Source: Brasilonema sp. CT11 (GTDB lineage: Bacteria; Cyanobacteriota; Cyanobacteriia; Cyanobacteriales; Nostocaceae). From it: a stretch of 41,732 nt of DNA. The stretch is taken from contig NZ_JABXYX010000065.1 in NCBI RefSeq assembly GCF_017982655.1, positions 1 through 41,732 on the forward strand. Reading direction: 5' to 3'. Below are positions 1 through 41,732 of this stretch, piece by piece (position 1 is the stretch's first letter; each line of letters opens with the position of its first letter). The notes under the pieces were generated by a model. The model ran no database searches. It was not told the origin of the DNA and was given only the letters and a program-made list of their open reading frames with translations. The position numbers and the translations under genes were made by a program.

Positions 1-725
1 CCAACTTGTGGGGCACTACCCCAGAGATAGCGGGCTGTAGCCACTTCCACAGGATCATTGGTCGTCACGAGGAAAGCAGCAATGCGTTTAGGATCGCTAA
101 GGGCGGCCTTTGCTTTGTCTAACAAATTATTGACTTGGTTGGTGGGTTGGGAGAAGTTATCTGCTGTCCAATTGACATTGAAAAAGGTGCTAATGAGTGG
201 TTGAATGAAGGGTGATTCGGAAATTCCTTTTCCTAAGTCGGAATTGATAAACAATTGGCGAAAGCGTCGCACGTACCAACTAACAGATTCTGGCATTCCC
301 AACACCCGTAGAGTGGAAGAGTCGCCTGATCCATCATAGACAATCGCGTCATATTTGCCGCTTTCATCATATTGACCAATGGCATTCAGGGCGAGGGCGC
401 TATCCATTCCAGGCAAGACTGCCAGTTCTTGACCGTAAATATCTTTTAAGATGGGTGTGCGCAGGTATTGTGCCTCCAGTTTTTTCACCTCCTCCCAATT
501 GCGTTCTAGCAGCACTCCTGTTTGGAACTGCACGACTTGCAGATTGGCAGCAATTTCTTGGGGTTCAGGACCAACAGTTGCTCCTAAGAGGATTGACATT
601 GCTGGTTCTGCTTGTCCAGCTAGGAGAACACGTTTTCCTTGACTTGCCAATAGTTTGGCTGCGGCGATCGCAATTTTTGTGCGATCGCTACTGCCTTTGC
701 CCAAAAATGTCAGTATCAGGGCCAT
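1..725 (-). CDS. ArsA/Get3-family ATPase, C-terminus cut by window edge
   Basis: Reading the minus strand from an ATG at 725 gives an open frame through base 1 (about 241 residues). It starts MALILTFLGKGSSDRTKIA and continues with the deviant-Walker ATPase layout of the ArsA/TRC40 group seen in cyanobacteria. Later stretches such as YDAIVYDGSGDSSTLRVLG match the switch region of that family (DTAP/DGPG type). Members are cytoplasmic ATPases related to arsenite-pump ATPases and tail-anchored-protein chaperones. The cyanobacterial single-domain forms have no settled role. Oddity: the P-loop reads GKGSSDRTK, where the family norm is KGGxGKT or KGGxGRT, so the glycines and the GK/GR pair are altered. 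Two HIP1 octamers lie in the first 25 codons. The C-terminal part lies outside the window. The family call is firm; activity is uncertain. Confidence 0.82.
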   Translation of the reverse strand, partial: MALILTFLGKGSSDRTKIAIAAAKLLASQGKRVLLAGQAEPAMSILLGATVGPEPQEIAANLQVVQFQTGVLLERNWEEVKKLEAQYLRTPILKDIYGQELAVLPGMDSALALNAIGQYDESGKYDAIVYDGSGDSSTLRVLGMPESVSWYVRRFRQLFINSDLGKGISESPFIQPLISTFFNVNWTADNFSQPTNQVNNLLDKAKAALSDPKRIAAFLVTTNDPVEVATARYLWGSAPQV

Positions 726-831
726 TACCTTGATTCCTATTTTTACTGCTAGTTTTTTCAATTCCAACTTAGCACTCAGCTTCTTTTGGCAGCTTCTACC
801 AAAGTTGTGATACCTACGCACCCCACAAAAC

Positions 832-866
832 TCAAAATTCAAAATTCAAAATTCAAAATTCAAAAA
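832..866. repeat. Short tandem heptamer repeat
   Basis: Four exact copies of the heptamer TCAAAAT, then a degenerate fifth that runs into an A-tract. It lies between petP and the ArsA-like gene. Heptamer arrays of this kind are common between genes in heterocystous cyanobacteria. Confidence 0.85.
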
Positions 867-885
867 AAAGATTCTTTTTTTTGAA
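859..885 (-). terminator. Hairpin downstream of petP, possible terminator
   Basis: Perfect 12-base inverted repeat (859-870 and 874-885, TTCAAAAAAAAG with its complement) around a 3-base loop, 28 bases past the petP stop. The arms are A/T-runs, so on the minus strand a weak stem is followed by A-rich rather than U-rich sequence. It may end the petP transcript or may just be the decayed end of the heptamer array. Confidence 0.4.
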
Positions 886-912
886 TTTCTCCAAAGGGGG
901 TTGAATTTTGGG

Positions 913-1107
913 CTACTGCTGGGCTTTGAGTTCATCTTCAAAAAACCAAGTGGCAAAATTATCCTCAAACTTGACGACTATGCCAACGCCGCTGCTATCG
1001 GTCATCTTGTAGCCTTGAATGATGCCGACTTGTCCTAGTCTTTTGACGATAGGGGCAGATACGCGATCGCGCAAACGAACGACTTTAACTTTTTGTCCGA
1101 TTTCCAT
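913..1107 (-). CDS. petP: PetP-like small subunit of cytochrome b6f (DUF2862)
   Basis: This 64-residue soluble protein starts MEIGQKVKVVRLRDRVSAP and ends near TWFFEDEL. Its compact SH3-like beta fold, length and ends are those of the cyanobacterial DUF2862 family, whose Synechocystis member Ssr2998 was described as a peripheral subunit (PetP) of the cytochrome b6f complex affecting electron transport. No membrane segment or signal peptide is seen, as expected for a subunit on the cytoplasmic face. It stands alone, with an ATG start and a HIP1 site inside (around 1063). The neighbours do not add functional information. I am confident of the family; the PetP name rests on recall of the family pattern. 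Confidence 0.82.
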   Translation of the reverse strand: MEIGQKVKVVRLRDRVSAPIVKRLGQVGIIQGYKMTDSSGVGIVVKFEDNFATWFFEDELKAQQ

Positions 1108-1341
1108 GCCAACTTACAACACAACAAACCAAGACTCAGTGTAGCCGAATCTGGGACACCAGAGGGAGTGGGGAAAGATGGGGGAGACTAAAATGAAATC
1201 AATAACTCAGCAGGTGTCAGCAGATCTTTGTCATAGCGCAACAGCTAGAACAACAGATGCCCGATGTCAAGCGATCGCCCTTCTTTGCCCAGAGGGGTTT
1301 TGGAAAAACCCTTGCAAACTAAAAATCAGAGGTAGCACCTG

Positions 1342-2106
1342 ATGTATCAAACTGATCCACCCCGTCCACCACAGGAAGTTTTACCAACGATGTATGATTT
1401 GCCTAGTGAATTAGTGGGAGAACGCGGATTGCCAGATGAATTTCACATTTTTCAACCTAGACTACTCAGCGAAACCAGCCAACCTTGTAACTATCCCCCC
1501 GAGGAAATTTTAATTGCTACCGACTTAAATCTCTACTACGATCCTCGTCATCCATTGTGGTACAAGCGACCTGATTGGTATATGGTTTTAAGGGTATCTC
1601 GTGCCCAACAACAACAAGACTTGCGCTTGAGTTATGTGATTTGGCAAGAGGGAGTTGCACCATTTTTAGTCGTTGAGTTGCTTTCACCAGGTACAGAACA
1701 GGAAGACTTAGGACAAACTCTCAGGGAAGTCAACAAGCCCCCAACCAAGTGGCAGGTTTATGAGCAAATTTTACGTATTCCCTACTATGTTGTGTTTGAC
1801 AGATACACTAATCAATTACGAGGTTTTCGTTTAGAAGGAACTCGTTATCAAGAATTATCTTTACCTAATCAACGTTTGTGGTTAGAAGAGATACAGGAAG
1901 GTTTGGGAGTGTGGCAAGGTTCTTACGAGAATATCACTGGTCTATGGCTACGTTGGTACGATGCAAACAATCAATGGATACTAACATCTACAGAACAAGT
2001 TGAACAAGAACGCCAACGGGCTGAACAAGAACGCCAACGAGCCGAGAGATTAGCTAAGTATTTGCGTAGTCAGGGAATTGATCCGGATAACTTGCCTCAA
2101 ATGTGA
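1342..2106 (+). CDS. Uma2-family (DUF820) putative restriction-like endonuclease with charged tail
   Basis: The 254-residue protein has the cyanobacterial Uma2/DUF820 fold, a PD-(D/E)XK-type nuclease domain greatly expanded in cyanobacteria and of unknown cellular role. Visible landmarks are RPDWYMVL (conserved Asp), FLVVELLSPGT (Glu of the core strand) and a following basic region ending in WQVYEQILRIPYYVVFD. After about residue 215 the protein becomes a Glu/Arg/Gln coiled coil with a repeated EQERQRA unit (two nearly exact copies in the DNA at about 2002-2040). It ends in LAKYLRSQGIDPDNLP, a tail often attached to these proteins. A second in-frame ATG lies at 1390, so the start may be later. 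It is a single gene with no clear operon partner. Confidence 0.8.
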   Translation: MYQTDPPRPPQEVLPTMYDLPSELVGERGLPDEFHIFQPRLLSETSQPCNYPPEEILIATDLNLYYDPRHPLWYKRPDWYMVLRVSRAQQQQDLRLSYVIWQEGVAPFLVVELLSPGTEQEDLGQTLREVNKPPTKWQVYEQILRIPYYVVFDRYTNQLRGFRLEGTRYQELSLPNQRLWLEEIQEGLGVWQGSYENITGLWLRWYDANNQWILTSTEQVEQERQRAEQERQRAERLAKYLRSQGIDPDNLPQM

Positions 2107-2370
2107 AACAATGACTTGTTGGATCTTCAGCATCACAAACATTATTAATTAATAATGCTGGAACAGTTCCGATTTAAGGTAAGCGAGTCACAAGAGTTTA
2201 ACTGAGTTCTTTTTAGCTGAAATCACACATAAAATATGCTGCAAAATATTCAATTAATCGTATAATCTACAAGGTAAATTCACAGTATTTTGACAAAACA
2301 ACTTATTCTTCCAATACGAAGTACACCGGGAACTTTAGTAGCTGTTGGACTTCATTGAGAGAAATCTGGT

Positions 2371-3255
2371 GTGTCTGTAGTGAGCAAGGAGCAGCAATTG
2401 TTGCGAACAATGCGAGGAGTTGTCCGAAAGGCGGGGAAGCTAAAGCGTATCTTGCCGTTTCATGAACAGTGGTTGGCAAAGTTTGATTTGTTGAGAACTT
2501 TGGTGCGACGGGATTTAGAAGCACGCTACAAAGGTTCTGTTTTAGGGAATTTATGGCCTTTGTTGAATCAGCTATCCCAGTTACTGATTTATACTTATGT
2601 GTTCTCAATTGTACTAAAAGCAAAGCTAAGTCTCAAAGGTTTTCCAGAAAACAATTTTACCTTTGGTTTGTGGTTATTTGCAGGGTTACTGCCTTGGATT
2701 GCTTTTAGTGGTGGTTTGATGCAAGCCTCTACTTCGGTGATAGGACAGCCTAACTTAGTAAAAAAAGTTGTGTTTCCCTTAGCTTTGTTACCGATAGTGC
2801 CAATTTTATCAACGTTTATTGAGAGTTCCTTTGGTTTAATGGCGTTGATTTTTTTTGTGGCGGTACAAACTCAGACTTTACATACAACTTTGGCGCTCTT
2901 ACCGTTGGTTTGGCTACCACAGTTATTGTTGACAGCAGGATTAGGTTATTTGACAGCAGGACTAACGGTATTTCTGCGAGATATACCGCAGACTTTGGCA
3001 GTTATTTTACAGCTTTGGTTGTATCTAACACCAATTGTTTATCCAGCATCGTCCATACCACCAGAATTCCGGGAGTGGGTATTTTGGTTAAATCCTCTGA
3101 CAGCTATAGCTGAAATTTATCGTGACTTAATTTTAGTCGGGCAAGTGAAACATTGGGGCGAGTGGGGAGTTGCTTTTGTGACTTCTGCTGTTATATTTTG
3201 TTGCGGTTTTTGGGTGTATAAGCGGTTGCGTCCAGCGTTTGCTGACGTGTTGTAG
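2371..3255 (+). CDS. wzm: ABC-2 type polysaccharide export permease (Wzm-like)
   Basis: A 294-residue inner-membrane protein with about six hydrophobic segments. A soluble N-terminus (about 45 residues) precedes the conserved entry motif RTLVRRDLEARYKGSVLG, typical of Wzm/KpsM/TagG permeases that pass finished polysaccharide chains across the membrane. The last segments contain the LTPIVYPASSIP and LNPLTAIAEIYRD patterns of the family. The start used is a GTG preceded by GAGAGAAA; a GTG at 2380 and an ATG at 2410 are alternatives. It is followed 125 bases later by the matching ATPase gene, so the two should form one exporter. wzm is used as the generic name for the role, not as proof of orthology. 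Confidence 0.9.
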   Translation: MSVVSKEQQLLRTMRGVVRKAGKLKRILPFHEQWLAKFDLLRTLVRRDLEARYKGSVLGNLWPLLNQLSQLLIYTYVFSIVLKAKLSLKGFPENNFTFGLWLFAGLLPWIAFSGGLMQASTSVIGQPNLVKKVVFPLALLPIVPILSTFIESSFGLMALIFFVAVQTQTLHTTLALLPLVWLPQLLLTAGLGYLTAGLTVFLRDIPQTLAVILQLWLYLTPIVYPASSIPPEFREWVFWLNPLTAIAEIYRDLILVGQVKHWGEWGVAFVTSAVIFCCGFWVYKRLRPAFADVL

Positions 3256-3380
3256 CAAAATGCGGCCACTTAACGTTATTATTATTCGCCAGAGTTTACT
3301 AAGTTTTATAGCTTAATTGATGATTTCTGATTCAAAATCTTATAAGAGTTTCAGATGTCGTAGGAATATGCGTGTGTGCT

Positions 3381-4742
3381 ATGGGTGAGGAAATTGCAAT
3401 ATCTCTCAAGAATGTCTCAAAGTGCTACAGGCGCTATGCTCGCCCGGTAGATAGGCTCAAAGAAGTTTTACTACCAGGTAAAAACCATGCACAAGAGTTT
3501 TGGGCATTGCAGGATATTAACCTCAAGGTTTCTAAAGGAGAAACTGTAGGGATTATAGGTCAAAATGGCTCTGGCAAAAGTACGCTGTTACAAATTATTG
3601 CCAAAACGCTGACACCCACTACAGGAGAAGTACACGTCAATGGTCGTGTTTCTGCACTATTAGAGCTTGGTAGTGGGTTTAATCCTGAGTTTACAGGACG
3701 GCAAAATGTATTTTTCAACGGGCAAATTTTAGGATTAACCCGAGAAGAGATACAAACTAAGTTTGACAATATTGCTACTTTTGCTGAAATTGGTGATTTC
3801 ATGGAGGAGCCAGTAAAAACCTATTCCAGCGGTATGTTTGTTCGGCTAGCGTTTTCAGTAGCAATCAATGTTAATCCTGAAATCTTAATTGTAGATGAAT
3901 CATTAGCTGTAGGTGATGGTGTTTTCGTGCATCGCTGCATGGCAAAAATTCGAGATTTTCAAGATGCAGGAGGGACAATTTTATTTGTATCCCATGATGT
4001 AGGTGCTGTTTCCCGGCTTTGCACAGAAGCACTCTGGATGAATCAAGGTGTGATAGTAGATACCGGAAAGCCAGCAGAAGTATGCAAACATTATCAAGCT
4101 TGGATACATGAAGAAGTCAATAAAAGAACTGCAATACATAATATAGAGTCACAACAACAAATTTTACAAAATAGCACAGAAGAAAAAATTGATATCACTA
4201 AAATCACTCATAAAGAATTCAATCCTTTTACAGGAAAAGCATATATTGCATTTAATGGATTTGAAAGATTTGGTACAGGGCGTGCGGAAATTGAAAGTGT
4301 CTATTTAATAGATGCAGATAATCAGCCAATTAATTTAGTTTATCCAGGAGATATAGTAAGAGTCAGAATAACTACATTAAGACATGATCAAATTAGAAAA
4401 CCTAATGTAGGTATAGCTCTTCTCGATAGACTGCGGACTGTTTTATCTGGATGGAGTACTGAGTTGATAGATAAAAGTTTTGCCAATTACTGGTTATCTC
4501 AATCAGAAATAGGAAGATCCGTAGTTGAATTTGAGTTTGTTTGGCCTCATCTTGTAGGAGGAAGCTATGCTTTCGATATAGCTTTTGGTGATGGACCACA
4601 CGAAAATTTGGAAATGTTGGATTGGATTCAAAATGCAACTGTAATACAAGCAGCTGTCAAGGATTTTGTAGATGGTATTTTTCAAGTTTCTGGAAGGAAA
4701 GTCAGATTATGTGAGGAATCTTCATTATGTATAAAAGGATAA
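3381..4742 (+). CDS. wzt: ABC polysaccharide exporter ATPase with C-terminal glycan-binding domain (Wzt-like)
   Basis: The N-terminal ABC domain (about residues 1-245) shows Walker A GQNGSGKS (about residue 60), the variant signature YSSGMFVRLAFSVAI and Walker B ILIVDESLAVGD, as in Wzt/TagH/KpsT. After a linker (about 250-280) comes a beta-rich C-terminal domain (about 285-450). This matches the Wzt C-terminal carbohydrate-binding domain, which in E. coli O8/O9a recognises the modified non-reducing end of the chain before export. ATG at 3381 gives the conserved MGEEIAISLKNVSKCY start. An in-frame GTG at 3372 has a better placed AGGA and would add three residues. The 3' end overlaps the acyltransferase by 16 bases, suggesting coupled translation. 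From about base 4130 on, the DNA is more AT-rich than in the ATPase part. Confidence 0.92.
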   Translation: MGEEIAISLKNVSKCYRRYARPVDRLKEVLLPGKNHAQEFWALQDINLKVSKGETVGIIGQNGSGKSTLLQIIAKTLTPTTGEVHVNGRVSALLELGSGFNPEFTGRQNVFFNGQILGLTREEIQTKFDNIATFAEIGDFMEEPVKTYSSGMFVRLAFSVAINVNPEILIVDESLAVGDGVFVHRCMAKIRDFQDAGGTILFVSHDVGAVSRLCTEALWMNQGVIVDTGKPAEVCKHYQAWIHEEVNKRTAIHNIESQQQILQNSTEEKIDITKITHKEFNPFTGKAYIAFNGFERFGTGRAEIESVYLIDADNQPINLVYPGDIVRVRITTLRHDQIRKPNVGIALLDRLRTVLSGWSTELIDKSFANYWLSQSEIGRSVVEFEFVWPHLVGGSYAFDIAFGDGPHENLEMLDWIQNATVIQAAVKDFVDGIFQVSGRKVRLCEESSLCIKG

Positions 4743-5251
4743 ACAGTTTTTTCAAATCAAGGCTAGAAAGAATGATAAAAAGAACTGTAGATAATTATCT
4801 CGTTCAATATTTAGCTCAAGGCTATTTTGATGAACGTATTAAAGAAGTTATGCTCAACCAATATTTAGTTTTTGGTGATGCCAAACAACTAAAGTTATCA
4901 GAAAGTTGCATTGTTAATAATGCTACATTTAACTTATCTTCTGGAAATATACTGATTGGGGACTATGTTTTTTTTGGTCATAATGTGAGTTTAATAACCG
5001 GAACTCATAACTATAATAAATTTGGTCTTGATAGAATAAATGATTTTCCGAAGCAAGGGAATGATATTATCGTTGAGGAAGGTGCATGGATAGCAAGTAA
5101 TGCAACGGTACTTGGTCCATGCAGGATTGGAAAGCACTCTGTAATTGGTGCAGGTGCTGTGGTCAAGGGTGATATTCCTAGCTATCACATTGTGGCAGGT
5201 ATTCCTGCTAAAACAATAAAGGAAATCAAACCATTGACTGAGAAAAATTAG
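4727..5251 (+). CDS. Left-handed beta-helix (hexapeptide) acyltransferase
   Basis: A 174-residue protein whose second half has hexapeptide repeats ([I/V]GxxxxI type: ILIGDYVFFGHNVSLI, WIASNATVLGPCRIGKHSVIGAGAVV) and the family ending DIPSYHIVAGIPAKTIKEI. Such enzymes (WbbJ/maltose O-acetyltransferase group) move acetyl or another acyl group from a CoA donor to a sugar, normally as trimers in the cytoplasm. The His in GTHNYNKFG is the likely catalytic base. The first 60 residues are an unusual basic helical stretch. It overlaps the Wzt-like gene by 16 bases, so it probably modifies the exported glycan. The exact acyl group and sugar cannot be told. Confidence 0.85.
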   Translation: MYKRINSFFKSRLERMIKRTVDNYLVQYLAQGYFDERIKEVMLNQYLVFGDAKQLKLSESCIVNNATFNLSSGNILIGDYVFFGHNVSLITGTHNYNKFGLDRINDFPKQGNDIIVEEGAWIASNATVLGPCRIGKHSVIGAGAVVKGDIPSYHIVAGIPAKTIKEIKPLTEKN

Positions 5252-5293
5252 AAAAATTTTCAATCTTAAATAATAGATAAGTAGATAATAACG

Positions 5294-6814
5294 ATGGATG
5301 CAAATAATCCGAAAATTAACGTCGATGAATTAATGGATAAAATTCGCGAGGAAGTCGCTAGTCGTCCCAGACAACCTCAGCAAAGAAACGTAACGACATA
5401 CAAACCAGAAAATCCCAATGGCACAGGAACACTTCATCATATATTTAATCATCTTAACAATTTACTTTCTAATGCTGAGTCTAGAGCTATTATCCGCACT
5501 CAATGGCCTGAAAACCTTAAGAAATTTCCTTTTAACTTAAGTCAACCTTTACAAAAAATTGCTTTAAAAATACTAAATTTTATCTTTAAAGATCAACGAG
5601 AAGTCAATTTTAATGTCATCCGCGCTTTGAAAGAATCTGTGGCACTGAATCGACAGATGACAGAGCAAATAACAAATTTAAAAATTCAGATTGATGAGCG
5701 TTATGATGCTGTAAATACTCGCTTCAATGCTATAGAAACTCGTTTACAAGAGATAGATGAGCGTTTAGATATTGTTTGTAACTGTGTTTCCATTATAAAT
5801 GATGGTTGGGATGATACTAATACCAAAATCAATAGTCATTTTGATGCTGTGAATAGTCAAAAACAGTTAATAGATGAGCATCTCAAAACTCTAGATACAC
5901 AAGTCCAAGGAGGAGATGAGCGTTTGCGTAGTGTGGATACTCGCTTGCAAGGAATGAATGAACAGCTAAATGCTGTAAATACTCGTGTGGAAAACTTGGA
6001 TACGCGTCATCTAACAAACGATAATTATCTGAAAAATGATTTCATACAGCAAAAGCGTATAATAAGCATGTTTTTGGAAGAAGCACGTAAACGATTACCA
6101 GAACCTTTTAGCCAAGAACAGTTGGAAGCTCTTGCTAATGAAGAACAACACTCACTTGATGCTTTTTATGTAGCTTTTGAAGACCAGTTTCGAGGTAGCC
6201 GTGAAGATATTTTTAACAAGTTAAGAGTTTACTTACCCTTAATTCAAGAAGCAAAGGTTGGTACACCAGACTTACCTATTTTGGATGTGGGTTGTGGACG
6301 CGGCGAATGGTTGGAGTTGCTGGGTGAGTCTGGATACACAGCAAGGGGTATTGACATCAATAGAGTCATGATAGAACAGTCTAAAGCCAGAGGACTGGAT
6401 GTTATGGAATCAGACGTCATTGCATATCTGCACTCTTTACCAGATGCAAGTTTAGGTGCAGTCACTGGGTTTCATATTATAGAACATTTGCCATTTGAGG
6501 TCTTGATTAAGTTGTTCGATGAAACTGTCAGGGTTCTTAGTCCTGGGGGTCTTGCTATTTTTGAAACACCCAACCCGGAGAATATATTAGTAGCTACTCA
6601 TACATTTTATGTAGATCCAACTCATCGCAATCCCTTGCCTAGTACCATGATAAAGTTTACAGCCCAGGCTCGCGGTCTGTCCAAAGTCACAATAATGAAG
6701 CTTAATTCTTATCCAGAAGATCAAAAATTGAGTGGTTCTCCCATAGTTGAACGCTTAAATAGTTTCTTTTATGGTTCACAAGACTATGCTGTGATTGGGT
6801 ACAAAAATGGGTAG
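5294..6814 (+). CDS. SAM-dependent methyltransferase with long N-terminal heptad coiled coil
   Basis: A 506-residue protein in three parts. Residues 1-130 are a mixed N-terminus with helices. About 134-255 is a coiled coil built of visible heptads of the form D/N/E-T/E-R-L/F-x-x-I/V (DERYDAV, NTRFNAI, ETRLQEI, DERLDIV; later DERLRSV, DTRLQGM, NEQLNAV, NTRVENL, DTR). About 290-506 is a class I methyltransferase with motif I LDVGCGRGEWLELLG (from about residue 330), GIDIN at the end of strand 2, and HIIEHLPFE downstream. It follows the exporter and acyltransferase genes with a 42-base gap. The closest functional parallel I know is WbdD, where a methyltransferase and a coiled-coil ruler fix O-antigen chain length; there the coil is C-terminal and a kinase domain is present, here not seen. 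Methyl transfer to a sugar is inferred, not shown. Confidence 0.85.
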   Translation: MDANNPKINVDELMDKIREEVASRPRQPQQRNVTTYKPENPNGTGTLHHIFNHLNNLLSNAESRAIIRTQWPENLKKFPFNLSQPLQKIALKILNFIFKDQREVNFNVIRALKESVALNRQMTEQITNLKIQIDERYDAVNTRFNAIETRLQEIDERLDIVCNCVSIINDGWDDTNTKINSHFDAVNSQKQLIDEHLKTLDTQVQGGDERLRSVDTRLQGMNEQLNAVNTRVENLDTRHLTNDNYLKNDFIQQKRIISMFLEEARKRLPEPFSQEQLEALANEEQHSLDAFYVAFEDQFRGSREDIFNKLRVYLPLIQEAKVGTPDLPILDVGCGRGEWLELLGESGYTARGIDINRVMIEQSKARGLDVMESDVIAYLHSLPDASLGAVTGFHIIEHLPFEVLIKLFDETVRVLSPGGLAIFETPNPENILVATHTFYVDPTHRNPLPSTMIKFTAQARGLSKVTIMKLNSYPEDQKLSGSPIVERLNSFFYGSQDYAVIGYKNG

Positions 6815-6940
6815 CGACTGCTTTTGTAATACTACGAAAAATTAGTAATCAAATAGCAGGTTTGAACTATAAAACTCGGCTCCAATGTTCATAAAATAAA
6901 CAATGAGTTTTCATAATTCCCTATTATTAGGATATCAACT

Positions 6941-8029
6941 GTGACTAGGATTGCTATTTTAACCCCGTGTCTTGTAGATGGAGATGCTGTCGGTAATGAT
7001 GTTATAGGAATGCATAAATCTCTCATGAAAAATGGGTATGAAGCCCAGATATTTGCAGAGGGAGGAAGCTTTGATCAACATCAAATCAAACATATAAAAG
7101 AGATCAGAAACTTTTTACAGAAAAAATCTGATATCTTGATTTATCACTATTCTATGGGTTGGGAGTTTGCTCTTAATTTATTAAGAGAAGTGAATTGTAA
7201 GAAGGTTGTAAGATACCACAATGTGACCCCAGCAAAATTTTACGAAAATATTAACGCAGAATATACAATTGTTTGTAGAGACGGACGAGAACAACTGAAA
7301 TATATCGCTGCTATACAAGATATCTTCTACTTATCGGCTTCTGAATATAATTCTTCTGAATTATATTCCCTCAACATTCTTCAAGAAAATGTTGTGGTAT
7401 TGCCTCCTTTCCATCATATTCAAGATTTGCAATACATAGATGCAGATCTTAGTGTTTTAGATAGATATATAGATGGCACAGTCAATATTTTAATGGTTGG
7501 TCGTTTAGCACCAAATAAAGGACACGCTACACTGATTGACGCTTTTGAGATTTACCACAATACCTACAATCCACATAGTCGTCTTTTCATCGTTGGAAAA
7601 GAAGATGAACGCTTAAAAAACTATAGTACTTTGATTCATCAAAAAGTAAACGATTTAGGTTTACAAAATTCAGTCGTCTTTACAGGAGGAGTTTCTAATG
7701 AAGCTCTAAAAGCCTACTATCTTGTCTCCAATGTTTTTCTGATGACGAGTGAACATGAGGGGTTTTGTGTACCACTGGTTGAAGCTATGGCAATGAAACT
7801 GCCAATAGTAGCTTATGGTTCAACTGCTATTCCTTACACGGTAGGAAAAGCAGGTTTGGTTTGGGACCAGCCAGATCCTTATTTATTAGCTGGATCGATA
7901 GACTGTATCGCTCGGGACGAAGTCGTTAGTGCCAATCTCGGTGAACTAGGATGGCTGCGATACAATGAAGCTTTTACAAATGAACGGCTCGAAACAAATT
8001 TTATAGAAATTATCAAAAACATAGAATGA
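6941..8029 (+). CDS. Glycosyltransferase, GT4-like (GT-B fold)
   Basis: A 362-residue cytoplasmic GT-B enzyme. The C-terminal half carries VNILMVGRLAPNKGHATLIDAF (start of the donor-binding domain) and the EX7E motif in EHEGFCVPLVEAMAMKLPIV (first Glu about residue 271), as in retaining GT4 transferases that use nucleotide sugars. The N-terminal half has few conserved residues, as usual for acceptor domains. The start is a GTG with TAGGAT 8 bases upstream. It overlaps the next gene by ATGA, so the two glycosyltransferases are translationally coupled. The sugar and linkage cannot be read from sequence. Confidence 0.88.
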   Translation: MTRIAILTPCLVDGDAVGNDVIGMHKSLMKNGYEAQIFAEGGSFDQHQIKHIKEIRNFLQKKSDILIYHYSMGWEFALNLLREVNCKKVVRYHNVTPAKFYENINAEYTIVCRDGREQLKYIAAIQDIFYLSASEYNSSELYSLNILQENVVVLPPFHHIQDLQYIDADLSVLDRYIDGTVNILMVGRLAPNKGHATLIDAFEIYHNTYNPHSRLFIVGKEDERLKNYSTLIHQKVNDLGLQNSVVFTGGVSNEALKAYYLVSNVFLMTSEHEGFCVPLVEAMAMKLPIVAYGSTAIPYTVGKAGLVWDQPDPYLLAGSIDCIARDEVVSANLGELGWLRYNEAFTNERLETNFIEIIKNIE

Positions 8030-9213
8030 AAAAGATTGCAATTGTTGTTCAACGATGGCATGAAAGCATAGTAGGCGGCTCAGAAGCTTTAGCATGGCAA
8101 TATGCCACTTTATTGAGTGATGAATATAAAGTTGATGTCCTGACAACAACAGCATTAGAGTATACAAGCTGGGCTAATGTCCTACCTGCGGGTTGTGAGG
8201 CAAAGCAAGACATCAACATTTATCGCTTTCCAGTAACTATCGGACGAAGTAACTACTGGCACAATTTACATGCAAGGCTTTTACGAGAGTTTCACTACCG
8301 CAAGCATATTCAATTAAAAAATAGCAAACTCATACCTTGGAATATTGCACTTCAAGAAGAGTTTATTCGCCGTCAAGGTCCCTACTCAGAACCCTTGCTA
8401 TCTTTTTTAAAAGAGCGGTGTCATGACTACGAAGCTATTATATTTACAACTTATCTTTATCCAACCACTTACTTTGGAGTCACTCAGGTTCCCTTAGCCA
8501 AAGTTCTACTAGTACCAACACTTCATGATGAACCACTGGCATACTTAACCGCCTATAAGCATACGTATGAAAATGTTCGCGGTTGGATATGGTTGACGAA
8601 TGCTGAGAAAGTACTTGGAGAAAAGTTATGGGGAGAATTGCCAGGTAGTGTTGTATCTATGGCAGTTGAAACATTACCTTGTAGTCCCTTTCAAGCTGAA
8701 TATCCATATTTACTTTACTGTGGTCGTATTGATCCAAGTAAAGGATGTAGCGACTTAATAAATTTCTTCATTGAATTTAAGAAAAGTCACCCATCGAACC
8801 TGCGTTTAATTTTGACAGGTAAAGCTGAAATAGAAATACCATCTCGTCCAGATATTGAATTTCGTGGATTTGTTTCAGCCGAAGAAAAATTCCAACTCAT
8901 GGCTGGGGCTTCTATTTTTGTTATGCCTTCACCTTATGAAAGTTTTAGCATAGTCACTTTGGAGGCTATGGCTCAACGTACACCAGTATTAGTCAATGGC
9001 TGTTGTCAAGTTTTAGTTGAACATGTTGTACGTAGTGGATGTGGTCAAATTTACCACGATTACGCGGGCTTTAGTGAAGGAATACAACAAATCATGGCAC
9101 AGGAACATAAGTCAAGTGAAATGGGTCACATAGCCAGGAAATATGTGGTAGAAAATTATGCTTTTGACAGTGTAAAAAAGAATCTTTCAGAAACTATTAA
9201 AAAATATATCTAA
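8026..9213 (+). CDS. Glycosyltransferase, GT4-like (GT-B fold)
   Basis: A 395-residue enzyme. The N-terminus MKKIAIVVQRWHESIVGGSE shows the glycine-rich GGSE loop of GT4 acceptor domains. The C-terminal domain begins at YLLYCGRIDPSKGC and contains the EX7E motif ESFSIVTLE (first Glu about residue 305). It starts inside the stop of the upstream glycosyltransferase (ATGA) and is followed by a 372-base gap, so the two form a small unit. It probably adds a residue to the growing chain in the cytoplasm from a nucleotide-sugar donor. Specificity is unknown. Confidence 0.88.
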   Translation: MKKIAIVVQRWHESIVGGSEALAWQYATLLSDEYKVDVLTTTALEYTSWANVLPAGCEAKQDINIYRFPVTIGRSNYWHNLHARLLREFHYRKHIQLKNSKLIPWNIALQEEFIRRQGPYSEPLLSFLKERCHDYEAIIFTTYLYPTTYFGVTQVPLAKVLLVPTLHDEPLAYLTAYKHTYENVRGWIWLTNAEKVLGEKLWGELPGSVVSMAVETLPCSPFQAEYPYLLYCGRIDPSKGCSDLINFFIEFKKSHPSNLRLILTGKAEIEIPSRPDIEFRGFVSAEEKFQLMAGASIFVMPSPYESFSIVTLEAMAQRTPVLVNGCCQVLVEHVVRSGCGQIYHDYAGFSEGIQQIMAQEHKSSEMGHIARKYVVENYAFDSVKKNLSETIKKYI

Positions 9214-9585
9214 CAGAGTCACATATAGGACTCTTATTTGATTTTTGCGAAGCTTCGTGCATCTTTATTGCCTGTTCCCTGTTGGCTCTTTTTACGAGTG
9301 ATTCAGGGATAAAATCGGATTGCTATATTTATTCTTTTGTCAATTTTTTCAAAAAGAGTCTAATTTTCGGGAATAGGCTAGTTTTCTAGTGGTTTTATAA
9401 ACCAGTTGCTTTTTCTCTATTAATAATGAGTTCCAGAATAAATTGACATTCTAATTTTTTTTGGTATAACTATATACTTAAACACATCTGAAAAAATATT
9501 GGTTAGAGTTACTGCCTTTCAGCAGTTTCCTCATAACTTAAGATTTGACTGAACAGTTTCTATTTGTGGTGTAGGAGGCTTTGTC
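9214..9585. other. AT-rich intergenic stretch
   Basis: There is no credible reading frame. It holds one copy of a 35-base dispersed repeat (9224-9258) near the left end, then AT-rich sequence. It ends with a strong ribosome binding site AGGAGG (9573-9578), 7 bases before the ATG of the GT2 gene. A promoter for the GT2/GT-C/EamA group may lie here, but I see no convincing -35/-10 pair. Confidence 0.6.
9224..9258. repeat. 35-base dispersed repeat, copy 1
   Basis: It is 33/35 identical in the same orientation to 20853-20887. The core is TATTTGATTTTTGCGAAGC, followed by TTCGT, and includes the palindrome CGAAGCTTCG. Both copies lie just past a gene end or in a gap between genes. It is probably a remnant or end of a small non-autonomous element. 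Confidence 0.75.
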
Positions 9586-10275
9586 ATGAAACTTTCTGTA
9601 GTTATACCTTGCTATAACGAAATCGGAACAATTGGACAGGTTGTTAAGGCTGTTAAAGCATCTCCAGTTACAGATTGTGAAATCATCATTGTTGATGATT
9701 GTTCAACAGATGGTACACAAGAAATTTTAAGAACAAAATTAGAATCGCAGGTTAACCAAGTTATTTATCATTCTAAAAATCGAGGCAAAGGTGCTGCCTT
9801 GCGTACTGGATTTGCTGCTGCTACCGGTGATATTGTTATTGTTCAAGATGCTGATTTGGAGTACGATCCTCAAGAATATCCTATAATGATTCGACCTATT
9901 TTACACAACAAGGCTGATGTCGTCTTCGGTTCCCGTTTTCAAAGTGGTAGACCTCATAGAGTTGTGTACTATTGGCACAGGATAGGAAATGGATTTCTGA
10001 CAATGTTGTCTAATATGTTTACAAACATCAACATAACAGATATGGAAACATGTTACAAAGCGTTTCGACGGGAAGTGATTCAATCTATCAAAATAGAAGA
10101 AAATCGTTTCGGATTTGAACCTGAAATAACAGCAAAGGTAGCTAAAATGGAATGCCGTATTTATGAAGTTGGAATTTCCTATTATGGTCGTACATATAAA
10201 GAAGGTAAAAAGATAGGCTGGAAAGATGGTTTTCAAGCAATATCTTGTATTTTTAAGTATAATCTGCTGAGATGA
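9586..10275 (+). CDS. GT2 glycosyltransferase, polyprenyl-phosphate sugar synthase-like (DPM1/ArnC type)
   Basis: A 229-residue GT-A enzyme with the family signature at the N-terminus ([18 protein letters not shown]), [13 protein letters not shown] (nucleotide-binding Asp pair, about residues 33-45) and [14 protein letters not shown] (DXD region, about residue 88). It then has DVVFGSRF and [14 protein letters not shown], all typical of DPM1-type enzymes that load a sugar from GDP- or UDP-sugar onto a polyprenyl phosphate. No C-terminal membrane helices are visible, so it is the short form. A strong AGGAGG lies 7 bases before the ATG. It is followed by a multi-pass GT-C-like protein and a small EamA transporter, the partners expected for a lipid-linked sugar pathway. 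Confidence 0.88.
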
Positions 10276-10334
10276 ACACGCCGATATTTTTTACAATGTG
10301 ATATCAATAATACTTGAAGTTTAGTTTTTCTAAA

Positions 10335-12524
10335 ATGCTAAAACTTTGTATAAAAAACAAGACTAAACTGCGTAGTCTTGTTTTAAAAAATAATGCTCTT
10401 GTAATCTTCTTAATTTGTATTGCTGTTTATCTAGCAAACGGAGTAACAAGAAGTTCTGGAGATTCAGTTCCAAATACATTACTGGCTTTCAACTTACTTG
10501 AAAATCATACTTTGCATCTAGATGCTTTCAGGTTTAGCTATTTTGTAGACAAAGGTTTTTCTTATGCTTTTGCTGAGGGAAATAACGGTCATCTTAGCTC
10601 TACCTATCCCATAGGAAGTGCTATTGTTACTTTTCCTCTATATCTGCTTTTTTATCTCTATTTAAAACTGATATATCATGGAGATATTATTAATTTAATA
10701 TCTCCAAATTTTGAAGAACATAGACTTTTTTTTGAAAAGCTTGCTGCAACAATAACAACTGCTGGAACAGTTGTTATATTTTATTTATCTTCCAGATTAA
10801 AATTTTCTAAAAGGATATCTTTTGTATCAACTTTTATATTCGCATTTGCTACAAACACATGGATGACCTCTTCTCAAGGACTATGGCAACATGGAATATC
10901 TAATCTAGCACTTATAAGCTGTATATTTTGCTTACTCAAAGCAAATCATACATCACATCAAACAAAATGGTTATTGTTAGCAGGTATTGCTTGTGGACTA
11001 CTTCCAGGTATTCGTCCTACTAGTAGTTTGTTTTCTATTGCAATAATTGTTTACTCAATCTTTACCTATCGATTGAAAGCTGTTTTTTTATTTTTTGGTT
11101 TAGTTTCAGCAATCCCTAGTTTGGCGTGGAATTTATACTATTTTGGAAACTTAAGCGGAGGCTACTCCAAAATGTTTCATGAACCGCCATACTTATTTAC
11201 ATTGAATCATTTTATGAGTGCATTTTTAGGAACGCTCATTAGTCCAAGTCGGGGTATACTCATTTATTCCCCTATTGTTTTATTTTCTTTCCCTGGAGCT
11301 TGTCATGTTTTTAAATTAAGATTTAATAAAGATGAAAAATTGATAACATGTATCACTATATCTTCGTTTTTTTTACTACTTAGTTATTTCTTCTATACGG
11401 TTTGGTGGGCAGGGCATTCTTATGGTCCAAGATTTATCACTGATATAATGCCTGTAGCTTGCTATCTGATTAATTATTTCTTAAACAATCAATTTTTTTT
11501 CAAAAAGAAAGGTACTAAAAATAATTATTTAAACTTGATTTTTATGATTTTTTTCATCTTTTCTTTGTTAATTCAATTCACAGGTGCTTTCAGTGGTATC
11601 CCAGGTTTTTTCTGGAATGGCATCCCTTTAAATGTTGATAAATATCAGTCTAGACTGTGGCAGATCAGAGACAGCCAAATAGAGAGAAATGCTAACGCTT
11701 TATTTCACAAAATTATTAAGCCATGCACACGTAACCGACTCTACATTCAAGGGCTAAGTGGGATAATCAAACAAGTGACAGACGAAAAAGGTCAACCTAT
11801 CAATTCAATAATATCAGTTCAACCTGGTTCTGAAAAAGTTCTTAAAGCTTATTTAGAAAATATAGGTACATCAAGCTGGTATGGTTACCAGTCTGCACTT
11901 GAAAAAGGCGAAACGCGTGTGAGAGGAATATTCTACAACAGCAATAATCAAGGAGTTAAAGAGGTGCGTCTCTATGTTTCTGATATGACCAAAAAACATG
12001 AAACTGCTAATGCAATTAGTACTATTTCATTTCCTCAAGAAACAGGAACGTACAAACTTACATTTGATTTGATAGCCGAAGGAGTTGATGAGTTTCCAAA
12101 AAACAATAATATCAACAGTTCTTATACATTCACGGTAATAGTTGGGGGAAAACGCCACTTTTCTCAAGAAATACAAGTCTTAAAACCATTCAAATCTGGC
12201 AAGGTTAGGGAGATAGTAAAAATTCCAGTCATTGTGAAAAATACTAGTGATTTTATGTGGCAGAACGCAAGTGCTCATCCTGTGAATCTTGCCTATCACT
12301 GGTTAAATACTAGTGATAAAGTTATTGTTTTTGATGGTGAGCGTACTCCTTTACCGAAAAATGTAGCTGTACAAAGCTTTCAGAAGTTAAACGCAACTAT
12401 TAAATTTCCTGATCAGCCTGGAAAATATTATTTGGCTTTGACAATGGTTCAAGAGGGTGTGGCTTGGTTTAGTGATCAAAATACAACTTTTCTAAAAATT
12501 CCTGTAGAAGTTGTCGGTCAGTAG
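10335..12524 (+). CDS. Large multi-pass membrane protein, GT-C (GT39-like) with tandem C-terminal Ig-like domains
   Basis: About 729 residues from the ATG at 10335; an in-frame TTG at 10314 would add seven, and neither start has a clear ribosome binding site. The first roughly 430 residues hold about ten hydrophobic segments. The first loop (GDSVPNTLLAFNLL) is acidic, as in GT-C enzymes that take sugar from a polyprenyl-phosphate donor outside the membrane, and VWWAGHSYGPRFITDIMP is a pattern I associate with this group. The last roughly 250 residues are soluble and beta-rich. They contain two related units (about 510-600 and 620-725) with matching landmarks: an N-x-S/T-x-x-W start, then PGxYxLxxxxxxEGVxxF near the end, similar in pattern to NBR1/CARDB-like Ig folds. 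The gene is strikingly AT-rich. Its enzymatic activity is inferred. Confidence 0.72.
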   Translation: MLKLCIKNKTKLRSLVLKNNALVIFLICIAVYLANGVTRSSGDSVPNTLLAFNLLENHTLHLDAFRFSYFVDKGFSYAFAEGNNGHLSSTYPIGSAIVTFPLYLLFYLYLKLIYHGDIINLISPNFEEHRLFFEKLAATITTAGTVVIFYLSSRLKFSKRISFVSTFIFAFATNTWMTSSQGLWQHGISNLALISCIFCLLKANHTSHQTKWLLLAGIACGLLPGIRPTSSLFSIAIIVYSIFTYRLKAVFLFFGLVSAIPSLAWNLYYFGNLSGGYSKMFHEPPYLFTLNHFMSAFLGTLISPSRGILIYSPIVLFSFPGACHVFKLRFNKDEKLITCITISSFFLLLSYFFYTVWWAGHSYGPRFITDIMPVACYLINYFLNNQFFFKKKGTKNNYLNLIFMIFFIFSLLIQFTGAFSGIPGFFWNGIPLNVDKYQSRLWQIRDSQIERNANALFHKIIKPCTRNRLYIQGLSGIIKQVTDEKGQPINSIISVQPGSEKVLKAYLENIGTSSWYGYQSALEKGETRVRGIFYNSNNQGVKEVRLYVSDMTKKHETANAISTISFPQETGTYKLTFDLIAEGVDEFPKNNNINSSYTFTVIVGGKRHFSQEIQVLKPFKSGKVREIVKIPVIVKNTSDFMWQNASAHPVNLAYHWLNTSDKVIVFDGERTPLPKNVAVQSFQKLNATIKFPDQPGKYYLALTMVQEGVAWFSDQNTTFLKIPVEVVGQ

Positions 12525-12651
12525 TGTAAAAAACAAAACAAGCTCATCAAAAAAATTATTTTTAAAAAGTTTTTATTACTATAATAACTGACTCACTCAA
12601 TCGTGTAAAATTTTTAGACATAAAATACGTGTATACAGCAAGGAAATATTT

Positions 12652-13020
12652 GTGACACTACAAGAATTGAGTTTATTACTGATGTCAGTCATCGCTAGTG
12701 TAGCAGGTCAGTTTTTTTTAAAAACAGGAGCACTCAAGTTAGGCAAAGTTCATGTAGGGAATGTAGTTGCTCATATTCTCAGCATCTTGACAACGCCTGA
12801 ACTTTTAATAGGGCTAAGTTGCTACGCTTTAGGTGCTCTGGCTTATATTCTACTTTTAACCAGAGTTAACCTGAGCGTTGCTGGTCCATCTGTTTCTCTG
12901 GTTTATGTTTTTTCCGTTATACTGGGTTATTTCATATTCAAAGAACCCATTCCTTTAACTCGTCTTATGGGTTTGAGCTTGATTATAGGTGGAGTTATTT
13001 TGGTAGTCTGGAAAAAATAA
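12652..13020 (+). CDS. Small four-helix EamA/ArnE-like transporter
   Basis: A 122-residue protein with four hydrophobic segments covering almost its whole length, starting LSLLLMSVIASVAGQFFLK and ending ILVVWKK. Gly/Pro positions (AGPSVSLVYVFSVILGYFIF, FKEPIPLTRLMGL) fit the half-size EamA/SMR group that includes ArnE/ArnF, which flip aminoarabinose-phosphoundecaprenol. The start is GTG with AAGGAAA 6 bases upstream. Lying just after a DPM1-like GT2 and a GT-C-like protein, it is best read as the flippase for a polyprenyl-phosphate sugar, probably as a homodimer. A drug-efflux SMR role is less likely given the neighbours. Confidence 0.78.
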   Translation: MTLQELSLLLMSVIASVAGQFFLKTGALKLGKVHVGNVVAHILSILTTPELLIGLSCYALGALAYILLLTRVNLSVAGPSVSLVYVFSVILGYFIFKEPIPLTRLMGLSLIIGGVILVVWKK

Positions 13021-13189
13021 AACCATTTTACTTCTGTTAGTACAGCATTTCATCAATTTTTAACGTATTGAGTAACCTACCTATTGCTTAAGCTTAGAAG
13101 AACTCAATAACGCTATAAACTTCTTGTGAAATTTTGTACTTGGTTTTTCCAAACACATCCTCTGCTTTCACAAGCACAATGGTAAATCA

Positions 13190-14158
13190 ATGACTAAAAA
13201 AGCCCTGATTACTGGACTCACTGGACAAGACGGTTCTTATCTTGCGGAACTTCTTTTATCCAAAGGCTACCAAGTCTTTGGTTTAGTCCGTCGTTCTAGC
13301 ACAAGTAACTTGGAACGTGTCAGCCATCTGTTCAACCACATCCAAATCGTCTCTGGCGATTTGTTGGATCAAACTTCGCTAATGGATGTCGTCGCCGAAA
13401 CTCAGCCAGACGAAATTTACAACCTCGCCTCCCAAAGCTACGTTCCCCTTTCTTGGACACAACCAGCTCTGACTGCTGAATATACTGCTCTCGGTGTCTC
13501 TCGCCTACTAGAATCTATCCGTCGTTGCAAACCAGATGCTAAATTCTACCAAGCCTCTAGTAGCGAAGTTTTTGGTCAACCTGACGAATCACCCCAAACC
13601 GAACGCACCGCCTTTCGCCCTCGCAATCCCTACGGTGTCGCCAAAGCATACGCCCACTGGATGACTATCAACTATCGCCAACAATACAACCTTTACGCCT
13701 GCTGTGGCATCACTTATACCCATGAATCGCCACGACGTGGTACTGAATTTGTATTTCGGAAAATTACTCAAGCAGCTGCCAAGATAAAACTTGGTCTAGC
13801 TAATGAATTAAAATTGGGCAACCTTGATGCTCGTCGTGACTGGTGTTACTCCAAAGACGCTGTTTATGCTATGTGGCTAATGTTGCAGCAAGAACAACCT
13901 GATGACTATATTATCGCGAGTGGTGAAACGCACTCGGTTAAACAACTAGTTGAATGTGCTTTTAGCTGTGTTGGACTCAATTGGGAAGATTATGTTTGTG
14001 TTGATCCAGCATTCTATCGCCCTGATGAACCAGTACAGTTGGTTGGTTGCATTGATAAAATTAAGAGCAAACTTGGTTGGGAACTTCAGTCCTCTTTTAA
14101 GGAATTGGTAGAGTTAATGGTTGATTATGACCTGAAACAACTAAACGAAAATAAGTAA
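13190..14158 (+). CDS. gmd: GDP-mannose 4,6-dehydratase
   Basis: A 322-residue extended short-chain dehydrogenase. It shows the NADP-binding GLTGQDGSYLAE loop (residues 9-20), NLASQSYVPLSW, the catalytic SSSEVFG stretch and YGVAK (Tyr about 148, Lys about 152), and the family-specific HESPRRGTEFV and RRDWCYSKDAV motifs. The enzyme turns GDP-D-mannose into GDP-4-keto-6-deoxy-D-mannose in the cytoplasm, the branch point to GDP-D-rhamnose, GDP-L-fucose and related sugars. No partner reductase (Fcl or Rmd) is visible in the window. The usual N of NHESPRRG is T here. The stop is 9 bases before the ATG of the following glycosyltransferase. Codon use is less AT-rich than in the genes just upstream. 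Confidence 0.93.
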   Translation: MTKKALITGLTGQDGSYLAELLLSKGYQVFGLVRRSSTSNLERVSHLFNHIQIVSGDLLDQTSLMDVVAETQPDEIYNLASQSYVPLSWTQPALTAEYTALGVSRLLESIRRCKPDAKFYQASSSEVFGQPDESPQTERTAFRPRNPYGVAKAYAHWMTINYRQQYNLYACCGITYTHESPRRGTEFVFRKITQAAAKIKLGLANELKLGNLDARRDWCYSKDAVYAMWLMLQQEQPDDYIIASGETHSVKQLVECAFSCVGLNWEDYVCVDPAFYRPDEPVQLVGCIDKIKSKLGWELQSSFKELVELMVDYDLKQLNENK

Positions 14159-14167
14159 TTGCATAAT

Positions 14168-15490
14168 ATGAATTCAGAACCAGAAATCTCACCAGTCGAT
14201 GCAAGTTTTTTACCTGGTGTTAACATCGCAGGTTATATTAATAGTGAATTTGGTTTAGGCGAAGGGGTACGATCAACAATTAGAGCACTGGAAGCAGTTG
14301 ATATTCCTTTCGTGATTAACAACTGCACTTTCAATACGTTTCATAGAAAATTAGATGATACTTATACAAATTTCTCAGACGAGAATCCCCATCCAATTAA
14401 TATTGTTCATGTGAATGGGGATATGATAAATTTTTTTCTTAACTCTGTAGGAATTGAATATTTTAAAAATAAGTACAATATTGGACTGTGGGCATGGGAG
14501 CTTCCTGATTTTCCCAAAGAATGGCTAAGAGCATTCAATCTTTTTGATGAAATATGGACTCCCAGCAGTTACAGTGTGGAGGCGATAAGCGAAGCTTACT
14601 GCCAAGGGCAGAACGCACCGCTATCACCTGTGCCAGTCCTTAAAGTTATGCACAGTATCTGGTTACCACAACCTACAGCAAGTAAACAATCACTGGGGCT
14701 ACCAGATAATAAGTTTATTTTTCTCTTTATATTTGATTTTTACAGCGTTTTTGAACGCAAAAATCCTATAGCAGTCATTGAAGCTTTTCAGCGAGCATTT
14801 GGTAAAAATGATCAAGTATTGCTTGTTCTTAAATTTTCTAATGCTCACAAGTTTCCTGATAAATATAAACAGTTAAAAGATTTAGCACAAGATTTTAAAA
14901 ATATAAAAATTATTGATAAATATTTGCTCAAAAATGATGTCAATACTTTGATTTACCATTCTGATTGCTATGTATCTTTACATCGTTCTGAAGGATTTGG
15001 CTTAACTATTGCTGAGGCTATGTTCTATGGAAAACCAGTTATAGCCACTGCTTACTCTGGAAATATTGACTTTATGAATGTTAATAACAGTTTTCCTGTC
15101 AAGTATTCTTTAACTACCTTAACAGAAGATTATGCACATTACAAGAAGGGAAGTACATGGGCAGAACCAGATATTGACCATGCAGCATATTTAATGCAAT
15201 ATGTGTTTAAAAATTATGAAGAAGTAAAGCAGATAGGTGCAAAAGCAGCTGAAGACATTAGGTCTTACTTAAGCCCAAAAGTGATTGGTCAAAAAATGAA
15301 AAATCGATTGGGAGCGATAACACAGAACAGTAGTAAATTGATAGAGAGTCCTCAATTAGAGACAGAATTAAAACACAAAGATGCAGAAATAGAACGATTA
15401 AAAGCTTTAGTTGACTATATGGAAAGAAGCAATTTTTGGCAACTAAGAAATTGGTGGTTTAAGCTAAAAGGAATGTTGCCACTAAAATGA
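14168..15490 (+). CDS. Glycosyltransferase, GT4-like, with C-terminal coiled tail
   Basis: About 440 residues from ATG 14168; a TTG at 14159 is in frame but an unlikely start. The N-terminal domain begins GVNIAGYINSEFGLGEGVRS, a glycine-rich loop seen in a common cyanobacterial glycosyltransferase group, and includes GLWAWELPDFPKEW. The donor domain holds FIFDFYSVFERKNP and the EX7E motif EGFGLTIAE (first Glu about residue 275). The last 50 residues are a short coiled coil (ELKHKDAEIERLKALVDYMERS) with an amphipathic WQLRNWWFKLKG end that could lie on the membrane. It directly follows gmd, so the Gmd-derived sugar may be its donor; this is inference. Confidence 0.86.
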   Translation: MNSEPEISPVDASFLPGVNIAGYINSEFGLGEGVRSTIRALEAVDIPFVINNCTFNTFHRKLDDTYTNFSDENPHPINIVHVNGDMINFFLNSVGIEYFKNKYNIGLWAWELPDFPKEWLRAFNLFDEIWTPSSYSVEAISEAYCQGQNAPLSPVPVLKVMHSIWLPQPTASKQSLGLPDNKFIFLFIFDFYSVFERKNPIAVIEAFQRAFGKNDQVLLVLKFSNAHKFPDKYKQLKDLAQDFKNIKIIDKYLLKNDVNTLIYHSDCYVSLHRSEGFGLTIAEAMFYGKPVIATAYSGNIDFMNVNNSFPVKYSLTTLTEDYAHYKKGSTWAEPDIDHAAYLMQYVFKNYEEVKQIGAKAAEDIRSYLSPKVIGQKMKNRLGAITQNSSKLIESPQLETELKHKDAEIERLKALVDYMERSNFWQLRNWWFKLKGMLPLK

Positions 15491-15542
15491 AGTTTTATAA
15501 CTACCCAGCAATTTAATAACAAAAACAGAGATAAGTCAGCAC

Positions 15543-16514
15543 ATGTTTAATTTGAAGAAGCGATTCAACCCCAAAGCAACTCTTGATGATGTGATTTCTG
15601 CATACAGACTTTTCCTAAGAAGAACGCCAGATGATGCAGGGTTTCAACATTACAAAAAACATATACAAGCAGGTTTATCACTTGATACACTGATAACTGG
15701 ATTTTTAGAGTCAACTGAATATAAAAATATTTTACAAAGTGAACAAGAAATTCAATTAGTCGAAATTGGCGGAAGGTTTTTATATACTCGATTATCAGAT
15801 AAAGACGTGGGAGGCGAAATCATTAAAAGTAGACAATATGAACCGCATATTACAGAGGTATTATCTAAGTTATTACAAGAAGAAGATACATTTGTTGATA
15901 TTGGTGCAAATATAGGTTACTTTACAGTACTGGGTGCATCTCTTGTTGGAGAGAAAGGAAAAGTAATTGCAATCGAGCCAAATCCGAATAATGTGCAATT
16001 GATTTTTGCTAGTCTTATCAAAAATGGATTTGAAAATGTTTCTGTACTTCCATATGCAGCCTCTGATTGTGAATCAATCTTTGAAATGATTATAGGAAGT
16101 TCCAATGGATATATCGTCAGTCCTAAAGAACCAACTGAGTGCAGCGTTTTTACACAATCCATTATTTTGGATGAACAACTTGCCAAATATCAAAAGATAA
16201 ATGTAGTTAAAATAGACGTCGAAGGACATGAACTTAATGTCATCAAAGGTTTTCGAGAATTATTAAAGAAATTCTTTCCTACGATAATTACTGAATTCCA
16301 TCCAAAAGCATTAAGAGAATGTGGAGGAATTGACCCTGAAGAATATCTATCTGAGTTATTTGAATTATACAATTCAGTATCCATAATATTAAGTAATGGA
16401 ACTTTTAAGAAATATTGGAACTATAACGATGTTCTTCAATATTGGACTGAAGTTAATAAGATAAATAACATGGGAGATATGATGCACTTAGACTTAATTG
16501 CATCTATCAAATAA
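15543..16514 (+). CDS. FkbM-family methyltransferase with N-terminal DUF4214-like domain
   Basis: A 323-residue protein. Residues about 15-60 (DDVISAYRLFLRRTPDDAGF, then a short helix pair) match the DUF4214-like repeat that is often fused to polysaccharide enzymes. From about residue 115 there is an FkbM methyltransferase: FVDIGANIGYFTVLGA (motif I), GKVIAIEPNPNN, and KIDVEGHELNVIKG, the FkbM hallmark. FkbM enzymes O-methylate sugars or other hydroxyls using S-adenosylmethionine. It lies 52 bases after the GT4 gene in the same direction. It is a second candidate, besides the coiled-coil methyltransferase, for methylation of the exported glycan. Confidence 0.88.
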   Translation: MFNLKKRFNPKATLDDVISAYRLFLRRTPDDAGFQHYKKHIQAGLSLDTLITGFLESTEYKNILQSEQEIQLVEIGGRFLYTRLSDKDVGGEIIKSRQYEPHITEVLSKLLQEEDTFVDIGANIGYFTVLGASLVGEKGKVIAIEPNPNNVQLIFASLIKNGFENVSVLPYAASDCESIFEMIIGSSNGYIVSPKEPTECSVFTQSIILDEQLAKYQKINVVKIDVEGHELNVIKGFRELLKKFFPTIITEFHPKALRECGGIDPEEYLSELFELYNSVSIILSNGTFKKYWNYNDVLQYWTEVNKINNMGDMMHLDLIASIK

Positions 16515-16571
16515 TTATGTTCTAATATCCGCTCGACAGAAACCATTAATGTTGAAATCAAAATTCAATTA

Positions 16572-17933
16572 ATGCCTGAAATTGAAAACGTCAAACCTCG
16601 TCCACAGTTACTAATTGTTAGTAACGATGTAGTAGATACTAAAATGGCAGGTCCAGGGATGCGTTACTTGGAATTAGCACGTGTCCTTAGTCAGGATTTG
16701 GATGTCACCCTTGCTATCCCCTCGGAAACAACTCTCGAAGTCCTTAATATTAAATTGGTGCGTTACTGGGATGAACGCCCGAAAAGTTTACAAGTGTTGG
16801 TGGAAAGCAGTGATATAGCCTTGGTGTCTGGTTACATGGTAGAAAAATTTCCCTTTCTGCACCAGACAGAAAAACGCATCATTGTTGACTTGTATGATCC
16901 GTTTATTTTAGAAAATTTACACTACCATCTCAACAAGCCGATCGCCGCACAGGAAAGCTTGAACAACCGCGCAGTAGACGTAACCAACAATCTAGCGCGT
17001 TTAGGTGATTTTTTCATTTGTGGAAGCGATCGCCAACGAGATTTCTGGATCGGTTTACTCGCTTCCAATGGACGCATTAACCCCCACAATTTTGCCAAAG
17101 ATACCAGCCTGCGTTCTTTGATTGATGTCGTAGGAATCGGTTTTCTTAACCGAGAACCCCGTCCTAATCCTACATTACGCGGTATACATCCTGGATTTCC
17201 AGAAGATGCTCGTATTGTACTATGGGGTGGCGGCATTTGGGATTGGCTCGATCCCCTGACTTTGGTAAAAGCTTGGACTGGTGTGATTGCTCAATACCCA
17301 CAAGCACGACTCGTATTTTTAGGAACACGTCATCCCAATCCTCAGGTTGCTCCACATAAAATGGCGGAACAAGTTCAAGTGCTTGCTGCTGAAATTGGCG
17401 AAAAAGACCGTACCATTTTCTTTTACGAGTGGATACCATACGAACAAAGAGAAGCACTGTTGTGTGAAGCCGATATTGGTGTCACTCTTCATCCGCCACA
17501 CATCGAAACTCGTTATTCCATTCGCACACGAGTATTAGATTATCTTTGGGCACGTTTACCTGTACTTGTGAGTGAGGGAGATATCACGAGTGAGTGGGTA
17601 AAAGAGTATGGTATTGGTAAAGCTGTACCACCATTGGATGCGGAAGCAGTGCGAGTGGCGATCGCCCAAATATTAGAACGCCCCAAATCATCTTGGGCTT
17701 CAGCATTTGAACCCTTACACGACTCCTTAAATTGGTCACAAGTCGTCGAACCTCTGCGGCGCTACTGTTTACAACCAGAGTACGCACCTGACCGACAAAC
17801 ACGTAGACTCGTCACCCCCACCGTGGTAAAACGTGGTAAATTAGCGCGAGTTTTTGAAATTTGGCGTACTGAGGGAAGTAGCGAACTTCTGCAACGTATT
17901 GGGAAAAAGTTTCGGCGAGGACTAGCAGGGTAA
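16572..17933 (+). CDS. Glycosyltransferase, GT-B fold, atypical donor site
   Basis: A 453-residue protein typical of cyanobacterial glycosyltransferases that begin LLIVSNDVVDTKMAGPGMRY. Other landmarks are IIVDLYDPF, FFICGSDRQRDFW, IVLWGGGIWDWLDPLTLVKAW (donor-domain start) and ETRYSIRTRVLDYLWARLPVLVSEGD. The usual EX7E is not present as such; ETRYSIRTR with a following Asp stands in its place. Unlike the genes before it, this one has two HIP1 octamers (about 17027 and 17657) and a higher GC share, so it looks native to the chromosome. It is followed immediately by a broken glycosyltransferase fragment. Confidence 0.84.
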   Translation: MPEIENVKPRPQLLIVSNDVVDTKMAGPGMRYLELARVLSQDLDVTLAIPSETTLEVLNIKLVRYWDERPKSLQVLVESSDIALVSGYMVEKFPFLHQTEKRIIVDLYDPFILENLHYHLNKPIAAQESLNNRAVDVTNNLARLGDFFICGSDRQRDFWIGLLASNGRINPHNFAKDTSLRSLIDVVGIGFLNREPRPNPTLRGIHPGFPEDARIVLWGGGIWDWLDPLTLVKAWTGVIAQYPQARLVFLGTRHPNPQVAPHKMAEQVQVLAAEIGEKDRTIFFYEWIPYEQREALLCEADIGVTLHPPHIETRYSIRTRVLDYLWARLPVLVSEGDITSEWVKEYGIGKAVPPLDAEAVRVAIAQILERPKSSWASAFEPLHDSLNWSQVVEPLRRYCLQPEYAPDRQTRRLVTPTVVKRGKLARVFEIWRTEGSSELLQRIGKKFRRGLAG

Positions 17934-17938
17934 CCAGC

Positions 17939-18010
17939 TTTAAAAAAGCTATTCAAGAATTTTCGCCAGATATAATTGCTGCTTCATCTTTCCTGACTCA
18001 ACTAATTTGA
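17939..18010 (+). pseudogene. Relic of a GT4 glycosyltransferase gene
   Basis: Bases 17939-17992 match 19044-19097, inside the GT4 gene at 18711-19940, at 48 of 54 positions and codon for codon. Both encode KKAIQEF-x-x-DIIAASSF. Similarity stops abruptly after that, and the frame ends at a TGA at 18008-18010. The piece lies just 5 bases past the stop of the upstream glycosyltransferase and touches the 3' end of the antisense methyltransferase. It is the debris of a duplicated or deleted glycosyltransferase gene. Confidence 0.85.
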
Positions 18011-18562
18011 AACTTTTTGAATCCATACTTGGTATTCTTTGTACAACAATTTAATTTTGTGACCATAGATTGAAAGAAACGCATCAATAGCTGGTTTTGG
18101 ATTTGTCCCATCGCTGTATTCCTCGCCGTTGTACTGGCTGTTCCATAAATAGTCATCAAAAGCCATAATTCCATTATTTCTAAGTAATCGAAAAGACAAA
18201 ACAGCGTCTTCAAGTACATTTATTGCATTGTGACAACCATCTATATAAATAAAATCAAATTCTTCAAACTCAAAAGTTTTTAATACTTTTGTTGAACTAC
18301 CTTGATGAAAGGTCACTTTATTACGGACACCCGTTTTGTCCAAATTATCGAAAAGAACATCTTGAATCCACATATCAATACAATCGATATGGGCGTTTGT
18401 GTGAGTGAGAATATTGTCTAAAAGCCAAGTTGTTGATCTTCCCTCGTACGTTCCTATTTCGAGAAAGTGACATGGTTTCTCTATATATGCCGATAAATAC
18501 TTCTCAAATACAGATATGTTTCCAATAAACCAATCGTACTTAAAGGTATATTTTTTGACCAT
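18002..18562 (-). CDS. Class I SAM-dependent methyltransferase (Methyltransf_24/CmcI-like), antisense to the locus
   Basis: A 186-residue protein. It has motif I in HFLEIGTYEGRSTTWLLDN (about residues 32-50), an acidic strand-2 end CIDMW, and FDFIYIDGCHNAINVLEDAV, the D-G-x-H pattern of the Methyltransf_24 group, where the Asp and His are often metal or substrate ligands. GIMAFDDYLW follows. Members methylate small molecules or sugars, and many lie in glycan loci. It is the only gene on the minus strand between 2371 and 19940 and is wedged between a glycosyltransferase relic and its intact relative. This suggests it arrived by recombination or insertion. The gene is AT-rich. Confidence 0.82.
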   Translation of the reverse strand: MVKKYTFKYDWFIGNISVFEKYLSAYIEKPCHFLEIGTYEGRSTTWLLDNILTHTNAHIDCIDMWIQDVLFDNLDKTGVRNKVTFHQGSSTKVLKTFEFEEFDFIYIDGCHNAINVLEDAVLSFRLLRNNGIMAFDDYLWNSQYNGEEYSDGTNPKPAIDAFLSIYGHKIKLLYKEYQVWIQKVSN

Positions 18563-18710
18563 TTTGACTACAAAACTTTGTTTATGATTGTTCCATAGTA
18601 GTGCGAGATGTGTTTTAATACAAGTCAGCTAACTCTAGCTGAACTTTACTAATGGTGAATGCACTGAAGTTAAAATATTGATGATTTCAGTTTGCTAGCA
18701 AGTGTTATTA

Positions 18711-19940
18711 ATGAAAATTCTGCACGTTACTCAAGGTTATACCCCAGCAATTGGGGGTACAGAATTACTTATTCAACGTGTTTCTGAAGAATTAGTTCGG
18801 CAATTTGGCGATGAAGCGACTGTTTTCACCACAAATTGCTTCAATGGAGAAGGTTTTTTTAATCCAAAGCTACCACGTTTACAACCAGGTGAAGAAGAAA
18901 TTAACGGTGTCAAAGTGCGGCGGTTTCCAGTCAATAGCCGAATCAGCCAAATGTTTCGATTTCCTCAAAAAGTTGCTTATCGTCTGCGTTTACCATTCAA
19001 CGAGCATTTAAGAACAATAGCAGGAGGACCAATCATTCCTGGGTTAAAAAAAGCTATCCAAGAATTTCCGGCTGATATTATTGCTGCTTCATCTTTCCCA
19101 TTACTACATATGTACGCAGCACTTAACGGTGCAAAACAATCTGGAAGACCATGTATTTTACATGGGGGCATACATCCACAGGATAATTGGGCATTTCAAC
19201 GCTCTAGAATATACAGTACAATTGGGCAATCCACTTATTATTTATCTAATACAAAATATGAGGCAGATTACGTTATCCAACAAGGAGTTTCACCTGAACG
19301 TGTAGCTGTCGTAGGAGTTGGAGTTGATCCAGAACCCTTTGCACAAATTTCCTCAACTCAAGCCAAAAATTATTTTGGTTTTAAAGAGCAACCAGTCGTA
19401 GGTTTTATTGGACAATTTGGAGGACACAAAGGAGTAGATACTCTTTTGCAAGCAATGACAATTGTCTGGCAAAAATTTCCTGATGTGCAGCTTCTACTTG
19501 CTGGAGTAAGGACAATGTTTGCAGAAAAAGTAGAAAATATTATTCATCAATTACCAGAGTCATATAAAAAGCAAGTCAAGCTTTACTATAACTTTTCTAA
19601 TCAGGAAAAACCTCTCTTATTTTCTGCCGTAGATGTGTTTGCTTATCCTTCTGGTTTTGAGTCTTTTGGAATTGCATTTTTAGAAGCTTGGGCTGCGAGT
19701 AAACCTGTGATTGGTTGTCGCGCTGGAGCAATACCTTGGGTGATAGATGAGGGAAGAGATGGGCTTTTGGTAGATTATAAAAATCAGGAAATGCTGGCAG
19801 AAGCAATTATAGATTTATTAAAAAACTCTTGTTGGGCAACAACTTTGGGTAATGCTGGTCGTGAAAAAGTTTTATCAAGATACACTTGGAGTAAGATAGC
19901 TCAAAATTTTAGAGAAGTTTATGTTGAAGCTATAAGATGA
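18711..19940 (+). CDS. Glycosyltransferase, GT4-like (GT-B fold)
   Basis: About 409 residues from ATG 18711 (MKILHVTQGYTPAIGGTE); an upstream GTG at 18702 is in frame but less likely. The N-terminal GGTE loop is typical of GT4. The donor domain starts PVVGFIGQFGGHKGVDTLLQ and holds the EX7E motif ESFGIAFLE (first Glu about residue 317) followed by KPVIGCRAGAIPWVI. It is the last gene of the polysaccharide locus. A stretch of its acceptor domain has a broken near-copy at 17939-17992, so a sister gene once lay just upstream. Confidence 0.88.
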   Translation: MKILHVTQGYTPAIGGTELLIQRVSEELVRQFGDEATVFTTNCFNGEGFFNPKLPRLQPGEEEINGVKVRRFPVNSRISQMFRFPQKVAYRLRLPFNEHLRTIAGGPIIPGLKKAIQEFPADIIAASSFPLLHMYAALNGAKQSGRPCILHGGIHPQDNWAFQRSRIYSTIGQSTYYLSNTKYEADYVIQQGVSPERVAVVGVGVDPEPFAQISSTQAKNYFGFKEQPVVGFIGQFGGHKGVDTLLQAMTIVWQKFPDVQLLLAGVRTMFAEKVENIIHQLPESYKKQVKLYYNFSNQEKPLLFSAVDVFAYPSGFESFGIAFLEAWAASKPVIGCRAGAIPWVIDEGRDGLLVDYKNQEMLAEAIIDLLKNSCWATTLGNAGREKVLSRYTWSKIAQNFREVYVEAIR

Positions 19941-19980
19941 CATGGAATATAAAATGAGTACTTGTGGACAATCAAATCAT

Positions 19981-20359
19981 TTATGATGGGAAAGAATAAC
20001 TATATGGTAAATGAATAATTTGGTCTTGATATTCATTGTTTAAATAAGCGTCAGCAATGAAGATTAGCTCATCAATATTTTGACCAATACTTAACTTAGG
20101 ATTAAGAATGAAAATTCCTGGAATGTGACGACCTTGTGCTAAATGGTCAGCTAAGTATACAGGCATAGATGTACGGTTGTTTGTTACGAGCACAAAATCA
20201 TACTCCTCACACCAAAGTAAAATTTCAGGGAAAGCGCGTACCTTTAGTAGGGGTTGTCGGTTCTCCCACAGACCATGTTGTTAAATTCCATCGCTGTCGC
20301 CGCAACTGTATCTTGTAAACTGGACTAATATTTTCATCAAGCAAATATTTGAGAGTCAT
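19981..20359 (-). pseudogene. Frameshifted DUF5615-like PIN-fold toxin
   Basis: An ATG at 20359 opens MTLKYLLDENISPVYKIQLR, the start expected of DUF5615 PIN-like proteins (catalytic Asp in LLDEN). This frame stops at TGA 20225-20227. The next frame continues the protein without loss: FPEILLWCEEYDFVLVTNNR, then MPVYLADHLAQGRHIPGIF, through to a TAA at 19981. The slip lies around 20236-20245. The gene would start inside the DUF433 gene (23-base overlap), the usual antitoxin-toxin order. The toxin therefore looks inactive unless the shift is a sequencing error. The C-terminal 70 residues alone would not form the fold. Confidence 0.8.
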
Positions 20360-20687
20360 TCTTATTCTTTTTTGCTTGTTGTTCTGCTCTTAGCTGTCGT
20401 AAGCGGAGCATAGTAGGAGAAGGATTTAGTTGTTGAGTTTTCCATCGTTGATGATTTGACTCCAGCCAGTTAGCAATATATTTACCAACGCTTTCTTGGT
20501 TGTGCAAGTAATAAAGAATAGTAGCGTAGACTTGCTCTAAGGTAATGGTGGAAAAACTATTGACAATTTCTTCAGGAGTACGACTGCGATAAATATATTC
20601 ATAAAGAATGTTTTCAATACCCACTCGTGTTCCTTTAATCCGAATATCATCGTGACATTGAAAGTCGAAATATTCCTCTAACTGCAT
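20337..20687 (-). CDS. DUF433 antitoxin-like protein
   Basis: About 116 residues from the ATG at 20687, which has GGAG 9 bases upstream; a TTG at 20702 would add five residues. The sequence MQLEEYFDFQCHDDIRIKGT, followed by an I-x-x-V/I-L-x-E-Y helix (RTPEEIVNSFSTITLEQVYATILYYLHN), fits the DUF433 winged-helix family, commonly the antitoxin half of DUF433/DUF5615 modules. The C-terminus (PSPTMLRLRQLRAEQQAKKNKND) is basic. The toxin frame starts within its 3' end. Members are thought to bind their own promoter and the toxin. Here the partner is frameshifted. Confidence 0.85.
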   Translation of the reverse strand: MQLEEYFDFQCHDDIRIKGTRVGIENILYEYIYRSRTPEEIVNSFSTITLEQVYATILYYLHNQESVGKYIANWLESNHQRWKTQQLNPSPTMLRLRQLRAEQQAKKNKNDSQIFA

Positions 20688-20780
20688 CCTTAAATTCTCC
20701 AATTTTCCTCATCTGCTGTTGCCTTTAATAAGCAAATTTTTTTCTTATAAGTAGGTCAACATAAAAAAACATAAAATACG

Positions 20781-20826
20781 ATTCTTGCGATTGCTTCGCT
20801 CCACTGCGTTTTGCTCGCAATGACAT
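20781..20826. repeat. REP-like palindromic repeat
   Basis: The stretch contains TTGCGATTGCTTCGCTCC followed by GCTCGCAATGACA. The outer arms TTGCGA and TCGCAA pair. The wording matches the widespread ATTGCTTCGCTC...CGCAATGACA type of palindromic intergenic repeat. It lies between DUF433 and the EcfT gene. Confidence 0.65.
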
Positions 20827-20852
20827 TTCACGTTTAATTAGGTTGAGCTACT

Positions 20853-20887
20853 TATAGGATTCCTATTTGATTTTTGCGAAGCTTCGT
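20853..20887. repeat. 35-base dispersed repeat, copy 2
   Basis: It is 33/35 identical to 9224-9258 in the same orientation. It is preceded by an imperfect palindrome ATAGGATTCCTAT and contains CGAAGCTTCG. Confidence 0.75.
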
Positions 20888-20890
20888 ACA

Positions 20891-20914
20891 GTTAAGCGTT
20901 AAGCGTTAAGCGTT
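20891..20914. repeat. Tandem heptamer GTTAAGC
   Basis: Three exact copies of GTTAAGC plus GTT, directly past the 35-base repeat and 2 bases before the 3' end of the EcfT gene. Confidence 0.85.
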
Positions 20915-20916
20915 CC

Positions 20917-21849
20917 CTAAACTTCAGTACCTATTGCCAGCCGAACTCCCCAGAATAAGATTAAAATTGCGATCGCCAGCCAATCACCTCTTCTCAATCG
21001 TAAATCGTGCCATTGCACACGATGTTCACTAGGACTGGTGAAACCTCGCACCGTCATAGCGCTAGCCATTTGCTCTGCTCTGAGTAGCAAATTTTCCAAC
21101 AGGCGTTCTGCTACCAACATCCAAACTTTAACGGCTCCTTTCAATCCTAACTTTTTCCAATTAATAGCCCTTGTCATCACAGAACGAATTAAATTCTGGA
21201 TTTCTTCCATAACCAGGGGAATAAACCGCAAGGACAAAGTTAAAGTCAAAGTTATTTCCGTCACAGGTAACTTGAACCGTCGCAAGGGTTGCATTAAGCT
21301 TTCTATAGCAGCGGTGATTTCCTCTGTTGCGGTTGTCAACAGATACAAATTGCAACTGTAAATAAGGGTAAACCACATCGTACTCACACTGATTCCCAAA
21401 TCCAATGAACGCCGAGTCACCTTAACTGGACCTTTGTCAAACAGCACATACTTATAACCTTGCTGCTTATTGGCGGACATTGGTGGTGGAGTAGACGGAG
21501 TCGAAGCTGATTGTTGTGTTAAAACTTGTTGTTGTTGGTTATTCGGCAGACGCGGTTGATATTTGATACCAAGTCCATCAGGAGTGATAGCTATAACGAC
21601 TAAAATAAAAAAGCAGAATGTCAACAGCCAGCCCATTTGCTGCTGCCAAACTCTTCGGGGGATTCTTGCTATTAAAGTAGCAAGAATCAACAGTACCACC
21701 AACAGCACGCGCCATAAGTTATTGGCAAGAATGTAAGTTGTCAGAAAGCTCATCAACCAGATCAGCTTGACTCGTGGATCGAGTTTATGTAACCAAGTTT
21801 GAGGTTGTTCTAAGTAAAGCCCAATTGGCAGCGATCGCAATAAATCCAT
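20917..21849 (-). CDS. EcfT/CbiQ-family transmembrane subunit of an ECF transporter
   Basis: A 310-residue membrane protein. It starts DLLRSLPIGLYLEQPQTWLHKLDPRVKL, the D-P-R-x-K entry of EcfT/CbiQ proteins, followed by two or three hydrophobic helices, and later VWMLVAERLLENLLLRAEQMASAMTVRGF. The latter holds the coupling helices (E-R-A-E-x-x-x-x-A-M-x-x-R-G-F), which dock on the ATPases. Such proteins form the shared T component of vitamin or metal uptake transporters. Between about residues 95 and 140 there is a Gln/Ser/Pro-rich insert (QQQQVLTQQSAS, TPSTPPPM) that splits the usual helix pattern. No ATPase or S component is next to it, so the substrate is unknown. Confidence 0.85.
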   Translation of the reverse strand: MDLLRSLPIGLYLEQPQTWLHKLDPRVKLIWLMSFLTTYILANNLWRVLLVVLLILATLIARIPRRVWQQQMGWLLTFCFFILVVIAITPDGLGIKYQPRLPNNQQQQVLTQQSASTPSTPPPMSANKQQGYKYVLFDKGPVKVTRRSLDLGISVSTMWFTLIYSCNLYLLTTATEEITAAIESLMQPLRRFKLPVTEITLTLTLSLRFIPLVMEEIQNLIRSVMTRAINWKKLGLKGAVKVWMLVAERLLENLLLRAEQMASAMTVRGFTSPSEHRVQWHDLRLRRGDWLAIAILILFWGVRLAIGTEV

Positions 21850-21857
21850 TTATAACC

Positions 21858-21906
21858 ATTAGTCATTAGTCGTTAGTCGTTAGTCGTTAGTCATCAGTCA
21901 TTAGTG
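21858..21906. repeat. Tandem heptamer array (A/G)T(T/C)AGTC
   Basis: Seven units in a row with period 7: ATTAGTC twice, GTTAGTC three times, ATCAGTC, ATTAGTG. A scrambled inverse version occurs at about 22130-22155. It lies upstream of the EcfT start. Confidence 0.85.
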
Positions 21907-22158
21907 AGCCAGCGCTCTTTGGAGGGGAGCCACTGCTCGACTAGGGTTTCACAGGCTTAGACGCCCGGAGGGCGGTGAGACAGCGCTCTTTGGAGGGTTT
22001 CCCGACCTAGGCGACTGCGTTAGCGCAGCGGAACCGGAGGTTCTCCCCGGAGGGCTTCCCGCAATCTGTCGCATGTGGCGTTTTCAAGGGCAGAGGCGAC
22101 GGGCGTTCCCGTAAAGGTCCATTGCCAAAGACTCATGACTGATGACTTGTGATCACTA
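21907..22158. repeat. GC-rich repeat mosaic between EcfT and Der genes
   Basis: No credible gene. CAGCGCTCTTTGGAGGG occurs twice (about 21911 and 21983), along with other purine-rich GC pieces such as GGAGGTTCTCC and GCGTTAGCGCAGCGG that pair locally. It resembles the degenerate extragenic repeats of large cyanobacterial genomes. Confidence 0.6.
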
Positions 22159-23520
22159 TTACACGCGGGTTGCTCGATTGGCATTAGTACCTTCGACTTC
22201 ACGGGCTTTTTTACTCCGCCATAAAATACGGATAGGAGTTCCTTGAAAGCCCAAATGTTGGCGAAATTGTCGCTCGATATAGCGCCGGTAGTTATCGTTA
22301 AAGCGTTTGGAATCGTTGACAAACAATGCTATTGTAGGCGGTTGACTACTAACTTGTGTCCCATAGTAAATTTTGCCTTGGCGTCCAGCACGAGAGACTG
22401 TCGGCGAGTGCCAACCTATTGCTTCTTCCAAAACTTCGTTGATAACCGCTGTACTCACACGACGTTTGTGTGATTCAGCTGCTTTATTGACCAACTCCAA
22501 AATTTTTTCTACTCGTTGTCCAGTCAAGGCGCTGACAAAAATCATTTCTGCCCATTCAGTAAAATGCAGTCGTTCTTGCAGATGTTTTTCGTAATCATAT
22601 ATCGTGTAAGAGTCTTTTTCGACAGCATCCCACTTATTGACTACAATAATACAAGCTCGACCTTCTTCAGTAATCCGCCCAACTAATTTTTGGTCTTGCT
22701 CGGTGACACCATCAAGGGCATCTATCACCAATAAAACCACATCCGCGCGACGAATTGCTTTAAAGGCACGGTTGATGCTAAAGAATTCCGGACCATATTC
22801 TACATTCTTCTTTTTGCGAATTCCTGCCGTATCAATCAAGCGGTAAATTTGCCCGTTTCGTTCCACAATAGTATCAATTGCATCACGGGTTGTACCAGAA
22901 ATTGGGCTAACAATTGCTCTTGTTTCTCCCACAAAAGTATTCAATAAACTGGATTTACCCACATTGGGACGTCCCACAATTGCCACTTTTATCTCGTTGG
23001 TTTCTGGGACTTCGGCTGTAGCAGGAAGGTAGTTAATCACTACGTCAAGTAAGTCTCCTGTACCACTTCCATGAATAGCAGAGATGGCGAAAGGTTCCCC
23101 CAAACCCAATTCCCAAAATTCGGCAGCTTGAATCAAACCTTGTTCTGGGGATTCGCATTTATTGACACCTAGCAAAACAGGGACTTTTTGTTGTCGCAAC
23201 CACTCAGCAATTTCTTCATCAGCGGGTGTTGGTCCTGTGCGACCATCTACTACAAAAATGGCAACACTTGCCTCTGCTAGGGCTGCCATTGCTTGTTGAC
23301 GAATCAATGGTAAAAATTCGGTATCATCATTAAAGACTAAACCACCAGTATCAACAACTGTAAAGTCGCGATCGCGCCAGTATGCTGGTTTGTAAGTGCG
23401 ATCGCGCGTCACACCTGGTTGATCATGAACAATAGCAGATTGTTCCTCGGCAAGACGATTGACCAAGGTAGATTTGCCCACATTCGGGCGACCAATAATA
23501 GCAACTATAGGAAGACTCAT
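22159..23520 (-). CDS. der: Ribosome-associated GTPase Der (EngA)
   Basis: About 453 residues from ATG 23520 ([20 protein letters not shown]). A GTG at 23532 with GGAG 4 bases before it would add MHPV. Two GTPase domains are plain: the first with GRPNVGKS (residues 10-17), DTGG and NKCE; the second with [12 protein letters not shown], the DTAG motif in [13 protein letters not shown], and [11 protein letters not shown]-terminal KH-like domain follows (to [17 protein letters not shown]). Der acts in assembly of the 50S ribosomal subunit and is normally essential. HIP1 octamers occur at about 23369 and 23399. It stands alone between repeat regions. Confidence 0.96.
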
Positions 23521-23650
23521 AACCGGATGCACAATGCTCCAAATCTTTATTCTAGCGGTTTCGGCTGATACTATTGTCTGTTGCAGAAAAAACTCGGTAA
23601 ACTTAGTACTTCACCACAAAAACTTTGAATGAGTAAATCAATTTTCGCTC

Positions 23651-23761
23651 CTAGTAGGACATAATTTCTAAAAACCGTGTTTTCATACCTCATGGAACTT
23701 GCTTTGAATAAGCGTTTTACAGAAAACAAAAACACGGTTTTTAACGATTAAGGACTACTAG
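23651..23761. repeat. Foldback element with 15-base perfect arms
   Basis: The arms 23669-23683 and 23729-23743 are perfect reverse complements (TAAAAACCGTGTTTT) around 45 bases. Outside them CTAGTAG (23651) and CTACTAG (23755-23761) pair again. No open frame. It looks like a small non-autonomous inverted-repeat element, or possibly a terminator-like structure in the gap upstream of der. Confidence 0.65.
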
Positions 23762-23906
23762 TCTTCTTTCCCTCTTCCTTTGCGACGCCAGTCGCCTCAA
23801 GTCGGGAAACCCGCCCAGGCGAAAGCGGCTCCTCTTTGCGCCTGTGCGGTTTTTTATTTTACCCCGCAGGCGTTGCTGTGGCGGACTACCTAGCTCACAG
23901 ACAATA
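23762..23906. repeat. GC-rich dispersed-repeat segment
   Basis: Pieces such as GTCGGGAAACCCGCC and GCGACGCCAGTCGC form small palindromes, and GGGAAACCCG recurs at about 35602-35680. No gene is seen. Confidence 0.55.
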
Positions 23907-23934
23907 AACTTCTTGCAAAATTATTTTATGGTAT
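23907..23934 (+). repeat. Left terminal inverted repeat of the IS nest
   Basis: It contains CTTGCAAAATTATTTTATGG and is the reverse complement of 27439-27466 (26 of 28 positions, the inner 23 exact). It sits 34 bases before the transposase ATG, as expected for an IS end. Confidence 0.78.
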
Positions 23935-23968
23935 AGTAGAGGGTTTTGTAGCTTGAATCAATATACCT

Positions 23969-24493
23969 ATGCGATACGAGCAAACAAAAAAGTTATCAAA
24001 TCGAGACTTCAAACGTTTGGTTGGGATGCAACGACGCACGTTCAACGAGATGGTCAAGGTGTTGCAAGATGCAGCTAGTCTCAAACAAAGGCGAGGCTGT
24101 CCAAATAAACTGGATTTAGAAGACCAAGCTCTGATTTGCTTGACATTTTGGCGAGAATATCGGACTTACTTCCATATTGCTCAAGATTGCCAGGTGTCTG
24201 AATCAACTGTTTGCCGTACAGTACAACGTGTTGAGACCATATTAGTCACTTCCAGTAGGTTTCGTTTGGGAGGAAAAAAGTCTTTGTTGAGTTCATCGCA
24301 GAAACCTCTAACAGTAGCGATGGATGTCATAGAGAGTCCGATTGAACGTCCCAAACATGGGCAAAAACGTTTTTATAGCGGCAAACAAAGAGAACATACC
24401 CTAAAATCTCAATTGGTGATTGACCTTGCAACATTTGAGAAACGACCGCAGCGTAGGCGGTCGGGTGCAGCGCCTTGTTGTGTCACCTGTTAG
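23969..24493 (+). pseudogene. IS5-family transposase, 3' half missing
   Basis: The frame encodes 174 residues. About the first 155 are transposase: MRYEQTKKLSNRDFKRLVGM, a helix-turn-helix region DCQVSESTVCRTVQRVE, then the start of the DDE catalytic domain VAMDVIESPIERPKHGQKRF and YSGKQREHTLKSQLVIDLATF. The first catalytic Asp is in AMDVIE. After about base 24437 the sequence changes to unrelated Arg-rich residues encoded by a small palindromic repeat (CGACCGC/GCGGTCG, 24443-24463). The remaining catalytic residues are absent, so this copy cannot transpose itself. No 3' half was found elsewhere in the window. Confidence 0.85.
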
Positions 24494-24554
24494 GGAGTTG
24501 AAACGCGGCATACATCAGTCGCCCCAACTCTGATAGCACTTTTTCATCGCCGCA

Positions 24555-25478
24555 TTAAGATTCATTGACGGCGAAATCGTCGCGATGGCGCCTAGTCCAT
24601 TCCTCGAAACTTTCGAGTGCGATTCCGTAGGATTTCGCCTTGCCGATGTCAACTTTGTAGCCTTCAACGCTCGCCCACTCCTGGCTCTTGACGAGCCCTG
24701 CGGACGCTCCGGCTACCACTGCTTTTTCAGGTGACATGTTTCTGGCGACCACACGCTTGCCGGTTGCGCGGCAGATCACTTCGGCGATTTCATCACTATT
24801 CAGCGACTCCGCTGCCAAGTCTATCTCCTGTCCATTAAAGTGCGTGGGTTCGGCAAATACGGCAGCAGCGAAGCGCCCGACATCAGACGCGGCGATAAGA
24901 TCGAGCTTGGTTCCTTGCGACATCACAGTGTTGACTACCCCGCGCGACAGCAGCGGAAACATCCCCGCAGCCTTCGGGGGAATGAAGTTGTCCATCATAA
25001 AAGCGGGCTTTAGGATCACCCAGTGTGCAAAGCCGGCGATCCTGACCATATCATTCACGCCTGACTTGCTGTTCCAGTATTCAAGATCCCAGCGGCCTTC
25101 CTGGCATCCGATGAAGGTTTCCTGATCCCCCGCGCGAGCTACTGAAGTATGAACAAACGTGTCAATATTAGCTTGGCGGGCGGCCTCGACTAAGTTGTGG
25201 CCAGCGCGGAGTTCACTGTCGGGATCGTGGAGTCTGGGTGGTACCTGAACGGAGAACACCCCGAAGGCGCCGGTTGCTGCCGCGTTCAAGCTGCTCGCAT
25301 CATCGAAATCGCCTTGCAACAGTTCTACACCACGCGCTGCGAGCGCCTGAGCGGCAGTAGAACGTGGATTACGCACCAGTGCCCGCACAGCAAAACCGGC
25401 GTTCAACAGCGCATCAATGGTAGTGCTGCCCTGAGCGCCTGTCGCACCTGTCACGAGGATTGGTTTATTTCCGTTCAT
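24555..25478 (-). CDS. NmrA-type NAD(P)-binding oxidoreductase, captured cargo gene
   Basis: A complete 307-residue atypical short-chain dehydrogenase. It starts MNGNKPILVTGATGAQGSTT (GxxGxxG NAD(P) loop), then ALVRNPRSTAAQALAARGVE, LLQGDFDD, and VHTSVARAGDQ, as in NmrA/HSCARG/quinone oxidoreductase relatives. These act as NADP-dependent reductases or as redox sensors. The active-site Tyr-x3-Lys of classical SDRs is not obvious, which is common in NmrA proteins. The ATG is preceded by GGAGATTTGAA. Base composition is far from its surroundings: the line at 25261-25320 is 62% GC, against roughly 40% around it. With IS sequence on both sides it looks horizontally acquired, perhaps from a proteobacterium. 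The substrate is unknown. Confidence 0.87.
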   Translation of the reverse strand: MNGNKPILVTGATGAQGSTTIDALLNAGFAVRALVRNPRSTAAQALAARGVELLQGDFDDASSLNAAATGAFGVFSVQVPPRLHDPDSELRAGHNLVEAARQANIDTFVHTSVARAGDQETFIGCQEGRWDLEYWNSKSGVNDMVRIAGFAHWVILKPAFMMDNFIPPKAAGMFPLLSRGVVNTVMSQGTKLDLIAASDVGRFAAAVFAEPTHFNGQEIDLAAESLNSDEIAEVICRATGKRVVARNMSPEKAVVAGASAGLVKSQEWASVEGYKVDIGKAKSYGIALESFEEWTRRHRDDFAVNES

Positions 25479-25641
25479 TTCAAATCTCCATCGCGTAGCG
25501 CGTCCTTTTCACGTTGGGGAGTATACAATGCGGTAGATAAAGGCGGGTAGAAGAGTAAGGATTAACCACCGATGTTGCATGTTCCACACTATCTTACCTC
25601 AAACCTTTATAAGGATTGCGCTTGCGCGTCAAAGATGTCGA
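25479..25641. other. Leader region of the captured gene
   Basis: GC-rich near the gene and AT-richer towards the IS fragment. Read on the minus strand it ends in GGAGATTTGAA before the ATG of the NmrA-type gene. A TTGTATACT sequence lies about 50 bases upstream of the ATG and could serve as a -10 region; I do not see a matching -35. Confidence 0.35.
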
Positions 25642-25700
25642 TTTTGTTTGCTCGTATCGCATAGGTATATTGATTCAAGCTACAATATCCTCTACTATAC
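25642..25700 (-). repeat. Inverted second copy of the IS5-like left end
   Basis: 57 of 59 bases match the reverse complement of 23931-23989. The copy includes the transposase ATG and codons for MRYEQTK, then runs into a different frame. It lies directly upstream of, and points towards, the NmrA-type gene. The outer 24 bases of the IS end are missing here. Confidence 0.9.
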
Positions 25701-25717
25701 CCAATACCTCTGCCAAT

Positions 25718-27101
25718 TTACGAGGGTTCAACGCCTGTAGAAACGGTATGAATACGTCCTAAAGAAGTAAGCTTGGCAAAAATCTGGGTAAAAAAAATAG
25801 GCTCAGGCATTTGCGGAAGCATTTTTAAGATTTCATGGACATATCGAAAACCACGATAATGAGCCTTAAGGTCAATAATGCCGGAGTCGGGATTAAGGAG
25901 ACGAAAATCGTAAGAGTTGATGATGGGACAAATTGACCATAAAAAATGCTAGATTAACAGCATTAGTTACAGCAGTTTGGCTTAAGTTCATGAAATCTTC
26001 CAGTCCCCAAAACTGCTTGGCCAGAGGGAAAATTGAATTCGATTTGAAACCGGAGTTTGTAATAGTCGATTATTTTCTCAAATGACAACTCTAGATCACT
26101 AGAAAACAGAATTACATGGCTACGAGCATTAGTTTTAAGATTGGTTTTGACTAAAATAACTACATTCAGTGCTTGAGCAAATTCCTTGTGGAGTAAAGTA
26201 GCGCGGGTTTATGTCAGTTTGGGTCTCATCCTCAATGGTACTTTTACATAAGTACTTCTGAGGTATGTTATGGTAGTTAATTTTCTCTCCATATTTACGA
26301 CGAGAGCGACAATTGGGGTCAGGGTTTTGATAAGGTATATATAATGCCGAATCGTAACGGAGTTTGGAAATTATGCGTAAGTTTACTTGGTGAGCCATCT
26401 GCAAGGCATTATTGTTTCCAAAATGACCATCAAGTACTAAGTAGGTAAGGGAAATAAAATCACCTAATAACTTGAAAAGCGAATTAATCATTTTCTGAAT
26501 CCGGAGTAATTCAGATGTTAATATTACCTCCGTTTTATTTTTGTTCTTACTTCCTTTTGGTCGTCCACGCTTACGTTTTTCTTGAGGTTTTACTTCTGGA
26601 GTTGGTGACGGGCTACTTTTTTCTACATCACTCTTGATCACCTGTTCTATCTGGATTGGAAACGAGTGCCTCTGTTCAACACTTACTAATGATAATGTCA
26701 AGAAAGACAGCCCTAGTATCGGTTTACTTACTAGGCTGGAAAAAAATCTATCCAATCCATAAGTTTTTTTACCTGATTTACTCACTACAACTTCATCTCC
26801 TGCAAGCAAATACACCTCATTCGCACGGAACAAATGCTTGCGGAAAAATAGCCAAAACAACGTCGCCCAAGGGATTACTGTATGAAAGAATCGAGGGCAT
26901 CGTCCGATAACTGCCACCAACGTCTGCCCAACGAGAGATTCCCAACATCGTGACTCGCCCGCTCATTGCTAACATGGCCTGGATTATTTGGTTAAATTGC
27001 CGCATGGTTGTCGCGTTGATCTGCGGTAGCAGTGAATGTACAGTGATAAGATATCGGGCATGGGCTGCTTGTAGTGTTTGAGTTGTCGTTGTCAGAGACA
27101 A
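25718..27101 (-). pseudogene. Frameshifted transposase (IS4/IS701-like DDE group)
   Basis: Three frames together rebuild one transposase of roughly 450 residues. The first part runs from a TTG at 27101 (SLTTTTQTLQAAHARYLITV, QINATTMRQFNQIIQAMLAM, GISRWADVGGSYRT). It then shifts near 26890 into FFHTVIPWATLFWLFFRKH and VYLLAGDEVVVSKSGKKTYG (first catalytic Asp), with KRKRGRPKGSKNKNKTEV and LTYLVLDGHFGNNNALQMAH (second Asp) further on. A second shift near 26215 leads to an ending that reads G-R-I-H-T-V-S-T-G-V-E-P-S before a TAA at 25718-25720. The protein is a type I recognise from many cyanobacterial genomes. At least two frameshifts make it inactive. It overlaps no other gene. Confidence 0.8.
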
Positions 27102-27184
27102 TAACTCTACTACGAAACGCCCTACCTCTTCATACTCTTATTTTGCAACGCTATTACAGACAATAACTCTACTACAAAAGCCCT
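27096..27184. repeat. Direct repeat pair with 62-base spacing
   Basis: AGACAATAACTCTACTAC occurs at 27096 and again at 27158. The similarity runs for about 27 bases, the second copy being one base shorter. It lies at the 5' edge of the frameshifted transposase and may mark one end of that element or a local duplication. Confidence 0.7.
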
Positions 27185-27240
27185 CGCTCATTGAGCAGGC
27201 GTAGTCCAAAATCGCCAAATCAGCTTTGTTGCTATATTTG

Positions 27241-27373
27241 AGAACCGGATGCTGATGGGCGGCGATAGCGGAGTGTCGGGGCGGGCTGCTATCACCCGCA
27301 GGTTCCACACAAGAAATTTTTCTAGCCCGTTCCCGACACCGCCCATTAGAGCGAAGCGTCATCCGGTTCGCCA
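27241..27373. repeat. GC-rich foldback of about 130 bases
   Basis: Successive arms pair across the structure: AACCGGATG with CATCCGGTT, TGGGCGG with CCGCCCA, GTGTCGGG with CCCGACAC, and CGGGCT with AGCCCG, around a roughly 35-base loop. No real gene is seen; short frames on both strands are by-products. It is compositionally unlike the flanking AT-rich DNA. Confidence 0.7.
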
Positions 27374-27438
27374 CTTGGGACGAGTAGTCGAGGTTTTGGG
27401 ATTGAGATATTTATCCTCTTTTTTTAGCGAAGGTATTG

Positions 27439-27466
27439 ATACCATAAAATAATTTTGCAAGAGGTC
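27439..27466 (-). repeat. Right terminal inverted repeat of the IS nest
   Basis: Reverse complement of 23907-23934 (inner 23 bases exact). It could be the true right end of the IS5-like element or a stray copy of the same end. Confidence 0.75.
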
Positions 27467-27529
27467 TAATAACTATGAATTTTAATTATGAATTTTAATT
27501 CTTCGTAATTACAACAGCACCACCAACAT

Positions 27530-28093
27530 TCAGACCAATTCAGCCTCTTCAAAAAGTTGTCTAACTGTTAACTCCAAACTAGGAAGCAGAGTATCCACAA
27601 TCGGCATATTATCAGTGTAAACTTGACTTTCTTAACCCGAGACAAAGACTTTGATAGTTATTGCTTCTGGATCGATAATCCAAACTCGTGACACTCCAGC
27701 ATCAAAATAATCTCCTGCTTTGTCTTCAAATTCCTTCATTGTGTGGTCTGGAGAAATAATTTCAATTACCAATTTTGGAGGAACAGGGCAAGCTTCATTG
27801 CGCTTCCACACTTTAGGTAAACGTTTATAAGAAATATAAGTCAAATCGGGTACAGGTGCCCAATCTTGCTCCTGACGCTTTAAAATAATTGCCCACTCTG
27901 AAGCGGTTCTACCTTTTCCGATACACCTGTTACGAAGCAACAATCCCAGAGTCAACTGTAAAGTCGAATGAAAGAATTTGGGAGACACTTTAGGTACTGC
28001 ATAACTATCTACAAACTCATAGTTGACATCCCCTTCTGGAAGCGCCAAAAATTCTTCTAATGTGAGTTTTTTTATTATACTTATCTTAACCAT
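27530..28093 (-). pseudogene. Uma2-family (DUF820) protein with in-frame stop near the C-terminus
   Basis: From ATG 28093 the frame encodes 153 residues of a Uma2 nuclease-like protein: LTLEEFLALPEGDVNYEFVD, PVPDLTYISYKRLP (conserved Asp), PPKLVIEIISPDHT (core Glu-x-x-S-P) and AGVSRVWIIDPEAITIKVF. A TAA at 27632-27634 then stops it. The same frame continues past the stop for 33 codons with a normal family ending (SQVYTDNMPIVDTLLPSLEL, then TVRQLFEEAEL) to a TGA at 27530-27532. So the original protein was about 187 residues, and one base change probably created the stop. The truncated form keeps the presumed catalytic region and might still fold. Confidence 0.85.
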
Positions 28094-28189
28094 AAGAAAG
28101 TTACCTGTCGCTGATAAACATATTTGAAAAACTCTCTTTTCAAATTTTATAGTTTAATACTCTTGCGATAAGAAAAGTTATCTATTTTT

Positions 28190-29038
28190 TCACAAACGCC
28201 GAATCCCACTTTCCAAACCTTGGCAAACACCAGTGAGGAAATCTAAATCTAAAGTATTAATAGTATCGCTAGATTTATGATAATTTGGATTACGCATGAA
28301 TGCTGTATCTGTCACCATCATTGCTGGATAACCTGCATCCCAAAAAGGTGCATGGTCACTTTGTCTTGTCTGGCGAACGATTAAACCTCTATTAGGTACT
28401 GGTAACCACTGACTTGGTACACCGACTTTACGAATACTGCGGCTAATACAAATTAGGTCACGAATTGTTCGCCAATTACCAATTAAAGCAATAAAATCAC
28501 CAGAATTAGGGTATAAATATTTCAGAAAAGGAGGGTAACTTTGAGAACCTGGAGTTTGATCGCAATATCCAAGCATTTCCAAAGAAATCATTAAGCGCAA
28601 GGATTGCTGCTCTTGCTTGAGGTAAGCCGCATACTCAGTACTACCTAATAAACCGTATTCTTCCATATCAAAAGCGACCAGCCGCAGGGGATATTTTGTT
28701 GGAACGGATGCAAAGATTCTTGCCAATTCCAGCAAAACTGCTATACCTGTAGCATTATCATCAGCGCCTGGTGTTCCAGGAACAGCATCATAATGGGCAC
28801 CAATTAAAATAGGAGGTAAATCTCCCTTTTGGAACTCAGGTTGTGAAGGTAAATTCAAAATGAGGTTTTGACAAGTTTTGCTCCCGACTTTAAAGGTGTG
28901 GATTTCCACACTTCCCCATTGAGCAAATTGTTGACGAATGTATTCTTGGACAAAGAAATGTCCAGCAGTCGCTAGATAGGGATCGCGATCGCGGGCGATC
29001 GAGGTAAGGTGATTTTCAAGTTGATTCTTTAGATTCAC
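28190..29038 (-). CDS. M28-family zinc peptidase
   Basis: A 282-residue protein with the M28 aminopeptidase metal site: His82 in LIGAHYDAV, Asp93 in GADDNATG, Glu126-Glu127 in AFDMEEYGLLGS (catalytic base and ligand), and a later His in NPNYHKSSDT. The fold is that of cytosolic or secreted di-zinc aminopeptidases. No signal peptide is evident, so it is probably intracellular. The start matches the family and a HIP1 cluster (about 28983) lies in the first codons. It diverges from dnaK3, with 117 bases between them. Its natural substrate is not predictable. Confidence 0.9.
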   Translation of the reverse strand: MNLKNQLENHLTSIARDRDPYLATAGHFFVQEYIRQQFAQWGSVEIHTFKVGSKTCQNLILNLPSQPEFQKGDLPPILIGAHYDAVPGTPGADDNATGIAVLLELARIFASVPTKYPLRLVAFDMEEYGLLGSTEYAAYLKQEQQSLRLMISLEMLGYCDQTPGSQSYPPFLKYLYPNSGDFIALIGNWRTIRDLICISRSIRKVGVPSQWLPVPNRGLIVRQTRQSDHAPFWDAGYPAMMVTDTAFMRNPNYHKSSDTINTLDLDFLTGVCQGLESGIRRL

Positions 29039-29155
29039 AAATTAACTAACAAGGAACACTGTTTGACCATGTAATTCTCAACAGCAAGATACAATAAATC
29101 AAGCATTAGATCTAAACAAATTAATTTATAAGACACTATAGGAGAACAAAAACGC

Positions 29156-31327
29156 ATGGGCAAGGTAGTCGGCATTGACTTGGGTACAACCAACTCAGTA
29201 GTTGCCGTCATGGAGGGTGGCAAGCCGGTGGTGATTGCCAATGCAGAAGGAATGCGAACGACTCCCTCCGTAGTTGGCTTCACCAAAGAAGGCGAAAGAG
29301 TTGTTGGGCAAATGGCACGACGGCAAACCCTCCTCAACCCACAAGATACCTTTTTCGCCGTTAAACGCTTCATTGGGCGCAGGTATGGCGAACTGAGTCC
29401 AGATTCCAAGCGAATCCCATATACTATCCGCAAAGATGAGGTTGGTAACATTAAAATTTCTTGTCCTCGTCTAAATAAAGATTTTGCTCCAGAAGAAATT
29501 TCCGCAATGGTACTAAAGAAACTGGCAGAGGACGCCAGTAAGTACCTGGGTAGTCCAGTGACAGGCGCAGTAATCACCGTTCCTGCTTATTTTAATGATT
29601 CTCAGCGACAAGCAACACGAGATGCTGGTAGAATAGCAGGTTTGGAAGTACTGCGAATTCTCAATGAACCAACAGCCGCTTCTTTGGCTTACGGATTGGA
29701 TCGTGGTAGCACTGAAACTATATTAGTCTTTGACTTGGGTGGTGGCACGTTTGATGTGTCGATTCTCGACGTTGGGGATGGAGTGTTTGAAGTCAGATCC
29801 ACAAGTGGAGACACGCAACTCGGTGGTAACGATTTTGATAAAAAAATAGTTGATTGGTTGGCAGAGAAATTTTTGGAAACTGAAGGGGTAGATTTAAGAC
29901 GCGATCGCTCAGCTTTACAACGTTTGTTAGAAGCAGCGGAAAAAGCCAAAATCGAACTTTCCTCTGTTAGCGTTACCGATATTAACTTACCTTTCATCGC
30001 AGCTGATCAAGAAGGTCCCAAACATCTCGAAACTCGTTTGACTCGTTCTGAGTTTGAAGGTTTGTCTGATGATTTACTTGGACGTGTACGCCTTCCTGTC
30101 AAACGCGCCATGAAAGACGCTGGTTTAACACCTGTAGATATTGATGAAGTTGTGCTAGTTGGTGGTGCTACGCGTATGCCAATGATACAGCAGCTTGTGC
30201 GGGCAATGATTGGCAAACAACCCAACCAAAACGTCAATCCAGATGAAGTTGTAGCGGTAGGTGCAGCAATACAAGCGGGTATTCTTGCTGGTGAACTCAA
30301 AGATGTCTTGCTGTTAGATGTTACGCCCCTGTCTTTGGGATTAGAAACCGTCAACGGCGTGATGAAAAAATTGATTCCCCGCAACACCACCATACCAGTA
30401 CGCCGCTCTGATATTTTTTCCACATCAGAAAATAATCAAAATACAGTGGAAGTTCACGTCGCCCAAGGCGAACGGGAGATGGCAGTAGATAATAAGTCTT
30501 TGGGACGGTTTAAACTGTATGGTATTCCTCCAGCCCCACGTGGTATTCCGCAAATACAAGTATCATTTGATATAGATGCCAATGGTATTTTACAGGTGAC
30601 AGCTCTGGATAGAACCACAGGTAGAGAACAGAGTATTACAGTTCAAGGTGCTTCTACCTTGAGTGAAGGGGAAATAAAGCAGGCAATTCAAGATGCTGAA
30701 AGATACGCTGAAATTGACAGAGAACGCAAAGAACGGGTAGAAAAACGCACTCGTGCTGATTCGTTGATTGGACAAGCAGAACGACAACTCAGAGAAGTAG
30801 CGTTGGATTTTGGGATGCAACTTGCTCGCAGCCGCCGCCAAAGAATTGATAATATCTGCCGAGAACTGCGCGAAAGTTTGAAAGAAAATGATGACAGAGG
30901 GATTGACCAAGCTTACGCCGACTTGCAAGATGCTTTATATGAGCTAAATCGTGAGATCCGCCAGTACTACGTTGATGATGAAGAGGATGACTTGTTTGGT
31001 ACTATCCGTGAAATCTTCACTGGCGAAAAAGACCGAGATCCTCCTGGAGGAAGCCGCCTAAGAGGCGATGATCGCGAATTCCAAAGAGATACATACCGCG
31101 ATTCCTTCGGAGGAAGCCGCCCAAGGGGTGATGGCGCAGAGCGCCCGCTTCGCGATGGGCGAAGCCCCGCCAAAGGCGATCGCGATTACTATGACAGAGA
31201 TTATAGCAAGGACTACAACAGAGATTATGACAGGAGAGATCGTTCCTCTGATAACACTGGTTATTCACGTAAACCCCGTCCTAGCTACCAGGATAACTGG
31301 GATGATGACGATGATAATTGGTTATAA
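29156..31327 (+). CDS. dnaK3: Hsp70 chaperone DnaK3-type with long charged C-terminal tail
   Basis: A 723-residue Hsp70. The ATPase domain (about 1-375) shows [48 protein letters not shown] and [13 protein letters not shown]. The substrate-binding domain follows ([19 protein letters not shown]). After a helical lid the protein has an extended Asp/Arg/Tyr-rich tail (about 600-723) instead of the usual EEVD-type end, as in cyanobacterial DnaK3, which associates with thylakoids and is essential in several strains. Pairing with a DnaJ gene just downstream supports this. GGAG lies 11 bases before the ATG. About residues 627-678 are encoded by GC-rich repeat-like DNA, including a 63-base-spaced duplication (31046 and 31109), so the tail has been expanded. 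The paralog number is inferred. Confidence 0.9.
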
Positions 31328-31582
31328 CGTCTGATAGATATTAAGGCGGGAAACCCCGCCCCTAGTACCCTTCGGCTGCGCCCTTCGACTACGCTCAGGA
31401 CAAGCTCAGGGTGAACCTCAAAAAAAGTATTAATAGATAAAATAAACCGAAAAAAAGGTTGATTTAAAATTCGGATTTAGTAGTTTGTAAGAGGTAATAG
31501 GTAATTAGTTAGTCGTTAAAAAATTAATGAATAGCCAGTAAAAAAGTTAAAATTTAAAACTTAAAGATAAACAACTGAAACT
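31328..31582. repeat. Repeat-bearing gap between dnaK3 and dnaJ3
   Basis: It begins with the hairpin GGCGGGAAACCCCGCC (31345-31360), which lacks a T-run, then a CCCTTCGGCTGCGCCCTTCG-type repeat (31368-31418). Part of that repeat recurs inverted at 32662-32688. The rest is AT-rich with no gene. Confidence 0.6.
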
Positions 31583-32572
31583 ATGCCAAATTTGCAGAAT
31601 TTTCGGGATTACTACGAGATTTTAGGAGTGACGAAAGATGCGTCCAATGAAGAGCTCAAAAAGAACTATCGACGGTTAGCACGTCAGTATCACCCAGACC
31701 TCAATCCAGGAAACAAAGCAGCAGAAGAAAAATTTAAAGATATCGGAGAGGCTTATGAAGTTCTTTCTGACACAGCGAAACGGGCGCAATATGACCAATT
31801 TAGTCGTTTTTGGAAACAAAAAGGTTTTGACAAACAAGCAGCGTCACGAGAAAATGCCTGGAATCGTACAAACGGTCGTACACGCAATCAAGAGGTAGAT
31901 CCTGGTAGATATTCTGATTTTGATAGTTTTATCAATCAAGTCATTGGTGTAGGTGTTCGCAAAGACACCAAAAATGGAACTTCCACAACTGGAGTGGAGA
32001 GTGATCCCTTTAGTTCCACAAACAGAAAAGTTCAATACACAGTTAATTCTCGCCCCACTCGCCGAGATATAGAAGCAAGACTAACGTTACCATTGGAAAA
32101 AGCATACAAAGGTGGAAGCGAGAGGATTCGGCTTGAAGATGGGCGATCGCTCGAAGTCAACATGCCTCCTGGTATGGTCACAGGTCAAACCATCCGCCTG
32201 AAAAACCAAGGTATCAATGATGGCGATTTATACTTAAAAATTACAGTAAACCCTCATTATTTATTTAAAATAGAAGGCTCAAATGTTTTTTGTCAGGTTC
32301 CAGTCACTCCCACCGAAGCAGTTTTAGGAGGACAGATAGAAGCGCCAACCTTAGACGGGCCAGTAAAAATGTCTATTCCCCCTGGTGTACGTTCAGGTCA
32401 ACGCTTCCGTCTTGCCAACAAAGGTTACCCAAAGGAAAACGGTGAACGTGGTGACCAATTGGTAGAAATTCAGATCGTAGCCCCAAAAAATATTACTGAG
32501 CAAGAACGTGAACTTTACGAAAAGTTACGGCTGATAGAAACCTTTAAACCTCGCGCCGATTTGGTAAAGTAG
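31583..32572 (+). CDS. dnaJ3: DnaJ/CbpA-type co-chaperone, partner of DnaK3
   Basis: A 329-residue Hsp40. The J domain is residues 8-75 with the HPD motif at 37-39 and QYDQF at its end. A glycine-poor linker follows (about 80-150). The two beta-rich C-terminal substrate-binding domains run from about 150 ([40 protein letters not shown]) to the end ([19 protein letters not shown]). No zinc-finger cysteines are present, so it is a class B (CbpA-like) protein. Its place after dnaK3 implies it delivers clients to, and stimulates the ATPase of, that chaperone. The gene number 3 is by analogy with the cyanobacterial dnaK3-dnaJ3 pair. Confidence 0.87.
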
Positions 32573-32661
32573 CGATGATGAATCGTTAATTGTTGGTAGT
32601 CGTTTTTGACAACTGACAACCAACAACCAATCACAGACTCGTGACGGCTTTAAACTGCTGA

Positions 32662-32688
32662 GGGTTAACCCTGAGCGCAGCCGAAGGG
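32662..32688. repeat. Dispersed repeat related to 31368-31418
   Basis: GGGTTAACCCTGAGCGCAGC and the following CGAAGGG. Its reverse complement shares the CCCTTCGGCTGCGC...CTCAGGGT wording of the repeat after dnaK3. It contains the palindrome GGGTTAACCC. Confidence 0.65.
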
Positions 32689-32728
32689 AATAATTAGGTT
32701 TAGAATATTAGAAAAAACGTTTAGCTAG

Positions 32729-33283
32729 GTGAGTGAAACGGCTGTGAATAAAAATGGGGCAATGCCACAAAGCAGCAAATCAACCTATTACTCCCTTCTA
32801 GGACTGCATCCCTCAGCATCGGTTATTGAAATCCGTCGTGCTTACCGGGAATTGAGCAAGCACTATCATCCAGATACGACAAAATTACCCACTGCTGTAG
32901 CAACTGCCAAATTTCAGCAACTCAACGAGGCGTATGCTACCCTAAGCAACCCAGAACGGCGGCTTAGCTACGACCTGAAAATTGGCTATTCCCGCTTTGG
33001 AGTCATCCAAGCACCGCCCGACTTGAATCACCCAGTTTCCTATTCTTACGACTGGTCTAAATCAGCTTATCTTGACGCCAGCGATCGCCCACTCAGCCCT
33101 GGTGAAATCTTTGCTTTGTTTATTTTAGGACTGACACTTTTGGGTTGCTTGTTGTTGGCGATCGCGATTGGCTTAACCCGTGGTGAAGGTGCCTTTCAAA
33201 CACAAACACTACATACCCCAGCAATACAACAACCCAATAGCAGTATTTCTCAACCAAGTGTCCCTTCAGAAATTCCAAATTAA
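32729..33283 (+). CDS. Membrane-anchored J-domain protein
   Basis: A 184-residue protein. It has a J domain (about residues 19-85: STYYSLLGLHPSASVIEIRR, HPD at 47-49, LSNPERRLSYDLK), a linker rich in Pro/Ser/Tyr, then one hydrophobic helix near residues 128-150 (GEIFALFILGLTLLGCLLLA), and a Ser/Pro/Gln-rich tail. It should recruit an Hsp70, possibly the nearby DnaK3, to a membrane (cytoplasmic or thylakoid). The start is a GTG; a GTG at 32744 and an ATG at 32762 are in frame. It follows dnaJ3 in the same direction after a 156-base gap. Confidence 0.86.
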   Translation: MSETAVNKNGAMPQSSKSTYYSLLGLHPSASVIEIRRAYRELSKHYHPDTTKLPTAVATAKFQQLNEAYATLSNPERRLSYDLKIGYSRFGVIQAPPDLNHPVSYSYDWSKSAYLDASDRPLSPGEIFALFILGLTLLGCLLLAIAIGLTRGEGAFQTQTLHTPAIQQPNSSISQPSVPSEIPN

Positions 33284-33326
33284 AAACTAATTTTTAACTT
33301 TTTACTATTGACTCTTTACTGAAATT

Positions 33327-33599
33327 ATGGCTCTTCCTCCCCCGGAAACACCGTTATACAACCATCCCCTCCCCCAAATTGAATATTGGTTGAGAGAGCA
33401 AGGCTGTCAACGAGATGAAAAACAACTGCATTGCTGGCGGCTGGAGCGATCTACTTGGCAAGCAGAACTCTCGCTAGATATTGAGCAAATCATCGTGCGA
33501 TATCTCAAAGCTGGAGATGATGGACAAGATATCCAACGTGCCTTCAAGTATTCCCTCAGTCGAGAGGACATAGAACAGGCTGTTTTTTCCGGACCATAA
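33327..33599 (+). CDS. DUF3143-family conserved cyanobacterial protein
   Basis: A 90-residue soluble protein (MALPPPETPLYNHPLPQIEYWL, then EQGCQRDEKQLHCWRLER). Length and the PLYNHPLPQIEYWL opening fit DUF3143, a family conserved in cyanobacteria and some plastid lineages with no known function. It lies 43 bases after the J-domain gene, so it is probably cotranscribed. No catalytic motif or membrane segment is seen. Confidence 0.85.
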   Translation: MALPPPETPLYNHPLPQIEYWLREQGCQRDEKQLHCWRLERSTWQAELSLDIEQIIVRYLKAGDDGQDIQRAFKYSLSREDIEQAVFSGP

Positions 33600-33630
33600 A
33601 ACAAGGATAGAGGAGAAAAGGGAGTGTGGG

Positions 33631-33687
33631 AGTGTGAGAAAATTTCCCTCCTTCCCTTCTTCCCTGCTCATCCCCTCTTCTCACACT
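33631..33687. terminator. Inverted repeat between convergent genes, possible terminator
   Basis: A 10-base inverted repeat AGTGTGAGAA (33631-33640) pairs with TTCTCACACT (33678-33687). The spacer is purine/pyrimidine-biased and can pair further. It lies between the convergent DUF3143 and uppS genes and overlaps the last codons of uppS. There is no clean T-run. Confidence 0.35.
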
Positions 33688-34430
33688 TTGCCGAACCTAC
33701 GCTCTCGTTGCTGATAAGCGCATAGCGCGCGATAAAATTCATTGCGGTTAAAATCAGGCCACAAGGCTTCTGTAATATAAATTTCTGCATAAGCGATTTG
33801 CCAGAGAAGGAAATTCGAGACCCGCATTTCCCCACTTGTACGGATTAATAAATCTGGGTCACAAACCCCTTCTGTGTAGAGATGACGTTCAAATGTTGCC
33901 TCATCAATTTCATCTGGTTGAAGCAAACCTTGCTGTGCTTTATGAGCAATTGTACGGCATGCCTGTAAAATCTCCTGTCTACCTCCGTAATTGGTTGCGA
34001 CGGTGAATTTTATACCGCGATTGTTTCTTGTTTCTTCCATTGAATAAGAGATTTCTTTTTGAAGCCCAAGAGGTAAAACACTCAAATTACCCACAAATCT
34101 AATTTGAACATTTTCCTTCATCATTTCCCGCAGTTCTTGGCGCAAAACTCGCTGAAATAAAGTCATCAAAAAATCGACTTCTTCGCTCGGTCTTCCCCAG
34201 TTCTCAGTTGAAAAAGCATAAGCTGTTAGCGCTTCAATTCCCCAATCATCACAACAACGTAGTAAATTTTTCAGCGCATCTACACCAGCTTTATGACCCA
34301 TAATCCGGGGAAGACCTTGACGCTTAGCCCATCGACCATTGCCATCCATAATGACTGCAACGTGTCTGGGCAAGAATTCTTGTTTCAAGTCAGAGGGCAA
34401 ATCTCGTAGTTCAGTGTGTTGTGCTGTCAT
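33681..34430 (-). CDS. uppS: Undecaprenyl diphosphate synthase (cis-isoprenyl transferase)
   Basis: A 249-residue cytoplasmic enzyme. It shows [20 protein letters not shown] (catalytic Asp in DGNGRWA), [35 protein letters not shown] and [20 protein letters not shown], ending in ALWPDFN, all cis-prenyltransferase motifs. It condenses isopentenyl diphosphate onto farnesyl diphosphate to make the C55 lipid carrier used for peptidoglycan and surface glycans, including the polyprenyl-linked steps suggested by the glycan locus in this window. Its ATG overlaps the stop of cdaA (ATGA), so it is translationally coupled to a c-di-AMP synthase. Confidence 0.97.
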
Positions 34431-35353
34431 TTTTTATCTCGTCGCGAAGCGGTCGATGGTAATCCGAGTAAACGTGAAATGAGTGCTAGTACCTTACTAC
34501 GAATTTGACGACCCAAACTTAACAAACCAGGAGCACCAGGTTCGCGATCCACATTTGGAGAAAAGCGAGTATCGAGAGACTCTTTGAGCTTTGTGATCGT
34601 CAGCGGTCTATTTAAGGTACCTCGTTCCGCTAAGGAAATAGAACCCGTTTCTTCTGATACAACGACACAAATGCAATTTTCGACCCGCTCAGTAATTCCC
34701 ATCGCCGCTCGGTGGCGTGTTCCCAGCTGGCGTGAGGCTGTGCGTCCCGATAGCGGTAAGATTATACCTGATGCCACAATCCGTGAGCCACGAATTAACG
34801 TCGCCCCATCGTGTAATAAAGTTTTCGGCTGAAAAATTGTCTGTATAAGTTCCTTTGACACTTCGGCATTCAGCTTTACTCCTGGCACAGAAAAATCCCG
34901 CTCATCCATAGGACCAGTGGTTTCCAAAATGAGCAAAGCTCCAATTCGATTTTTTGACAGTTCTCTAACAGCATCAACAATTTCATCAATGACACTATTG
35001 TATTTGGGAACCGCCAGACGGGATGGTTGAAACAACTGCTGGAATTCACCCCGTCCTAATTGTTCCAAAAATCGGCGGAACTCTGATTGTAGAGCAACCG
35101 CCATTGCCACAGCACAGCCAATTACTAACTTTTCCAGTACAAAGTTCAGCAATAGTAGATGCAATCTGCTGCTGATTGCTGATGCGAGCATCAGAACAAT
35201 AAATCCTCTAACCATCCACAATGTCCGGCGCTCATTAATAATAATAAGTATCATGTACGTGAGCGCCAGTACTAACCCAATATCCAGAGTCCCAATCAGC
35301 AAGGACTGTGACCTTTCTAGGTTTGTCAGCCATTGCGTCCACCAATCTCCCAT
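34427..35353 (-). CDS. cdaA: Diadenylate cyclase CdaA (c-di-AMP synthase)
   Basis: A 308-residue protein. N-terminal hydrophobic helices (about 20-95, [17 protein letters not shown] and following) anchor it in the membrane. The DAC/DisA_N domain then contains HDGATLIRG (Asp about 182) and [10 protein letters not shown], the DGA and RHR catalytic motifs. It joins two ATP into c-di-AMP, a second messenger linked in cyanobacteria to osmotic balance and night survival. A C-terminal extension of about 60 residues follows. It is the first gene of a cdaA-uppS pair with a 4-base overlap; no CdaR or GlmM gene is adjacent. ATG at 35353. Confidence 0.95.
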
Positions 35354-36342
35354 GACTCTGGATTTAACCTTTTGCCTCTAATAAAGTAAGTCAACAGTTA
35401 ACAGCTCAAACGCGTGATTAATTAATAAACGCCACTTGCGTGCCTTCTGCAGTTCAGTGGCACGGGCTTTGCCTCTAAGCATTGCTTTTGTGTTCTGTGT
35501 TCAGGTGCCTCCTCTAGCAGGAACTAATACCATCTTGGATTTTAGATTTTGCGAATAGTTTGAGCGGTGAGGCAGCGCGGACGCCACATGCCTCTGTCGG
35601 GAAACCCTCCTGTAGCAGTGGCTCGTCTTGGGGAGGCAGTGCTACAGGAGCCAGTGCTGAAGACGGGAAACCCGTCTATGGCATCTGGCGTTGGGGTTCC
35701 CAAGGCGCGAAGCTCGCCGGGTGGAATCTTCCATCCGGCAACGCCAGACGCCTCAACGGGGGGAACCCCCGCACGGCGCTGGCTCGACTTCGCAGCTTTT
35801 GGGGGGAAGCGGAGGAACATAACGTGCCGCCCCGTTGTAGCACCTGCCGTGGTTTCCCCTCTTGTGCGACTGCCGAACCCCGAAGGGGTGAGTCCAGCCC
35901 CCGTCTTGGCGGTTTCCGTCACAGAGCGCGTTAGCTCCGGTCCCTTAGGGGCTAGCGTCTGGTGCAGGAGATTGGGGGACTGGTAAACCCGGAGGGAGGT
36001 TTCCTCCGTAGACGCTTTGCGGTGAGGGGGTCGCAGTCTTGGCGGTGAGCGTCGATTGCGAACCCCCTCACCCGAAGGGCTTGCCGCAGGCATCAAAGCT
36101 TTTCAAGACGGATTTATCGATTGTGAAAGAGTTAGTGGTAATCGCTTAGTGCGTTCCATCTGTCGCAATCATTTTTTCAATAGGTATAACACGCTATGCG
36201 AAAGAACGCTTGTGCGTATGCTTTTGGCGTGCACTTACGCCTACGGCAGTTGCGCGACTGTGGGGACATCCGCAAGGGCGCACTACCTAATACCACAGCG
36301 ATCTTTAGAGGAAACTTCCAAGGACGCAGTGGCTCCCAATAA
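35354..36342. repeat. Repeat-rich, apparently non-coding kilobase
   Basis: Between the divergent ends of cdaA and lysA. From about 35560 to 36090 it is GC-rich and full of short palindromes and recurring phrases: GGGAAACCC-type (35602, 35672), CCGTCTATGGC, GAAGGGGTGAG and CCCCTCACC arms (36024-36072), and CTTGGCGG twice (35912, 36042). Open frames exist on both strands but share no composition or family with real proteins. From 36090 to 36340 it becomes mixed and could hold a decayed gene I cannot identify. No RNA gene or terminator is evident. Confidence 0.6.
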
Positions 36343-37749
36343 CTAGCTTTTAAGTCTTTGCGGTAGGCAGTCCTGTCGAATTAAATCCTGATAAGTTTCG
36401 CGTCGCAAAATCAAATTTGCTTCGCCATTCGCTACTATAACAGCTGCCGGTCGGGGCAGACGATTGTAGTTAGATGCCATACTGTAATTGTAAGCACCCG
36501 TCGCAATAACTACAAGAATATCCCCAGATTCAATTTTTGGCACTCGGGCATCTTTTATTAGAATATCCCCAGATTCACAGTGTTTGCCAGCTATTGTTAC
36601 AGTTTCTGTAAGTGGAGCAGACATTCGGTTAGCAACGACTGCGCGATAGACAGACTGGTATGTGATTGGGCGTGGATTATCAGACATTCCCCCATCAACT
36701 GCTACGTAGGTACGTATTTCTGGAATAACTTTGGATGATCCAATAGAATATGCTGTTACACAAGCTGTTCCAATCAGTGAACGCCCTGGTTCAGATAATA
36801 ATTTGGGCAAAGGCAAATTGTTTGCAGCACAAGCTTGTTGAATAACTTCACAAATCGGTTTCACCCACTCTTCAATGCTAGGTGGATCATCCGATTCTGT
36901 ATACTTAATTCCTAAGCCGCCTCCCACATTTAACTCTTTGATCGATAAACCATATCCAGCAGCTTTATTTAGCCACTGCACCATTACCGCAGCTAAATCT
37001 TGATGCGGTTGACGTTCAAAAATTTGGGAACCTATGTGAGCATGTAATCCCAGACAGTTAATCACAGATTGTTGGCTCACAAAAGTAAACAAATCATCTA
37101 GTTGATTGGGATCAAAGCCAAATTTGCTATCTAAATGTCCCGTGCGAATATATTCATGTGTGTGACATTCAATACCTGGTGTTAATCGCAACATGATGCG
37201 AATCGGAGATTCGACTTCTGCTTTTTTCGCTATCTCCACCAAAGTACGTAACTCATACCAGTTATCTACTACAATGATGCAGCCAGACTCAATGGCAAAA
37301 GTTAGTTCTTGGTGGGATTTATTATTGCCGTGGAAATAAATTTTTTCGGGACTGACACCCGCACTCAGGGCTGTGTAGAGTTCACCCCCAGAGACGACAT
37401 CTATTCCTAAACCAGCATCGTGTACGATCGCACAAACAGAAATACAACTCCACGCCTTGGAAGCGTACAGTACCTGAGATTCACCCTTGTAGTAACGCTT
37501 GAAGCTGTCTTGATACTGACGGCAAGCTGTTCGCAGGGTTTGCTCATCTAAAATGTATAGCGGTGATCCAAATTGTTCAACTAGGGTTGTGACATCACAA
37601 CCGCCAATTTCGAGATGATCATGATTGTTAACTCTGCCTGTTAACGGCAAAAGTTGCTGATTTGGTGAAAGACTTATGTTTTGAGGGTTTGCTTGTGGTA
37701 AATACTGACTACCAGAATGTTGAACCCCAGCAGGGTGTGTCGATACCAT
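36343..37749 (-). CDS. lysA: Diaminopimelate decarboxylase
   Basis: A 468-residue fold-type III PLP enzyme. The pyridoxal lysine is K98 in QVLYASKAW. Family features follow: DVVSGGELYTAL, FHGNNKSHQEL, GLHAHIGSQIFE, LNVGGGLGIKY, PKLLSEPGRSLIGTA, and the active-site Cys in IAGKHCESGDIL near the C-terminus, then ATGAYNYSMASNYNRLPRP. It removes the D-carboxyl of meso-diaminopimelate to give L-lysine. About 45 N-terminal residues precede the conserved core, as in many cyanobacterial forms. It is divergent from rimI, with 90 bases between. Confidence 0.97.
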   Translation of the reverse strand: MVSTHPAGVQHSGSQYLPQANPQNISLSPNQQLLPLTGRVNNHDHLEIGGCDVTTLVEQFGSPLYILDEQTLRTACRQYQDSFKRYYKGESQVLYASKAWSCISVCAIVHDAGLGIDVVSGGELYTALSAGVSPEKIYFHGNNKSHQELTFAIESGCIIVVDNWYELRTLVEIAKKAEVESPIRIMLRLTPGIECHTHEYIRTGHLDSKFGFDPNQLDDLFTFVSQQSVINCLGLHAHIGSQIFERQPHQDLAAVMVQWLNKAAGYGLSIKELNVGGGLGIKYTESDDPPSIEEWVKPICEVIQQACAANNLPLPKLLSEPGRSLIGTACVTAYSIGSSKVIPEIRTYVAVDGGMSDNPRPITYQSVYRAVVANRMSAPLTETVTIAGKHCESGDILIKDARVPKIESGDILVVIATGAYNYSMASNYNRLPRPAAVIVANGEANLILRRETYQDLIRQDCLPQRLKS

Positions 37750-37839
37750 AACTATAAGAGTTGTCCTTCTCTAAATTATAGGCGTGAGAAATTCCTCCGC
37801 TTCCCAGTTTACAAAGGCGTTGTACTTTTACGAATAAGT

Positions 37840-38577
37840 GTGAGCAAATTAGAATTAGAAATCAAACACCTGACTGAAGCAGATTTGAGTGCAGTGCTGG
37901 AATTAGACCAAATCTGCTTCAGTGGTTTATGGACTCTCGAAGGCTACCAACGTGAGTTAGATAGCCCTAACAGTGATTTACTAGGTTTGTTCTGCGGTGT
38001 CTCTGTTGTAAAGACAGAAGCCCAGGAGAAGGCAGCAGGCAGAGAAGACCCCACAAATGAATATACTCCCATGAATGATGAGGGGAATTGGAGTTGTTCG
38101 ACAAATGAATTTGGGGGCACCAGTGATAGCAGCAGTAGAGGAGAACTTGTAGTTTTCAAAAATTCTTCTTTCTCCCTTACTCCTTGCCCCGTGCCCCCAG
38201 CCTCTTCTGTTAGGCTACTGGGAATAAGTTGTTTTTGGTCAATTTTAGATGAAGCTCACATCACTATCTTGGCGATTCATCCTCAATACCACCGTCAAGG
38301 CTTTGGACAGGCTCTTTTGTATTCTGTGCTGAAGAGCGCTTGGAAACGCGGTTTAGAGCGAGCGACCCTTGAAGTGAGAGCTTCTAACTCAGCGGCAATT
38401 TCTTTATATCAAAAATTTGGCTTTAAAATAGCAGGTCGGCGGCGGCGCTATTACAAAGATGATGAAGACGCGCTAATACTTTGGCTTGGAAATTTGCAAC
38501 AGCCACAATTTCAGAAAACTTTACACGACTGGAATACAATCATTAACGCTCGCTTGACAAAGGCGTCTTGGTCATGA
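37840..38577 (+). CDS. rimI: RimI-like GNAT N-acetyltransferase with internal low-complexity insert
   Basis: About 245 residues from a GTG at 37840 (SKLELEIKHLTEADLSAVLE); the open frame extends further upstream, but only into the lysA promoter region. Residues about 20-50 (LDQICFSGLWTLEGYQREL) and about 140-225 (ITILAIHPQYHRQGFGQALL, then ATLEVRASNSAAISLYQKFG) make a normal GNAT domain with the acetyl-CoA Q/RxxGxG/A loop. Between them lies a Ser/Pro/Asn-rich insert of about 65 residues (roughly 58-125) absent from ordinary RimI proteins. RimI acetylates the N-terminus of ribosomal protein S18. The lysA-rimI-clpC order is one I associate with filamentous cyanobacteria. The exact protein substrate is inferred. 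Confidence 0.85.
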   Translation: MSKLELEIKHLTEADLSAVLELDQICFSGLWTLEGYQRELDSPNSDLLGLFCGVSVVKTEAQEKAAGREDPTNEYTPMNDEGNWSCSTNEFGGTSDSSSRGELVVFKNSSFSLTPCPVPPASSVRLLGISCFWSILDEAHITILAIHPQYHRQGFGQALLYSVLKSAWKRGLERATLEVRASNSAAISLYQKFGFKIAGRRRRYYKDDEDALILWLGNLQQPQFQKTLHDWNTIINARLTKASWS

Positions 38578-38972
38578 GTCGCTCATCATCCGCTTTTTAC
38601 TTGGCTTTATTGATGATTTTTTTTGTCTTATTTATAATTTTATATAAGAAATTCTCATAAAGTTCAAAAAACGCTTGAGATGAAACTGAGAATATGATAT
38701 TAGGTGTTATTTGGGATTGAATAAAAAACTTTTTAATCCAGCCACTAACTATCCGTGGTCAAGCCTGAAAAGGTAAATAAGATTACGCTCCTCAGCACAC
38801 TGACCGTACAAAAGTAAAGAAAATTAAATAAAAGTCATAAAAATTTAGCAATTGTCCCACTAAGCTGGGTCAAATCTTGTCGGATGTCTATTTGTTTATA
38901 CAAGCATCCGCAATCTTTGCCTGTGCTAAAATCAGCGTACCGGCACGACGCAGGTGATGGGATGAATGCCAT
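38578..38972 (+). promoter_or_regulatory. Long leader upstream of clpC
   Basis: AT-rich gap without a gene. A TGCTAAAAT (38924-38932) looks like an extended -10 element about 40 bases before the clpC ATG; no matching -35 is clear. The length of the gap (395 bases) and AT-rich runs (38620-38660) leave room for regulation from further upstream. Confidence 0.35.
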
Positions 38973-41441
38973 ATGTTTGAACGCTTCACAGAAAAAGCCA
39001 TAAAGGTAATTATGCTAGCCCAAGAAGAAGCTCGCCGTCTTGGGCATAATTTCGTAGGTACCGAGCAGATCCTCCTGGGTCTGATTGGAGAAGGTACTGG
39101 AGTTGCGGCTAAGGTGCTGAAGTCTATGGGTGTCAATCTCAAAGACGCTCGGATTGAAGTAGAAAAAATCATAGGTCGAGGCTCTGGCTTTGTCGCTGTG
39201 GAAATTCCGTTTACGCCACGGGCAAAGCGGGTTCTGGAACTATCCTTGGAAGAAGCGCGCCAATTAGGGCATAACTACATTGGCACCGAGCATCTGCTAT
39301 TGGGCTTAATCCGAGAAGGGGAAGGTGTAGCAGCCAGAGTCCTAGAAAACCTAGGAGTGGATCTTTCTAAGGTAAGAACCCAAGTGATCCGAATGCTGGG
39401 AGAAACAGCTGAGGTGAGCGCTGGTGGTCAACCACGTGGGAACAAAACCCCAACATTGGACGAGTTTGGCTCAAATCTGACCCAAATGGCAGCAGATGGC
39501 AAACTTGACCCTGTAGTGGGACGCGCCAAAGAAATTGAACGTGTGATCCAGATTTTGGGTCGGCGGACAAAAAATAATCCCGTCCTGATTGGAGAACCAG
39601 GGGTAGGTAAAACCGCGATCGCCGAAGGTTTAGCACAACGCATTGCTAATAAAGATGTCCCTGACATCTTGGAAGACAAGCGTGTCGTAACCCTGGATAT
39701 CGGTTTACTTGTCGCTGGAACCAAGTACCGGGGTGAATTTGAAGAACGCCTGAAAAAAATCATGGATGAAATCCGTCAGGCGGGTAATGTCATTCTCGTG
39801 ATTGACGAGGTACATACCTTAATTGGTGCAGGTGCGGCAGAAGGCGCAATCGATGCAGCAAATATCCTCAAACCAGCACTGGCGCGGGGTGAATTGCAGT
39901 GCATCGGAGCCACAACTCTAGATGAATACCGCAAGCACATCGAGCGGGATGCAGCCCTAGAGCGTCGCTTCCAGCCAGTCATGGTGGGTGAACCGTCAGT
40001 AGACGAAACGATTGAGATTCTCTATGGACTGCGCGAGCGCTACGAGCAGCACCACAAGCTGAAAATCTCCGATGAAGCTTTGCTTGCAGCGGCGAAGTTA
40101 TCTGATAGATATATCAGTGACCGTTACCTTCCAGATAAAGCAATCGACTTGATTGACGAAGCAGGAAGTCGGGTTCGCTTGATTAACTCGCAATTGCCCC
40201 CCGCAGCTAAAGAATTGGACAAAGAACTGCGTCAGATTTTGAAAGAAAAAGACGATGCAGTCCGCGCTCAAGACTTTGATAGAGCTGGGGAGTTGCGCGA
40301 TCGCGAGATGGAAATCAAAGCTGAAATTCGCGCCATTGCTCAAAGCAAGACCAACGGTAGTCGCACTGAAGGTGACGAACCTGTCGTTACCGAAGAGGAC
40401 ATTGCTCACATTGTCGCTTCCTGGACTGGAGTTCCGGTGAACAAACTCACCGAATCTGAATCCGAGAAGCTGCTGCACATGGAAGACACCCTGCATCAAC
40501 GCTTGATTGGTCAAGAAGATGCTGTCAAAGCAGTTTCACGTGCAATTCGTCGCGCTCGTGTCGGTTTGAAGAATCCTAATCGACCCATTGCTAGCTTCAT
40601 TTTCTCTGGTCCAACAGGTGTAGGTAAAACCGAGTTAGCAAAAGCTTTGGCTTCTTACTTCTTCGGTTCCGAAGAAGCGATGATTCGCCTAGATATGTCG
40701 GAATATATGGAGCGCCATACCGTCAGCAAGCTGATTGGTTCCCCTCCTGGTTATGTCGGATATAACGAAGGCGGTCAACTGACCGAAGCTGTGCGTCGTC
40801 GTCCTTACACAGTTGTGCTATTCGACGAAATCGAAAAAGCACACCCCGACGTCTTTAATATGCTATTGCAAATTTTAGAAGACGGTCGCTTAACCGATGC
40901 TAAAGGTCGCACCGTAGACTTCAAGAACACCTTACTGATTTTGACTTCCAATATCGGTTCCAAGGTGATCGAGAAGAGTGGTAGCGGCTTCGGCTTTGAT
41001 GTCGCTGAAGACCAAACAGAAGCACAGTACAACCGGATTAAATCCTTGGTTAACGAAGAACTCAAGCAATACTTCCGTCCTGAGTTCCTCAACCGACTGG
41101 ATGAAATCATCGTCTTCCGTCAATTGAGCAAAGAAGAAGTATCTCAAATCGCCACCATCATGCTCAAGGAAGTGTTTGGTCGCCTGACAGAAAAAGGCAT
41201 CACACTCGAAGTTACCGATAGATTCAACAACCGTCTCATCGAAGAAGGTTATAGCCCCAGCTACGGCGCAAGACCATTACGTCGGGCAATTATGCGCTTG
41301 TTAGAAGATAGCCTTGCCGAAGAGATTCTATCTGGTCGCATCAAAGATGGTGATACAGCCATTGTTGATGTGGATGAAACTGGTAATGTGATTGTCAGAG
41401 CTGAACAGCGCCGGGAATTGTTGACCCCTGTCGTTGAATAG
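38973..41441 (+). CDS. clpC: ClpC AAA+ unfoldase of the Clp protease
   Basis: An 822-residue Hsp100. Two N-terminal Clp repeats (residues 1-145, [20 protein letters not shown] and [20 protein letters not shown]) bind adaptors. AAA1 has GEPGVGKT (about 207-214) and Walker [16 protein letters not shown]/linker helix is near 420-450 ([20 protein letters not shown]). AAA2 has GPTGVGKT (about 546-553) and [22 protein letters not shown]-type loops before the C-terminal domain ([14 protein letters not shown]) fit the ClpP-docking region. It unfolds proteins for the ClpP/R protease in the cytosol and is essential in cyanobacteria. HIP1 sites are at about 39615 and 40299. A strong terminator lies 98 bases past its stop. 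Confidence 0.98.
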
Positions 41442-41452
41442 AAAGCGAAAAC

Positions 41453-41524
41453 ATTTAAATGCCCGCACCCCTTGGGGTGGACATATGTAAATGAAAAATT
41501 TAAATCCCTGCACCCTAGAAGGGT
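41453..41524. repeat. Direct repeat pair, each followed by a small hairpin
   Basis: ATTTAAATGCCCGCACCC (41453-41470) and ATTTAAATCCCTGCACCC (41498-41515) match at 16 of 18 positions with a 45-base offset. The first runs into the hairpin CACCCCTTGGGGTG (41466-41479), the second into ACCCTAGAAGGGT (41512-41524). It lies just after clpC. Confidence 0.75.
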
Positions 41525-41538
41525 AGGGTTACACAAAC

Positions 41539-41563
41539 AAAGTCCGCCTACGCGGACTTTTTT
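41539..41563 (+). terminator. Rho-independent terminator of clpC
   Basis: A 9-base perfect stem (AAAGTCCGC, loop CTAC, GCGGACTTT) is followed by a run of six T in all (41558-41563). It is well placed after clpC, downstream of the direct-repeat pair. Confidence 0.88.
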
Positions 41564-41604
41564 ATTTAGCGCTTTAGGGCTAACGAATCATACCAATCCG
41601 CGTT

Positions 41605-41732
41605 TTAAAACGTAATTCTCAAATGTGGAAAATTAGTAACTGAACGTAATCTTTCTGGCATGTCCATTAATTCTCTAAGCGCTTGGCAAAGAGTATCGAT
41701 GACATCATGCATCGAATCAAACACCTGGTTGT
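41605..41732 (-). CDS. C-terminal end of a DDE transposase (IS630-like), cut by window edge
   Basis: The minus-strand frame runs in from the right edge with NQVFDSMHDVIDTLCQALRE, then LMDMPERLRSVTNFPHLRIT, and stops at TAA (41605-41607). The pattern N-x-x-F-D-S-hydrophobic helix, then I-R/L-x-x-T-x-F near the end, fits the C-terminus of IS630-type transposases. It is short, so the family is tentative. Its stop faces the clpC terminator, so the element lies immediately downstream of clpC. Confidence 0.55.
   Translation of the reverse strand, partial: NQVFDSMHDVIDTLCQALRELMDMPERLRSVTNFPHLRITF

Follow-up and report, generated by a model that had tools for sequence, protein, structure and literature searches.

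The window analysed here (the whole stretch of 41,732 nucleotides from Brasilonema sp. CT11) encodes a 506-aa protein, ccMT, that combines an N-domain, a coil and a C-terminal methyltransferase and lies next to the genes of a glycan ABC exporter. We consider it probable (about 0.6) that ccMT terminates the chains of a surface glycan exported by an ABC transporter, as a methyltransferase carried on an inverted, repeat-tunable ruler; this glycan is probably an LPS O-chain. On this best reading the known kind is the WbdD-type terminator on a coil, and what is new is its inverted, repeat-tunable version. No description of a terminator with a C-terminal methyltransferase, or of a glycan ruler encoded by tandem repeats, was recognised in the literature outside subscription papers, as far as its accessible text extends.

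The features of the locus are collected in Table 1. According to Pfam, the Wzt of the window consists of an ABC ATPase followed by Wzt_C, which is the definition of a Wzt with a glycan-binding C-terminal domain (CTD), and its best PDB match by sequence is an ABC transporter chain (8dku, E 3.3e-71). The in-frame ATG at 3381, used as the Wzt start in the initial annotation of this DNA, is the fourth codon of wzt and an alternative start. That annotation had described a Wzt with a C-terminal domain, an overlapping acyltransferase and a coil-first methyltransferase, and all of these are indeed present, with an overlap of 16 bp between wzt and the acyltransferase gene; the two GT4 genes overlap by 4 bp. 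A same-strand gene lies at most 200 bp after ccMT in 42 of the 43 loci in which a following gene was found (overlaps there being computed with every gene taken at its longest possible frame).

Table 1. Features of the ccMT locus, in positions of the window
Feature	Position	Strand	Evidence
Wzm, permease of glycan ABC exporter	2371..3255	+	Pfam ABC2_membrane, E 5.5e-23
Wzt, whole gene	3372-4742	+	ABC_tran and Wzt_C
Wzt nucleotide-binding domain (NBD; aa 1-250)	3372..4121	+	ABC_tran, E 1.2e-22
Wzt C-terminal domain (aa 275-456), type I	4194..4739	+	Wzt_C aa 298-437, E 5.9e-23
Hexapeptide acyltransferase	4727..5251	+	Hexapep, E 3.7e-11
ccMT, whole gene, 506 aa (N-domain, coil, methyltransferase)	5294..6814	+	
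ccMT N-domain (aa 1-122)	5294..5659	+	Kept across 15-row alignment
ccMT coiled-coil spacer (aa 123-288), predicted	5660..6157	+	Periodicity, heptads, model
Regular heptad blocks of ccMT coil	5693-5776 (aa 134-161), 5894-5998 (aa 201-235)	+	
ccMT class I SAM methyltransferase domain (aa 289-506), O8-WbdD type by homology	6158..6811	+	44% identity to E. coli O8-cluster protein
GT4 glycosyltransferase directly downstream of ccMT, candidate polymerase part	6941..8029	+	Glycos_transf_1, E 2.6e-26
Second GT4 glycosyltransferase	8026..9213	+	Glycos_transf_1, E 4.3e-18

The catalytic domain (aa ~326-465 by Pfam, ~289-506 by model) is the part of ccMT that connects it to known terminators. It shares 44% identity over 216 aa (E 2e-55, HMM 234 bits) with the protein encoded after wzm-wzt in an O8-type cluster of E. 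coli, in keeping with the label 'WbdD-like' given earlier; this protein is called WbdD from its cluster position and layout, its record reading 'methyltransferase domain-containing protein'. Judged by sequence comparison, the ccMT catalytic domain is homologous to O8 WbdD (so assigned), with the order of modules inverted. Specifically, the O8 protein runs from methyltransferase (aa 4-216) through a coil-like stretch (judged by eye, with a 156-bp repeat) to a C-terminal tail, whereas the window has N-domain, coil and methyltransferase, so that the reversed order of parts proposed in the initial annotation stands. Like ccMT, the WbdD of E. coli O8 and K. pneumoniae O5 is methyltransferase-only, and its gene lies between wzt and the gene of a polymerase-like GT4 protein (one with three GT4 stretches in the O8-type cluster); moreover, the O8 protein likewise has its coil-like stretch in the same polypeptide; the ccMT N-domain profile has zero matches in it. 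No kinase family was found in ccMT by Pfam and NCBIfam scans at E 0.01, which rules out a recognisable kinase domain at that threshold and agrees with the initial annotation, where none was seen; its absence fits the WbdD likeness, since the O8 homologue is methyltransferase-only according to the accessible part of PMC3482155. The O5 glycan ends in a methyl, and O5 is the same as O8, in the accessible part of PMC11231755.

Other terminators are known in which a similar set of parts is arranged differently, each being cited here from the accessible part of its source. E. coli O9a WbdD is, as proposed for ccMT, a terminator on a coiled-coil ruler of an ABC-transporter-dependent O-antigen (PMC3482155, PMC5082667), and coil insertion or removal alters its chain length (PMC5082667), but its order is methyltransferase-kinase-coil and it methylates a phosphate; WbdD is absent among the PDB matches listed for ccMT, which comprise all 38 of one search and up to the best 50-60 of two others. 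K. pneumoniae O7 ORF6, O12 WbbB and O4 ORF7 also carry a terminator module on a coil, apart from the polymerase modules, with the terminating domain described as N-terminal, whereas that of ccMT is C-terminal (PMC11231755). The E. coli O101/O162 rfb methyltransferase, compared by description, has a coiled coil proposed to be a molecular ruler, and its disruption alters chain length, but its methyltransferase is N-terminal and its coil C-terminal (PMC13168486). The Synechocystis cluster slr0977/slr0982/slr1610, again compared by description, pairs a Wzm/Wzt exporter of cyanobacterial origin with a methyltransferase that has been discussed as a possible terminator; slr1610 carries the annotation C-3 methyltransferase, and according to the abstract the purified O-antigen shows no differences (PMC3769361). 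Measured against the WbdD type, ccMT thus has the terminator-homologous methyltransferase, the coil in the same polypeptide and the neighbouring Wzm and CTD-bearing Wzt, and it lacks the N-terminal catalytic domain with C-terminal coil as well as the kinase (a feature of the O9a subtype only).

The inverted layout is also found in Proteobacteria, Acidobacteria, Nitrospirae and others, which rules out a cyanobacteria-only system, and the idea of a 'cyanobacterial variant' is not supported. The methyltransferase is C-terminal in 78 of 80 loci and preceded by at least 100 aa in 78 of 80, which is not a frequency, since these are the best 80 of at least 475 loci and favour long coverage. In the same best 80 of at least 475, a Wzt is nearby in 54 and a Wzt of at least 370 aa in 52; with 35 of 49 cyanobacterial rows also having one, the homologues do lie mostly near Wzt, as the initial annotation required. 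The parts are found in either order beside wzm-wzt. In L194, L197 and L198 a member of the same methyltransferase family stands at the N-terminus of a polypeptide that also contains GT4 modules and follows wzm-wzt, the GT4 domains of L197 and L198 having been confirmed. In the phylum of a P. putida record, the methyltransferase profile at 1e-45 matches 7 of 398 genomes, with the domain N-terminal in five and C-terminal in two (five and one without the record's own genome, which was chosen for having the gene). The whole-protein profile at E <=1e-20 matches 40 of 386 cyanobacterial genomes, many via the methyltransferase only and three via the N-domain only.

Another explanation would be that ccMT is an ordinary glycan O-methyltransferase with an acquired low-complexity N-terminal extension, its likeness to WbdD being one of enzyme family only. 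The fold is widespread, relatives with open frames as short as 238-265 aa exist, and the closest solved structure (3dli, sequence E 4e-34, Foldseek E 2.6e-17) is a 240-aa chain from the archaeon A. fulgidus, named just 'methyltransferase' and matched by the methyltransferase part of ccMT only. We nevertheless regard this explanation as highly improbable, given that N-domain conservation extends down to 32% identity in a 15-row alignment, that placement between wzt and GT4 recurs across phyla and that both part orders adjoin wzm-wzt.

The N-domain contains a INVDELMDKIREEVA motif and a conserved block with a predicted amphipathic helix at about aa 82-105 (LSQPLQKIALKILNFIFKDQREVN), whose hydrophobic moment is 0.54 (two methyltransferase windows are slightly higher). 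It occurs in 17 of 386 cyanobacterial genomes, once each, 14 times in long frames and three times in frames of 157-165 aa without methyltransferase, and this distribution leaves fusion to other enzymes unsupported. A lone N-domain, without coil or methyltransferase, directly precedes a GT4 gene (GT4 domains confirmed) in L172, L173 and L174. We propose the N-domain as a candidate anchor or GT-docking module.

Between the N-domain and the methyltransferase, the regular heptads of the initial annotation (at least nine, at about residues 134-255) were recovered: nine match its pattern, in two blocks (Table 1), with some 40 aa of weaker register between them. The strongest hydrophobic period of aa 95-270 is 3.55 residues, with a power of 18.7, as compared with a best power of 4.8, at 3.65, for aa 280-506. 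The AlphaFold2 monomer has helices at aa 84-171 and aa 179-267 (mean pLDDT 77), with a low-confidence break at aa 171-180 that was counted against the ruler reading. Together, monomer prediction and periodicity indicate that a long coiled coil and the methyltransferase share one polypeptide in ccMT, and this coil is not due to chance, because relatives retain it though its length changes.

Across homologues the ends of the protein are constant, the coil is variable and the heptad register is kept. The spacer ranges from 47 to 247 aa, or from 83 to 247 aa without two doubtful cases, L103 (47 aa), whose frame also matches a 612-aa protein described below, and L170 (51 aa), in which the N-domain was not matched at the usual threshold. 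The coefficient of variation in length is 0.27 for the spacer (n=43), 0.05 for the N-domain (n=38) and 0.018 for the methyltransferase (n=43), the spacer being tabulated for 43 of the 44 ccMT (L171, without N-domain, was left out). Core lengths fall into one class modulo 7 in 14 of 26 proteins (P 7e-5 once the set was reduced to 12 clusters), as against P >=0.178 for the control moduli 5, 6 and 8-11; the test took the 26 of 44 ccMT proteins with an anchor match. Among close relatives, Brasilonema L036 and L046, with a methyltransferase identity of 100% after rounding, are 14 aa apart (one 42-bp unit), the near-identical Microcystis relatives L094 and L093 22 aa (one 66-bp unit), and the window's ccMT and the near-identical L034 7 aa. 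Three of the 11 near-identical pairs with unequal spacers differ by 24, 9 and 51 aa, which are not whole coil periods.

The DNA that encodes the coil is itself often repetitive. In-frame tandem arrays were found in the coil DNA of 19 of 44 ccMT genes, as against 12 of 459 other nearby genes (Fisher P 9e-15); at the thresholds used, the window's own coil is among the 25 of 44 without an array. The best periods of the 19 arrays are all multiples of 3 bp, 14 being multiples of 21 and four of 33, and the commonest is 42 bp (two heptads).

In the mechanism that we propose, the N-domain would tether one end of ccMT to the inner membrane, close to the GT4 enzymes that polymerise the chain, and the coil would push the methyltransferase out from them. 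A growing chain would be capped only once its end reaches the methyltransferase, so that coil length would set a minimum chain length. Since an in-frame tandem array makes up the coil DNA, or did so until recently, the coil itself would lengthen or shorten by whole coiled-coil periods. Which finished end Wzt reads would depend on a separate cassette, in which wzt is either alone or joined by the gene for the acyltransferase or for a 612-aa methyltransferase. Terminal methylation, the oligomer, membrane anchoring, polymerase docking, length control and the reading of the modified end by the Wzt CTD are what we infer. A more specific form of the proposal, for which the odds are somewhat below even, places the ruler in a coding minisatellite: in-frame slippage of 42-bp (two-heptad) or 66-bp (two-hendecad) units would retune glycan length by about 2-3 nm per step with the coil intact, and a swappable wzt-plus-modifier cassette would separately change the exported end.

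Alternatively, the coil may be an oligomerisation or scaffold rod only, with the glycan not measured and length drifting neutrally by repeat slippage within register. Tandem arrays slip readily, the register is retained across three- to five-fold length variation, and a strongly selected ruler might stay length-conserved within a genus, yet the Microcystis and Brasilonema relatives differ. Still, we think such a passive rod unlikely, since very long arrays exist (13 copies in L104) and since a coil between a conserved N-domain and a terminator-type methyltransferase, beside an exporter, amounts to the parts of O9a length control, in the accessible part of PMC5082667.

Three types of Wzt CTD (I, II and III) occur in cyanobacterial ccMT loci (L103, with a truncated CTD, was left out of the tree and type counts, and four CTD-less Wzts out of the CTD clustering). 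The window's CTD is of type I, with 70-99% identity to those of L034, L040 and L097, 53% to that of L109 and 14-25% to those of other CTD loci. With author-set label thresholds (acyltransferase >150 bits, 612-aa protein >250 bits, Wzt >200 bits), the acyltransferase accompanies type I only (four of five loci), the 612-aa methyltransferase gene is present in 11 of 12 type II loci, and both genes are missing from all 13 type III loci. In L109, the ORF of 178 aa that takes the place of the acyltransferase gene had no blastp match and does not encode an acyltransferase. The acyltransferase, which the initial annotation had tentatively included in length control, is present in only 4 of 49 cyanobacterial rows (these include two duplicates, L165 and L168, and three N-domain-only loci); it is therefore ruled out as a regular ccMT partner and tracks Wzt type instead.

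Wzt type and ccMT assort independently (Spearman -0.005; 11 type changes on the methyltransferase tree, 12.8 in shuffles), and thus the CTD does not simply read an end specific to a ccMT variant. Nor is the methyltransferase always beside a CTD-bearing Wzt, a point that the initial annotation had put forward for checking: Wzt is CTD-less at L086, L160, L166 and L167, and in 14 of 49 cyanobacterial rows the examined stretch, which in some cases ends at a contig edge, has no Wzt, so that ccMT is not tied to CTD-based export. This independence, and the tracking of CTD type by cassette gene, would suit a scheme in which ccMT methylates internal sugars or a precursor and the cassette gene (acyltransferase or 612-aa methyltransferase) makes the true terminal modification. 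Type II co-switching on the ccMT tree (six of six independent pairs, P 0.031; three or four of four on the Wzm tree, P 0.25 or 0.125) points the same way. Adjacency alone, however, could co-move wzt and the cassette gene, as the whole wzt moves (two type changes on the NBD tree), and the O8 homologue is described as a terminator. Moreover, the 13 type III loci retain the CTD and methyltransferase without cassette genes, and there ccMT or another enzyme must make the end group. We judge this scheme improbable, more so than the passive rod.

If ccMT is indeed a terminator on an inverted ruler, such a device can be built in either direction, and there exists a natural series of rulers differing by whole coil periods; the Brasilonema pair L036/L046 and the Microcystis relatives make the coil-length rule testable on nature's own rather than engineered variants. 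The setting of chain length (by ccMT) would then be separable from the end read by the exporter (the wzt cassette), two functions usually treated as one, and coil length from sequence could predict relative O-chain length in uncultured cyanobacteria. Should the minisatellite form of the proposal also be true, a single export system would have two settings that can evolve separately, one for the length of the chain and one for the chemistry of its end.

The window is one whole contig, and its transport and glycan genes (table below) are followed by more glycan genes beyond the second GT4. The initial annotation had seen here a Wzt with a C-terminal domain, an acyltransferase and a heptad-bearing methyltransferase, and this observation was confirmed, since the genes, the domains and nine heptads of the described pattern, grouped in two blocks, are all present. 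The 506-aa methyltransferase protein (ccMT) consists of an N-domain (aa 1-122), a coil spacer and a C-terminal methyltransferase. Its AlphaFold2 model (a monomer, 39-sequence alignment, mean pLDDT 77) places helices at aa 10-23, 44-67, 84-171 and 179-267 and, C-terminal to them, a mixed helix-strand region at aa ~289-506; the hydrophobic period in aa 95-270 is 3.55.

Transport and glycan genes around ccMT in the window
Feature	Position	Strand	Remark
Wzm	2371-3255	+	
Wzt	3372-4742	+	ATPase and Wzt_C domains both present
Hexapeptide acyltransferase	4727-5251	+	
ccMT	5294-6814	+	
GT4 glycosyltransferase, first	6941-8029	+	
GT4 glycosyltransferase, second	8026-9213	+	

The closest solved relative of ccMT METHYLTRANSFERASE is 3dli, which is also ranked first by Foldseek. 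A protein search of plasmid records returned 60 relatives, all with coverage of ccMT below 80%, and the E. coli, Serratia and Enterobacter entries match in the methyltransferase part only. On the E. coli plasmid pECO-5e72 the relative sits between an 'O8 family' wzt and a 1213-aa protein containing three GT4 stretches, with wbdC farther along; according to passages of PMC11231755, O5 is the same as O8 and its polymerase has three modules. From position, layout and the three-module polymerase we identify this gene as O8 WbdD, a name that the record itself does not give. Among complete E. coli genomes, 303 of 5426 carry the O8-cluster methyltransferase gene, and the match touches the 'O8 family' wzt in 11 of the 12 genome matches listed. 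Residues 290-504 of ccMT align with residues 4-216 of the O8 protein at 44% identity (E 2e-55), and the ccMT N-domain profile gave no match to that protein. Therefore, for the catalytic domain the comparison with WbdD drawn in the initial annotation was right, but the near relative is the O8 enzyme, methyltransferase-only according to an excerpt of PMC3482155, and not the O9a form. On IncX5 plasmids, E. coli and Serratia carry an O8 WbdD-like allele (L176:2831-4264, one shared protein accession) in which 156 bp of the coil are exactly duplicated; it measures 1434 bp, whereas 11 of the 12 E. coli genome matches listed span 1278 bp. Elsewhere in the window (14159-15490), the C-terminus of a GT4 protein consists of a short coil-like segment and then SNFWQLRNWWFKLKG, by eye like the SRSWRITQPLRW stretch following the coil of the O8 protein.

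ccMT is like WbdD in parts and setting and unlike it in domain order, as the methyltransferase comes first in O8 WbdD and last in the window. Among the best 80 of at least 475 loci, picked for query coverage and so no measure of frequency, the methyltransferase ends at most 25 aa from the C-terminus in 78 and is preceded by at least 100 aa in 78. A sample of 398 genomes with less bias contains the family in seven: five are methyltransferase-first and two methyltransferase-last, and the sample had been centred on one of these two. Three further loci, all downstream of wzm-wzt (L194, on a Campylobacter plasmid, L197 and L198), encode an N-terminal ccMT-family methyltransferase running on into GT4 modules. 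Because these and the O8 protein are methyltransferase-first, and the window and many of its relatives methyltransferase-last, both module orders occur; the inverted order is found across several phyla. It could be compatible with the arrangement described in part of PMC11231755, in which the terminating enzyme lies at the coil's far end from the polymerase modules. A DUF4214 domain lies well upstream of the methyltransferase in several non-cyanobacterial relatives (L100, L102, L118, L135, L144), and the window FkbM methyltransferase (15543-16514) likewise begins with one.

Both coil ends could be placed in 43 of 44 cyanobacterial ccMT proteins, whose spacers measure 47-247 aa (median 160, CV 0.27), or 83-247 aa once two doubtful cases (L103 and L170) are set aside; N-domain (CV 0.053, n=38) and methyltransferase (CV 0.018, n=43) are nearly constant in length. 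At the textbook coil rise of 0.15 nm per residue, the predicted extent is ~25 nm for the 167-aa window spacer and 7 to 37 nm for the family. Where anchors are clear (26 proteins), core lengths are 62-181 aa; modulo 7, 14 fall in one class and seven in another, offset by three or four (a stutter), a clustering (P 7e-5, 12 clusters by 75% methyltransferase identity) that is absent modulo 5, 6 and 8-11 (P >=0.178). The spacer spread is unusual, since the length variation of coiled coils is 3.6 times below that of other regions, as stated in a section of a review (PMC5082667).

At the DNA level, 19 of 44 ccMT genes hold Tandem Repeats Finder arrays (period >=18 bp, score >=80); of the remaining genes in these stretches that encode 200 aa or more, 12 of 459 do (odds ratio 28, P 9e-15). 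The best period is divisible by 3 bp in all 19 ccMT genes (by 21 bp in 14 and by 33 bp in four; one is 30 bp). A 42-bp unit is repeated 13 times at 98% identity in Anabaenopsis elenkinii and 6.8 times at 95% in Nostoc sp. JL33. Unequal spacers were found in 11 of 15 pairs with methyltransferase identity of at least 85% (differences of 7, 14, 14, 28, 56, 56, 22, 22, 24, 9 and 51 aa), eight of the 11 being multiples of 7 or 11 in pairs that share members and are non-independent. Six of 12 genomes in the Microcystis genus group carry ccMT, with a 66-bp unit in 2.2 copies in two and 3.2-3.4 copies in four, one of which (L221) departs from the others in unit sequence and is one residue longer in the spacer. 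At these thresholds the window gene is free of arrays; between its spacer and that of the sister L034 there is a difference of exactly 7 aa.

The N-domain remains conserved at identities as low as 32%, with P72, F78, Q101, R102, N105 and N119 invariant in 15 rows, and its hydrophobic moment is high around aa 82-105 (two methyltransferase windows are slightly higher). It also stands alone, as a 156-164-aa protein encoded 146-169 bp upstream of a GT4 gene in three genomes (L172, L173, L174); L109 encodes a separate N-domain protein in addition to a ccMT. By longest frames, a same-strand downstream gene overlaps ccMT in 29 of 43 loci and starts less than 200 bp away in 42 of 43. From conservation, hydrophobic moment, lone copies before GT4 and close downstream genes, we infer that the N-domain may dock or anchor glycosyltransferases, at the opposite end of the coil from the corresponding module of WbdD. 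The gene before the lone N-domain of L174 (8018-8491) encodes a 479-aa protein (6467-7906) for which Pfam gave no match at 0.001. Perfect 42-bp repeats (3.5 copies) encode a stretch of its C-terminal part, its tail is rich in tryptophan, and it may be another kind of terminator, built in the WbdD order.

Wzt lies within the stretch in 35 of 49 cyanobacterial rows (which include two duplicates and three N-domain-only cases), four of the 35 without a C-terminal domain (CTD); in these four (L086, L160, L166 and L167) a Wzt of 243-246 aa adjoins ccMT. Clustering of the 31 CTDs gives three groups and leaves one truncated singleton (L103), whose locus carries a gene for a 612-aa type methyltransferase protein. 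Type I comprises the window, L034, L040 and L097, with the acyltransferase, and L109 without it; type II accompanies the 612-aa type in 11 of 12 cases, and all 13 of type III lack both modifier genes. The ATPase halves of these Wzts are 61-100% identical to the window's; for the CTDs, identity to that of the window is 70-99% at the other loci with an acyltransferase, 53% in L109 and 14-25% in the rest. Type changes number 2 on the ATPase-domain tree (shuffled mean 13.2, 30 rows), 8 on the Wzm tree (12.3, equalled in 0.3% of shuffles, 27 rows) and 11 on the ccMT methyltransferase tree (12.8, 15%, 29 rows). CTD and methyltransferase identity are uncorrelated (Spearman -0.005 over 435 pairs), and all six independent pairs on the ccMT tree show type II and the 612-aa gene switching jointly (P 0.031), such pairs being too few to reach 0.05 for type I and on all other trees. 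Tree changes, absent correlation and co-switching show that wzt and its modifier gene move as one unit, independently of ccMT. Adjacency alone could yield such joint movement, so functional coupling of the two is suggested only.

Window 9586-13020 encodes a GT2 glycosyltransferase, a 736-aa protein that matches PMT_2 and carries a long tail at its C-terminus, and a small EamA-like transporter; together they resemble a three-component apparatus for periplasmic addition of side sugars. GT2, EamA and GT39-annotated genes are likewise present in L178, a locus with ccMT on a Pseudomonas plasmid. The type II 612-aa protein (L046:4462-6300) is a methyltransferase plus a C-terminal stretch resembling the tail of the 736-aa membrane glycosyltransferase (32%, E 1.7e-14).

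Terminators bearing coils are already established; in the open-licence papers that our searches listed we noticed no description of the methyltransferase-last order or of a repeat-encoded coil. The best-supported reading is that ccMT would be a chain-terminating methyltransferase mounted on an inverted ruler, whose coil length may shift by whole periods. That this coil would set chain length is carried over by analogy from E. coli O9a, in which, according to part of PMC5082667, coil insertions and truncations alter chain length.
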